A program made the translations under genes and the position numbers. A stretch of 64,000 bases of DNA, taken from positions 186,001-250,000 of the forward strand of contig JANFNE010000030.1 of assembly GCA_024867545.1 (NCBI GenBank), in the 5' to 3' direction. The stretch comes from Phytopythium helicoides (lineage: Eukaryota; Oomycota; Peronosporomycetes; Pythiales; Pythiaceae). This document shows positions 1-64,000 of this stretch, one piece after another. The stretch's first letter is position 1. Every line of letters begins with the position of its first letter. The notes beneath the pieces are model-generated. The model saw only the letters and a program-made list of their open reading frames with translations. It was not told the DNA's origin and ran no database searches.

Positions 1-108
1 CATCGATAGTTTGGGTTGATATGTTGTCGGAGGGAGCTCAGCCGTGAAGGGAACAACGGGCGTAGTGAAGCGCATTCCGTGATTGCCTTCGAGTGCTGTA
101 CTGTGCAA

Positions 109-189
109 GTTTCTGTCTGGATGAGAAACAGGGAGGTTTCTTTCTGGATGAGAAACAGGGAGGTTTCTTTCTGGATGAGAAACAGGAGG
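109..189. repeat. 27-bp tandem repeat, three copies
   Basis: Three head-to-tail 27-bp units lie at 109-135, 136-162 and 163-189. The second differs from the first by one base and the third differs near its end. Each unit contains GTTTCT and AGAAAC about 9 bases apart, so it could form a small stem-loop. The period is a multiple of three and the frame is open, but nothing else suggests coding here. There are no unique spacers, so it is not a CRISPR array. Confidence 0.9.
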
Positions 190-866
190 CGCAAGTCAAG
201 CAATTATAGCACAGCAACCGAGCAGAGCCTTTTTAACCCCGTATCTTAAGACACAACCGCATGAACTGCGTGCGATAGTATCTGCATGTCACGCTTGTTT
301 CTCATTAGCATGGAGTGCCTGGAACCCAGCGAGGACGCGAGCGTCATGAGGACTGCCTAGGCGACTGTAGAAGGCTTGCCGAGAGCTAATTGGCCACGTC
401 GTAGTCCTAAATTCTATCCACAGCCGGATCCTAGCGGCTCGATGCGACCATTAAGGAGGGCCCCTTAGGGAAGAACGATTAGCTGGGTGAACAAACCGCA
501 GCACTCCACAGTCCCTCAGTCATGAATTTGCAAGATGGAGTCCAAGCGGCCGCATTTCCCGGCTCACGACCCGGGACCACGCAGCTACTCCAAGTAGCCG
601 GAGTCTTCGGACGACGACGACGGCCAGGAGCGGTACTGCCAAGTCTTTCTTCGACCTTGTCAGCTCGCAGCCACGGCAGCGCCTTGCCTGTAAGCCTCGC
701 CGATCCTTTTTCCACGGCCAGCCGGTTCGGGTTTCCTTGCGCTGTTCCCACAGTGACCAAGGCCGAGTCCCCCCGAACTACCACAGCGCCGTTGATTCAG
801 TTGGAGACCCGCGGGGTTCGCGGACTCAAGACGGAGGGCGGCATTACGCAGACAGGCGACGGGCGT
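190..866. other. intergenic, no supported gene
   Basis: This stretch lies downstream of the minus-strand genes at the window's left edge. A plus-strand reading frame is open from 522 through 1733, but it runs antisense to tryptophan synthase and has no recognisable domain. I see no RNA gene or mobile element. Confidence 0.5.
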
Positions 867-1123
867 TCAGCCCTGGCGCCAGCGAGTGAAGATGGAGACG
901 ACAGAGACAACAAAGGCGAAGGAGATGAAGGAGCCAACGATGATGCCAGACAACCCAAATCGCGCGACTTTCAACGATTCCGTGAGTGGAAAGATCCACT
1001 GGCGTTCGCATGCGAGCGCTGGTGGAGTTTCATCACCATCTCACGTCCCGGGACGCGTGCCAATAACCACTGCACCGAGATGGCAGCAGGGGATACCTCA
1101 TGTGCACTAAGGGTTAATGCCAT
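867..1123 (-). CDS. possible small tail-anchored membrane protein
   Basis: A minus-strand frame ending at 867-869 encodes a hydrophobic C-terminal helix (SGIIVGSFISFAFVVSVVSI) followed by a basic end, FTRWRQG, the form expected of a tail-anchored protein. Upstream in that frame is a plausible charged stretch, then a stop. An ATG at 1123, 36 nt after the tryptophan synthase stop, opens another frame that covers the N-terminal part (MALTLSAHEVSPAA...). Joining the two needs either a short intron ending near 1048 or a one-base frame change. No family is recognised. It could instead be chance reading in a 3' region. Confidence 0.35.
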
Positions 1124-1159
1124 TATTGGAGCGGCTCGCGTTCGCGACTGGACGCACTT

Positions 1160-2461
1160 CTACGGGTTCACGATGCTCTTGACAAACGCCTCGACGTTGG
1201 CGGCGCGCGCAGCCGTGTTGTCCGGCGACTCGTCGATGACCTTGATGATCTTGGAGCCCATGACGATGCCGTCCGCAAACTGGCTCGCCTGCACAAAGTG
1301 CTCGCGCGTCGACAGTCCAAAGCCGAGCGCCAGCGGGTGCGAGATATTCTTGCGGACTGCAGTACAGCACGGTCAAGTCAGTCAGTCAGTCTACCTGAAA
1401 AGCGTCAATCGACGCAACATCATCAAACAGGCAAACGCACTCGTAGCCATAAACTCCTCGAGGTGCGGCGGCAGCTCCGAGCGCGCGCCAGTCACGCCCG
1501 TGAGGCTCACGCAGTACACGAAGCCGTGGGCGACCGAGTCGATGAGCTTCATGCGCGCCTCCGTGGTCGTGGGCGACACGAGTGCAATGTTGGCAAGTCC
1601 GTGGTTGCGCGCAGCCTCGCTGAACGGCTTGGCCTCCTCCGGCGGGAGGTCCACGACAATGAACCCGTCGACGCCCTGCGCCTTGGCGTCCGCGCAGATC
1701 TTGTCCTCGCCGTACTGCAAAAAGTTGTTGTAGTAGCCCATGAGCACAACGGGGACGACGAGCCCCTTGCCACGCGCCTCCTGGACCGTGGCCAGCACGT
1801 CACGCAGCGTCACGCCCTGATCCACGGCCGCCTGGTGCGCCTTCTGGATCGTCGGGCCATCGGCCTGCGGGTCCGAGTACGGCACGCCGAGCTGCTCACC
1901 GGTCATTGCACCTCAGTTACACACCACTCACCAGCAGCTGCAGCTCGTGCAGCAAATGCCGAGCGCACCTCGATGATGTTGGCGCCGCCGCGCTGCAGCG
2001 CCAGTAGGATGTCGACCGTGTCGGCCGTCGTCTTGTAGCCGCACGTCGTGAACGTGATGAATGCGGGCGTGCCGGACGCCTTGGCGTCAGCGAACACCTG
2101 CGCGATGGACTTTCTGCTTCGGGTGGGAGCGCCAAGTGGAGGGACAGCAAGTTAGCTCATCTGCGCATTAATGCCACGCGTATAGAGGAAGCTCGCTTGC
2201 CTCTCGGTCATGGAGCTGGAGTGCGTGGAGAGGGGACGTGGTGGGGACGGCGCTGGAGACTGACTGACGTTCCGGCGTGGTCGACGGTCTGCGTGGTGTG
2301 TTTGATTGGCTGATATTGGTGATGCGATCGATTTCAGCCAATGGGTGATACGCAGCCACAAGAATGTTGCTGCAATTTGGTGAGGGTGACGAATGCACAT
2401 ACATCGCATCGCGAAGGTTGAAGTGCTCCATGCGCTGCTTGCGATACGAAGGAAACAACAT
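1160..2461 (-). CDS. tryptophan synthase alpha chain (TrpA), stand-alone
   Basis: Cleaves indole-3-glycerol phosphate to indole and glyceraldehyde-3-phosphate in the last steps of tryptophan synthesis. I read four exons: about 2403-2461, 1969-2113, 1441-1891 and 1160-1356 (introns 289, 77 and 84 nt), giving about 283 aa, close to the usual 268. Family motifs run in order: ANIIE then LGVPYSDPQADGPTIQ across intron 2, YYNNFLQYG, DGFIVVDLP, SLTGVTGAR, and LALGFGLST with DGIVMGSKIIK near the end. Loop Asp and catalytic Glu equivalents (NIIE, YSDP) are present. The first exon is the weakest part: I chose the GTATGT donor at 2402 because it keeps frame and gives DAIKSIAQVFADAK; the start could be 2461 or 2431. 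The protein stops after SIVNP without a beta domain, unlike the alpha-beta fusion of fungi. Confidence 0.85.
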
Positions 2462-2623
2462 GAAATCGTGAGAACGACTCGGTCATTGCTGCCAACGCTG
2501 GGCAGCAACTAGGATTTGGTGGTGCGAGTGCAGATATAATGTCCGAAAAAAAAAAACAACTCGGGTGCAAGTGCGAAAATGCTGCCTTGAGAATAATTCC
2601 AGTTGGTCCTCAGACGCTGCATA

Positions 2624-3583
2624 CTACTCGGGCCCTATGCGCTTCTTCTTGGCGGGTTGGATGCGGCTGCGGATGCCGCATGTGGAGCAAATGGGTCGGA
2701 ACTCACAGAAGAGCGACAAGCACACGGGGCAGACGTACGCCGTGGAGATGACCTCGCGGTGGCAGAAGCACATTGCACGGAAGTCGACCGAGTCCTGGGT
2801 AGGCAGCTTCAGAAGCTTGCGCGTGTTTGGATCGGGCAGGTAGATCGATAGCAGATACTGCAGCAGACCGCGCTGATTGGCCGGCTTGAAGTAGATCCCC
2901 CCAGTGAGGTATGCTGCCTGCTGCAAAAAGCTCGAGTGTTCGTTCGCGAGCACACACGCGTCCACCGACACTCCCTTCTTCTGAGCCGAAAAGATGCCGT
3001 TCATGATGGCGATGTAGTGCTCCGACACGTCCGCGGACTTTTGGACGATCAGAATGCGAGGACGCAGGTCCGGCTGCTCGTTGATAGCTCGGTTAATGAC
3101 TGCACGCGATCAAGCCACAACGGCATGTTCTGTCAAAGCCCTCTCAGAACCACCACAGCAGTAGCTCCACGTACAGCAAAGCGACCGCGAGAGAGCCGCC
3201 GCGATGGCCGTGCGCTGGGGCTTGGCCGGATCCGGGGTAGCGGCGCCGAGCTCCTGCAGGCGGCGCATGACGCCAGCGTTGACCTTGGCGGCCTGCTCGG
3301 CACTGCCCGACGTGTCCGCCTGCTCGGGGTTTGGGTACAGCATCGCGCTCTTGCCCGCGTGTGCCGCGATGACCACGATCCGGTTGCTGCGGTGCAGCAG
3401 CAGGTACGCGTTCACGAACACGAGCGCGCTCGCCACGAGCTGCTGCAGGCCGCCCGCGTCGCCACCCGAGGGCGAGAACCATTGCGCTGGGTTGGTGTCA
3501 ATAACAAGCACCAGCAGCCCCTCGGAGGCGCCCTCCGCCGCCGTCGGCGCCCCGCTGCGCTGCGCGTCGCTCGCCGCCTTCAT
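2624..3583 (-). CDS. TFB4: TFIIH core subunit p34 (Tfb4/GTF2H3)
   Basis: Structural subunit of TFIIH, which opens DNA for RNA polymerase II transcription and nucleotide excision repair in the nucleus. Two exons, 3175-3583 and 2624-3099, are split by a 75-nt intron with donor GTACGT; the product is about 294 aa, the family's usual size. The N-terminal half is the VWA-like fold (LLVLVIDTNPAQWF, then VFVNAYLLLHRSNRIVVIAAH). The join reads RSLCFINRAINEQPDLRPRI, as expected. The C-terminus has the zinc-binding region with CFCHRE, VCPVCLSLFC and CSTCG, followed by a basic tail. The start at 3583 is the first Met before the VWA fold. The gene diverges from the plus-strand gene at 3788 over about 200 bp. 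Confidence 0.9.
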
Positions 3584-3787
3584 GCTGCTGCTGCTGCCAG
3601 ATGCTGCCGACCCACCGGCAGCAACACGCGATGCATGTGGCCCACAATATATAACGTGTGCACCACACCAACTCTATCCCGCCCCCTTTTTTCAAATGTT
3701 TGAAAGCCGCCACTATATTGAGAAAGGCATTTCCCGACTGGCGCGCTCGTGCGCACTCCTGCTGCTGCCCTCGGACTCCCTGACGCC
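3584..3787. promoter_or_regulatory. short bidirectional promoter region
   Basis: About 200 bp separate the divergent starts of TFIIH p34 (-) and the disordered-protein gene (+). No specific element was identified; the call rests on gene orientation only. Confidence 0.4.
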
Positions 3788-4495
3788 ATGAACGACGCGG
3801 ACGCCGCCATGTTCTCGCCGCTGAGCGCGCGGGGCGAGCAGCGCCTTCAGCGCCTGCGCGCGTCCATCAAGACGCGCTTCGGCTCAGGCTCGGCAGTCGT
3901 GCGCTCGCTGCACATGCCGAGCGGCAGTTCGAGCAGCAGCCACTCGCCGCGGTCGCGACTGCGCCACCGCCTGTCGGCCGCCTCGCAGGTTACGTCCGAC
4001 GAGATCTTCTTCCAGGAGTTTGGGAGCGGCGAGGAGCTCAGCGGACTCGACTTCGACCTCGTCCGCACGGCGCAGCCCCAAGTTGCCGCGACGACGAGCT
4101 ACGCTGGAAGCCGCGTCCACTCGATCGAGACGTCTGTGTTTGAGAGCGCGCTGCCGGCTCGCTCGACCGCTGCGGTCTCGACCAACTTGAACCAGGTGGT
4201 GCGACCAACCCGCGTGCGCACGCCCAAGAAGGTCACGCTGAAGCGCTCCCGCATCGGCGAGAGCAGTGCTGAGCGCGCCAAGCCGCTTCAGAAGCCCCGG
4301 CTCTACGGCGCGTCGACTTCAATGCGCAGCCTGACGTTTGGCTTCGACCAGCCAATGGAGCGAAAGAGCGTCGGCATGGATGTGGGCGTAAGCACAAGCA
4401 ACGCCTTCTATGCCCACACGTCGCCGAGCAAGCTGCACTTCCCGTCTGCGTCGACTAGAGCTCTGTTCGCGCAGCGATCGGCCCCGCTGCGATAA
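3788..4495 (+). CDS. disordered protein of unknown function
   Basis: Single-exon frame of 235 aa from the ATG at 3788; an in-frame ATG at 3749 would add 13 residues, but MNDADAAMFSPLSARGEQRL looks like the natural start. The protein is rich in Ser, Arg and Thr, with short basic stretches (RVRTPKKVTLKRSRI) and repeated SP/TP or RTP sites, and is probably unstructured. Third codon positions are GC-rich as in neighbouring genes, which supports real coding. I recognise no domain. A nuclear or cytoskeleton-associated phosphoprotein is possible, but this is a guess from composition. Confidence 0.6.
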   Translation: MNDADAAMFSPLSARGEQRLQRLRASIKTRFGSGSAVVRSLHMPSGSSSSSHSPRSRLRHRLSAASQVTSDEIFFQEFGSGEELSGLDFDLVRTAQPQVAATTSYAGSRVHSIETSVFESALPARSTAAVSTNLNQVVRPTRVRTPKKVTLKRSRIGESSAERAKPLQKPRLYGASTSMRSLTFGFDQPMERKSVGMDVGVSTSNAFYAHTSPSKLHFPSASTRALFAQRSAPLR

Positions 4496-4681
4496 GCTGT
4501 CACACCGACGTCAGTGTAAGTTATTTGCGTTATTTCAGAGCTCGAGAGAGTATGGATCGCAGCATAAATCGCGTTGGAGTTGATACAGATTGCCCACTTT
4601 ACCTCAGCTCTGTCTATGAGATGCGAACTCTTGAAAACCATGCAAAGATATAAAGCTCGCTATTCAAGCAGGCTCGATTGC

Positions 4682-7475
4682 CTAGTAGATCATGGCCTCC
4701 ATGCGGTTCAGGCGCTCGTTCGTACCCGCCGGGAGGCGGAACTTGATCATGCCAGCGAAAGTGACAAGCAGCTCCGCCTTTTCACGCAGCGACGCGACCG
4801 CCAGGCGCCGAACGTCTCCTGTCAGCTGCGTCTTGACACGGTCTGCGTCGCGCACGAGGCACTCCATGTAGCCCAGCAGCAGCACGTGGAAGTTCTGGCG
4901 GACACATTCGTCAAACGCCAGGAACCGGTCCACACAGAGCGCCAAATTGCTAGAGTTCTGCGTCGGCACAACCTCGAGCTCATCCACGAAGCGGATCGCA
5001 TCTTCGTACTGCTGCTTCTCAAAGATCTCGAGGAAGATGTTCACATTCAGCAGTGTCTGGAATGCAACGGCTGCCGTGCGTGCGAACTTGTTGGAGATTG
5101 CCAGCACCCACGGGAAACGCATCCACTTCTCAGCAAACTCCTTAGCCTGACGGAACCACTCTTCGCGCTCAGGGCGAGCAGCACTCAGCGTCGCGCTGAG
5201 CTGTGCGTTCAGCAGCATAATGATGCCTTCAATGTCTCCAGCGGCCTTGAGTAGCGCAAGAGCATCGTGCGGCAAGCCACGAACTTCGGCTTTCCGAGCA
5301 GCCGAGAGGATAAGCTCCTTGACCTCCTCCTCGGGTTCGTCCTTGAGTAGTCGGTCGTACAGACCACGTGTGCGAGATCCATCGGTGTTATTGGTAACTC
5401 CCGCGAGGAGATCGAACTTGCGCGTGTCAAGAAGAAGCTCAGACAGGAGTTCCTTCTTTGCAGAAAGCTCCGAGATGCAAGCAACGTAGTCAGCAGCTTC
5501 ACTCGCATTGCCGCGCTGGAAGCCGTGAATGTACTGGCGGATCAGGCGCACAAAGTCGACGGTCGTCTCATCTTCTTCGTCCACCATCGAGAACGACGAC
5601 GTGCAACGTAGCAACCCGTAGTGATGGAGCGAAATAGCAAAGTGAACCTGCTTCCAGCAGGAAACCCTTCGAGGCGATATACTTAATCGCCTTCTCGAAC
5701 TCCTGCGTCGTTAGCAGCACCTGGAAGTAGACAAAGGAGAGCAAGTTGCCATCTGCTCCAGCACCCTCACTTCCACCAGCTTCGAAATGCCCTGGTCCAT
5801 ACTTGGCGATTCCCTTAGCCAGACGCTCGATAGAATAGGTGCTATCAGGCGCCGAGCTAGCGGACGTCCGCTGAATGAAGCACAACCGCTGCCACAGGTA
5901 GTCTTCAATCGTGAAGAGAATTCGCGTCTCTCGGGCGTTTGCGTCGCCAAAGCTCAGCAAATTGAGCACGGAACGCTCATACGGGTCAACGACAGCAACA
6001 GCGTCAATCGACGAGCTTGTGAGTCGGTGGTACCGGTCTAGAACCTTCTCGTACTCAGCTGGGAACTGCTTGGAAAACGCGTTAAGCGGTGATGATGAAG
6101 AGCCAGCCATACTCTTCTTCAGCTGTGCGCGGTATCGAAGAGCGGCAATAATGTTTGCGTCGATCGATGTGTCTCCTGCACGGGAAGCGCTAGCTGCAAG
6201 CTCGACAGCTTCAGCATCACCACCACAGCGAATAGTGTAGTAAAGGATAGCCCAGATATTGGCATCCGTGCTGGCAATATCAGCACCACTTCCATTAGCA
6301 GCGTAGCGAGAGCTCTGCATGTGGCGCACGAACGCGCGAACGTTAGCGACCAAATCTGGGACACCACCCGTCGCCAAGTGATTCTGTTGAACAGTCTGCT
6401 GCACGAGTGCGCGGAACTGGTTCTCAAGGAACACGCGAGCGCCAAACGCAAAACGATGCGAGAGCGCCGACTGCGCACTGGGAGAAGCGTCAATGCTGCG
6501 AGCGTTGACGAACTCTCGCTCGGACAACGTGACACGGTGGCGCGATGAATCGCCTCCAGCCAGCATATCGCTCAGCAGACTCCAGCACTTGAGCACGGCC
6601 TCCCACTTCGATCCAACCACAGATGACGACACATTGTCAGCACACACGCGACGGAAACTGCCGACAACGTCAAATTGACTGCGCGTGTTCGGGACGCGGC
6701 CGTTGTTCAGTTCCCGCACAACACCATAGTACTTGCGCATCTCCTCGTTCATGGAGGCGTTGTCGCTGGTATGCATCTGCGCCATGCGCCGCTGGGCAGT
6801 TGCGCCGTACTTGGCGCTCGCAGCGGCTTGTTCGTCAGCCGCGAATCGCGGCTGCCCGGTGAACGACACGCCGCTCAGACCGATTCCGGAGCCCTGAGCA
6901 ATGTCATCACGCTTGGCACGCTCAGCGCTGTTGAAGATAGACTCGCCCACGCCATCCTGCTGCAGCACGCGCGGGTAGTTGCGGATGCCGAGATGCTTGG
7001 ATCCGCCCAGATCTTCCAACAGACGCTGCTTCGCGCTCTCAAAGTCGTCAATCATAGCGCGGTTCATGCGGTCGTGCGTGGCTTCGGCCGTGCGGCGGTT
7101 CACGTCTTCGATGGCCGTGAGCACGATCATTTCGTGGTGGTGGGTCAGATACCCCTCGAGATCGGTGGCGCCGAGCGGCGTCTCCGCCTCATACTCTGGG
7201 GCGATCTCAAACGACTGCAGCTCCTTGGACAGCTTCTCGGCGTCGATGCCCTTGGCGGCCAGCAGGAAGTTGGCCTTGTCGACGCCGCCGGCGGCCGAGC
7301 GCTTCTTGCCCTTGTTGGGGCCCTGCGCCTGCTGGCGGTGGTACAGCTCGCGCGAGGCATCATCCAGCTGCTCCAGGCGCTTCTCCAGCCGCGGGATGCC
7401 CACCTCGTCGATGCCCGTCGTGAGCTTGAGCGAGCTCTGGTACAGCGCGCGGAAATCCACTTCGTTCGACGCCAT
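4682..7475 (-). CDS. NUP93: nucleoporin NUP93/Nic96, with an apparent frameshift
   Basis: Scaffold nucleoporin of the inner ring of the nuclear pore complex. The start MASNEVDFRALYQSS at 7475 is followed by a coiled region and then the long alpha-solenoid of the Nic96 family, about 930 aa in all (human about 820). The frame is open from 7475 to about 5648, then continues in the next frame to the stop at 4682. The break falls inside a conserved stretch: GFLLEA in one frame is followed directly by VHFAISLHHYGLLR in the next, with one surplus G (cc at 5647-5648 on the plus strand). There is no room for an intron. The C-terminal part (DFVRLIRQYIHGF, ELLLDTRKFDLLAG, MIKFRLPAGTNERLNRMEA) is typical. 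The frame change is probably a sequence error. Confidence 0.9.
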
Positions 7476-9036
7476 CGCTACGCGGTCGACGCTCGGGAAA
7501 GGACGCACGCGTCGGGCCTGACGGAGCGCTAGGGAGGGAAAGGACACGGGAGAGAGCGCAGCAGCAGGCTCAGTCGAGCAGCTTGAGCCAGCGAGGCGAG
7601 GCGCGCGGCGGTACAGCAGCTCGCGAGGTGGGCGGGCGCTGCGCGGTTCGTGGACGACTCGATTGCCGCGGGGGAAACGAGTGCGCGAGTCCCTCGTTTT
7701 GGCTGTTGGGTGGGGATGGTGTCCCTTTTTGAACTAAACGAGGGACTATCAGATGACGTTGAAGTGACCTGTCGGCCTCATGAGCGCGCAGCTGCTAGTA
7801 CAGCTCCATGGAGCCTGCCGGTGCGTGTGTCAAGATGGTGGGCTTTCTCTTTATGAGGGGCGTGCTTTATCTTGGTCGGCTGTGCGTTCAATGCAGGAGC
7901 TCGCTGGATTCGGCGCGATCAGCAACTGGAACGGCCAGCAGATTGTCTCGAGTCGACCGGCTTTGCGAGCTGCTGTCGCGCAATTTGTCTCCCAGCTTCA
8001 GCCACCGCCAGCCCAGCGAGCCAAAATTTTGGCCGCGCTGAGCCGCTCGTGATGCGGCGAGATAGATACGTGGGCTTGCTCCACTCGCAGTCGCAGCGGA
8101 CAGTTCAGAGCACTTCGTGCCCTTCGCTCAGACTCTGTAGTGAGCTGGGCTGGGCTGCACTGATGATGATATATGCGCCGGTCACCGGAGCACGGGAGAA
8201 ATCGGCACCCAGCTACAGCACAATCAGGTTGACATGACAACCGTGCAAGGTTGCACTCACTCCCAACTAGAATATCTATGTAACGCGCGGGTGGGTCAGT
8301 CACGAGGAAGCAAGGGAGTGTGTGGCCGCTCGCCATGCTCATCCGCTTCGCGGCAGGGAGGCCCAGAATTGCTAGAGCTTGGCTCCCCTCCGTGACTATT
8401 TTGATGATGGCGTCCCCACGTGCGACCTCCTGGCCTCGTCAACGGGCCGTCATGCCCTCGCGCGGCCTCCACATCGTCGGCGGATCTTTGCTCGTCGCGT
8501 CGACGTGACACACATGGTCCGCCCGTCGACTGGCGCGCGCGCGTTGCAGTCGGAACTAGCCGGGTAAAAGGAGGCTTCGTCCCCCAATCCGCCGCGAATT
8601 AGCCTAAATCCCGCGTGCCTAAACGAGGGACGGCGTCCCGAATCCCTCAACAAGCGCAGAGAATAGAGAGAGAGAGGGGGCGTCACGCCCATCGTCGATC
8701 GCGTTGCGCGTTCCGGCCGCCCCCGCCCGCCCTGGTTGGGAACAAACCACAACGAACTGGGCGCCGGACGAGCCGCGCGGGAGCCGCGAGAACCGCGAGC
8801 GCCGCGCCCTCCCAGCCCCTCGACGCCTCGCGAGCCGGAGCCTCGCGCTTCCGCTCGCTTCCCCTCGTCGCGCTTTCCCTCACAAGCGGCGAACCGCGAG
8901 AGCGGCGGCCAGTGGGTTGACCCGGCGCGAAACCAACCGGCTCGACTGACTCGCTAACAAGGTACGCGCGTCCCGGCGCCTTATCTGCGGCGGGGGAGGG
9001 GAAGTCGCGCTGATCCGACTGCGCCGCTAGGTGAGA
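7476..9036. other. 1.5-kb intergenic, divergent promoter
   Basis: Separates NUP93 (-) from the large scaffold gene (+). A plus-strand frame of 90 codons (7780-8052) has acceptable codon use but no recognisable domain, and I do not call it. A likely 5'UTR intron of the downstream gene lies at 8962-9030 (donor GTACGC, acceptor CGCTAG), ending 6 nt before its ATG. Confidence 0.5.
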
Positions 9037-12000
9037 ATGGCGTGGACGTGCTCGGCGTGCGAGTTCGCGGCCAACGAAGACGGCCAGGATGCCTGCGTGG
9101 CGTGCGGCTCGGAGCGCCAGGAGGAGGCGCCGGCCTCGAACGGCACGGCCAACGGCGACGCGAGCAACGTCGTGGTGATCGAGCTGCCGGCTAAGGAAAA
9201 GCTCGGCGTTAAGCTCATGCCGCCCAAGGACGGCGTTATTAACCACGGTCTCGCAATCGACAACATCAACAACCCACTGCTGGATGGCAAGGTGCAGGCG
9301 GGTGACCTCATCGTCGCCATCGGCGGCCAGAACGTCGACGGTATGGGCTTCTCGGACGCCATCGACCTCATCCGGAAGCTGCCACGCCCGCTCGCCATCT
9401 CGTTCGAAATCGACCATGCACGCCGCGAAGAGGCTGTGCGCGAAAAGTTCAAGCGCTCCAAGGAGAACGACCTCGACAAGGAACTCACGACGTACGCCGT
9501 CGTGTTTGACGACGGTCCCATGGGTCTCAACCTCGAGGAAGCCGTGCGGTATGGTATCGACGGTGCCGTCGTGCGTGCGCTGAAGGGCCAGGCCAAGACC
9601 AGCGGCATGATCAGCATCGGCGATATTGTGTACAAAGTCAACGAGGTCGACGTGCTCTGCATGCCATACAGCGAGGTTATGACTGTGTTGCGAAACGCGA
9701 CATCGCCCAAGACGCTCCAGTTCGTACCGAAGGACAAGCTTGCCGATGTGCAGCGCGTCAACTCTCGCCACTCCGAGTCGTTCCGTATCCGTGAGTCTAC
9801 GTCGGCAGTGAAGCAAAAGCTGATGCGAAACCCGCGTCTGGTCAAGGATATCGACAATAACGAATCGGAGGATAGCCGCTCGATTGCGCAGCTTATCATG
9901 GACAACCAAGCAGCCACGATCAAGAAGGGGCGCATGTACAAGCAGGGACGTGTCATGCGCTCGTGGAAGTCGCGCTACTTTGTTTTGAGTGTGTCCAAGA
10001 TGGAATACTTCAAGAATCCGAGCTCCACGACTTCTCGTGGTGAAATGAGTTTCCTGAACCACCGCTGCACTGTGCGCTCACTCCCGGGGTCCAGTGATCT
10101 AGTGTGCAGATCTCCTAATGTGACTGCTGAGTTCCTGCTTGAGCTGCGCGTTGATGAGCGACGCATGGTGATGGCATGCACATCTGAGTCTGACAAGAAG
10201 GGATGGATGGATGCAATTAAGCTCGCAATTGACGCGTCCAAGACTGTGAACCGTACGCAAAACCTTGGACAGTCCCTTCGCGAGGCGAAGGCGCTTCGCA
10301 CCCAGCGCACAGACAGCTTGTCGCTGGAAGGCTCTCAGACTTTCTTGGACCGAAACGCTGGTGGCCGTCTGTCGCAGTTCAACTATGAAGCGTTCTCAAC
10401 GCCTGTCGTGCACGTTGCTGTCATTTCAGCGACGAACCTGGCGAAGTCTGGTAGCTCGGTTAATGCGCTGTGCGAGGTTACCGTTGGCGCGGAGACGTTC
10501 AAGACGTCGATCGTCAAGAACCAGCGCTCGCCTGTTTGGAAGCAAGACAACTCAGCCTCGTTTGAAGCGCCGAGCGAAGACATGGTGGTTGAGATTCGCG
10601 TCTTCAATGAGCATGTGTTCCGCGCGTCGGAGCTGATTGCCACTTTGACGATCCCCCTGCGGTCGTTGCCAAACATGCAGAAGGCAACCAAGAAGTACCC
10701 TCTTGCTGTTGGTAGCCGTTCTGCTGGTGCTGTGCTTACGCTGTCCCTGGAGTACGTCAATAAGGCCAAGGCGTACCAGGAAGATCAGGAGCGTGGTCGC
10801 TTTGATAGTATGGGAGGCATCATGAATGAGCGTGATGGTATGGCCAAGATCAAGGCCGAGGCTCAGCTGGCAGCTGATGAGGCTAGCCAGCATGCCGTTC
10901 GGGCCGAGGAGGAGGCTCGTATGCTGCTGGAGCAGGCTCGCAAGAAGGCAGAGGCTGCCATGGCTGCTGCTCGCGAGGAGCAGGAACAAGGTAAGGCCGC
11001 TGTGGAGGCCGCTATGGCGGAAGCTGCGCGCGCAAAGGAGGAGGCCGAGAAGCAAGCCGCCGAAGCGCGCCGTGCACAGGCTGAGGCCCAAGAACTCATT
11101 GAAGCGAACCGCCGGATTCAGGAACAGTCATCCCAGGCACAGTTCGAAGGTCCGTCGGTGTTCGCACCCTACCGTGCCATGGTTATGGACGGTATCCCGA
11201 TCGAGCAGGTGAAGGCAAAGATGAAGGAGGACGGTGTAGACGACACGAGCATCACCGCGTTCTTCGATGGAATTAACTCGTACGACGAGAAGATCCGCGC
11301 GCTTCAGGCTGAAGTCGAGAAGCTGAAGCGCAGTCGCTCAACCCGTCAGCGCGAGGAGCCACGTCCGCAGGACATGCTGGCTAATCTGGACATTTCGAGT
11401 GACCAGGTCAAGCTGCTGCGCCGTCTGCTGAAGCTTGAGAAGCAGTTGCAACAGGCTGGTATTGCTGTTGCCGCAGATATTCCGTACGAGGAAGCCAAGG
11501 CGAAGGTCGAGGAGATTGCGCGTCGTATGGGTGAAATCGGTTCGGCTGATGTCACGCATCCCGATCCAGCAATTCAGAAGCAGCTGCGTGAAGAGTACTA
11601 CCGCCTGGAACAGGATATGGAGAAGTACAACACGGCCCTGATGTTGACGGACGAATACGCAGCGGAAGAAGCGCGTAAGGAGCGTGAGTGGGAGGAGGAG
11701 AACTACGACGAGAATATGAAAGCGCTGAAGGCGATTCGTCGTATGATGCCTGTGGACATCAAGAAGATGTCGGAGGCGGAGTTGACTGCGACGAAGACAC
11801 CAACCGGTGTTATGTTCTCTCGCGAAGTCGCTCGTAAGTTCAAGCGTACGAACGTGCTCGAGTTGCTACGTATGAACCCGCAGGACATCGCAAAGAATCA
11901 CCCGTCACTGCTAGAGAACTTGCGTGTGACTGGTCTCACGGTGACAGAGCGTCGTGCTCTTCACATGCACCTGAAGGACATTGCAGAGACGTGGAAGTCT

Positions 12001-13335
12001 CAGCAGGGTGAGGAAATGACCAAGAAGAAGTATGACTGGTTCAAGACTCTCAAGGAGACGTTCAAGACGGTTGTCAACTCGTACAACAAGCACGTTGAGC
12101 AGTATGGTCCCGCGGCCAACCACCCGTACGCCACTCGTGACGACCCTGATATTGGTTGTCCTCTGATCGGAAAGCAGTGTCCGATCAAGGCGGACAAGGC
12201 TCCGGCGTACGATGTTGACTACGGTTACCCTGCCGAAGATGCGTACATGGAATCGACCGTCCAGAAGGGTAACGTCGATGACGCTGGTGCGCGTGCGCTT
12301 GCAGAGGCTCAGGAGCTGATGCGCACGAAGCTTGCCAACTCCCGTGCCGACGCCCTCAAGAAGCATTACAAGAACGTGCGCCTCGTGGCTGAGGCCAACG
12401 GTGTCTGTGAATTGATTGATACAACCATGGACCAGGTTGAAAACAAGCAGCTTCATTGGTTCCAAATGCGCCTGAAGCACCGTTTGGCCCGCACCGAGAC
12501 GGCCGGCACCATCAAGGTCGAGCTGGCCGAGTTCGGCGAACTTGTGAACGATATTCGTCTTGCGACTCTCAAGTTCGCAGAGCGATCCGGCATGAAGCTG
12601 TCGGGAAAGCGGGACCCATCGACAGATGCTCCCGACACGCGATCGTCTATCGAGTGTAACCTGGTGCTGCTGTACTGTGATGCTGTGAATGACTGCTTCG
12701 ACGGCATGGACGAGCGCATGGATGAAGTCAAGGCGAGTGATAAGCGATTGCGGTCGGCGATTCCGGCTATGCGCGACCTCCTCAAGGATCTCCTGGAGAA
12801 GTCTCGCGAGACGCTGAGCAAGCTCAAGGACAAGGGACCGCCGGTTGCGCGCAAGGTCAAGAAGCGTGCCGATATCCTCAAGGAGGCCAAGGAGAAGAAC
12901 GCCGCGGAGTCCGGCGGCGGTGCTGCGGCTGCCAGTTCCGAGGAGGCTGCTCCTGAGCGCCCACCGCACCCAATGATGGGAGGACGCGGTGGCCGTGGAG
13001 GTCGCGGTCGTGGACGCAATGACCTGTTCGCTGCTATTTCAGCTCGTGGACGTGGCGGTGGCGGCGATGAGGATGGCGGTGGCGGCGGTGGCGGCAACGA
13101 TCTCATGGCAGCGATTCGTGGTCGCGGCCGTGGTGGTCCAGGTCGTGGTGACCTGTTCTCCGCCATCAAGGCTCGTGGCGGAGGCGGCGGCGATGGCGAC
13201 GACAGCGGAGGTGGTGGTCGTGGAGGTATGGACCTGATGTCTGCGATCCGTGCTCGTGGCAACGGCCCTGGACGTGGACCTGCGGCTGGTCGTGGCGATT
13301 TCTTGGCGGCAATCGCTGCACGCAAGAAGGATTGA
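9037..13335 (+). CDS. zinc-finger/PDZ/PH/C2 scaffold with WH2-like RGG tail
   Basis: Single uninterrupted coding exon, 1,432 aa, starting MAWTCSACEFA. In order I see: a RanBP2-type zinc finger (1-30, WTCSAC...CVAC); PDZ 1 (about 46-128); PDZ 2 (about 151-233, carboxylate loop GPMGLNL); a PH domain (about 294-399, KKGRMYKQGRVMRSWKSRYF); a C2 domain (about 457-574); an Ala/Glu coiled coil (about 595-705); a motif YRAMVMDGIPIEQVKAKM (about 711) like that in WASH-complex CCDC53 proteins; a long helical region I do not recognise (760-1290); and a Gly/Arg tail with five DLxxAIxxRG motifs at 1329, 1355, 1372, 1399 and 1421. Those motifs resemble the helical start of actin-binding WH2 motifs. A membrane-to-actin scaffold is inferred, not shown. 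Confidence 0.9.
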   Translation: MAWTCSACEFAANEDGQDACVACGSERQEEAPASNGTANGDASNVVVIELPAKEKLGVKLMPPKDGVINHGLAIDNINNPLLDGKVQAGDLIVAIGGQNVDGMGFSDAIDLIRKLPRPLAISFEIDHARREEAVREKFKRSKENDLDKELTTYAVVFDDGPMGLNLEEAVRYGIDGAVVRALKGQAKTSGMISIGDIVYKVNEVDVLCMPYSEVMTVLRNATSPKTLQFVPKDKLADVQRVNSRHSESFRIRESTSAVKQKLMRNPRLVKDIDNNESEDSRSIAQLIMDNQAATIKKGRMYKQGRVMRSWKSRYFVLSVSKMEYFKNPSSTTSRGEMSFLNHRCTVRSLPGSSDLVCRSPNVTAEFLLELRVDERRMVMACTSESDKKGWMDAIKLAIDASKTVNRTQNLGQSLREAKALRTQRTDSLSLEGSQTFLDRNAGGRLSQFNYEAFSTPVVHVAVISATNLAKSGSSVNALCEVTVGAETFKTSIVKNQRSPVWKQDNSASFEAPSEDMVVEIRVFNEHVFRASELIATLTIPLRSLPNMQKATKKYPLAVGSRSAGAVLTLSLEYVNKAKAYQEDQERGRFDSMGGIMNERDGMAKIKAEAQLAADEASQHAVRAEEEARMLLEQARKKAEAAMAAAREEQEQGKAAVEAAMAEAARAKEEAEKQAAEARRAQAEAQELIEANRRIQEQSSQAQFEGPSVFAPYRAMVMDGIPIEQVKAKMKEDGVDDTSITAFFDGINSYDEKIRALQAEVEKLKRSRSTRQREEPRPQDMLANLDISSDQVKLLRRLLKLEKQLQQAGIAVAADIPYEEAKAKVEEIARRMGEIGSADVTHPDPAIQKQLREEYYRLEQDMEKYNTALMLTDEYAAEEARKEREWEEENYDENMKALKAIRRMMPVDIKKMSEAELTATKTPTGVMFSREVARKFKRTNVLELLRMNPQDIAKNHPSLLENLRVTGLTVTERRALHMHLKDIAETWKSQQGEEMTKKKYDWFKTLKETFKTVVNSYNKHVEQYGPAANHPYATRDDPDIGCPLIGKQCPIKADKAPAYDVDYGYPAEDAYMESTVQKGNVDDAGARALAEAQELMRTKLANSRADALKKHYKNVRLVAEANGVCELIDTTMDQVENKQLHWFQMRLKHRLARTETAGTIKVELAEFGELVNDIRLATLKFAERSGMKLSGKRDPSTDAPDTRSSIECNLVLLYCDAVNDCFDGMDERMDEVKASDKRLRSAIPAMRDLLKDLLEKSRETLSKLKDKGPPVARKVKKRADILKEAKEKNAAESGGGAAAASSEEAAPERPPHPMMGGRGGRGGRGRGRNDLFAAISARGRGGGGDEDGGGGGGGNDLMAAIRGRGRGGPGRGDLFSAIKARGGGGGDGDDSGGGGRGGMDLMSAIRARGNGPGRGPAAGRGDFLAAIAARKKD

Positions 13336-13633
13336 GCTGGGCGAGATGAGTCAGCAAAATAGACAGGAGATCGTTCAAGTCCAGTGTGCGGTGCTGGAGA
13401 ATGCATAGGACAGCGGAGTGCGTAGGATGCACAGCGAGTGGACGGGTGCGGGCGTGGGGCATGGCGATGGTTTGATTCGGTGTGTTATATATCCTTTGTG
13501 CATAGCGGAAGCGAGCGCGGCATGCCAGCGCTCGAGCCGTCCGCCCGCTCGTCAGTCAAGGGGAGCAAGAGCTAAAAAGTACCGTCAATGCAATTGTTTA
13601 CAACACTTGGTGCGTGTTAATCTCGCGTTCCTG

Positions 13634-14599
13634 TTAGTCATCGCGGAACTTGGCAGGCGTCTTGCTCATGACAGAGGCGATCGCAGTCGCAAGGTCTTCG
13701 CTGTACAGTACGGCTGCGTTGTGGTAGCGCACTTGCTCGAGAGAGTCGCGAGTCGAGTGGTCACGCTGGTAATGAATGGTTTTCTTGATGCCACGCACGG
13801 TCAGAGGACTCTTGGCAGCGATGGCAGCGACCACATCGCCAACGTGCGAGAGGAGCTGCTCCTGGTCGGGGAGGGCCTTGAGCACAAGCCCCATAGCTGC
13901 AGCCTCAACTGCACCGAAGTTGCGACCCGTGAAGGCGAGCTCCTTGGCCTGCTGCTCGCCCACCAGTTTGGGCAGTCGTTGCAGAGTACCGACGTCCGCG
14001 ATAATAGCGAGGTCCACCTCCTTGACGGAGAAGACGGCCGACGCGTCACAGTAGCGAAGATCGCACGCCGTGATGAGGTCGACTCCTGCTCCGATACAGG
14101 CGCCGTGGACAGCCGCAACCACGGGCACACGACAGCGTTCAGGGGCCGATACGACGCGCTGGAAGCGATCGATGGCGCGCATGAGCATCTCGCGCTTGCG
14201 GCCGTCGCAGGACTCTTCGAGCGCGAGCTTCTGCATCGTCGAGAACACGCTGAGGTCCATACCGCTCGAGAAGGCGCGGCCGTCACCCGAGAGCACCACG
14301 GCCTTGACGCTCGGGTCGCGCTCCACCAGCTCGAACGTCTCGTCCAGCTCGGTCCACATCTGCATGTTCATGGCATTCACCGTCTTGGGCCGGTGCAGCT
14401 TGACGTGCAGCACGCCCGGCGCCAAGTCGTCCATCGACAGCGCGAGCGTCTCGAGCCCCGCGTCCGCCACCGCCGCCGCGTCCAGCTTGCGTGCCGGACC
14501 CGTCATCCACTCGGTCAGCACGTCGGCGTTGCTCTTGGAAGCCAGCGAGCGCGCCAGCGGCGTGCGCGTCGCGAGGCGGCGGCTCCACGTGCTCAGCAT
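13634..14599 (-). CDS. ECH1: delta(3,5)-delta(2,4)-dienoyl-CoA isomerase, crotonase family
   Basis: Moves double bonds in dienoyl-CoA during beta-oxidation of unsaturated fatty acids. The 321-residue form starting at 14599 (MLSTWSRRLATRTPLARS) begins with a basic, Ser-rich, acid-free leader typical of mitochondrial targeting; the frame is open to an ATG at 14701, which would add 34 residues that fit less well. The crotonase core is clear: GDGRAFSSGMDLSVF (oxyanion loop) and VHGACIGAGVDLITACDLRY. The pair that marks this isomerase is present in FSVKEVDLAIIADVGTLQRL (Glu of KEVD, Asp of ADVG). The C-terminus, KFRDD, is not a peroxisomal SKL signal. It converges with the scaffold gene, whose stop is 298 bp away. 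Confidence 0.88.
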   Translation of the reverse strand: MLSTWSRRLATRTPLARSLASKSNADVLTEWMTGPARKLDAAAVADAGLETLALSMDDLAPGVLHVKLHRPKTVNAMNMQMWTELDETFELVERDPSVKAVVLSGDGRAFSSGMDLSVFSTMQKLALEESCDGRKREMLMRAIDRFQRVVSAPERCRVPVVAAVHGACIGAGVDLITACDLRYCDASAVFSVKEVDLAIIADVGTLQRLPKLVGEQQAKELAFTGRNFGAVEAAAMGLVLKALPDQEQLLSHVGDVVAAIAAKSPLTVRGIKKTIHYQRDHSTRDSLEQVRYHNAAVLYSEDLATAIASVMSKTPAKFRDD

Positions 14600-14821
14600 G
14601 GCGGTCGGCAAGTCAGGAAGTGGCTTGAAGCTGTTATCATCGATCGCGCTTGTGTTGATGGAGCAGATCCGGACTCGACGGGATTCGGACGTGTTGAACA
14701 TGGATCTTCAAGACGCAACCTATAGCTCTCTAGAGAGTACTGCGGCTGGAACTTGTACCTAGACTAAACCTGCAAAACGTCTAGGTGGGCTCTTGTAGTT
14801 GGGGGTGTTGAAGCGGATGTG

Positions 14822-15869
14822 CTACAGGGACTTGAGCATGGCGGACGCGTGCTCGTAGCAGTAAAACGTGACGGCATTGACGGGGAAGGCGCGGACGACG
14901 GCAGTCTCGAGGCCGTGGACGAAGATGCGCCAGCCGCCTTGCTGGTACAGTCGCCGCACTTGGAACGCGATGGTGCGCTCGATTGCAGGCGCCGAGTCCG
15001 GCACGGTTTGGATGGCCGACTTGACAACTAACGAGACGCAATGTTAGCCACGCTGTCAACGATATACTCATTCTGTCTTCACACGCACCATCAGAGGGAT
15101 ATGCGAGCGTCCAGGAGCCGACGCCTGCGATGCCGCCGGCTGTGAGCATGGCCGAGTGCTCGTTGGCGCCTCGCGCTAGCAGCTCGCGCTTGGCGGCCTC
15201 GTACGAGTAGAAATAGACGCCGTACGTTGGGACCTCACGCCAGAGCGTGATACTGTAGCCAAAGAACAGTCCGCGCAGCCCGTGGCGAGCGTAGATTCGT
15301 TTCGCGCAGTCCATCGGCCCCTTGTAGCGACTGTGCTCGTGCCCGTCCTGGATTTGCAGCCGGCACTTGATGAGCTCCGCGGGCGTGAGTGCCACCGTCT
15401 GGCAGAAACCGCCGATGACACCTGCACCAAACACTGACCGAAGCGACGGCACTTCAGGGTTGCTGTCCAGCAGACGCAGCGAGCGCTCGTACACGCCGAA
15501 CATGATGGCGTTCGTCCACGCGCTGCCAAACAGCGGCGACGCCATGCCCTTGAAGAACCCGCGCGGCCCCTCATGGCGGAACTGCGTCACCAGCAGCAGA
15601 CGTAAGCACACCGCACTACAGTAAATAGCAGCGCTACCCTCCGCACTTGCCGTTTGCCGCACGCAGTCGATCGGACCCTTGTAGAACGCGCCGTGCGTCT
15701 GCAGCCGCACCTTGACCTGCCCCGCGCGTCAGCTGCCGCCCCCGACCAGACTCAGCACCAGCGCACGGCGGCGCACCGTGTCGAAGGGCTGGCCCACCAC
15801 GATGCCGCTGCAGCCGCCCACGACGCCCGACGCGAAGTCGATCGCCATCGAGTACTCGTCTTCCGCCAT
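14822..15869 (-). CDS. mitochondrial carrier, carnitine/basic amino acid type
   Basis: Inner-membrane carrier of the SLC25 family, 285 aa from four exons: 15777-15869, 15651-15716, 15089-15581, 14822-15027. The three signature motifs are visible: QPFDT then VKVRLQTHGAF across intron 1, TPAELIKCRLQIQDGH in repeat 2, and YPSD then VVKSAIQT across intron 3. The end FVHGLETAVVRAFPVNAVTF matches the carnitine/acylcarnitine-ornithine subgroup (SLC25A15/20/29), so a basic amino acid or acylcarnitine substrate is likely. Intron 2 (15582-15650) keeps frame only with a GC donor (ACG|GCAAGT); if it is not removed, the protein gains 23 residues that break the match, so I take it as a GC-AG intron. It diverges from eS10. 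Confidence 0.85.
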
Positions 15870-16116
15870 GGAGCTGCTGCGTTGCTTCAAGTGCGGTGTT
15901 GACTCGGACTGTGCACTTATCGATTTCGTAACGAAGCGTCACAAACGATTCAATGAATTGAAGAGTGCGAGTCATTGAATTGAGAGGGGAGGCCGCCGCG
16001 GAACCAATCGCCCACCTTCCAGCCAAGTGGCTGGCCGCCATGTATTCCCGATTTGAACCTCGGAATTTCACGGAGATCCGCATTAGCCGGCAAGCTTTCT
16101 TAGAACCGCCCTCACC
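15870..16116. promoter_or_regulatory. bidirectional promoter, carrier / eS10
   Basis: 247 bp lie between two divergent start codons. One of the genes is a ribosomal protein gene expected to be strongly expressed. No named element was recognised. Confidence 0.4.
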
Positions 16117-16710
16117 ATGCTCGTCCCCAAGAAGAACCGCATCGCCGTGTACTCGTACCTCTTCAAGGGTGCGTGGCTGTCTCTGCTGGTGTGCTGCTTG
16201 GTGTGGTCGGATCCGCTAACGAGCGCTGCGTGACTGTGAACTCGACTACAGAGGGCGTGATGGTCGCCAAGAAGGACTTCTCGCTGCCCAAGCACGAGGC
16301 CGTCGAGGTGCCCAACCTCCAGGTCATCAAGCTCATGCAGTCGCTCAAGTCGCGCGGCTACGTGAAGGAGACGTTCAACTGGCAGTGGTACTACTGGTAC
16401 CTCACGAACGAGGGCATCGAGTACCTCCGTGCGTACCTGCACCTGCCGGCTGAGATCGTTCCGGCCACGCTCAAGAAGCAGGCGGCGCGCCCCACGCGCC
16501 CGGCTGCTCCGGCCGGCGGCTTCGGCCGTGGTCGCTTCGACAAGGACAAGAGCGTCGGCCCCTCGGGCGAGTTCCAGCCGGAGTTCGTACGTCACACGCT
16601 GCTGCAGTTGCCGACTGATGGAGGCGGTACGGGTGCTGACCGAAGTGTTTTTGATTGTTGTGCAGCGTCGTGGCGGCCAGGACGGCTACCGTCGTGAGGC
16701 GCAGAACTAA
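16117..16710 (+). CDS. RPS10: 40S ribosomal protein S10 (eS10)
   Basis: Small-subunit ribosomal protein, 143 aa from three exons: 16117-16168, 16252-16586, 16666-16710 (introns 83 and 79 nt, donors GTGCGT and GTACGT). It starts [17 protein letters not shown] and continues [15 protein letters not shown] after intron 1; [20 protein letters not shown] and [16 protein letters not shown] are diagnostic of the winged-helix eS10 fold. The tail is Arg/Gly-rich ([12 protein letters not shown]) and ends [14 protein letters not shown]. The length is typical. The last intron separates only the final 15 codons. Confidence 0.95.
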
Positions 16711-16927
16711 GTTCAAGAGAGGAAGGACTGCGATCCCTGCGAGTCGATGCTGTTTTGTTAGCTTTTTGCAATAGAACACACGCTCGCCTCTTGTCGGCTT
16801 CAACGTGCGCATGGTGTTGTCGTTTCGTGTCTTGGTTTGTATTTGACCTTGGTCATCTCATCCCTTCCCAACCCAGTTGGAAAACGTCCTGGTTGTGGAA
16901 TATGCTCTTTGTTTCAAGTTGCTATCT

Positions 16928-18495
16928 CTACATGTCAGGGGCCAAGCTGACCGTGAAGCCCGACACTTGGTGTGTGAACGAGTTTCGCCGCGCAGGGTTC
17001 CCGAGTGCGTGTTGCCCCAATGGACTCTCTTCGCCAGTGCGATTTTCTCCTGACATGTACTTTTCCAGCATCAATCGGATCATTTGACTCTTTTCATCAC
17101 CAGGAAGGTTTTTCTTGACACGGAGCGCCATGATGACGCGCTTGCCGGCATACTTGAGACTCTTTCTTCGCAGCATTTCATGATGTCCACTAGCTTCCAT
17201 GTTATGGTGGGAACCTGACCCTACATCTCCTGGTAAAGACGCAACAGAGGACGCAAATGAAGACGATGTGAATGAATCGCATGCCGCAACTCGGCCATTC
17301 CCCGCGTGCATCATAGCCAAGTCGATCGGATTGACGGGCTGTAGAGGACCCATGCTGGCTGTTCGCGACTGCATTGCCTCAGCATTAGTCGCCCACATAC
17401 CACTGATAGAAACCCGACTGCTGCCACTATCAGAGTGCTCAGACAAACTGCTTCGATGCGACAAAAAGCGACGAACGAGCGTGACTTCCCCGCCCCCACT
17501 CGCACTTCGTCTATCGGATTTTTTGCTGGAGAAGATGCCACCTCCTGTGCTGCGGCGACGAAGAGCTACAAACAGCCCACCACTTCCAGACTCGGTTGCC
17601 TCTGTTGGTGGTTGGTGCCATGCTGTATACTCGGCATCCGTTCTCGCTGTTGGCATTTTATCCTGCTCGAGAAGGAGCGTTAGAAGATGTCACCGGCGGG
17701 TCTGTTTGATGAATATGCATGCCTTGGGCATACCGTGACGGATGAAACTGCTACATCTAGTTCCTCGAGCGGAGTTCGGTTTTGCTAAAACACTCAAATC
17801 CCTTGGTCAGTCGTCATCAACATGAAAATTGGCCACGAAAAAAAGAGTTTTACGTCGTTGCGAAGATTGGGATCTGCGCCATACTTGAGCAACACAACGA
17901 CAGTCTTGACACACTTGCCGCGCACTGAGAGATACGGGTGAGCAAGTAGAAATCACCGTCTGAGGTAGCTCTAAAACCAAGTACGGACCCGCTTTGTGCA
18001 GCGGCGTGTCCTTGTTTTCGCTCCTTGCATGAATGTCCATCTTGGCGGTGTCAAGCAAGAAGCGCACAATGTCATCCTGATCTTTCCGGCACGCATGGTG
18101 GAGCGCGCTGCGGCCATTGCCATCCACGGCGGAGGGCGAAGCGCCAGCTTTCATGAGTTCCTGCACACAAGCCAACTTCCCAGCGTAGGACGCTGACAGC
18201 AAAAGCGAAGATGGTGAGCAATACGAGCAACCAACCAAACCACCGCGTGCCTCGTTACCCCAGTGCAGTGCTGTCATCCCAAATCGCTGCCGGACAAATG
18301 CTTCTGTCATTCAATTATCTTCACCGATATGGGTGTCATCACCAAGCGTACATCTTTCGCGTTCACATCGATTCTGCGCTTCTTCAGCATCAGCAGCAGG
18401 TTTTTCAGGTCGCCCTGCGACGCGAACCGCACAAACTCGGCGGCGCGCACAAGCTGCCGCTCTTGGCGGGACAGCTTGGATGCACAGATCCCCAT
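16928..18495 (-). CDS. ankyrin-repeat protein with N-myristoylation signal
   Basis: Six exons: 18352-18495, 18259-18286, 17989-18192, 17854-17924, 17734-17784 and 16928-17662, giving 410 aa with every junction in frame (introns 64-70 nt). The N-terminus MGICASKLSRQ fits a myristoylated Gly2, with Cys4 as a likely palmitoylation site, so membrane attachment is expected. Ankyrin repeats occupy about residues 25-145: RFGMTALHWASYAGKLACVQ, DGNGRSALHHACRKDQDDIV, NKDTPLHKAV and VVLLKYGADPNLRND. The remaining 265 residues (exon 6) are Ser-rich and low-complexity, with a basic stretch, GKRVIMALRVKKN. The 28-nt second exon would be easy to miss. Binding partner unknown. Confidence 0.8.
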
Positions 18496-19023
18496 GGCGA
18501 TTGTCGGACTGAAGACAGCCTCGCGCTGCGATAATAGACTGCAACTGTACGCCAGCTAATGTTGGTGCACATTTGGTGTCATTTCCGTTTCGTTGGATGT
18601 TCATGAGTCCTAAATTTAACCCGACATGTGGTTTGTGGAGAGCATATCACGGATAGCCACTTCCCAGACGCTACTGCTACAGCTAGTTGACACGTACTAC
18701 ACATTTACTATGCTCATGTTGGGTGTTGTTGTTGAGGGATGTCTGCTCTATGGTTATTCTCCAGCATTATCGTCGAAAAGACTTGCACAGAAGAGTGGGA
18801 ATATAGAGCCATCAATCGCTTGGAGCAAATTTCCAGCGGGTTGCCCCGCGGTCCTTTGCTCAACAGGCGAGACTTCGCTATTCAACTGTCTGCATCGCTT
18901 TTCCCTTACAAGTTCGGCGCGCACTCGAGAGCACGCGCCGGTCGGGGCGAGATCGCACGGCTCCGGGATCCCCACTGTGAAAGAAGGATGCCTCGAAAGC
19001 CCAGTTGGGTGGGTCGGTGCAAA

Positions 19024-19043
19024 CACACACACACACACACACT
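19024..19043. repeat. CA microsatellite
   Basis: An uninterrupted (CA)n run of about 20 bp in intergenic DNA; likely polymorphic in length. Confidence 0.85.
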
Positions 19044-19206
19044 ACATGCATTCACACGCATCCTGTACATGCAGACATGAAGCTGACGATGAACACTTGG
19101 TGGCTGCAGCGGACGGAGGCGAACGGCGCAGATCGAGGACTGAGCAGTTGCGACTGCCTTGGCGTCGGTTCGAGCGCTTGGTTGTGGCAGCCAGTCGTTC
19201 GTCGGC

Positions 19207-19254
19207 GGGTTGGCGGGTCGATAACGGGTTGGCGGGTTTAATGGGTTGGCAGGT
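19207..19254. repeat. three GGGTTGGCGGGT-type repeats
   Basis: Copies lie at 19207-19218, 19226-19237 and 19243-19254 (the last with one change). A complementary ACCCGCC-rich stretch follows at 19273-19290, so the block may fold back on itself. Function unknown; the unit is not the TTTAGGG telomere unit. Confidence 0.6.
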
Positions 19255-19702
19255 CTAGCGTGGCATCGCAAAACCCGCCTACCTACCCGCCACGCCAGAA
19301 ACTGTCGCACTTAATACGGCTTCCAGAGTGCATACCCTGTGGGCCATGTGGCGCATTGGATATGAGAGGCTATGCGTCCTCATTGGCGAAAAATCCAGCC
19401 GGCACCAGCGGGTCACCCAGCTGGATGAGTGGCACGTTCAGCTCATCTCCCATTGCAGCAGCAGCATTGTGCACCCAAGGCCGTCCTTTCCGCCTTCCAT
19501 GGCATCCTTGCAGGTGTATTTTTGAGCCTCCCGCATGGGCTCGAGCCCACAGCTCCAAGAATGGGGAACGAACCGCATCTCAACGACCGCGACAGCGCAA
19601 TGGCAGCTTGGCTGCTTGCCGTTAGGTCTTCTCGCTCGGTTTCAACGGCGCAGGGCCGCCTCGAATCCCCGCGCAACGTAACGGTCGCGCTAATTGCGCG
19701 TC

Positions 19703-19743
19703 GGGTTTGCACTGCAGGCGCAAACCCGCGGGTCGGACCCGCG
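19703..19743. repeat. paired inverted repeats (hairpins)
   Basis: GGGTTTGC at 19703-19710 is complementary to GCAAACCC at 19720-19727 with a 9-base loop. It is directly followed by a 17-bp near-perfect palindrome (CGCGGGTC-G-GACCCGCG) at 19727-19743. The two share a base, so the hairpins would be alternative or stacked. It lies about 410 bp upstream of the next start codon. Confidence 0.6.
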
Positions 19744-20151
19744 CGCGAGATCCTCTCTCGCGGAAAAATGGGCTCTTTTTCAGCCAATCTGCGCGCGCGA
19801 GTGTCGCTGAAAGAAGGGGGGCCGAGCCGCAAAAAAAGGGGGTCGCATACAAACGCCAAGTGTGGCGCGCTCTTTTTTCGCCCTTGGCGCCTCGGCCGCC
19901 GGCGTAAATGGCCGTCAAAAAGCGATTTTCGGGCGAGCGCAGCGCCAGCAGCGCGACGCGCAGACTTGCAAGGCGGCCGACCGAGCGAGTGCGACGTCAA
20001 GCAGCGGGGCGTGGCAGGAGACGATCCGGCCCGCGGCCCTCGACACAGACAGGGCGCCTCGGTGCATGGCGGTCGGCGGCGTCAGCTGCCCCCCTGGAGC
20101 CTCGTCGGCTCGCGCCTTCCCCCGCTTCCTGCGTCGCAGCCATCGCAGAAA

Positions 20152-22083
20152 ATGGCCGAGCGAGACCGACAGACGCGCAGCGTGACCATGGAGGGCCAGG
20201 ACGCGCTGCTGGACGGCGCCGTGCTCTCGCGCAGCGCCGTCATGACCAAGAGCGACGGCAACCTCAGCCTCAGCGGGCTGCGCCAGGCGCGCTCGGGCAC
20301 CAGCAACAAGATCACGGGCCGCCGACGCTGCACGCCGCGCAAGTTCGTCGTCACCGACCTGCCCGACCACGAAGAGATGTTCGCCACGCCCACAGCCAGC
20401 CCCTCCAAGATGCTCGCCAGCGCCGTGAGGACCGACGACGTCGCCAAGATGCCCAGCGTCCCGGGCGTTTCTAGACGGTACGAGGTGATCTTTTTCAGGC
20501 AGAGACACTCGAGGGAGGGGGGACTGACGAATCTCTTGGATGGAAAAAAGCAGCAAGGGCAAGATGGAGGTCAAGGGCCGCTTCACTATCATCGACTGGT
20601 CGCCCGACTCGCCGGCGGCGTCGCCGTTCCGCCACGACCGCGCGCTGCCGCTCAGCGTGAGCTCCACCAAGCTCGAGTCGCCGCGTAAGCGAATGCTGCG
20701 CAAGCAGCTGAGCAATTCGTCCAAGCTGGCGTCGAACGCCACGCCCATGCCGTCTTCCAAGTCCTTTGGAGCTGCAAGCATCGCGCGTGAGCGCCGAGCC
20801 ATGGGGTTCAACTCGTCGGTTCCTCCAGTCACCGCCGTTCCAACGCCGCGTGTCAACCTCGACATGTTTGACAACCATCTAGCCTTCCTGGAAAAAGAGA
20901 GCAAGGACATGAAGAGTACCCTCGAGAGTATGGTAAATACGAACGCCCAGTGGATCGAGATGCTGGCCAAGTCGGGGTTAAATTTGGTGGCGGAGAACAC
21001 CACGGCGTTTCGCGGCAGCGATGCCTCGCTCTCCGAGGTGGTTGCCCCCGCAGAACCGGTCGCTCCGGCCATCAGTCTCGCCAGTCTCCGGCGGCCGTCG
21101 TTCGACGACAAGTACCGCAGCCTTGAGCTCGCATACGTACGTATTTCACTTGCTACTGTTGACACATTGTGTGGATGCCAAGATCTGACGGTTTGCGGTT
21201 GTTCACTCGTTGTGCGGACGCGCAGTTGGAGCTTCAGAAGAAGTACGAGAATGCGCTGCGTGATAATGAGCGGATGGAGATCAAGAACATTATGCTGGAG
21301 ACGCGACTTCAGCAACAGGTCACTCGTGCCGAGAACCTTCGCACACAGCTCGAGAAGCTCACACGGTACACGGAAAACCTGATTGGGGACTACTCAGAGG
21401 CCAACTACAATGGCTACGCGTCCGACATCAATTCGTTGTTCGGCGGTCAGTCGTCTGTCGAGGTGGACGAGCAGTCGCCCACGGCAGTCGAGATGAGCAG
21501 CGAGTATGATTTCAACTATGAAGCGTTGAAGGATCAGGATCACTCTGCGTCCATTCGCCAGAGGAGGCGCAGCGACGAGGAAGAGTGCATTTCAGACACA
21601 AGCAGCGAGCAGGATCTTTCTAGCGGATGCGAGTTCCCCGACAACAACCAGCCGTTCTCTAGCTCGTTTAGCTTCGACGACGGTTCTAGGCGGCCTGCAG
21701 GACTCACGACGGCGGACTTGTCGCTGTCGGCCGTCATGGTTGACCCCGCTGCGCTGCTTGGTGAATCGAAGACCAACACTAGCACATCGTCTGATGACGA
21801 CATGATGGCGCCACCGACGAGCCCGAACGACAATCAGCGCACCCACGAGTTTCCTGAGTCGAGCTTGAGCAAGCTCGGAATGCTCAAGCGGCAAGGTAGC
21901 TCGTTTGCGTCCATGAATATGTCGACCGTGTCTTCAACATCGTCTCTCGCGAGCTTTGGAGCTCAAGTGGCAGCGCTGAATCGATCCAAGGATGGGTCGT
22001 TCACAGACCTCTTGGCCGCAGCAATGGCAAACCAGCGGCAAGAACTTGTCGACGCGGACGCGCTCCACGAAAGTAGCGAATGA
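20152..22083 (+). CDS. coiled-coil, low-complexity protein of unknown function
   Basis: Three exons, 20152-20477, 20554-21136 and 21226-22083, giving 588 aa (introns 76 and 89 nt). The ATG (MAERDRQTRSVTMEGQ) is the first in frame with good codon use. The first 270 residues are basic and Ser/Pro-rich with short conserved-looking pieces (RRCTPRKFVVTDLPDHEEMF; GRFTIIDWSPDSPAASPF). A coiled coil at about 302-355 spans the second junction (RSLELAY|LELQKKYENALRDN and RLQQQVTRAENLRTQLEKLT). The C-terminal third is acidic and Ser-rich. No named domain. A cytoskeletal or adaptor role is possible from the coiled coil but is not supported further. Confidence 0.7.
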
Positions 22084-22214
22084 AAGCTACTCGTTATTAT
22101 TGAGGCGTCGTAATACACTCGGCCCCACTCCGTTTGCCAGCCGAGGTTGTTTCCTGTTTAGTAACTGTACAAATGTAACGTCAACGAGTTCAGCTTATGG
22201 ATTTATTGTTGGTC

Positions 22215-25200
22215 TCACTTGTCAAACAGCTCACGAAGATCCTGACGCGTCAACCGAGCAGCCTGAATGGAACCGTTGCCGTTCCTGGATGGCGTCGAGG
22301 CCCGTCCTTCATCGCGATCGCCCAGCAAACCGGCTGCGAGCCGCTGTTTCTTCCGCTGAAGCGCCACCACACGCTCCTCAATGGTGCCTTTCATAAGAAA
22401 CCGCACGACTCGCACAGGATTGCGCTGGCCAAAGCGGTGTGCACGATCCACTGCCTGGCTCTCAAGACTTGGGTTCCAGCTTGGCTCCATGATGAAAACG
22501 TGCGAAGCTGCAGTGAGGTTGAGCCCGAGTCCACCTGTTCGGAGCGACAGAAGAAGGACATCTAGAGTCTGCTCGCGCTGGAAGCGCTGAACGACCACGT
22601 CTCGCTCTTTCTGCCCCAGCCTCCCGTCCAAAGTGTCATAGGCAACCGCAACCTCCTCCGACTCGCTCTCAGATTCTCCATTTGGAACACCTGATGCTGC
22701 TTGACCTCGCCGTTTGGATGAAACGTACGCGTTGTGGAGATCCAGACGGTGCGCGATGAGGTCGAGAAAACTTGTCCATTGTGAGACGACGAGTGCTCGT
22801 TCGCCACGAGCCTTAATCGCTCGGATCTCAACGAGAAGCGCCTCGATCTTTGTCGATAATTCCTCACACCCAGCAGGAAATCCACCGCGATCAGAATGGC
22901 GTGTCCGAGCACATAGCCTCCGTAGCATTGCTGTGTCGTTGGGCGACAGCTCACCGTACTCTTCCACCGGCCGGCTGGGTGTGTCCGGGCCACTTGATAA
23001 ATTTCCGATGCCCCGGATTCTACTAGCTCGGGTCTCAACCTCTCCTCGCGGGTCATTCGTGACGAGAGCGCACGCATCACACGTCTGCCTCAGTCGTAAA
23101 ATGAGTTCGAAGACATGCATAAACTGTGGAGCCTTGGCCGTTGCAGAAGCTCCACGAGCCGCTAAAGGAGATCGAGTGGTTCCAGGTGATCGAGAATTGC
23201 CTACTGAGAGGTACTGCAAGACAGTGCGTTTGGTCGAATGGTGCAACAACAAGTACAGAGCGCGCTCGACGTCTGTCGCAAATTCAAGCGTCCGAGTCTC
23301 TTCAATTTTTGCAGGCAGTTGCAAGATGGGTGTGCGAGATGTTGGGTCGACTGTGTTCTTCAATCGCCGCAACATTACGTGCGGAACAAGTGCGCGAAGC
23401 AAAGAATCTGCCTCCGACTCATCCTTGCTCATATCCGACGAAGATACCCCGAGGAATTGCACCAGTGATGTCAAATCACGAGAGCTGTTCTGGACAGGGG
23501 TGCCCGTGACACACCACCGACGAGAGCTCTTGAGTGAGAATGCAGCTTGTGCTCGAGCGCACGATGCGTTGGTGATGAGATGGCTTTCATCAAGGATTAC
23601 CCGATGCCACGCCAATTCGTGGAGCTTGGAAGTGACTTCGCTCACCGCTTTTTTCGCACGGCCACGAGGTCGCTGGTGATTTGTCGATGGTGTCAATCGC
23701 GCAGCTAGTAGCCACGGCGTTGTTTGAACGCTGCCAATCGCTGGAACGATGTCTGCTTCTTTGTTTTCGTCCTCTTCCTCCACATCGCTTTCATCAACCT
23801 CGATTTGATTGCGCTGCTTTGACGGCGTTGGTCTCACTTTCCACTCTTTCAGACGTAGAGTATCGTACGTTGACAACACGACATCAACCCCCATGAACTC
23901 ATCTGCCGTGCGGACGCTTTTTCGAGTTGCTCCTTGATACGTGACGACGCTCAGATTTGTTCGGCTGCGCAATTCGTGCTCCCATTGAGCGAGAATGGAA
24001 AGTGGAGTGATAATCAGGGTCGGTGGCTTCAGGCGTGGAACCCTGGGATTTTCGGAGGCTTCGGATTCAAGTCGACATTCCTCTCGAGACATTCGTAGAG
24101 ATTCGCAGACAAGAGCAACACAACACACTGTCTTTCCGAGGCCCATTTCGTCGGCGAGGATTCCTCCTCGGATACTCTCCGCCAATTTTTGTGCCTTTGT
24201 CTCCAGACGGTCTCTTCGAATTCTGGCTGGTGTTGTAGCTGGCACAGCGGCATCTTCGTCAGGCTGGCGGGCCGAGCAACCACGCTCTCGATCTAGCATC
24301 CACTCAACGGCTTCATTCTGATACGGCTGTAGCTCCACAGCGTATTCTGGTCGCTGGTAGGGAAATCCCGGTGTTCGTTCCAAGGTACGGCGCCGACGAG
24401 CTCGGCGCTTCCGATCACTCGCAAAGCGATACTCCACCTGCAATGGTAATTTCGTGCGCATGAGTAGTTGCTCATTCGATCCTGGTTGGTGGGGATGAGC
24501 TGTGGATTGCGTTGCAGTCGCTTTCTGAGGTCGCTGAGAGAGTCGACGTCGGCGGCGTGATCTCAGTTTGGGCTGCGTGAGATCCGATATCTCGAGTCCA
24601 GAATCATTACTGGCACGTGAGCGAGCAATTGGACCATTGTCGGCTTCTTTCTCTGCATCTTCCTTAGACTCATCACCAGGATGGTCTACCTGCATTGGCT
24701 CCTGTGGTGCGTTTTCTGCAGTCTCATCCCACCCGGTGCCGAACTCTGGTTCTGGTTCAAATGACGCGCTCTCAGTATCGTTCCGGGTTTGCTGATCTTG
24801 ACCTCCTCCAGGTGGATCTGTTTGCCCTGCTCTAGTGCTTGGTGGCCGCAGAACAGTCACGCTTGCTTCCTTTTCACTCTCGCTGTCACTGCTGAATGTT
24901 AGCACCTTCGCTACTGGTGGTTCTCCGTCGCTAATTACAGCTGTGCGATCATTAGCCTCATTTTGCTGTCCGGTGCTGCCCGTATAGACAGCAAGGCTGC
25001 GAACTGCGTTCTTTCCACTTGAAGGCTTGCTCAGCTGGCGAGAGCCACCTCGAGAAGGCCATCGCTCAGGAGGTACATCTGTCTTGGGAGTAGCGCTTCC
25101 GATGAAAGCCAACCGCGGATCTGTGTCGCTCAGGTCGTTTGTAGGCATACTGCTTTCTTCGTCCCGACCGCCCTCGTCGTCGCTCAAGTGCATTGACTGC

Positions 25201-26022
25201 ATAGAAGCGTCTAGATGGTACATGAGTGGCAGGGTTCGATTCGACCCTCCCTCTTCGCGCTCATGAGTTCCAGCTTTAAAGGGTGCTGGCATAGTCTTCG
25301 ACGACGAGTGACGGGTGAAACTGGTTGTCGGCTCCTGTTTCGCGTGTCGGATCGGGGATTCGTCGAAGTGAAGTGGCCGCTTCGCGATCGACTCGGATTC
25401 ATGTGGGAGCTTGAGAGAGCTCCTGGGCGGCGACTGCATTTCAACATCGTGCTGCTCGATGCTCTGTTGTAACATCCCATGTATCGGTGAGAGGTCGGCC
25501 ATGCGCGCTTCCAGGCGTTGCGACGCAATGCCGCCAAACGGCGAGCGCTGTATCCTGTCCGCATGCCTATCACCACCGCCAATCTCCTGTGACGAGAATG
25601 CTGGAAAGCAAGATGCTTGGCTCTCCACTGCCTTCTCCTTCCCTGCAAACCGCAGCGCTCGCCAAGGTCAAGTCGCGTCGTGGATCCATCCTCTCGCAGC
25701 CATGCCCACCTGTCGGCGTCCGGTACACGTAGGACACGTCGAGCAGCAGGAACGCGCTGTCTTCGCCGCTCACTGCGCCCCTCCGGTCTCCGCGCTGCGG
25801 TGTCAGGCTATGCGCACGCTTGCGGCTGCGCCTGGACGGCTGCGAGGCCGAGCGCGCGCCGATGGCCGTCAGCAGCTCATGCAGCGCGCGCTCGTCCGCC
25901 TGCGTCACGCGCGCGCCACCATCCAGCTCAGCCTCACCCAGCGCCTCACGTACGGCCTGCAGTGCGAACTCGCGCCACTCGCGCTCATACGCGCGCTGCC
26001 ACGGCCCCGGCGCCATCGTCAT
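22215..26022 (-). CDS. SNF2-family DNA helicase/translocase, Rad5/16-TTF2 type, no RING
   Basis: ATP-driven chromatin or DNA-repair translocase of 1,246 aa. Two exons, 25710-26022 and 22215-25642, are split by a 67-nt intron (GTGGGC...TTTGCAG) that keeps frame; the ATG at 26022 (MTMAPGPWQRAYEREW) is the first in exon 1. The first 430 residues are Ser/acid-rich and disordered. Helicase motifs follow: I GGILADEMGLGKTVCC, II VILDESHLI, III WCVTGTPVQNSSRDL, IV ALVVSQWTSFLDLIAHRL, V LLLSLRTGGLGLNLTAASHV, VI QAVDRAHRFGQRNPVRVV. A long insert lies between motifs I and II. The RING finger usual in Rad5/Rad16 between the two lobes is absent (no paired CxxC after LRLRQTCDAC), which brings it closer to TTF2/lodestar. 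Confidence 0.88.
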
Positions 26023-26513
26023 CGCCCGCAGAAGGTGCAAGGCGGCAACTTGACGCGTTTGAAAACCACCACCGGTACTCTACCGGTTTGGGAAGCCATG
26101 TGGCGCACTTCATGGAATGACGCTAATGACTCACTGGCAGGTGGCTACACGAGTGGCTGCATGCGGGGGCGAATGATGGCGCGAAGACGTGAAGCCTGTG
26201 CCATGCTGGACTCGATCGAGCGCTGCAGATCTCAGCTGCATCCGGTGGAAATGGGGAGCGTTGTGAACTGTGATGCGCATCAAAACTTGCACGGGGATGT
26301 GAATCACAAAAAACTCCCGCGCTTTCCCGGCGGCTTGGTGAAATGACTGTATTGTTTCGACGCTACATAATTTAGATGGAATGGCGTGGGTGGTGAAGAT
26401 GGGGATGTCTGGGGGCGCCTGCGTCGTGCGAGCGTCTGTGCGGCGTCTTGCCCTCGCGAGAGTTTGGCTCTACTGATGTACATGGGCACAGCAGTGGTGG
26501 CGGGCGTAAGAAA
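26023..26513. other. intergenic, SNF2 promoter and cyclin 3' region
   Basis: 491 bp between the SNF2 start and the cyclin stop, both genes on the minus strand. Nothing else is recognised in it. Confidence 0.5.
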
Positions 26514-27663
26514 TTACGCGGTACGCCGACGCTTGCCGCCATCCTTCTCGTTGTCCGTGAGATCGTAGTCGCTCTCGTCGCGGGGGCGGGTGAGGCGCTC
26601 ACGCTGCGGAGACAGCGACTCCGAGTCGGACGCGAACAAGGACTCGCTCTCATCCGCCAGTAGACTCAAGTCTGCGTCGTCACCCTCAAGCTCGCTAGCA
26701 GTAACCTCATCGTTCCCTGGAATGTAGTCGAACGCCTCCTCGACAGCGGTGGGGCTCGACGTGACTGAGGCCTCTGGTGACTCGTCGAGAAGTGACGGGT
26801 GACGCTGGTACACGACACGAAGCAGCGATGTGGCCTTGGAGAGGGCGGCTGGGGAGATTTCAATGCTGATGGCCTCAAGGAGCACCTCGGTCGTCAGCTT
26901 GTCGGCGGGAATGCCCCACTCGTTCTCAGCGACGAGCTGCACGGCTGCGAGGGCGAGACTCGAGGCGTCACAGCCAACCGAGACAATGTCCTCGAGCGAC
27001 AGCTCAAGCAGATGGAACACGGACGCGAGGAACGCCGAGCGCTTCTGCTCGTCCTTGGCGAGGGGAAGTCTGGAGGCAAAGTCCCGCGCGAACGAGAACG
27101 GGTTGGGAGGACTAAAGTGGAACTGGATGACCGCCGAGAGCTGCTGTTCGGTGTCAAGCATGTCTTGGCGGGAAAACTTGTGCTCGCACATGATGGCCAT
27201 TTCGGCAATGAGGATGGGGCGTGCCTCGTGCAGCTTGGTGGCGACCCAAAGGCAGACCATGCCGAGTAGCTGGAGGCCCGTGCGGTCGACCGAGGTGCGC
27301 GAGAGGAACTGGTCCATAAAGTGCATGGCGTTCGCGACCGAGTCCATTTCGAGATCAAACTCCTTGGCCGTCTGTGTGGTGATATCAAGAGCAGCGAGTC
27401 AATGCGCGGGCTCTTTGCTCCCCCCTGTGCAAGGGCACGCATTACGGTCACCCTACCTGAAACATCCACCGGCAGATTTTGCGGCGCCAGGAGCGCGTCA
27501 TGCCGTGCTTCTGTGTGCGGAACAGGTACGCGGGGTCTCGCACGGCGGGGCTGCGCTTCTCCTTGCGCAGCGTCCAGTACAGCGGCTCAAGCGCGGGCTT
27601 CATGCCGCTGGGCGGCGGCACAGGCAGCGCGCGGCGCAGACTCGGGGACGACACGTTGGGCAT
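26514..27663 (-). CDS. cyclin with two cyclin boxes (A/B/D-like)
   Basis: Regulatory subunit of a cyclin-dependent kinase; 354 aa from exons 27457-27663 and 26514-27371 (85-nt intron, phase 0). The join gives RRKICRWMFQ|TAKEFDLEMD, the first helices of the N-terminal cyclin box, followed by AMHFMDQFLSR, LGMVCLWVATKLHE and FSRQDMLDTEQQLSAVIQFH. The second box follows (SVGCDASSLALAAVQLVAEN, VLLEAISIEISPAAL). The tail is acidic with clustered Ser and ends KDGGKRRRTA, a likely nuclear signal. No canonical destruction box is visible in the short N-terminus. The ATG at 27663 (MPNVSSPSLRRAL) precedes a Pro-rich leader. The class is uncertain. Confidence 0.85.
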
Positions 27664-28338
27664 GATGCACAGGCACGGAGACACACAGAGGGCGATTACG
27701 GCTTGCCGAGCTCGGGGGAAAGCGCCGAATGCTCCTGCGCGCGCCACGACGCGGAGGGAAAGCCCGCCAAAAGAGATCCCTAGCCCACCGAGTGATACGG
27801 AAATGCTGGCGCGGGAGGGATGGAGGGGGAGCGCTTTAGGTTGCATGCAGGCAGGCCGGCCCGCCCGCCCACCCGCCCAGTTGCGCCGCCGAGCGCCGGC
27901 GACCCAAGGCGCGCGGGCCGCCCGCGCACGACCCCCATTGGATGAAACCGCGCGTGAATGGACATTTTGGCGAATCGCGGCGGTGCAGCGCCGGCCGTTT
28001 CGGCCAATCGTGGCTGCTGGCGCGCTGCGATTGAAGGAAAAGCGAACCCATTCGTACTTGTCCGAGGCGGCACGGAGCTGCGCCCGGCTCGGGTCGAGCC
28101 GTCGCGCCGGTGGGTTTGACTTGCCAATCACCCTCAACAGCTCACGCTTGACTTGGGCTCTGTATGCTTTGCAGGGAGATGCGCAGGAAAGGCCGATGAC
28201 AGGTGGAGAGGGGCGAGAGGATGCGCAATGAAGTGGACTACATCGCGCACTGGATTGACGAGACCGGTTTTTTGCGGTACTTTACCGGTACGATGATGTG
28301 CGCCACACCACTCACAAACATATTTACAGAACATAGCC
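27664..28338. other. GC-rich intergenic, cyclin promoter
   Basis: About 675 bp upstream of the cyclin start, very GC-rich at 27720-27960. No gene or named element is seen. Confidence 0.5.
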
Positions 28339-29246
28339 ATGACCACTTCAACTTCAAGCAAAACATCCGTGGTGGGATGTCGAGCCAACCGATGGGCGTG
28401 GCATTCGCTTGTTGGCCACAAATCCACGCAGCCTGTACTCGCGGCGATCGACACACCATCTCCGTCGCCAAAGAAGATGCGCTCGCGAAGGCGTCAATCA
28501 CCGCGCTTTGTCGTAACCGAGGACTCGCTGCTGTCGTCAGAGAAAGTCGACAACACTCGCACCACATGTACGAGACCGACGCACGCAACTTCAGACGACC
28601 ACACTCGTATTGCTGCCACTACTCGATCTCCACTACAACGCTTTCTCTTCCACGCTCGTCACCGTCTTCTAGTAGCACTCGTGCTCTGTCTGCGTCACGC
28701 CGCGCAGGGATCGTCCGTCGAGCTGGATTTGCCTGACACAGCCGTGCAGCTTCTAGTCCGCAATGGACGATCCCACCGACAAGACAATGCGGCTGCAAGA
28801 GACGCTGCTTGCCCTCGACCATGTCACTGCTCCTCCTGAGCTTGTGCCGGTCGAACTCGCGCCGGTCGACAAAGAGTTTGCATCGCGTCGACATACTCAC
28901 GCGATAGCAGATTGAACCAGGCACTCACCCTGCCGACGGACGCAGGGCCACTCGAAAGACTAACGACACAATATTCCGATTTGCTTGGATTGCTCCAGAT
29001 GCCGCCTCATGGCAACAAATGTTGCTGGACACATACAAAGTCGCCGATCGGGTTTCGTTACGAACGGAGGCGCTCGACAAGCCTTCGCAACAGTATGTAT
29101 GCCCCAAATTGTTTATCGTTGACATGGTTCTTGTTGACGAGCTGCTTGTCGACCGTTCCACTCCTACTGACCGCCACATTGCCGTTGGCACTGTCCTGTG
29201 CGTCGAGTCCCAGCCCAGCAATCGTGCCCACAATCTCGGCCTTTAG
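28339..29246 (+). CDS. small protein of unknown function, multi-exon
   Basis: The best-supported part is exon 28757-28875 (ATG at 28763, MDDPTDKTMRLQETLLALDH), joined by a 70-nt intron (28876-28945, acceptor GACGCAG) to 28946-29246. The last exon reads NDTIFRFAWIAPDAASWQQM and later PKLFIVDMVLVDELLVD before the stop, with consistent frame and codon use. An upstream exon 28339-28671 starting MTTSTSSKTSVV can be spliced in frame (85-nt intron), but it is low-complexity and less certain. The product is 139 aa from 28763, or about 250 aa from 28339. No family is recognised. Exon borders are inferred from frame and splice sites only. Confidence 0.4.
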
Positions 29247-29878
29247 CCACCCGGGTGGCAAGCCCCCACAGTATTGCTGACGTCCGTAAACCGTCCGCAA
29301 CCGCCGAAAACGTGTAACACATGCATGGCCTTGCCTCAGGCAAGTCAACCAGCATGCCGAGTGCGCTGGCGCCATGCGACCTCGCCGCTTGCAAGCAGCA
29401 TTGAAGCCCACTTCAACCACGATGGTTGCAGGAAGGTGACTTCATGTGCGCCACACAGTCGCCCTGTCCCACGTGTTCGCCATGGGCAGTGCAAAGCCGA
29501 GGCAGGGCAAGCACGAAAATAGCCAGTGCGCGCAGTGTAGTGTACTGTACGTTGCAAAGAGAGCTCGGAGCCAGACGGGGCTGGTCGGAAGAAAAAGCGT
29601 TTGGTTGCAGCACATGCTGTTTCCATTCCGCAAGTTTCCCCCGTGCGTGCACGAGCCTCCCCGCGCCGGTCGGCCTCTGCTCTGCTGCTCTCTGCTCGGC
29701 TGCTCTCTGCGTCGCCGGGAGCTCTCCCTGCCTCCCTCGAGCCTCTCCCTGCGTCTGCTGCGGCCTCCGCCTGTGCGTCGCGCGCTTCCCTCGAGCCTCC
29801 CGGGCGCTCGTGCGAGCGGTCGGAAGCTCTTGCCGCCTTTCTCCTCCGGGGCTGCAAGCGAGCGAGTGAACCGCGGCC
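29247..29878. other. intergenic, PI4-kinase promoter
   Basis: 632 bp upstream of the PI4-kinase start. It includes a CTCTGCT-rich pyrimidine stretch at about 29676-29760 shortly before the ATG, probably 5'UTR. No gene is supported. Confidence 0.45.
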
Positions 29879-31298
29879 ATGGGCGCGGCCGAGTGGCTGC
29901 GCTTCCGCGCGGACCGCCAGCACGACGCGGCGTCGGCCAAGAAGGCGGCGGCGGTCGCGGGTGCGCGATGGCAGGCCGTGGAGGGCGTCCTGCGCGCCGA
30001 CAGCGGCAAGAAGAAGCACTTCAGCGCGCTGCGGCTGCAGGGCTACTCGATGGCCAATGCCAAGGACCTGTTGCACCATACCGTCGTCTCCAAGCTCTAC
30101 CCGGCCATGGTGCAGCTGAAGCTGTCGCCGCTGCGCGGCTGTGGGCTGGGCAAGGACGTGGACGTCAAGGCGAGCAAGCTAAGAGCGAGCGACAAGGAGG
30201 AGAGTGGCGTCGAATCGGCCAAGATTGACCAGCTCGCGGCCAAGTGGCTCACGAGCGAGGCCTCGGCGCGCTTCGCAGAGCAAGTCAAGTGCATGGTCGC
30301 GGACGACGCGAGTCGCTTCCAGATGACCAGTGATGGATGTGGTGGCGTGTATTTTTTAACGGCGGAGCCTATGTCTTCTTCCCGCCAGAGCAACATGAAG
30401 AAGATGAACCCGTTCGGGGTCTTCAAGCCGCGCGATGAAGAGTACATGGCGCCGAAGAACCCGCGCGGGTATGTAAAGGAAGGCGCGGTCGTCGGCGAGA
30501 CCGAGCACCCGGTCAACAAGGGCTTCCGCGTGGGGAACGGAGCGCTCCGGGAGCGTGCCGCGTATCTGTTGGACGAGGCATACGGAACTTCAGTGGCGTA
30601 CCAGTGACGGACTTGATGACGCTCAAGGTGAACGGCGAAGAGAAGGAAGGATCGATGCAGCGCTTTGTGCCGTCCGAGTGCTCCGCCGAGGATATGGGGA
30701 CGCTCAAGTTCTCGATTCCAGAGGTGCACAAGATCGGCATCTTCGATGTGCGACTGTTCAACACGGACCGCCACGCAGGCAACATTCTGCTCTCGTTCCG
30801 CCAGCAAGAACAGACGTACGCAATGACGCCGATCGACCACGGTTTCTGCCTTCCATCGTTCAAGCACCTCGATGGCGCGACCTTCGACTGGCTACAGTGG
30901 CCACAGGCGCAGTTCCGTTCACCAGCTCGGAGCTCGATCACATTGCGTCGCTCGATGCCGAACGTGATGCTGCGGTGCTGCGTGCCGTTGGGATTGATGA
31001 AGAGAGTGTGGCGACCATGCGCATGTGCACGGCCGTTCTGAAGCTTGGAGCCGAGGCTGGCTTCTCTCTGTTCGAGATCGCGAGCTGCCTCCAGCGTGAG
31101 GGCGACTTCTCAAGCCCTTCCAAGCTCGAGGAGGTTGTCGCAGAGGCGATCAAGGCTGTGGAGCTGGCATCAGGTCTGCGTGAGAAGGATGGCGCGGCGT
31201 TTTACGATGCCCTGGTGTCGGAAGTGTCGTCGTCGGCGCTGGGCATGTTCGCCGACCAGCCAAAGAAGAAGGTTCGCAGTATCAGCTGCTTCACGTGA
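29879..31298 (+). CDS. phosphatidylinositol 4-kinase, plant gamma/type II-like, two frame breaks
   Basis: Phosphorylates phosphatidylinositol to PI4P at membranes. It starts MGAAEWLRFRADRQ and has no ubiquitin-like domain before the kinase. The kinase region shows GGVYFL, a NPFGVFKPRDEEYMAP nucleotide-binding segment, NPRGY, VGNGALRERAAYLLDEAYG, the catalytic FDVRLFNTDRHAGNILL and metal-binding TPIDHGFCLPS, then TFDWLQWPQAQ and PFTSSELDHI. The frame changes by one base twice inside these conserved blocks: at about 30585 (one G apparently missing before AACTTCAGTGGCGT) and at about 30912 (one G missing after GCGCAG). Both fit single-base deletions, and no intron fits. All catalytic residues remain, so sequence error is more likely than decay. 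The stop is at 31298. Confidence 0.85.
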
Positions 31299-32175
31299 GC
31301 CGAGAGAGCGACCGACAGACAAAGAGAGAGAGACCCCAGCTCGACTGGCGCCACTGCACCCTGTAGTGTGTATGTTTTGACTGAAGAAACATGAAACCGG
31401 CAAAAACAAGTTGGATGTCAAGGAGGAGAAAAAGAAGGAAAAGCAGAAGACGAATACAAGAAGAGCTTTGACTGGCGAGCAAGCCAGCGATCTAGCGAGA
31501 GACTCTTCCAGCGTCAAAGTGGCCGTAGGAGTGCGAGGACCGTGCGCGCGCGTGCGAACAAAGCAACTCTCGTGCTCCACCAACACGGAATCGCCTCGCG
31601 GCTCCCAGTTGGAACGCTCCAAGCGCGTCCTGGTCACTTTGATGTCGAGAACCTCTCATCAGTAGCGAGTAAAATGTAGTGACAACGACAAAAAAATGTA
31701 ATGGTAGGACAAGCTCGAAAACGAAAGTCTCCTCACTGTAGTGGCGAACGCAACTCTCTTCGAAGGTCTCACAATCGAAGGTTTCTCTGCCAGAAAGGAA
31801 AGACGGCACCTTTACGCTGGGTGAGCTCCAGCATATCCAGTTTGGATGACCTCACTACAGTATCCCCCACATGCAAGCGTTTGTGGACAAATTCCTTGAT
31901 TGCCAAACCCAATCACTGCGATGAGCACTTCGAGCCGATCGATTGATCGATCCCGCCAGTGACTCCATGTCGTTTCAAGCTGCCGTCCGTTTTCGCTTTG
32001 GCCTCAGGGTATTTCTGTCGGCAATGCACTAATAACTATTCTTGCGTATCGGTTGCATGGGCCGTTGCTTTTCTTGCTTCAAACAACTGCAGCAGGCTCA
32101 CACTTGCATTGCTATTCGCTCGTCGCCAGTCTTCGTTTCCATTCTGGCAGCTAGAGCTTCCAATATTTGCTCAAC
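31299..32175. other. intergenic, no supported gene
   Basis: 877 bp between two plus-strand genes. It holds the PI4K 3' region and the promoter of the next gene; no domain or RNA gene is seen. Confidence 0.5.
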
Positions 32176-35100
32176 ATGGCGAGCCCCGACAAGGCCGGGC
32201 TCCTGCAGCAGTCTCAGTCTCAGTCCAAGCGCGGACTCAAGCTTGAGCTATCAAGACCTCCAGAGTTCGCAATTGACGACGACGAAGGTGATGACGCCAA
32301 CGTGGGTCTACTGGGTAGCAGAAGCGACCAAGATGAGGAAGGCGAGAACCCGCGAGGCCGGCTGCTCGGTAACAACCTTTACATCGACAGTCCACGTGGT
32401 GCTGGCCCGGATGAGTCGGATCTCAGCGATGACGAGATCCGTCGCCGCCGACGCGTGGGGTGGACCGTGCTTGCCGGTCTCTTCATGTCGATTCTCACAT
32501 GCGTCATGCTCCTGCACTACTTGTCCAACCAAGAGTCCTTCGGGTAAGTCGTCTCTTTCGGCAGGAACTTCAGCTTTTCACAATGGCAATTGCTGACACT
32601 TGGGCACATAGCGCCCTTCCTCCAATCATGCAACGGCTGCTAGGCTCGACAACTACAAAAGGCGTGAAGGAGTCCTTGGAGCAGTACACTGCCGTACGTT
32701 GCGGAGCTTTCTTTGCTTCCATCCAACACTTCACTTACTTTTTCTCAACTAAACGCTGCAGGGTGTGCGGCACACGGGAACAACAGGCAGCGAAGACTTT
32801 GCCAAGTACATCCGAGCCAAGGCAATCGACTTCGGTATTGACGAAAGCTTTATCAAGCTCGATCGGTTTGAGATCATGGTCAATGAGCCCGAGGTGCTCA
32901 AGCTCGAGTTGCGCTCGGTTCCGCGCAAGTCGAAGTCGACACCGACACCAGCAGCAACGTCGGCCGCTCTACTATCATACGATTTTATGGCTGGGTTCAA
33001 GGCTCGAGGCAAGAGCAAGACACGAGCCTTCCCACCTTTCCACCTTTACGGCAAAAATGGATCTGCTGCTGGTGGAGTCGTGTATGCTCACTTTGGTGGA
33101 TCAGAAGATTATGCTGCTCTCGCTCAGGCCAATGTCAGCGTTGCCGGGCGAATTGTGCTTGTGCGGATGGGTGGTGGCATCTCACTTCCTGCTAAAGTCC
33201 TGCTCGCGGGCAAGTTCGGAGCAGCTGCGGTTCTCACCTTCAAGTAGGTTTTCGCGTTAAGATGGCTCTTACAGCTTCGTGCTAACCCTTTTTGTATGTT
33301 TGTTTGACGCGGTGAAGCGACCCAGCTGATGATGGTGCTGGCCGTGGCAAGACGATGCCTGATGGGCCGTGGCGAGTTGCTGGTGAATCAGCGTACGGAT
33401 CCGTGTACATGGGCAATGGTGATCCGTCCACGCTCGATAGCGGCTCGGAGTTTGTCGAGGACCGTATGACTGTTGACGAAGTCTTTTCTGAAAACAACAC
33501 GTTCAACCTGTTGCCACCCGTTCCAAGTATGCCCTGTGAGCGCCACCGTCGTGAAGGAACTCCTTGCACACGCAACAAAGCTCAACAGCTCGTCTCACAC
33601 AAACCGATCGGCTCCAGCTGTCTTCAGTGGCCGATGGCCAGAGAGCGGAGGACTGGTTAATTCCACGTTCTCGGTTGAGCTTTTTTCGGGCTCGCGTAAT
33701 GGAAGCGGTAGCGCAATTCGTTGCAAGCATGGAGTCGACGAGCAAGTACGTGCTGCGAAATGTGACGAATGTACTCGTGACTATTCAAGGTACACGCGAG
33801 GCCGATCGGTATGTTATCGTAGGTGCCCAGCGTGACTCGACAGCGGCGAGTGGCGGAGGTGCTGGCTCGGGAAATGCTGTATTCCTCGAAGTTCTCCGCG
33901 CCTTGGGCGATTTGGTGTCCAATGGCTGGCGTCCTCACCGCACGCTGCTACTCGCAAGTTTTGACGGAGAGCAGTTTGGCTCTGTTGGCTCGTCAGCCTG
34001 GATCGACCGTCACTTCTCTCATCTCGGTGGACGAGGTGTCATCTACCTCAACATGCACGATGTGGTGCGTGGATCCGGGTCACTCCATTGTGAAGCGGCT
34101 GGATCTCTGCGGAAGAACGTGTACCTGGTGTCTGCAGCAATTGCACAGCCCGAAACCCAGGTTGATGTGGCGAGTTTTTTCAGCTCAGCGACGAAGACCA
34201 AACGCAGACTAGATGTGGATAGCTCGGTCACGACTGTCGCTGTCTCGGCTGATGGAGCTGTTGCCTCTACAAAGGATGGTGCGGTTTCGACGAGTAGTGC
34301 AAGCGATGCAAGTGACGAGCCGGGGCTCTCCCTGTTGCCACTGAACACGACTTTCGGACGTGAGGATCTCCCCGACTCTGACGACTCGGTGTTCTCATAC
34401 TGGCTCGAGCACACACGCGAGTTGCCTGGCTTTGAGAAAGCTGAGCTGCCGGTTGTCGACTTACCTGGAGTGACTGGCCGCATTTCACCCTTCCTGGCTC
34501 GGCTCGCAATCCAACGGTGGAGCTAGACTTTGATGGAGGCTATTTTGGCGTTGAGGGATCAGCGAACGACACTTTTGAGTGGATGAGCAAGTTTGGTGAC
34601 CCGAGTTTTGGCTTTCATCGCGCTGCTGCGCAGTTGTACGGAAGTGTGCTTTTATCTTTCAGCGACGCTATCTTTCTTCAGTACGATTTCACGGAAGTCG
34701 CGCGAGATCTCCGCCACGCCGAGGCATATCTTGTGTCGGCACTTCAGCGAACGGGGATGTCGGCGACAATCTCACTCAATCGCCTACATTCTGCCATTTC
34801 GAGCTTCGAGCTCGCGGCCGTGGCTGTGAACGAAGAAATGCACGAGATGTCGGAAGCTATGGTGAGTGCTCTCAACGGCGAGCTTGTGGTCGACTTCAAA
34901 CGCGTTCGGGAGATGAACACTCGACTGCTCTTGACCGAGAAAGCATTCTTGCTTCCGGCTGGCCCTCCCCGTGAACCTTGGCTCAAGCATGTAAGCCTTG
35001 TCTGCGATGGAATTATCTGTGGTTGAGCTGCATGCTTACATGTTCTGTTGACTTCCAGGCGCTCTATGGCTTCTCCGAGTGGGACGACTACCGTGCAGGC

Positions 35101-35223
35101 TACTTTCCCAGCGTGACCCAACAGCTGGCGGATGGCAATTCCATGACAGCTCGCCGAGAGCTCACGCGGCTGTGTGTAGCCATCGAGCAAGCTGCCGACA
35201 CGCTCTCGACGACTGTGCTTTAG
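32176..35223 (+). CDS. transferrin-receptor/PSMA-like type II membrane protein, catalytic site lost
   Basis: Exons 32176-32543, 32612-32693, 32762-33243, 33318 to about 34990 and 35059-35223. The acidic cytoplasmic N-terminus ends RRRRR before one membrane helix (VGWTVLAGLFMSILTCVMLL), so it is type II. A protease-associated domain follows (GVVYAHFGGSEDYAALAQAN, AGRIVLVRMGGG), then an M28-like domain (DRYVIVGAQRDS, GWRPHRTLLLASFDGEQFG, GVIYLNMHD) and the dimerisation domain to the end (GFSEWDDYRAGYFPSVTQQL, ELTRLCVAIEQAAD). Compared with PSMA, the zinc-site His, Asp, Glu, Asp and His positions read Gln, Gly/Ala, Gln, His and a non-His. Frame breaks occur near 33534, 33681-33686 (six T) and 34495. 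A 62-nt intron at 33527-33588 would avoid the first two, but reads less like the family. Confidence 0.75.
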
Positions 35224-35318
35224 ACCGCAGAACCAACCACATTAAAAAGCACAGAGGGTTATTCATGTACACAACAATGCCTGCCTACATTTGCTACACC
35301 TATGCGTGCCCATCGCAA

Positions 35319-38300
35319 CTAGTACTTGCTAGAGCGGTCCACGATCGAGAAGCGCATCGCCAGCAGCGTCTTGAGCGTCTCCTTTGCAATGTTGATATCG
35401 TACTCCTTTTCATCATCTGTCAGGAAGACGTACGGCACAAGACAAGGGTGCTTTTTGGCTGCATCGTCGCGGGCGGGGCCGTATGTCCAGCCCTCGTCCA
35501 TACGGCCCTTCGACCACACCTCGTGCGCGTTCTCAGCCAGCAGATCCACCAGCCGCAGCAATCGAGGCGGTAGCTCGACGTTCGAAGTATCGATGGGAAG
35601 AGGGCGATAGATCTCCACGCCATCCTCTCCGTAGACTGTGTAGTATGGCGAGTCCTCCATGAGGCTACTGCGACGAAAGCTCATTGCCTCGCGCAGTAGC
35701 GACGGCATGGCAGCAGGCTTACTCTTTCCCGTCGAAGAGCCACCCGCCGCTGAGCCATTCGCATCTCCGTCATTCGAGGCTTGGTCAACGTCATCGTCCG
35801 ATTGAGGTGCAGCGCTTGTGGCGGCGTTCTGTCCGCCAAGCAACGAGCTGTTGCTGCCTCCCCCTCCATTAGTACTCGATGCATCTTCAAACGATGACAT
35901 CACAGACGGAGAGCGAGAAAACGTGCGCGCACTTCCACTATTGGAGCCCGTGTGGCTGCTGCTGCGCACGATCGTGTAGTTCATGAACACAATAGTCTTG
36001 AGCGTCTCCACCGATGAGCGATAGTCAAATGCCTGCTCCTCCACAGACAGCAATTTGTAGGGAATGAGATTCGGGTGTTTCTTTTTGGCGTCATCGCGCG
36101 TCGGGCCGTACTGCCAGCCCTGCTTTAGACGTTCAAGTGCCCACATATCGTGACAGTTGCGTGCAAGCATATCTCCAAGGTGCTCGAGGTGTCCAAGCTC
36201 CACCTTGGACGTGTCCACCGGCTTCGGTCGGTAGTTGTGTCCTTCTTTCTCACGCGACGGCATATCAATTAAGCACATGCGGAACCGGTACATGACATCA
36301 AGAGCCTCCTGACGAACTTCTGACTGGGAGCAGAGAGCCCGTCGCTTGTCCTTGCGCAGATAAAGATCCAGCATGCGCGAAATCTCATCAAAACGCAAAC
36401 TCTCACGTCCATCTGCGAGTACGCTCGTGAACAATAAACCGAGGTGGTAGTCGTCGACAAGCCGGTGTGTCTTGGAGTAACTCCAGAGCTTCGTTGCTTG
36501 CAAAAGAGCCACCTTGAGTTCTTTCACAAACGTTCGAGCAACGTGATACACTAAGTGCTGCAGGGGGATTCGCAACTTCTCGCCACCAAGAAGCTCCAGC
36601 ACACGCTGACGCGACCCCCGGCGGCCTCGTCGTCGTCCTCGAAGAGGTCCATTACCCATCATAGCCTCGATATCACTATCCTCAAAGGAACCAAGAGACG
36701 AAATTGTACGTGGAGGACCGAACACTCCGTTTCGTCGAGGTGCGACTTGATCGCGTTCATCCCAAAAGTCGTCATCACCTTCCGTGTCCGTATCCTCGTC
36801 GCCTTCGTCTCCATTTGCACCAAGAACGACGCATTCGACCGACAACTTGTTGTGATGCACAACCTTCAGAGTCAAGCCATCGCCTAGAAGCGAATCACCC
36901 TCGAGGACGGATCGTAATTCCGATGGGGATCATGTCTTTGATAGTCTGGTGGTCAAAGTTTTCGGATAGGCGAATATGGGTCACGGCATCCTTGTCTGGG
37001 ATACCATTCGAGTTTCCTGCGCCACCTGGTGCAGCTGTGTGAGTACCAGTCTTCCGGTCCCCAAACTGGATGCGGCGATCAAACTTCATGCCGAAGCGCA
37101 GCAAGGCTACAACGCGCCAAACGGCTCCGCGAAACAACTTGCGAGCACGCTGGCGCATTTCTTCCTGGTCCACAAGGTTGGTAGAGATGAGCCTTACCGT
37201 CTGTCGAGGTACAAGGCGGATTACGTCCTTCTTGTGGGCCATGACAACCGTGGGGGAGACTGCTTGCCAATAGCTGCGCAAACGCGCGAGCACATCGTAC
37301 TCAACTCCATCAGAGCCGTCACCTTCGCCGTCAGCACCATTTTTCGCCACCTCATAGTACTCTGAAAGAATCGCGACGAAACATATTCACAAGGATCTGG
37401 AACACCAACACGACGAAGCTCCCAATAAAGATCGGGGCAAGCCTTGGGTTTGCTTGGCGTAGACGTGGGTAATCCATCTCCCCGGCAAGCATGTGGAAGC
37501 AAGTGCCATAGGAGCGGCCAATTGTTGAGAATTCTTCCAGAGCAAACCCGAAAGCATAACTTCCCATTGCTGAGTAGCCGAGGAAAATCAGGTTGAAGAT
37601 GACGAGAAAGCCCATTAGGTCACGCATCGCCATGCCGAGCACTCGCCACAAGAGGTTCAACGTCGAGTTCATGCGCAAGAACTTGAACACCTTAAGAAGA
37701 GAAAACGCCGATGCGATCGATGACAAGTCAGCCAGTTGCTGGAAGGAAGTAAGCAAGAGCTGCATGCTCGAGTGGTCGAGAGCGACTGCGGCAGTTGCCT
37801 CAGCCGCAGCCGACACGTTTCCGCTGCCAGCGTCGAATGCATCGCTCGCACTCAAGAAATTGCTCAGCAGGCCGGTTTGCAAGAGCGCATCGAAGTGAGC
37901 CGCGAACGCCCACGAGGCGACATAGTAGCGAACAGCCCAAATCAGCACTGAGGCTAGCACCGCGAGGTGGGCGAGCTCGAACAGATTCCACATATCCGAA
38001 TACAAGTATGTGCCGAGTCCCATTGTTGCCATCTCGGCAACCTCGCCCATACAGTAGGTGATGAAAAAAAGAACCAAAGCAACCCACAGCACAACTCGCC
38101 CATCGACCCACGAGTATGCTGCACGTACGGCTCCAATTACTTCTCTCACGCGCTTGATAATTGAGCTCACAGATGACGGAATCGTTTGCTCCCCAGTTTC
38201 CACCCCGTCTGCGGCTTCGTCAATATACACAATCTCGTTGTGTTCCATCCCAACAACACGCAGGTGAGAGCTGTGCGCGAAATGGTCGAGGTGGCCAGAC

Positions 38301-39748
38301 GGGTGCATTGTGAAGACGTGCAGACCAATCGTGAAGACACGTGTCACAGGGTTGAGAAGCGTGAACTCGATCGAGAGAGCACGGGTAGCTGGTGACAGCC
38401 AAGAGTCTGCTTGCAAGTCTTCAACAGACGTCGAGCAAAGGTCGACAGCATATCCGCCCGTACCATAGTCAAGGTCGAACGACGAGGTTGTAGAGGTCCC
38501 GGCTGAAGTGGTCGTGGTCGTCGCAATTGAAGAAGCAGAGTTTGTCGTTGTTGCCCAAGTCAGCGGAAAAAGCAGCAGCGATGTCGACGAGAGGTGAGGA
38601 CGTAGGTCGCCGAGCCCATCCTGCCAAGCGTATGAGCGATTCTCGGCTCCAACAATCGGGGACTTCAACTCGACATCGGGGCTGTAGAATGGGTAGCAGT
38701 CCGACACCCAGTTGTCGTAAATTCGGCACTTTTGCTTCCGAACACGAACCTGGCGGAACCGCACGCCACCGACTCGGGTCCATTGCGCACCGTTCTCAGC
38801 ATCATTTCCGTTCTCCTCGTCGCCACCACAAACACGCATCTTGATCGTCTCCGCAAATTCGTACAGATCGGAGAACGAGTGCACGTCACACACGCCTTCT
38901 TCGCGGCAGGTAAGCGCCCCAACCACATCGTTCTGCTGGTAACTGTCTTCGACCGGCAGCCACGCGACGAGCGAGAAAAACACCGAAAGAAACACGAGGT
39001 ACACGATCAGCTCCTGGTAAAACTGGCGGCGCTTCATCTCTTTGTACTCGGACGCAACCGTCTTGAGGTCAAGCTTCTTTTTCTCCATATGGATACCGCG
39101 GTAGACAAGCGACTGGCCCAATCCTGGCACACCAGCGCGCGGCCACATGTTGAGGAATCCTCTCGCCGCGCGCTTTGAGGACACGACCTGATGCGCGATG
39201 CCCGCAAAGGACTGCGCGCTAGCAGACGCCTCTGTTTTTTTATTGGGAGTGCCGCCTTCATCGTCTGTCGTTGACCAGCCGTCGTTGCTGTTGTTGGCGC
39301 TGGCGCGCACGCTCGCCGCGCGGATGTTGGAGCGCACAATGGCCGCCACGTTACGCAGACTAGGCTGGCGCAGCTTCTTGACTGCATCCAAAAACACATG
39401 AAAAGCCACAGCGCGTCAGTTGAAAGCAGTTCCACCTCGTCATCGCGCGCACCGCCACGCACGCTTGGGCTTCTTGGGCGTCTCGACACGCTCGTCGTCC
39501 TCCTCGCTGAGCGAGTTCTGGCGGCCCGCGAGGCGGTGGCGGCGCCGCAGCGTTCCCACGACAATGCCAGAGGCGCCAGCGCCAGCAGCGGCGTTCCCAC
39601 TGCCCGACCGCGCCCGCAGCGCGCGCGAGCTGCCCGTGTTGCTGTTGCTACCGGAGCCCGAGCCGCTGCGCAGGCGACGAGGCGGCGCCGTGTTCTTCCG
39701 CGGCTTAAGCGGCGGCGCGGCCTCGGCCAGCGGCGCACTCGGCTCCAT
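35319..39748 (-). CDS. polycystin-type (TRPP) cation channel with C-terminal RyR repeats
   Basis: Exon 1 (39463-39748) encodes a disordered Ser/Gly leader; an 81-nt intron leads to the channel. A first membrane helix (ELIVYLVFLSVFFSLVAWL) is followed by a long extracellular polycystin loop (GGVRFRQVRVRKQKC, IYDNWVSDCYP, IEFTLLNPVTRVF), several further helices and a pore (GRSYGTCFHMLAGEMDY), then FQILVNM. The frame changes at an AAA run (37379-37381), after which FVAILSEYYEVAKNG continues correctly; a second change near 36909 joins ...IGITI to VLEGDSLLGDGL and so to the next frame. The rest has two RyR repeats: YRPKPVDTSKVELGHLEHLG with GWQYGPTRDD, and IYRPLPIDTSNVELPPRLLR with GWTYGPARDD. The second join is inferred; two adjacent genes (stop 36895, start 36875) are the alternative. 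Confidence 0.75.
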
Positions 39749-40230
39749 GGCGACCGAACGCTCGGTAGACGCAGCGCTGGCGTCGAGAGGCGCAGGGAGG
39801 CGGCCGTGTGGCGCGTGAAGAGGCGCGCGTCGCGAGTGCTGCAGGGGCTCCTCGCCGCTTGCGCCGCGTCACTTGATGAACGAACGCTTGCCCTCGGCAA
39901 GGTGGATTTTCCGTTGCCGGCGATTACGAGGATACCGGTATGGATCGGTGTCGTCGTAAGAGCCGGGACTATAGCTTTGCTTTTGTATTGCATACAACTC
40001 TCGAGTGGAGGTTGAGAACACCGGTTTCGGTGGAACATACCGGTTTGAACTGGTTGGGAGGTGGCTTGAAGTGCAACCTATGCCGCTCGGGCAGATCAAA
40101 AGCTGAAGGACGCGGAGAAACGCGGGCGGCTCGAGTGTCAAATCGCTTCTGCCGCTCTTCCTGAGCAAGCGCCACCTCCCCCTTGGCCCCCAAGCAGCCC
40201 TGCCGCGTGTGCGCGTCGATTGCGGTTAAA
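39749..40230. promoter_or_regulatory. divergent promoter region, channel / CBS protein
   Basis: 482 bp between divergent starts. No named element is recognised. Confidence 0.35.
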
Positions 40231-40866
40231 ATGAGCCTCCTGGTGGCGCGATCCGTGGCCAAGAGCCTGCAGAAGAGCGCGCAGAAGAAGAGCTGGGTGC
40301 GCGCGTATCACTACAACAAGGGCACGGCCAAGGACATGATGGAGAAGTCGTGCTACCACGGAGTCAACTTCGTCATCCCCGAGGACGCGAGCGTGTTCGA
40401 GGCCGTGACGCGCATGGCCGGCATCAACCTCGGCTGCCTGGCCGTGAGCGACGATGAGGGCAACTTCGTCGGCGTCGTCACGGAACGCGACTACCTCAAG
40501 AAGGTCGAGCTGCAGAACCTCACGGCCAAGGGCACCAAGGTCTCGCAGATCATGACCAACCGCGCTCGCCTCATCACGGCCAAGGCCGACGAGACGCCCT
40601 CGCAGCTCATGACCAAGATGCTCTCGAGCGTACGTCGCAGTGATGACAGTAGCGGTGGCGACTAGACTATTCCCGACTGACCGTTGTGCTGCATCTGCGC
40701 TACACAGGACATCCGCCACCTGCCCGTGCTCAACGACGACGGCAACCTCGTCGGCATGCTGTCCATCAAGGACATTGTGCGCGAGATCAACCGCGAGCAC
40801 GACGCCGACATGGACACGCTCAGCAGCTTCGCGCTCGGCCGCGGCGGCCACTTTGTGCTGGACTGA
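40231..40866 (+). CDS. CBS-pair protein, probably mitochondrial
   Basis: 185 aa from exons 40231-40629 and 40708-40866 (78-nt intron, donor GTACGT). The start MSLLVARSVAKSLQKSAQKK is basic and without acidic residues, as in mitochondrial targeting peptides. Two CBS motifs form one Bateman module: residues about 40-110 (VIPEDASVFEAVTRMAGINL, VGVVTERDYLKKV) and about 115-170 (MTNRARLITAKADETPSQLM, DIRHLPVLNDDG, VGMLSIKDIVREI). There is no catalytic domain; plants and bacteria have similar stand-alone CBS proteins that sense adenine nucleotides. Ligand and partner are unknown. Confidence 0.85.
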
Positions 40867-41627
40867 TCGCTTCTTGAGCCCCCTTGAATGCCATCCATGG
40901 GCCTCTCAGGTCGGCTCGAATCGCAGTCGCTAGTCGGTTCGAGCAGTCGAGCGGAGGAATGAAATGCCCGTTTGCGTGTTTGGATGATGTGCTTGCTCGC
41001 TTCCCGCGTGCGTCACACTCCACTTGCAGCAAGCTTCCAGCGCGAGCGAGGGAGGCTCACTGCCCGCTGACTTCTCTCGAAAAGATCGGGCGGTCGAGTC
41101 AGCGCCGAGTCAGTCGCATCTCGGCTTGCTCCTCATCCCCGAGGCACACGCGAGGCGTGAGGCCCGAGTCTGCAACTGGCGCCTCTGGCTCCTCGTGGAC
41201 AGCCCCAGCTAGCGAGCTCTGCGGCCGTGGTGACGCACAGCCGGCCGCCACACACCGACTCACTCGGTCAACTGGTGCCATCCGTCCAGTCAGACGTGCC
41301 TGCCTTGTCTGTCGGTCGAGCGCCCGAGCAGGATTACGATCCGCGGCCGCCGCGTCACGGCGCAATGCGTCTCGGCCGCCGCCGTAGTGTCCTCATCAGG
41401 AGGCCGGTGGGGTGGATTCTCGCTCGCGCGCGCTTCCATTTCCGGCCAATGGCGCGCGAGGTGGTCAGCGCCGCTGTTCAGCGGCCACCTTCCGTACCGT
41501 ACCACGCCAGACAGGCGGCGGCGGCTTCTCTTCCAGGCTCGCGCTCCATACAAGCTGCTGCCTCGGCGCCGCCAGAGCGGACCTGCGCCTCGCGCGCGCG
41601 GGTATTTCGCGACTGCCGACGCGCCGC
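40867..41627. other. intergenic, GPCR-INPP promoter
   Basis: 761 bp between two plus-strand genes. No supported gene or RNA is seen; GC-rich frames on both strands show no domain. Confidence 0.45.
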
Positions 41628-44600
41628 ATGCTGGACGCGGCGCCCGCCGCGCTGTCGGACGCGCAGCTGGCGCGGCTGCAGCTCGTGGGCTACGTGTCGA
41701 GCGCGGCGTCGCTCATCGGCGTCTCGTACGTGCTGCTCCACCTGCTGCACCAGCAGTGGCGCGCCCGCGCGCCGACCTGGACGGAGGGGCCGCGCGCAGA
41801 TGGACTTCTCCGGCAAGCTCGTGCTCGTGCTATCGCTATTCGACCTGACCACGCTGCTCGCGCGCGTCGCCGGCCGTGCGCCCAGTCGGCAACGTCGCGC
41901 TATGCGACGCTCAGGCCGCGCTGTTGCAGGCATCGAGTCTCGGCAGCTGCATATGGGTCTGCTGCATCGCGTTCAACCTGTACAGGTGGCTGGTCGCAGG
42001 GCGAGTCGGTGGCCGCGCGCCAGGCCAGGTTCAGGCTCTACCTCGGCGTCGCCACCGTGCCGTCGCTCGGGCTCGTCGCGTACCACCTCGCCAGTGCGTT
42101 GTGGTTGGACAGGCAATTGCGTGGGCATCACTAACGCCGCGTTCTTTTTGGCAGCTCGCAAGTACGGAGATGCGACCTTCTACTGCTGGATTCGCGAGAT
42201 CCAGTACATGTTCCTCACATTCTACGCCTTCTACGTCCTCATGGTCGTGTTCAACTTTGTGCTGCTCGTGCTTATCCACATCAACATGAAGCAGCGTGTC
42301 GCTCGGTGCGATTGTGCACATATCAAATACTCTGCCTAGCTCCAGGATCTAACGTCCCAGTCTTGGTGTTTACAGTCACGACACGATCGAGGCCGACACT
42401 TCATCCATGCTCATCCGCCGGAAGCTGTTGCTGTACATTGTCGTCTTCATTGTGCATCGCTCCCCAATGATGATCTATCGCTGTAAGTTAGGCGTACCAA
42501 GCCCTATTTTGCAGGCTCTAACGCACCCAACTAAACTGATATTGGTCCGTTGTAGTGATTGAAGCAGTCAACTCGCACCACGTCGACTTCGGGTTATTCG
42601 CTCAGGTGCTTCAAGACCTGAACGGACTCTCCAATTCAATCGTCTATGGTGGACTTTGTCGGAAACGCTCTACTGGAAGGTCTTCCCCTTATGATGATCG
42701 CCTAGAAGAGATTGAGAGCATATCGTCGCCGACTGAAAGCATGCAGAGGCCGTATATCGCGCCGAAGAAGAAGCGCCAGCTGACACAGGTTGATGACGAC
42801 GGAGCAGACTCGATCGTACTTCGATCAGCCTCAACCGGTTCGTTTCGCCTGACCTCGACAGAATCTGGGGCTGCAGTTGCTGCTGCAGTTACGTCCTTCA
42901 ATCTGTCTTCACGTTCTACTCCCGCGAGCATTCTCGAGTCAGGCGGGATCAGCAATCCAACTAGCCAGCCGAGGCCATCAGAGAACCGTGAATCCATTTC
43001 CAACAGCGGTCCTTCTTACACGCTCCACTTTATTTGCAAGTGCAAAAGCGCAACCATGGTCACATACTACCAGACCAGCAGCAAAATCAGCTGAGCCAAT
43101 ACAAACAGCGGTGGAAGAACCATTTTTCAAAGGTGAAAGGAGTAGCAGAAGCAACACAGACAGCAGCACAAGCGCCTGTCAAGGTCACTGCGCGTCCCGC
43201 AGCTCCTCTGGCAGCAAAAGTCGCGATTTTTGCCTCGACATTCAACATGGGCGAGAAAGACGTGGATGAAGAACAACTGGTACGTTTATCCGATTCTTGA
43301 TGAGCACGATATGTTATCAAGTGAACTGACCGTGCATTGTCATAACTTGGATTAGCCTTCGTGGATTCCAATCGGCCACGACATCTACGTGATTGGCGTG
43401 CAAGAGTGTATGGATCTCGCAGATCTACAGTCCAAGGTCCTTCACCACCTCATGACAAACTCTGCAACTAAATACGTGCACTATTCGTGCGAGATCGGCA
43501 AACGCGCAACTGCACTCGGCTATCACGGATATATTGCGCTGAGTATCTTTGTTCGTGAAAGCGCAGTGATCTCTGGGAGATTCAAGATGCCATCTCGGAC
43601 TAGCGGAGGCAGCAAGAGTGCGCAAGAAGTGTTTCGCGGCAAGTCGCTGCTTGTTTTTGGCCGAGCATCGAACAAGGGAGCGGTTGGCATGTCATTCCGT
43701 TATGATGACACGTCATTCGCGTTCGTAACGTGTCATCTGGCATCTGACTCTTCCTCATCGGGTCGGAGAAAAGCTAAGAACCAACGGAACGGAACGCGCC
43801 AAGTGGTGTCTCCGGGCGACAGCGCACAAAAACAGAAGAAAGTATGAGCGTTGTTGCGGACGAGCTCGAAGATGAACTCACGTCAAGCAGGGGTGGTCTA
43901 GGAAACAATCAGCATCCACCATCCAAGGTACACAGACGGAATCAAGACGCGATGGAGATCTTACAGCAGCTATACCTTGACGAGGAAGACTACGGATTTG
44001 GGTTCCCACATCTTCACCATCACAGTTTCATCCTCGGTGATTTCAATTATCGTATGTCTCGCCAGGGTGCAACTCCTTCGGAGATGCTTGATTCACTTGT
44101 ATCAATTGGTGCTCATGACCTCCGATTCCGCCGCAGTCCAACCCCTGATAGTGTACAGCTACGCAACAAGCCAATGGTTCCTTCTCTCCCTATGTTGTTG
44201 GCATCTCCAACATCTCCAGCAATGCTTCAACGACCAAGCGATCAGTCGCCAACAAGTTCAATGAGCTTTCACGAGTTTATGACGCCACGCATGGATCACC
44301 GGCAGAGCAGTGCGAGTATCAATAGCTCTATTGAGATCGAGCTTGGGGCAACATCCCAAAGCACAAACGATACTGACGGAGCACCCAGCGATCAAGATGA
44401 TCTGACCGCCGTTGCGAACAGTGCCGAGCGTGTAGCTCGCGAGCTCAAGTCGCTGCTTCATGAGCATGACGAGCTGTACCAGCTGCGGCTGTCCAACCAG
44501 ATCTTCTTTGGCTTCCACGAGCATGAAATTACCTTCTACCCCACATTCCGACGCATTCGCGGGCAAGCCCTCGAGAATCCGCGCGACCCGCAAGAGTTTG

Positions 44601-45681
44601 TGCGAAACTATTCTCTGGCTGCAAGTCACGGCGGCTTCCGCGTCCCGTCGTACACGGATCGCATTATGTTTGCGTCTCTTGACGGGATGCAGGGAAATAT
44701 CGAGTGCGAGTCGTATTCCTCCTGTGAGGCAGTGACTTCGTCCGACCACAAGCCTGTTGCTGCAGTCTTTCACGTAACACTTCCTCGTTCGTACATTGGG
44801 ACGCAGCAATTTGTCACTGACAACTCGGCGTGGAATGCCAACTCGACCGGCGCCAACCCGAATATCCTTCAGTCGAGTCGCTTCACGGGCTCATTCCTCG
44901 CTGCTAGCCGCATGCGTGATGTTCCTGGTGCCTGTGAGTTGCGATTGCGCATCGAGTTTCGATCCATTCGGTGGCTGGACGCGATCGACTCGGCAATGTT
45001 TGACCGAGCCGAGCACGTTCAGTTTGGCTTCCTCTTTCCCCTCCCGTCTGAAGACGTGTTTGCGCAGCAGCGCAAATTGTACGAAGTTGCCGAGCATCTG
45101 ACATGGGGAGAGCGTCCTGGCGGGGCGATGGCGAGCAATGGCAGCAACAGCAACAGCACGTTTGACGAGTTTGCATCGACCATCACGCCGACATCCAACT
45201 TCCATACCATCAAGTGGAATGACTTTGTTGAGCGCGGGCTCCGCTATCATACAATGGCGGGGGCGACGGGAAACAAGCACGTGGCCGTGCTGCTACGAGC
45301 ACCGTCCTCTCGTGGTGGACGATCACTGTCAAAGGGTACCTCGGTCTCGCGCCTACGGTGTGGAGGAGGCGGCGGCAGCAGTGGACACTCGTCTTCGGTT
45401 TCTTCCATGGCGGCGCTGTCTCCAACGCCGTCGACACCGTCGGCCGACACGCCAGGACGTCTTTGAGCAGCGCAAGTGGCGCGTCCACGCTGTCGATGTC
45501 AGTCGGGTCGACATCAGTTGGCGCACTCGACCAGCTCTTTGGCCACGGAACGTTCTGTGTGGACGCTGGTGGAGCCAAACGCGAGGTAGTGGTGCCGCTC
45601 ACCATCGGAGGGCGGCTGCTGGGGCGGCTACAGCTCCGTGTGTCGCTCAAGATGCGTCAGCAACGAACCAAGGGCCGGTGA
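41628..45681 (+). CDS. GPCR-inositol polyphosphate 5-phosphatase bigram, with frame breaks
   Basis: A seven-helix receptor of the cAMP-receptor-like class leads into an inositol-polyphosphate 5-phosphatase. Helix segments: YVSSAASLIGVSYVLLHLL; KLVLVLSLFDLTTLL; CIWVCCIAFNLYRWL; YLGVATVPSLGLVAYHLAS; FLTFYAFYVLMVVFNFVLL; LLLYIVVFIVHRSPMMIYRL; DLNGLSNSIVYGGL. Introns: 42094-42154, 42306-42375, 42483-42555, 43280-43355, all in frame. The phosphatase has FASTFNMGE, IYVIGVQEC, SNKGAVGMSFRYDD with VTCHLA, FILGDFNYRMS, YPTFRR, PSYTDRIMF and SDHKPVAAVFHV, covering the catalytic set. A C2-like end follows. Reading through needs single-base changes near 41795, 41863, 41993, 43012, 43830 (A run) and 45460. 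The receptor would couple ligand sensing to phosphoinositide turnover at a membrane; ligand unknown. Confidence 0.75.
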
Positions 45682-45822
45682 CACAGCCGATTGCAGGCAA
45701 GTTAGTGTGTATATTATAATCAGCGAGGTGTAGCTCGTGCTTGAAGTTTGTCTGAAGTAGAACGTGTTGAAGTCGTCCGTTTCAAGTCCTTCCTATTTGT
45801 GTGTATTGAATTTGTCACCACG

Positions 45823-47071
45823 ATGCCGTCAGAACAATCTCAGCTCCAGTATAGAGACGACACCATGGGCCACACAGGCAGCATCCAGCGCAGCTCGCGG
45901 CGCCACGTGCAGGGCACGCTTTACGGTGAGCCGGTGGGTGGCGGAGCAGCAACAGCGGGCGGCGCTCGACCGCAGTACACGCCGGCGCAGATGCAGGCGC
46001 TGTATCTGAGTCGCGGGCGGCCCGACATGGCCTTCATGTCCAACCAGGCAATGCTGCCCAAGGAGATGCCCGAGATGCAGCAGACAAGCACCGTCAAGAA
46101 CCACGTGAACCTCAAGAAGAGCTCGCTGCGGTTGGTCTCGGTGGACCCTGAGCGCCCCGATCGGTGGGGTTGCCGCACATATCAGCTCGTTGTTTAGTCT
46201 GGAACTAACGGCGGTGATGATGCAGGTTTGCCCTGGAATTCGAGTTCGACGCGACCAAGCCCTGCCACGTGCTTCTCTACGTGGTGGCAGCCGAGACGGT
46301 GGACGACGAAACGGGTTGCTCGTCCTTTGCGCTTGTGCACCCGCATGCGCTTCCGGTGGTGGAGCGGCGGTATCCCGAGGGTCTCAACCAGAAGTTCCGG
46401 CTCGGTGACGGCGAGGAAGGTGACGGTGGCGACTCGCTACTCGACATTAGTGCCTTCAGCGAGCATGAGCTGATGTACGAGCCCGGATCAAGTGTATTCC
46501 CAGTCATCATTGTGCTTGAAGTCGACGACAGTGAGTGCTTCGCGTGCTGAATTGGTCGAGAACGAAGGTTTGATGTGACGCTGTTCTTCGAACCTGACAG
46601 CCTCCAAGAAGATACAGTCGCAATCGACATTTGCCACACTCCAGCGGTTGCCAACAGGAGCGTGGGGCATCAAGATGCTCAAGCAAAAGATCCTGGTACG
46701 CCTCTGCGCTCTTGCGTTCGGTCACAGATGAAACTAACGTGCTGATGGCGACACAGGTGGATGGACTAACCTATGAGCTTCAGGAGATTTACGGAATCGA
46801 CGGGGCGGTCGCTGCGGCACCAGCCAAGCAAGACGGTGACACTGGAGACAACCCCGCCCCATCTGGGGAGATTGAGATTCCGGACGGCGCCGAGTGCATC
46901 ATTTGCCTCAGTGAGCCACGCAACACGACAGTGCTTCCCTGCCGCCACATGTGTTTGTGTAGCGAGTGCGCTGAGGCTTTGCGCCAATCCTCGAGCACAT
47001 GCCCGATTTGCCGCACGCGAGTTGAAGCGCTCTTGCAAATCCGGGTCGAGTCGAAGGACGCTGGCGACTGA
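45823..47071 (+). CDS. MGRN1/LOG2-like RING E3 ubiquitin ligase
   Basis: 351 aa from four exons: 45823-46163, 46226-46530, 46601-46695, 46757-47071 (introns 61-70 nt). The first donor is GTGGGG at 46164, which gives [16 protein letters not shown] in frame. The ligand-like N-terminal domain of this family shows [16 protein letters not shown] and [20 protein letters not shown], then [18 protein letters not shown]. The C3HC4 RING near the end reads [20 protein letters not shown] and [10 protein letters not shown]...[12 protein letters not shown]. Family members mono- or poly-ubiquitinate membrane proteins and often carry N-myristoylation; here the N-terminus ([13 protein letters not shown]) lacks Gly2, so lipid anchoring is not expected. 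The start is the first in-frame ATG with good context. Confidence 0.9.
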
Positions 47072-47323
47072 CGGACTCGTCAGTGACAGCAGTATTTAAC
47101 ACCACCACGAGAAACGAAAAGGGTTGGCAAGTACTACACGAAGTGGAACTCGTTGAATCTGCTGTAGTGTCGGGTGTCTAAGTCGTCTTGGACGCGGTCC
47201 CGTCGGGAGGAATGGAAACGTATTTTACGTAAAACAACAATAATAGTTCCGAACGCATCCGCCCTTCGCTGTCGCCGACGAGACCAGAGTGTGGCTGACG
47301 CGTGCGAGGAACGTGGTTCATCA

Positions 47324-49349
47324 CTAGTTCTTCTTCCACATGCCCTTCATCTGAATAAACAACAACAGCGAGGCGCCATTAGTCGAGAACTATAACAGCA
47401 AGAAATGATGGCATCCGAGCTCCACGCACCAAGTTCGCAACGTGCTCGGGAGTGTCCCGCAGTCGGTTACCACTTGATGGAGTAGGTGCAGGAGCAGCAG
47501 CAGCAGCTGCGTCGCCGTAGAACGGGCTAGGCTGTCCTTTCGGCAGGCCGTCGCTACCGGCCAGATACGCGCGCTGAGACCGCTGCGATCCCCCACCATC
47601 CTCAGGAACGGGCTTTCCAAGAGTTCCCCTGCGGAGTGAGAGTGGAATTCAGCGAGGGGGGGATGGCGTACGCCCGTCCGACCAGGGCTCCCACCATTGT
47701 TGTCGGCCGCCCTTCTTCTCGGACTGCCAGCGCCGTTCGAGTAGTTGTTGTCTGCACTCGAGTTCGACCCATCTGACGTTGTCGGCGACGAGACCTTGGC
47801 TGAGTTGTATGTCATCTTGCGAGACATCATCTCGACCCTGCATGCAAAAGCAATCCATCGGTCAACGAAAGCTAAGCCTGCAAATTTTTCTAAAAGAGCA
47901 AGCTTACATTTGCTCGCGCTTCTTCAGCTCGGCTTCCCGGCGCATGTAGTCTACCTCCAGCTCTGATGAACACACAACCGCGTAAGCACATTGCAACCTA
48001 TGACCCTGTCAAATCCAAGCAGATTACCCTTGAGCTTCTTCTCCCGCGCCATGAGCGCTGCCTCTTGACGCCGAAGGTCTTCCTCGATGGCGAGAAGCTC
48101 CTTCATCTTTTGGTTGTAGTTGGCCTGAAGCTGCTGGTCAGGAGCCGAGGGACGGGGCGGGTGCCGCATTAGCCGCAGCATACGCACGAAGGCGCTGCTG
48201 CAGCTGCGGAACGCGCTCAAGGTCTTCAACGCGTGGTCGTCGCGAGCGCTGGCGGTGCAGCATCCACCGAATCACTTGGAAGAGACCCTCTGAGTACTGG
48301 GAAGGAATGCGCGTGAACTTGCCGGCATTAATCTTCTTGGCCAGCGCCAACTGGTTCGTGGCATCGAACGGCGGACTGCAGAGGCACAAACACACGATTA
48401 ATCTACCCAGCGCACTGATAAGTTGTTGAATCACTAAAAGTGACGTACGCAAGGGTGGCCATCTCGTAGAGCAGACAACCCAACGCCCAGATGTCCGAGC
48501 GCTCGTCGTAGGTCATCTCATTGACCATCTCCGGGCTCATGTAGTACGGAGTACCCACGTTTGTCTGCGCAAACCGCGACTCGCTGCTCAGCTCCTTGGC
48601 CAGACCAAAGTCACCAAGCTTCGCATTGTTCTGTCACAACAAGAATCGCGTCAACATTCAAGCCATCACATCGCTGGACAATCGCAACATACGCTCGAGT
48701 CGAGGAAGATGTTGCCCGGCTTGATGTCGCGATGCAGAATCGGACGGATGGCGTTGCCTTCGCGGTGGCGATGGCACTCCTTGAGCGCGAGGAAGATATG
48801 CGTGAAGATATGCCAGATGAAGCCCTCCTCAATGTAGGACCTGCTCGGACGCGCGGGTCACGTTAGCCTGAGTGCATACATTTTTTTCCGATCGCTTGGT
48901 AGCGCCACGTACCCCTCGCGCTTCTTGCGCTTGATGAACTGTCCCAAGTCGCCGCCCTCGCAGTACTCCATGACGATGTAGATCTTGGTGGCCTGCTTGT
49001 CGATGACGCGGTCCAGGTAGCGCACAATGTGCGGGTGGCGCAGCTCACGCAGGATGTTGACCTGTGTGCATACAAAGCTCAGCACGTTAGCGGTCGCTGC
49101 GCCTGCCGTCGCCGCCTCCATTCACCCACCTCGCTGACGATGAGCTGCTTCTCCTTCTCGCTCATGGCGCCATAGTTGACCTCTTTCCACACGAGCGCCT
49201 GTCGACATCCCCACGGCGGTTAGTCGTCCCGCACGCTGGCACGTCCTTTCTCGGGGGTCGCTCACCTTTCCGTCGGCCTTGCGCACGATCTGCGTGACGA
49301 CGCCGAAGGAGCCCTTGCCGATGACCTTGACCTGCTCGTAGGCGTCCAT
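47324..49349 (-). CDS. NEK-family (NIMA-related) protein kinase
   Basis: Ser/Thr kinase of a family linked to cilia and mitosis. Exons: 49266-49349, 49130-49198, 48913-49061, 48693-48840, 48449-48630, 48028-48375, 47908-47962, then about 47430-47836 in one or two parts, and 47324-47350. Kinase motifs: GKGSFGVV (P-loop), ALVWKEV (Lys), LRHPHIVRYLDRVI, MEYCEGGDLGQFIKRKK, ILHRDIKPGNIFLD, KLGDFGLAKEL, NVGTPYYMSPEM, SDIWALGCLLYEMA. After the kinase a coiled coil is reached only by dropping one base in a C run (48149-48151 on +): PAPS then SAPDQQLQANYNQKMKELLA. The Pro/Ala tail ends MKGMWKKN; the junction near 47636-47680 is unresolved. The kinase part is certain, the tail is not. Confidence 0.85.
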
Positions 49350-50757
49350 GGCAGTCGCTCAGCGCCGCTCGCGTCGAGCGGAGGCGCGGGAGGCGGGGAG
49401 GGAGGGAGGGAGGGAGGAGGGAGGTCGGTAGGTAGCCAGCGAGCGACCGCGGGGGGCGGGCTGCTAACTAACTCGGAACAGTCGGGGGGAACTGTGGAGC
49501 TCCTGCAGCCGCGAGCTCGCGGGGGGCAGAGAGGGGCGGGGAGGGGGAGCGGCGCGTCCTGCGCGTCGGAGGAGCGGGGCAAGCGGGCGACGGCCGCTCT
49601 CTGTCTCGCCGCGCGCGTTCTCGCCGCTTTTCGCACTGTACGCCGGCTGGCTGTCTGTCGAGTTGCCTGTTCGGCCGCCGACTACCCGCCGCCGCCGCGG
49701 GCCGGACCCGCGGGACTACAAACTGCAAGTCTTTTCGTCCTCGCCTCTACAAAGAAATTCCAGGAAACGGGCCGTGGGCCGGGTGGGTTGGACCCATTTC
49801 ACAACCTACGAGCCTGCGAAAAAAGGGGACGCTTTGAGGGGAGGCCTGTCCGAGTCATTCCGGCACCTCTTCTTTTTTCACTCGGGTTCACTATACTCTG
49901 GCGTGCGGCGGCCACCATCTCGAGGCGTGCCTATACTCTTTGCGAGAGCTCCGTGTGGTGTCGTGCAGGACGGACCTCGCCTCGGCGCGACTCGACGCCA
50001 GAGCCACCACGATGTGTTGGTAACGGGCCGCAAGCAGGCGAAGCAACGCACGACTCGACGTCGTGGGGGTGATCTTGAGGTGTGGTTGGTGTCGGCTACG
50101 CCTCACTCACTCGACTGGGTCGAGGTGGCGAATGTAGCCTGACTTGCCTTGTGACTCACGCGCGTGATGCAGCTGGCACACCACCCGCTACGACAAAGTT
50201 GGAGCTTCCAACTTTTTTTTTCTATGGGAGCAGGAACACCGAGCGCCCCTTGAGTGTGTGGGTGGGTCGCTGTCTTCCCCTGAAAATCATGCAAAAATCT
50301 CAGCTCGGACTCGAAAGGCATCCTTTCGGCTGTCTGTGATGATACGCATCATGTCGTCACCGTCAAGAGGACTTCTGGTGATTTGCAACGCGTGGACTAA
50401 AGTTTGTGCGCAAAATTTGGGCGGCCGTGAAGTCAGTTATGGCGGCCATGAACGGGCCGAGCGCGGCGGCTTTGTCGGTTCACAGGGTGCCGTGACGAGT
50501 TGATTCGCGCCTCGAGGGACGTAAACCCTCAAGCTTACATCGTTTGGGCCGGATGGGGAGACAGAACCAGAAGCTAGGTGCAATGTGTGCAGTTGGTGGC
50601 AGTGTGGCATTCATTTGCAACGTTTTGAAGAGACTGTAGCAAGCTGAGTTTGTCACAAACATCCTGGTCTTGCCAACAACAACTGTGCTTTTGGCAGCGC
50701 TGCGTCATGAGCTCTCTGGCAACGAACGCCACGATGTGCACGAGTGCAGTGCCACTC
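49350..50757. other. 1.4-kb intergenic, no supported gene
   Basis: Lies between the NEK start (-) and the 3' end of the MFSD1-like gene (-). It contains a (GGGA)n tract (listed separately) and a T run at about 50212. I see no coding or RNA gene. Confidence 0.5.
49389..49432 (+). repeat. (GGGA)n G-rich tract, 5'UTR/promoter of NEK gene
   Basis: A plus-strand purine tract of repeated GGGA/GGAG units starts 40 bp upstream of the NEK ATG, so the antisense (mRNA-sense) strand is C/T-rich. The G strand has enough G runs to form a quadruplex. This is a sequence feature only; no function is shown. Confidence 0.6.
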
Positions 50758-52754
50758 TCAGTATTCGTTCGCAAGCAGCGACTTGCTGTCCTGGTCCGTC
50801 TCCTCGTCGAGCATAAGCGACGCCGCCCGAATCTTGGTCTGACTCGTGTTTGACCCGTTGAGAATGGAGCCGTTCCGGTAGTCCACGACGTTGAGCGCGA
50901 CGCCAACGAGACTGCCGATCACGCCGAAGGACACAAACAGCATCTCTACGCCGGGAATGTACCTGTCGCTGTGGTTGTGCACCGCAGCGACGGTCAGCGG
51001 GAAAAGAGCGAGCCCGATGTTCTGCAATTCCCGATGCACACGAACACCGACATCATTAGTGCTGCTCAATCGTGAGGTGGTCGACCATGAGTCAGAATTG
51101 ACTCATTGCGGGAGCGGGAAACTTGCCTGGATTGATGTGATCGCTCCGTACGCGCTGCCAACGTGTTTCGCCTCGACGACATCTACCGGCAGAAGCAGCA
51201 CTCTCAGCGTTACTACGCCATCCTCTACATCAAGAAAATGCCTCAATACGTACATGGTACAGATGGCCATAGCGCAGCAGCAAAGACGCTATACGCAACA
51301 CCCTGGAGGACCAGCGGGATGTAGATGTTCACACTTGATAAGCCGAGCAGGAGGTGGACGATCGTCAACGCGATTGGCGCCACCAAGGCTAGGAATGCTC
51401 GTAGACCGATCCGGTCAACGACAAAGCCCAAGAATGGGGAAATCACGGCCGAGATGATGTATGGGATGCTCATCGGTGTGGCTGCTTTTTGAGCAGCGTC
51501 GGCCTTCTTGATGCAGTACATCTTGGTTAATGGGCCATTCTTCCAGGCGCCATCGTCGCAGTTGATCTTGCTTTCGTCAATCCACGGAGGTGTGTTGTTG
51601 CATTTCTCCTGGTCCGAAGGTAACTTGATCGTGCAGTCAGCCGACAAGTTTGGAAGCGGCCACGCATATGGAGGGACGCTTGGGCACCCTATTGCGATAT
51701 CATCGCAGGTTTTGTTCTCGTACGCTCCATGCCCGCAACGTTGGCAGTTGAACGGGGGCTCCTTGAAAAAGTCGCGCTCCATGAGCAAACTGCTGGCGAC
51801 GCTGTTGAACGGGATGACGCATCCGTAGACAACAAGGCAGCTCAGAGCTAGGAGCCAGAAGGCTGGGCGGAAATGCTTGATATCGCTGAAGTGCGTCGAC
51901 TGCGCCGCAGCCGGTTCTTTCTGGCTGGATCGAGACGATCGCTCGGCTCGCTTATCGAGCGGAATCACCAGCAGCACCATGATAGACGACATGACGCACA
52001 TGGCTACCCCGACCCAGAGCGCTGCCGATACACCCGACGACTTTGCGATGGCTGGGCTCATCTCGTTGTTGATCACACTTCCCAGTCTCGCCACACTCAA
52101 GTTGATGCCCAAAGCAAGCGCTGCAAGCAGAGAAGGATATCGACGCGTGAGTACATGCACAGCAACGCTTACGAGCACTTCGCGCACCAAGCTCGCTGTT
52201 CTTGAACCAGGAAGCGACCAGCGTGCCCTGCGCGACACCAAGACTCTCGCCACCAAAGCCGAACAGGACGCGACCAACCTGTAGACCGCAACAATCATTA
52301 GTTCTAGACTCTTCTCCCTTTAAAACAGCCTCACGACGTCAGCACCAGCATCAGGTTGAAGCTCGAGAGCGAGCAGCCCGTGGCGAAGACGACTTGCCCC
52401 GCGAGGATCGCAGAGGAGAACGCCAGCAGCATGACGCGCGCGCCGAAGCGGTCGACGAGCACGCCCCCGAAGAACGGCAGCGCGATGTTGGGGATCGAGT
52501 AGAGTGTGTAGAGCAGGTTCTGCAAGCACGAGCCCAGGTGATTGCGCGGTCAGAGCGGCGCACGGAGCCATCCAAGCCGGCGAGCTACGTACGAAGAGGA
52601 ACTCGTAGCGGTCCTTGGGGAACTGGCTGAAGTGCTGCTGCAGCTGGCTCTTGAGCGCCGCCGGGTTGTCGAAGCAGTAGTAGTTGCCGATCATGAGCAG
52701 GCACGAGAGCAGCAGCACGAGCCAGCGCACGGGCTGCTTGCTCTTCTCCACCAT
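50758..52754 (-). CDS. MFSD1-like major facilitator transporter, copy 1
   Basis: 537 aa, about 12 membrane helices, from six exons: 52593-52754, 52346-52519, 52188-52278, 51254-52120, 51127-51182, 50758-51021. It starts MVEKSKQPVRWLVLLLSCLL; family features include YCFDNPAALKSQLQQHF, YTLYSIPNIALPFFGGVLVD, FGFGGESLGVAQGTLVASWF and NLSVARLGSVINN. MFSD1 relatives export dipeptides from lysosomes; this substrate is not known. A large Cys-rich loop not typical of MFSD1 lies after helix 7 (CQRCGHGAYENKTCDDIAIG ... DESKINCDDGAWKNG). Intron 5 (51022-51126) uses a GC donor, CAG|GCAAGT. The tail is hydrophilic with LLANEY at the end, a possible sorting signal. Paralogue at 54202-56064. Confidence 0.87.
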
Positions 52755-52905
52755 CGTGCACCTTCTCGCCTCAATACTGAAGTGCAAGGCAAACAGGAGA
52801 GAACAAGGGGGCAATAGGTAGGATCGCTTATTCCCACTAAAGTACGAATCGAGTTGAAGTTATCATTGGGCTCGCCACTTGACTTGCAGCCAGCATCTAC
52901 CGTTA

Positions 52906-53988
52906 CTACAGCGAGCCGGGCGTGGGCTCGTCCTCGTCGAGCTCTGCGGTGAAGACGGCGCCGATCGAGCAGATGCTGCCGTCGCGAGTCAGCGACCCGA
53001 AGAACCCGCAGATCCGCGCGCTGGTGGGGCCGCCGCTCGGCTCGAGCTTTGTCGTGCTGTCCGCTTTCGAGACTGAGCGACCGAACCACGACGTCCGCCG
53101 CATGTTGGTGTCGAGGCGCATGGCGAACGTGCCGTTGCTGTGCGCGATCTCGGCGCCTGTGAAGTACTCGCCGTCCATGAGGCTGATGGCCGTCTCGTTC
53201 CACGCTAATGGGCTGTCCCACGCCTTGAAGTAGCGCTCGAACTGCCCTGCCGACAGACCAGCGAGCCGCTTCACGCCCTGGCCGAACGTGAACACGATCG
53301 TGTGGAGATCAGTGTAGGCAAAGTAGAACCGACGGTCGACGGCGTCCGGGTCGTGGAAGTTGACCTCCCCGCTCTTGCGGAGGTTACAGACTGCCTCGAG
53401 CTTTTGTTGGTTGCGATCGAGATGCTGCTGCGACGAGATGCGGTCGAAGCGACAGCCAAGCTCACAGATGGGCTCATTTGGAGCGAGATAGCGGAATCGC
53501 CCCATGAGAGAGGAGATGCACCATCCGTGAGGTGCCGCGACTCGGTCGACGGGACCGAAAGTGCCCCCGCACCACGGAGTCACGCGCTTGTTGGTCTCGA
53601 ATTGCAGCCCAACAACCTCGTCGCGCACATTCCTCCGGACGCTCAGTGCAATGATGAATTCGTTTTGAATTAGCTCCACCGTGCGATGCCACTCGTCCGT
53701 GACTAGTAGATCTCGCTGGAGCGGCTGGTACGGGTCACTGCGCGGATACGTCTTGATCTCCTTGATCATGAGGTCCGTCACGCTAAGCACGATTGCGCCG
53801 ACCCCATACACTTCATCCTGCCATGTCATCCCAAATGCTGTAGAGTGCGGAAGGATCCCCACCCACGTGCAGGAAGTCACGGCGTCGGCGGATTCGGGAC
53901 TCGCAGAGCCGTTCATCGCGCTGAAAATCTGTCTGGAGGTGCCGATGCAAATGGGGGAGTGGGCACGCAAGCCTCGGACTCTATACAT
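52906..53988 (-). CDS. protein with two jacalin-like lectin domains
   Basis: Single frame of 360 aa (336 from the second Met at 53916, MNGSASPESADAVTSC, which may be the true start). Two beta-prism segments are suggested: the first at about 45-165 (WQDEVYGVGAIVLSV, FIIALSVRRNVRDEVVGLQF followed by ETNKR and GGTFG), the second at about 265-350 (MDGEYFTGAEIAHSNGTFAM, RLDTNMRRTSWFG, ICGFFGSLTRDGSICSIGAV). TNkR...fG and gFfG...lxxIGv are jacalin hallmarks, so carbohydrate binding is likely. I see no clear signal peptide, so secretion is uncertain; an unrecognised first exon is possible. It sits between two MFSD1-like genes and ends 152 bp from the start of copy 1. Confidence 0.6.
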   Translation of the reverse strand: MYRVRGLRAHSPICIGTSRQIFSAMNGSASPESADAVTSCTWVGILPHSTAFGMTWQDEVYGVGAIVLSVTDLMIKEIKTYPRSDPYQPLQRDLLVTDEWHRTVELIQNEFIIALSVRRNVRDEVVGLQFETNKRVTPWCGGTFGPVDRVAAPHGWCISSLMGRFRYLAPNEPICELGCRFDRISSQQHLDRNQQKLEAVCNLRKSGEVNFHDPDAVDRRFYFAYTDLHTIVFTFGQGVKRLAGLSAGQFERYFKAWDSPLAWNETAISLMDGEYFTGAEIAHSNGTFAMRLDTNMRRTSWFGRSVSKADSTTKLEPSGGPTSARICGFFGSLTRDGSICSIGAVFTAELDEDEPTPGSL

Positions 53989-54201
53989 CCGTTGAGGAAC
54001 TTCCCGGCGCTTTTCTTCTCGCTATTCCGCTCTACCGTAGCTGCCGCGCCTGATTGACAGACAGCGCTCGTCCATCAATGCAAGCATGTTGAAGTCAGCG
54101 AATATCCCCGACGACCATCACTCGCTTCTTGGTCACTGACTGAAGCACAGCGGCCGTATACTTGTTGCGCGTGGAGCTGCTGACGTTTGACAAGCAGCAG
54201 C
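53989..54201. promoter_or_regulatory. short bidirectional promoter, lectin / MFSD1-like copy 2
   Basis: 213 bp between divergent starts; no named element is seen. The arrangement suggests co-expression, which is inferred only. Confidence 0.35.
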
Positions 54202-56064
54202 ATGAAGTCGGCGCGCGAAGACAGCGCGCACCCAGCGGCGCTGCGCTGGAGCGTGCTGGCGCTCTCGTGCCTGCTCATGGTGGGCAACTACTACTGCTAC
54301 GACAACCCGGCGGCGCTCAAGACGCAGCTGCAGCAGCGCTTCGGCTCGCTCGCACGCGACGACTTCGAGTGGCGCTTCGTGCGTGGGCGAGATGATGCGG
54401 CGTGCTGGGCTGTTCAGGCTTTTCTTACGGGTGCGATGTGCAGAACCTGCTGTACTCGCTGTACTCGATCCCGAACATGGCGCTGCCGTTCTTTGGCGGG
54501 GCCATCGTCGACCGCTATGGCACGGCGGCCTCGCTCGTCGGCTTCTCGTCGCTCATCCTCGTCGGCCAAATGGTATTCGCGGCGGGATCCTCCTTTACCG
54601 ACTTTGACACCATGATGGTAGTAGTAGATCCATTGATTGGTGGTGTTAGGGTTCAGCAAGCTAACAAGAGCCCATGAATGCCAGGTCGGGCGGTTCATCG
54701 TTGGGCTTGGAGGAGAAAGCCTGCAAGTCGCCCAGGAGACGCTCGTTGTTGCGTGGTTCAAGCACAAGGAGCTCGGTGAGAATGCTATGTATTAGGAACC
54801 TCCACGCCGAGTTCTGACCACTGGTTGTACGAGCAGCGTTTGCACTCGGCCTCAACCTCAGCATAGCGCGCCTGGGCAGTGTCATCAACAACGAACTGAG
54901 CCCAGTTATCGCGGATGCCACCAATGTCTCGACCGCCTTGTGGGTTGGAGTTTTACTGTGCATCCTATCGTCGGTAGCGGTGATCCTCGTTGTGTGGCTG
55001 GACCGCCGCTCGAACGCGGAAGGCATGTCACCAAGTGCTCAACGGATGGAGGTTGAGGCAGCGCACAGCATCAAGCTCAGCGATGTCAAGTACTTTGGGG
55101 TGACCTTCTGGCTGCTGTCGCTCAGCGCGATTGTCATTTACGGGTGCATCATCCCGTTCGTCAGCGTTGCGAGCAGCGTTTTGATCGAGCGCGACTACTT
55201 CAAGGCTCCACCAGGTCCGTGCATCAGATGCGGAGTAGGTGTGTATGAAGGCAAGACGATATGCGACTCGATCGATCTCTCGCATTGCCCAAGCTCTCCG
55301 CCGTACGCTTGGCCCCTTCCGCCTCTGTCCGCGGACTGCGCAATCACATCTCCAGACGACCAGTGGAGCTGCTACAGTACAAGTGGGCCGTTCATCGATG
55401 ATTCCGGCATCAACTGCGACGACGAAGCATGGAAAGTTGGCCCGTTCACTGACAAGTACTGCGCTACGAAGGCAGTCGCTGAAGGTCGCGCCGCGACTCC
55501 CATGAGCATCCCGTACCTGATCTCCGCGGTGGTCTCCCCATTCTTGGGCTTGGTCGTCGACCGCATCGGTCTGCGCGCGTTTCTCATCGCTGTCGCTCCA
55601 GCGGTGCTTTTCGTGGCGCACATGCTGCTGGCCCTGACGGACGTCAGCCCGTACGCACCGCTCACGATGCTCGGCGTGGCGTACAGCGTGTTCGCCGCCG
55701 TGCTGTGGCCCGCCGTCCCGCTCGTCGTGGAGGAGCACCACGTCGGCACCGCGTACGGCGTCGTCACTGCCGCCATGGTGCGTGGCGATCGCCCGTAGCT
55801 GCACATGCCAACCCTGTAGCTAACTCGTGTGTCGAGCAGAACTCGGGCCTGACCGTGCTGCCCATGGCCGTCGCGGCCGTGTACGCGCACGCCCACGCCT
55901 ACGTGCCCGGCGTGGTGTTCGTGTTCGCGGGGCTCGCGCTGGCCGGCGTGTCCGTCGGCGTGGCGATCAACGCGGAGGACTGGCGCCGCGGCGGCGCGTT
56001 GAACGCGGCGACTTCTCGATCCTCCTGCTCATCCGAAGCCACGCCGTTGTTGCCGCGGTCGTAG
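54202..56064 (+). CDS. MFSD1-like major facilitator transporter, copy 2
   Basis: 535 aa from five exons: 54202-54378, 54444-54617, 54685-54775, 54837-55777, 55840-56064. It is closely similar to copy 1: MVGNYYCYDNPAALKTQLQQ, YSLYSIPNMALPFFGGAIVD, GLGGESLQVAQETLVVAWF and NLSIARLGSVINNELSPVI, and exons 2 and 3 have identical lengths (174 and 91 nt). It lacks the intron that splits WPS|VPYVVEAKHVG in copy 1; here WPAVPLVVEEHHVG is continuous. The same Cys-rich loop is present (CIRCGVGVYEGKTICDSIDL ... CDDEAWKVG). All introns are GT-AG. The copies lie in opposite orientation, so they arose by an inverted duplication or a later inversion. Confidence 0.88.
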
Positions 56065-56310
56065 TGAAGTGGACCACCTGATCCGCGTGTGTTCTTTGCG
56101 TCCGCGCGTAAATTACGTTCCCCCGCGCGAGTGGCGCTCGTGGTGACTGGGGTTCGGTATGCCCTCACCCACCAACGGCCGTAAACTACCTTCTTGCGGT
56201 CACAAACGTGGGGCTGCCAATCCGGCGGTCCGGGGGCTCCCCCCTGGCGCCGCATTCGTGGCCTAGAAGCGCGAGCGGCAGTCGCCTCCCTCCCTCCCCC
56301 CGCCGTCGTC

Positions 56311-57818
56311 ATGTTCTCCAAGCTCGTGCGCCAGGCGCCGGTCGCGCACCGCCCCGCGATGCTCGCGCGCGCGCAGTCGGTGGCCGCGTCGGTGCAGAAC
56401 TACCCGTCGTACGTGCTGAACGCGCCGGCCACCGAGGTGACGACGCTGCCCAACGGGCTGCGCGTGGCCTCGGAGGGCTCGCATGGTGAGACGGCCACGG
56501 TCGGCGTCTGGATCGGCGCCGGCTCGCGCTACGAGACGGCCGAGAACAACGGCGCCGCGCACTTCCTGGAGCACATGGCGTTCAAGGGCACGGCCAAGCG
56601 CACGCAGCAGCAGCTGGAGCTCGAGATCGAGAACATGGGCGGACACCTCAACGCCTACACGAGCCGCGAGCAGACCGTCTACTACGCCAAGGTCTTCAAG
56701 AAGGACGTGCCGCGCGCGCTCGACATCCTCAGCGACATCCTGCAGAACTCCAAGCTTGACGAGGCCGCCATCGAGCGCGAGCGCGACGTCATCCTGCGCG
56801 AGATGGAGGAGGTCAACAAGCAGTTCGAGGAGGTCATCTTCGACCGCCTGCACGAGACCGCCTACATGGGCAACGGCCTCGGCCGCACCATCCTCGGCCC
56901 CATCGAGAACGTGCGTGATTTTTTCTTCTTCTTTGCATGTTGCGGGTGATGACCGCAAAGATCGCCGACAAGTACTAACCCGCCCCTCGCTGCCACCTAC
57001 AGATCCGCAACCTGAAGAAGGCTGACCTCGAGGACTACATCGCGACGCACTACACGGCCCCGCGCATGGTGGTCGCTGGTGCCGGCGCCGTGGACCACGC
57101 GCAGCTCGTGGACCTGGCCAAGCAGTCGTTCGGCGACCTGCCCACGACGTCGGCCAAGGCGCCCGCCATCGATCCCGCCCGCTTTGTCGGCTCGGACATC
57201 CGCATCAAGGACGACTCGCTGCCGCTCGCGCACGTTGCCATCGCGTTCGAGGGCTTCAGCTGGACGAGCGAGCACTCGTTCCCGCTGCTCATCATGCAGA
57301 CGCTGCTCGGCAGCTGGGACCGCACGTCGAGCGCCGGCCTCAACATGTCGTCCAAGCTCGGCCAGGTTGTCGCGGAGAAGGAGCTTGCGCACTCGTTCAT
57401 GTCGTTCAACACGTGCTACCAGGACACTGGTCTCTTTGGTGTGTACGCCGTCGCGGACAAGTACAAGCTCAACGACCTGACGTGGTACACCATGGAGGCG
57501 CTCGTGCGCCTGGTGCACAAGACGACGGACGAGGAGGTTGAGCGCGCCAAGACGCAGCTCAAGGCCAACATGCTCATGCAGCTTGACGGCTCGTCGCCGG
57601 TGTGCGAGGACATTGGTCGCCAGCTTCTGACGTACGGCCGTCGCCTCACGCCTGCTGAGATCTTCGCGCGCATCGACGCCGTGGATGCCGCGGCTGTTCG
57701 CAAGACGGCCGACGAGGTCATCAACGACAAGGAGCACGCGCTGGCCGCCATTGGTCCCATCTACGAGCTGCCCGACTACAACTTTATCCGCCGCCGCTCG
57801 TACTGGCTCCGGTACTAG
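56311..57818 (+). CDS. PMPCB: mitochondrial processing peptidase beta subunit
   Basis: Catalytic subunit of the matrix protease that removes targeting peptides from imported precursors; 471 aa, from exons 56311-56910 and 57003-57818 (92-nt intron). The N-terminus [20 protein letters not shown] is itself a mitochondrial leader. The inverted zinc motif HFLEH is present in [20 protein letters not shown], with the downstream Glu-rich helix ([19 protein letters not shown]) supplying the third ligand, so it is the active beta type and not a complex III core protein that has lost the site. The M16 C-terminal half ([33 protein letters not shown]) and end [13 protein letters not shown] are standard. 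Confidence 0.95.
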
Positions 57819-58371
57819 GTCGTTTCAAGGTCAGTCGCCGACCACGGCACGGATTGGAGGGGACGTCGAGGGAAGACGGGAGAAAGCGCGTAGGAGCTGC
57901 AACCGACTGACCGGGTCGCCGGGCATCCGTCAGGAAGCACGACAAGACACACGCAATGGTAAATACACACTCGAAAGAACGCCAGCACGCATGTGTCAGC
58001 ACGCCCAGTCGGGTAATGCACTTTTTTCTATTGAGTTGCCAATGTTGAATGCATTTGTCAGAGCTCGCCCAAAGAACTTCATCAATCACTGATGCAAAGG
58101 GATTGCAGCGGTCAATCAGAACTTGATCCATAGCTTTCAGGTACTGGAATCACAAGCTGTGAGGCGTGAGATTGCCTCGTCCTCATTTCACCACCCCGAG
58201 GTATCGCGCAGCTTTCGCACTAAATATACATGCAGGAATCTTGTCTCGTGCTTGTGCTTGCTTGCTTTCTCCGGCGCTATTCTCGCCCTTCAGGTTCACT
58301 TCGCCAATTTACTGGAAGCCCTCACTTCGCTCGTCAAGCACTTTTCTCCTTAACCACGCAGTGGTTTTACC
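57819..58371. other. intergenic, no supported gene
   Basis: 553 bp holding the MPP 3' region and the promoter of the PDZ gene; no domain or RNA gene is seen. Confidence 0.5.
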
Positions 58372-61240
58372 ATGGCGTCAGCCACAGCGCCATACATTGA
58401 TGCGTTTGGTCGCGAGCACTTTACAGTGTCCGCGTCCAGCGGGAAGCTAGGAATCGCACTGGGTGCAAGCGACAATGGGTTCGTCATAGTTAGTGGCATT
58501 GACCCGGTGCAGATCAGTGCTGGAGTGGTCAGCTGGCGCGATTCCCTGCGAGTCGGCGACCGACTTGTCCGAATCGAAGACACGGACGTTACCCATTGCT
58601 CTCTTCGCGAAGTCATTGCTCGTCTGGGAAAACTTGCTGCTGCATTTTCGCGCCGTCTTACGTTTGCACGATACCACGAAGTCTCAAGCAACGCTCTATT
58701 TGGAGAAAAGTATGACCCTGAGAAGCTTGTACTTGTCCGAGCACCGGGAGGCCCACTTGGACTAATCCTTGATGAGAAGATTTCGCATGGGGCGTACATC
58801 TCAGGGTTCCAGCGTCTTCCAGACGGGTCGATCGGACCACTCGAGCAATTATACCCGCAAGTGCATCACGGCTGCCAGATTGTCGCGGTGAACGGCACGG
58901 ATGTCTCTACTTTTCCTCGTGATGCGATTCGAGCCATGCTAGGAGCTCTGAAAAACCAGGAGAAGCAGGTGATACTGTACCGTGCAGTCCCACTGACTTG
59001 TGCTGGGTTGCTCCAATTTGAGATGACCCGTGCAGGTGACATCACACGGCGAATCATGCTTGACGACACTGACCAGTTCCACGCTGTCGTGGCATCGATT
59101 GATGCTGATCTGTCGCCCCATTTGCAACCAGGAGATCGACTTATTGCAGTGAATGGTGCTGATGTATCGTATATGAGTCGCTCCTCGGCGATGGAAGCTC
59201 TTGGGAAAGCGTCAGCTCCGATTACGCTTGTGTTTTCTCGGCACGCATCAACACCTGACCCCGAGTGTCATGCAATCTGCGTGGAGTCCGGACCCTTGGG
59301 TCTCAATCTTGATAGTTCCCACCCTGAGCATGCTATTATTGCTGGGTTCACATCCCCCGAGGATGCAACCCGACCAGTTTTCCTACCATGCGTCAACTTT
59401 TTACCTAATAGCTACATTGTGGCGATCAACGGTCTCGAGGTCTATGAGCATACTCTTGCCGAGGTATCCCAGTTACTCATCAAGCTTCGAGGGCATACGA
59501 AGAACATTTTGTTTGGGAACCAGGCGTTGGTTCAGCTATACTTGAAGAATCCCAGAATCGCAGCAGTGTGTGTTCCTCCAGGCCCTCTAGGCATCGAGTT
59601 TGACAGCCGGTGCACCGATGCAGCTCGAGTATCTGGATTCTTCTCTGCGAACGGCGAGCCGGGTGCTATCCAGCTAAGTGGAAAGGTTTCAATCGGTGCT
59701 ACTCTCTGCAGTATCAACGGCCTGGATGTGTCGAACCTTCCATTAGTAGAGGTGACATCGCTTCTTCGCAATATGGCCAACAAGTCAAAGACGATTCAGT
59801 TCACAAATACGACAAGGAGCGGGTTACCACACACCGTCCGCGTTCGGGTGCCTCCTGGACCACTTGGTGTCGACCTTAAGCAAAGCGACACAAATTCCCA
59901 TCGGGTTGCTGTGGACAGGCTGAATCAAGATCGAGACCGCGGATCTACTTTCATTTTCGACTACGGCGGCGTCGTTCCTGGCTCTGAGATTATTGCGATT
60001 GACGATTTCAGCGTCGAGCATCTTGACTTGAACGGCGTCATAAGCTTGCTCAAGATGCTAACAGGTTTCGAAAAAGTCATCACGTTTGCTACTACAGCAG
60101 TGGCGTACTCGCAGATGCTAAGTTCTGATAACAACACCTCGCTGCAGCATGTCACGGTTACCAAATCTCCACTCGGGATCGAGTTCGATAGTGCGACTCC
60201 ACACAAGGCGGTCATCTCAGCGTTTTCCAACTCTTCAATGACGAGCGAGATCGCGATGAGCGGGATCTCAGTTGGTAGTAGACTCGTGGCTATCAATTGC
60301 TCCGACGTGCGTGCGCTGTCGCTACAAGATATCGCTGGTATTTTAAAGGGCTTTGCGGGAGTTGAGATATTGCTCACGTTCCAGATGCCAACGTCTGTAA
60401 CAAAAGTAGAAGGGCTGCCGTCTCCACAATCTCCTAAGTTGCGAGTTACAACGCAACTCCCAGCACATGAGTCGTTGCTGCACCGATCACAGTCGGTTGC
60501 TACCGTTACTTCCACTGGAGAGATGGTAAGATGGTTCATTCCGAAACTTGCTTGGATGAGAACAGTATCTACTAACACACTACTTGTGTGCAGTCTCCAG
60601 TGCGCCTTGGACGCGAAAATTCGATGCCACCAGTTCCGGTTACGCTTCAGCCTCTTGAGATTCGCCCAGTGGAAGTACAATCATCGACTGGGCTGGAGGC
60701 TTCCAAGGAGACGGTAAGTCAATTGGTAGCATTTTCTTGCCTTAAGTATGGCTGACCATGTTTTCGGTCAGGTTAAGCGCGCAATTGTCGAGGAAGAACC
60801 AACGATTGCTGAGTTCCTGGTGACGATGGTGAGTTTAGTTTGGCTTTGTCATTGGAAGCGTGCGCGGAGTTCTCAATCGTTGTTTGCAGCCGACATGGAC
60901 AGGAGCGCGTGCCCAACACCTCCTCCAAGTCGACACCGACAGAAAGTTCTTGCAGCTGATCCCCACCAAGGCGGCGTCCCCCACCAAATTGGGCAAGAGT
61001 CTTTCCACCGAGCTAGTCATCCCGTTCGTCGACATCTCGTCGATTGACTGGGGTCGTCAGGGTAAGGCCAGCCCAACGAGAGGTCTCTTCCGCTCCGCGT
61101 CCTCGCTCACAAGCAGCAGCTCGCAGCTTCCACGCTACACGGTCGTGATCAGCACGTTCAGCGGCAAGAAGGGCTTGGAGGTGGACATGTGCTCGGCCGC
61201 GGACCGCGATGCGCTCGAAGCCGTGCTCACGTTGAAGTGA
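58372..61240 (+). CDS. scaffold with seven PDZ-like domains and a C-terminal PH-like domain
   Basis: 893 aa from exons 58372-60525, 60594-60713, 60772-60828 and 60890-61240 (introns 58-68 nt). I count seven PDZ-like repeats at about residues 13-98, 115-205, 213-290, 298-382, 394-482, 486-577 and 592-673. Most carry a PLG[LIV]xxD carboxylate loop (GGPLGLILDEK, SGPLGLNLDSS, PGPLGIEFDSR, PGPLGVDLKQS, KSPLGIEFDSA) and a later VAINGxxV strand. After a linker with Pro-rich segments comes a short PH-like domain (RAQHLLQVDTDRKFLQLIPT ... VIPFVDISSIDWGRQ ... RYTVVISTFSGKKGLEVDMC). It is probably a membrane-proximal adaptor that gathers C-terminal tails. The loop is shared with the scaffold at 9037, so the two belong to one expanded family. 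Confidence 0.85.
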
Positions 61241-61395
61241 GCGCCTAACCCCCTCGACTCCAGTGCCCCTTACGTTGATTCAATATACACTCAACCCCCC
61301 AAAACTGTGACTACTATCCGATTCGATTCCCAAGGTTCATTCCTTTCGAGAGGTCCGACAGCGAGTCGCGACGCCAAGTGACCTCTTCCACCCGC

Positions 61396-63271
61396 ATGGA
61401 GCTGCTCGACTTTGGCGACTCGTCCGGGCAGGAGACGCCGCCGGGCTTCGGCGACTCGCCCGACCGCGGAGATGGCGGCGGTCTGGGTGCGCGTGCGCTG
61501 CTGGACGCGCCGACGCAGCGCATGAGCCAGGCGCCCACGCAGGCGGACTCGCGCGCCACGCAGCTGGTGACGCAGCCGCTGAGCGCGGCGCCCGTGTTCG
61601 TGGTGGCGGATCCGCTGGACGAGTTCGCGGACGAGGAGGACGCGCGCGAGGAGGACGCTCGGGACGACGAGGTGGACGAGGACGAGACGCAGATCGTCAT
61701 GCTCTCCATGTCCCAGGGCCACGAGGGTGCGCTGCGCTCGCGCTGCGAGGTGGAGGGGGCCGGGCTGACGTGTGGCTGCTGTGGTTGGCGCAGCGGCGCT
61801 TCGCGCGGCGGCTGCCAAGATATCGGAGGAGGAGGTGGCGCTGGAGGCTCCGCGTGGCTCTGCCGGCGAAGGTGCGGCGCCTGGAGCCGACGCGTCGACG
61901 GGGGAGGACGGCGCCGACTCGGACCTGTCGGACGATATGCTGGACCAGGACGGCGCCAACGGCTTCTCCTCGCTCGCGATGCTGTTCAGCCGCACGAGCG
62001 ACGATGACGAGCCCAAGCAGCGGAACATATCGGCCGTGTTTGCGTCGCGGGCGGCGCTCCGCGTCTCGCCCGCCAACTCGTGTCGTGACCCGTCCGAGAG
62101 CAGCGGGGGAGAAACGGAGCTGGAGCCCGAGCATGAAGATCACGCGGAGAGTGCGAAGATGCCGGAGCCCAGTACTCCCCAACGAGGGCTTCGACGGTCG
62201 CTGTCGACGCCAGAACGGTCGAGTCGAGCGCATTCTTCTGAGCCTGGGTCGGCCTCCAAGCGACTGCGCGGCAGGGCCGACTCTGACAGCATGCAGCTGA
62301 AGCGTATCCGCCTTGGCGGTGCGAACTCGACAATACTTTCGAGCGAGGACTCCAAGTCCGTGGATTCCTCGCCAGCATCCCACAAGGGGAAGAAGAGAGC
62401 CGTGGATAAAAGAGATACTCCCAGCAAAAAGGTGCGACGCAAACTTGACGAGGACAACTCTGATGGTGGTGGCAACGACGACGAGGACCCGCCACCGGTG
62501 GCATCGTCCTTGCCGCCAATGTCTCGTCGCCGTATTGCCCTGACTCCTTCGGCTAGCCCCTCTCGGTCGCGCTCAGCCTCGGTGCATTCGGAAGCGAGAA
62601 GTGACAAGTCGGAGGTCAAGACTCCAGAACAAGTGCGCATTGTCTTGACTGGACTCGAGCCTACGCCATCCATCAAGAAGAAGATCAAGGCGATTGCAGG
62701 CGCAACATACCAGTCTGCTGTTGAGGGAGCAACGCATGTGGTTGCTCCAGAGAACCAGCTGAAGCGAACCGTGAAGCTGCTGTGCGGGATATCCTCGTGC
62801 ACGCACATTTTGGATGAGCGCTGGCTGGACGAGTCGGCTCGCATGGGATCGAGTGTGGACGAAAAGTCCTACTGCTTGAAAGACGAAGCTGCAGAAGCCA
62901 AGTGGCAGTTCAGTCTGTACGAAACCATGTACAGCGTCCCGCTCGCGCGGCGCAAGCAGCTTTTTCGAGGTCTGCACTTCTTCATTACGAATCACAAGTC
63001 GATCCTCCCTCCGGTCCGGGACCTTGTGAAGATCGTCGAGTGCGCGGGTGGACAAGCCACCAGCAAGGGCAGCGCTGGTCCGGACGACGTGGTGATCTCG
63101 AGTGATGCGGCGTTGGGCCTCGCGTCCGTCCAGAAGGCGCTGGCAAAGGCCGACACCCAGAAAGTGTATTCTCCCGAGCTAATCCTGACTGGCATCCTGC
63201 AGCAGCATGTCGATCTCGATGCGCACCGCCTGGAGATGTCCGCGAGTGGCAACGCTCGCAAGCGCCGTTAA
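61396..63271 (+). CDS. tandem-BRCT protein with SQ/TQ cluster, DNA-damage mediator-like
   Basis: 602 aa from exons 61396-61726 and 61794-63271; the 67-nt intron (GTGCGC...GCGCAG) brings the two frames together exactly. The N-terminus has a dense SQ/TQ cluster at about residues 39-62 (PTQRMSQAPTQ, ATQLVTQPL) and further DETQ and SMSQ, the sites used by ATM/ATR kinases. The middle is acidic and Ser-rich with basic nuclear signals (SHKGKKRAVDKRD, PSKKVRRKLDED). The C-terminal 210 residues form a BRCT pair: IVLTGLEPTPSIKKKIKAIA, ATHVVAP, HILDERWLDE, then RKQLFRGLHFFITN and IVECAGGQATSKG. The order resembles MDC1/PTIP without an FHA domain. A role in DNA-damage signalling is inferred from this layout. 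Confidence 0.82.
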
Positions 63272-63481
63272 TCTATTGAAGAGATCAAGACCAGGCTGTC
63301 TGCGTCAAGTGCAGATCTATTTATCTCCTTTGAAGCGTCGAGGTGGAGATCCGCACGATAAATTAATGCGGCGGCCGTCCGTTCGTCCGTCCGTCGTGCG
63401 GACGGGTCGGCCGCGCGCGAGTTGACTAGCTACTAAGTGTACAATACGAACGAGCGGTGGGTCGTCGAGGACGAGTCGCGC

Positions 63482-63928
63482 TCACTTGGAGGCCTGGCGC
63501 AGCCCGATGAGCGCGCAGGTGAGGATGGAGCAGGACACGACGCACATGGAGAGCAGGTGCTGCCTGGCGACGACGTCGGCGGCCCAGCGGTCGAGGCTGC
63601 CGCTCCGGCGGCGCCTGCAGAGCCGCTGGTCGGCCTCGAGGTCGCAGAACTCGGTGGGCGCGTCCTGCGGGCTGAACTCGCGCAGCGCCTCGAGGCAGAA
63701 GCCGTGCTGGTCGGCGAACGACAGCGACTTTTTGGGCTCGGCGCCGAAGCGCACGGTCACTGCGCGCGTGGGCGACAGCTCCTCGAGGCGCGAGCCGGCG
63801 CCGCTGTAGGCGCTGGTGGCGCGCAGGCACGAGTGGCGCTGGCGCTTGAATGGCGGGTGCGAGTGTCTGCGGCGCGGCAGGCGTGGCGGGTGCGCGGGCT
63901 GCAGCGGCGAGGCGCGGGCGGCCGTCAT
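63482..63928 (-). CDS. tail-anchored protein of unknown function
   Basis: 148-aa frame from ATG 63928 to stop 63482. The N-terminal half is basic with His/Pro/Arg, and a middle part (RAVTVRFGAEPKKSLSFADQ, LREFSPQDAPTEFCDLEADQ) looks structured or phosphorylated. It ends with one hydrophobic helix (LLSMCVVSCSILTCALIGL) and a short RQASK tail, as in tail-anchored ER or mitochondrial outer-membrane proteins. No family is recognised. Codon use matches neighbours. Upstream sequence runs off towards the window end (64000), so an earlier exon cannot be excluded. Confidence 0.55.
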   Translation of the reverse strand: MTAARASPLQPAHPPRLPRRRHSHPPFKRQRHSCLRATSAYSGAGSRLEELSPTRAVTVRFGAEPKKSLSFADQHGFCLEALREFSPQDAPTEFCDLEADQRLCRRRRSGSLDRWAADVVARQHLLSMCVVSCSILTCALIGLRQASK

Positions 63929-64000
63929 GGGTGGAGGCGCGTGTGTTTCCGACGTGGCGAATTGGATTGTGCGAGCCGAGCCTAGTGGCCGACGTTGCGC

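What the first reader, a model, noticed from the sequence alone, without database searches (positions are those of the whole stretch)
41628..45681. GPCR joined to an inositol-polyphosphate 5-phosphatase
Seven helix segments of a cAMP-receptor-like GPCR run straight into a 5-phosphatase with all catalytic motifs visible (FASTFNMGE, GDFNYR, SDHKPV). Such GPCR-enzyme fusions are described as a hallmark of oomycetes. It is the strongest lineage marker here and the most direct ligand-to-phosphoinositide route in one polypeptide.
Basis: partly seen in the sequence, partly recalled or inferred. Interest (0 to 1): 0.75.

Follow-up and report, generated by a model that had tools for sequence, protein, structure and literature searches.

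The report
Receptor fused to a lipid phosphatase
This oomycete gene joins a seven-helix cell-surface receptor to an enzyme resembling human SHIP that removes phosphate from membrane signalling lipids; such fusions are already described in water moulds, but relatives here extend them to a brown alga and include a conserved branch whose enzyme part looks dead.

Summary
An orthologue (P0021, 1136 aa) aligns end to end to 41628-45666: 1103 codons, 658 identical, no stop. Pfam finds the 5-phosphatase in the window's frames. The orthologue model has seven helices, then a phosphatase-C2 unit like human SHIP1/2. In two other loci of this genome one open frame runs from TM5-7 into the first phosphatase motif, so the fusion is physical. 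It is a GPCR-INPP bigram, a class named in 2018: a new member of a known kind. As assembled it has at least four frame breaks; the only Nup93 match found in the genome, also in this window, is broken too, so assembly error is favoured over decay. 'Hallmark of oomycetes' is too strong: Ectocarpus and an MMETSP transcript have the fusion. By-product: this genome's L036 belongs to an oomycete clade with conserved replacement of 5-phosphatase catalytic residues, a probable pseudophosphatase receptor. Ligand, substrate and coupling are untested.

The parts
41628..42093 (+). Receptor exon 1: start Met (aligned to residue 1 of P0021) and TM1-TM4, broken over three reading frames (changes at 41742-41784, 41878-41896, 41999)
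   Evidence: helices assigned from the model of orthologue P0021
42094..42154 (+). Intron, 61 bp, GT-AG
   Evidence: in four of four orthologue alignments
42155..42305 (+). Exon with TM5 (ARKYGDATFYCW...FNFVLLVLIHINMKQR)
   Evidence: (7tm_2 E 0.0013, below cut-off); tblastn matches in L034, L035, L036
42306..42375 (+). Intron, 70 bp
   Evidence: four of four alignments
42376..42482 (+). Exon with TM6 (HDTIEADTSSMLIRRKLLLYIVVFIVHRSPMMIYR)
42483..42555 (+). Intron, 73 bp
   Evidence: three of four alignments
42556..43091 (+). TM7 (LNGLSNSIVYG) and Ser-rich linker; frame open 42540-43091; change of frame near 43.0 kb in the linker, indel or small intron not decided
43037..43279 (+). End of linker and first phosphatase motif STFNMGE (43235-43255)
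43280..43355 (+). Intron, 76 bp
   Evidence: four of four alignments
43356..43844 (+). 5-phosphatase, first half (VIGVQE, ASNKGAVG, TCHL); frame break at 43770-43839
   Evidence: Pfam PF22669 E 1.6e-11
43778..45463 (+). 562-residue open frame: 5-phosphatase second half (GDFNYR, VPSYTDRI, SDHKPV) and first part of the C2-like domain
   Evidence: Pfam PF22669 E 2.1e-22; SHIP1 E 3.5e-14
45457..45678 (+). Last strands of the SHIP-type C2 domain (FGHGTFC...VPLTIGGRLLGRLQLRVSL); change of frame near 45.45 kb
   Evidence: structural match of P0021 401-1132 to SHIP2 Ptase-C2

Best explanation
The locus is one oomycete gene of the GPCR-INPP type: an N-terminal seven-helix, cAMP-receptor-like receptor, a Ser-rich cytosolic linker, and a C-terminal SHIP-like unit of Mg-dependent inositol-polyphosphate 5-phosphatase plus C2 domain. 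Shown here: gene, domain order, conserved catalytic motifs, co-inheritance of the two halves in relatives. Inferred: the receptor holds the enzyme at a membrane, and a bound ligand changes its rate of removing the 5-phosphate from PI(4,5)P2 or PI(3,4,5)P3, ending or redirecting a phosphoinositide signal without a separate phospholipase step, perhaps opposed by GPCR-PIPK kinases. I give the identification about 0.95, catalysis on a membrane lipid about 0.75, and direct ligand control of the fused enzyme about 0.45. The frame breaks in this copy are most likely assembly errors.
Against: No expression data for this locus. At least four frame breaks as assembled; paralogues L034 and L035 have none with the same method. 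No ligand, substrate or coupling has been tested here. By sequence alone the C2 match is not significant. The L036 clade keeps the fusion although its active site is changed, so catalysis is not the only selected function of such fusions.
Confidence: 0.82

Rival explanations
1. The copy is a recently inactivated pseudogene: the frame breaks are real and the protein is no longer made.
For: At least four frame breaks, three of them in the first 372 bases; L034 and L035 show none with the same method; long intact frames elsewhere in the window (1434 and 1150 aa), and the neighbouring CBS and RING genes looked unbroken by eye. No second copy of the locus was found. On the leave-one-out sets the window differs at 9.4 to 11.7% of invariant columns, more than P0021 (5.1%) and P0025 (8.8%).
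Against: No stop codon in the frames aligned to P0021, P0025, P0023 or P0024. 53 of 54 invariant columns are kept, and the window's 9.4 to 11.7% lies below P0024 (12.8%) and P0023 (14.1%). The only Nup93/Nic96 match found in the genome, in the same window, is also split over two frames 19 bases apart.
Confidence: 0.15
2. It works as an ordinary G-protein-coupled receptor; the phosphatase is only a constitutively membrane-held passenger and is not gated by the ligand.
For: The clade containing L036 keeps receptor and fold but has changed catalytic residues. van den Hoogen and Govers list an inactive enzyme part as one of several possible modes, Fig. 2E.
Against: The window keeps its catalytic motifs, and in 18 of 18 reference sequences outside that clade the NMGE asparagine, the QE glutamate and the GD and SDH aspartates are kept, which suggests selection on catalysis.
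Confidence: 0.35
3. Two neighbouring genes, receptor and phosphatase, with separate transcripts.
For: The frame changes around 43.0 kb in the assembled sequence.
Against: Single exon across the junction in two paralogues; orthologous single proteins; an MMETSP transcript entry with both domains.
Confidence: 0.03

Closest known systems
Oomycete GPCR-INPP bigrams (van den Hoogen et al. 2018, PMC5784254; van den Hoogen and Govers 2018, PMC6033456)
   Same: N-terminal 7TM receptor followed by an inositol polyphosphate phosphatase, oomycete host; database entries named GPCR-INPP 1 and 2 of Phytophthora agathidicida are homologues (P0114, P0003).
   Different: A SHIP-type C2 domain is recognised here; the words 'C2 domain' and 'SHIP' do not occur in the main text of PMC5784254, nor 'C2 domain' in PMC6033456. 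The window clade has a longer linker than L035. The assembled copy carries frame breaks.
Human SHIP1/SHIP2 phosphatase-C2 unit
   Same: Best structural match over phosphatase and C2 together and best sequence match in the PDB.
   Different: 26% identity over the structural alignment; here preceded by a 7TM receptor.
GPCR-PIPK (RpkA type)
   Same: 7TM receptor fused to a phosphoinositide enzyme; described in PMC5784254 and PMC6033456.
   Different: Kinase instead of phosphatase; opposite expected reaction.
Dictyostelium cAMP receptors (Pfam Dicty_CAR)
   Same: Receptor part of P0021, P0023 and P0017 passes the family cut-off.
   Different: Those receptors carry no enzyme (recalled); 7tm_2 scores better than Dicty_CAR for P0021, P0023 and P0025, and P0025 is below the Dicty_CAR cut-off.

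Membership tests
GPCR-INPP bigram | N-terminal seven-helix receptor domain | tested here: met
GPCR-INPP bigram | C-terminal inositol polyphosphate phosphatase domain | tested here: met
   PF22669 over cut-off on two window frames
GPCR-INPP bigram | Both in one polypeptide | tested here: inconclusive
   Met in paralogues and orthologues; in the window copy the assembled frames are broken and no transcript is available
Inositol polyphosphate 5-phosphatase, active enzyme | Conserved catalytic motifs | tested here: met
   Motifs in the window; 53 of 54 invariant columns
Inositol polyphosphate 5-phosphatase, active enzyme | 5-phosphatase activity | not testable with these tools
   needs an assay
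SHIP-type phosphatase-C2 unit | C2 domain packed behind the phosphatase | tested here: met
SHIP family | SH2 domain at the N-terminus (recalled) | tested here: not met
   N-terminus is a 7TM receptor and no SH2 family is listed for P0021 at E up to 0.01; it works like SHIP but is not filed as SHIP
Class E cAMP receptor | Best receptor match is Dicty_CAR | tested here: inconclusive
   7tm_2 scores better for P0021, P0023, P0025; only Dicty_CAR is found for P0017

The most novel reading that the evidence does not exclude
GPCR-SHIP fusions arose before the split of oomycetes from photosynthetic stramenopiles. Oomycetes then kept two kinds side by side: active receptors (window and L034/L035 clades) and a conserved catalytically dead one (L036, PITG_17353 clade) that keeps the 7TM and SHIP Ptase-C2 fold and may bind phosphoinositides, or act as a regulator or decoy for the active ones.
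Probability: 0.5. Interest if true: 0.62.

Novelty: new member of a known kind. Interest (0 to 1): 0.42.

Why it matters
A receptor and a phosphoinositide phosphatase in one chain would let a cell answer an outside signal by changing membrane lipids without a separate effector. Whether the enzyme part of GPCR-bigrams is active, and how it is regulated, was stated as an open question in 2018 (PMC6033456). The conserved active and conserved altered clades found here give a natural control for it, and the matches outside oomycetes suggest the fusion is older than the term 'oomycete hallmark' implies.

Tried and rejected
Two separate genes: rejected on the single-exon junctions in L035 and L036. 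An intron explaining the break near 41.75 kb: the one GT-AG candidate that I looked at by eye leaves the frame wrong, and the aligner, which could use introns of 40-160 bases, still needed a break there in four of four alignments. A codon-usage frame model to count breaks was too insensitive to short exons and was dropped. L037 (C74) was considered as a further GPCR-INPP and dropped: the two best proteins match only its phosphatase and forced alignments need many breaks; its upstream part was not identified. Other phosphatase loci: for L038, L041, L042 and L043 and for two of the three C73 copies I looked upstream by hydropathy only (L044 and the middle C73 copy were not scanned) and saw at most two helix-like segments. 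That scan is weak: it found only 4 segments in the window gene itself. In one search (the two best proteins per locus printed) the matches in L038, L041, L042, L043 and L044 lie in the phosphatase part, and L039/L040 had no match. Receptor-only loci L045 and L046 were not studied further. NCBIfam gave nothing for four proteins. A single origin of the fusion is not proven: in the phosphatase tree, midpoint-rooted, the PH-phosphatase P0033 and the COSAG sequence fall next to fused members at nodes with support 34 to 57, the fused set is not monophyletic, and clade 3 joins the non-oomycete side (support 90), while in the receptor tree clade 3 joins the other oomycetes. The receptor tree has 295 columns and leaves out the window and L036. 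Nannochloropsis, named in 2018, did not appear by name among the hits, which score a capped list of candidates. PMC3879662 and PMC9667082 describe no such fusion in the passages shown. That the changed-residue clade is not in print rests only; supplementary tables were not readable.

Full report
What is there. Ten pieces were searched apart: Pfam Exo_endo_phos2 (PF22669) is found at E 1.6e-11 on 43356-43844 and 2.1e-22 on 43778-45463, both above the curated cut-off. Receptor pieces alone are too short; the best is 7tm_2 at 18.5 bits (cut-off 20.6) on 42154-42297. Against the PDB the 562-residue frame matches human SHIP1 first (E 3.5e-14).

Genome context. The window is G000:C25:186001-250000 of a 49.06-Mb, 100-contig assembly. 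The homologues found and the tree place it among oomycetes near Phytophthora, Bremia and relatives; the species was not identified. A DNA search found no second copy of the locus, only one short 77% match at the paralogue L034.

Paralogues settle the fusion. Searches of the genome with the phosphatase frame, PF22669 and Dicty_CAR led to 13 fetched stretches. The window's TM5 piece matches upstream of, and on the same strand as, the phosphatase in three of them, L034, L035 and L036; the TM6 piece matches in L034. L034 and L035 are 94% identical over 4.4 kb, so I count two further loci. In L035 one frame (5221-4337, minus strand) runs from TM5 to TM7 and into STFNLGE and the QE motif with no stop or intron. 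In L036 the frame 1791-2429 does the same up to the first phosphatase motif, there TFDMNW. These numbers are lower bounds; the 2018 paper reports seven GPCR-INPP genes in P. infestans and one to nine in other oomycetes (passages).

Orthologues. The spliced L035 protein was used as query: 37 proteins with E up to 0.001 among a capped list of candidates, among them a Phytophthora agathidicida entry named GPCR-INPP 2. tblastn of the 37 against the window put P0021 (unnamed source) and P0025 (Bremia lactucae) on top. A protein-to-DNA alignment allowing introns and frame breaks covers P0021 residues 1-1136 at window 41628-45666: 1103 codons, 658 identical, 0 stops. Introns at 42094-42154, 42306-42375 and 43280-43355 are the same in four of four alignments, 42483-42555 in three of four. 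Other introns that the aligner placed differ between proteins and may be gaps of variable linkers.

Frame breaks. Four of four alignments need breaks at 41742-41784, 41878-41896, 41999 and 43770-43839; the first three leave no room for an intron. P0025 and P0024 need one more break each and P0023 six more, at places that differ; I put these down to divergence. Changes near 43.0 and 45.45 kb were read as introns for P0021 and are undecided. The same method finds no break in L034 or L035 against P0001. For L036 the alignments to distant homologues place two or three breaks at different positions, which I do not trust. Two readings remain. For decay: the contrast with L034/L035, long intact frames elsewhere in the window (1434, 1150, 787, 721 aa), and a somewhat higher rate of change at conserved columns than the two closest orthologues. 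For assembly error: the Nup93/Nic96 domain in the same window is split between frames 5571-7733 and 4685-5710 (minus) with 19 bases between the halves, and this is the only Nic96 match found in the genome; the window gene has no stop in the aligned frames and keeps conserved positions. It differs at 25 of 351 columns (7.1%) invariant in four orthologues. Leaving one orthologue out in turn, P0021 differs at 5.1%, P0025 8.8%, P0024 12.8%, P0023 14.1%, and the window on the same four sets at 10.0, 10.2, 9.4 and 11.7%. 53 of 54 columns invariant in 23 homologues are kept. I favour assembly error, about 5 to 1.

How it most likely works. Shown: order of domains, catalytic motifs, co-inheritance (the receptor tree of 29 sequences, window and L036 left out, recovers clades 1, 2 and 3 with support 100 and the non-oomycete group with 99 without COSAG, 72 with it; the phosphatase tree recovers clade 1 with the window at 99, clades 2 and 3 at 100, the non-oomycete group without COSAG at 100). 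The deeper order differs between the two trees. Inferred: lipid substrate, from the SHIP-like fold and C2; control by ligand, from the fusion itself. A plain membrane-anchored enzyme or a normal GPCR with a passenger enzyme remains possible.

Distribution. A profile of nine members gave 56 proteins; 51 of 56 carry both PF22669 and a 7TM Pfam family in the precomputed annotation (the other five: P0041, P0064, P0076, P0087, P0088). Most have no species name. Named ones with both domains are Ectocarpus fasciculatus (P0068, a brown alga) and Aphanomyces euteiches (P0083); P0051 bears an MMETSP transcript label, so both domains lie on one assembled RNA. Pfam confirms both domains in P0051 (Dicty_CAR 6.8e-19) and P0068 (1e-14). 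[quoted passage not shown] So the fusion is wider than stated there; the searches and the passages read showed me no report of the brown-alga case.

Comparison with the known. Membership in GPCR-INPP is met for receptor and phosphatase; one-polypeptide is met in relatives but not directly in the broken window copy. It works like a receptor-tethered SHIP but is not SHIP (no SH2 domain). Novelty of the window gene: new member of a known kind. Papers seen: PMC6033456 part 1 of 3 of the text and passages; PMC5784254 passages, PMC9694693, PMC9667082 and PMC3879662 passages; PMC7399828 listing only.

Noticed in passing
L036 (G000:C67:113001-121000), 1128-5035: GPCR-INPP paralogue whose oomycete orthologues share conserved replacement of 5-phosphatase catalytic residues (TFDMNW, QH, GNLNYD, STH): a probable conserved pseudophosphatase receptor, including P. 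infestans PITG_17353.
   Followed up: yes
window 35322-39415 (-): Two frames on the minus strand with RyR domains (PF02026, E 4.1e-65) and polycystin/PKD channel domains: looks like a PKDRR channel, a class described in oomycetes in PMC7399828 (listing seen). It ends 2.2 kb before the receptor gene, with a CBS-domain gene between.
   Followed up: no
window 4685-7733 (-): Nup93/Nic96, the only match found in the assembly, is split over two frames 19 bases apart with no room for an intron; suggests residual indel errors in this assembly.
   Followed up: partly
L034 (G000:C25:31001-39000) and L035 (G000:C57:1668001-1676000): 94% identical copies of one GPCR-INPP locus on two contigs; C6 and C20 hold another phosphatase pair with nearly equal scores. 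Divergent haplotypes or recent duplication, not decided.
   Followed up: no
window 9031-13332 (+): 1434-residue open frame with C2, PH and PDZ domains, another possible membrane-lipid signalling protein in the same window.
   Followed up: no
G000:C73:163502-172496 (-): Three clustered Exo_endo_phos2 matches; upstream of two of them no run of receptor helices by hydropathy.
   Followed up: no
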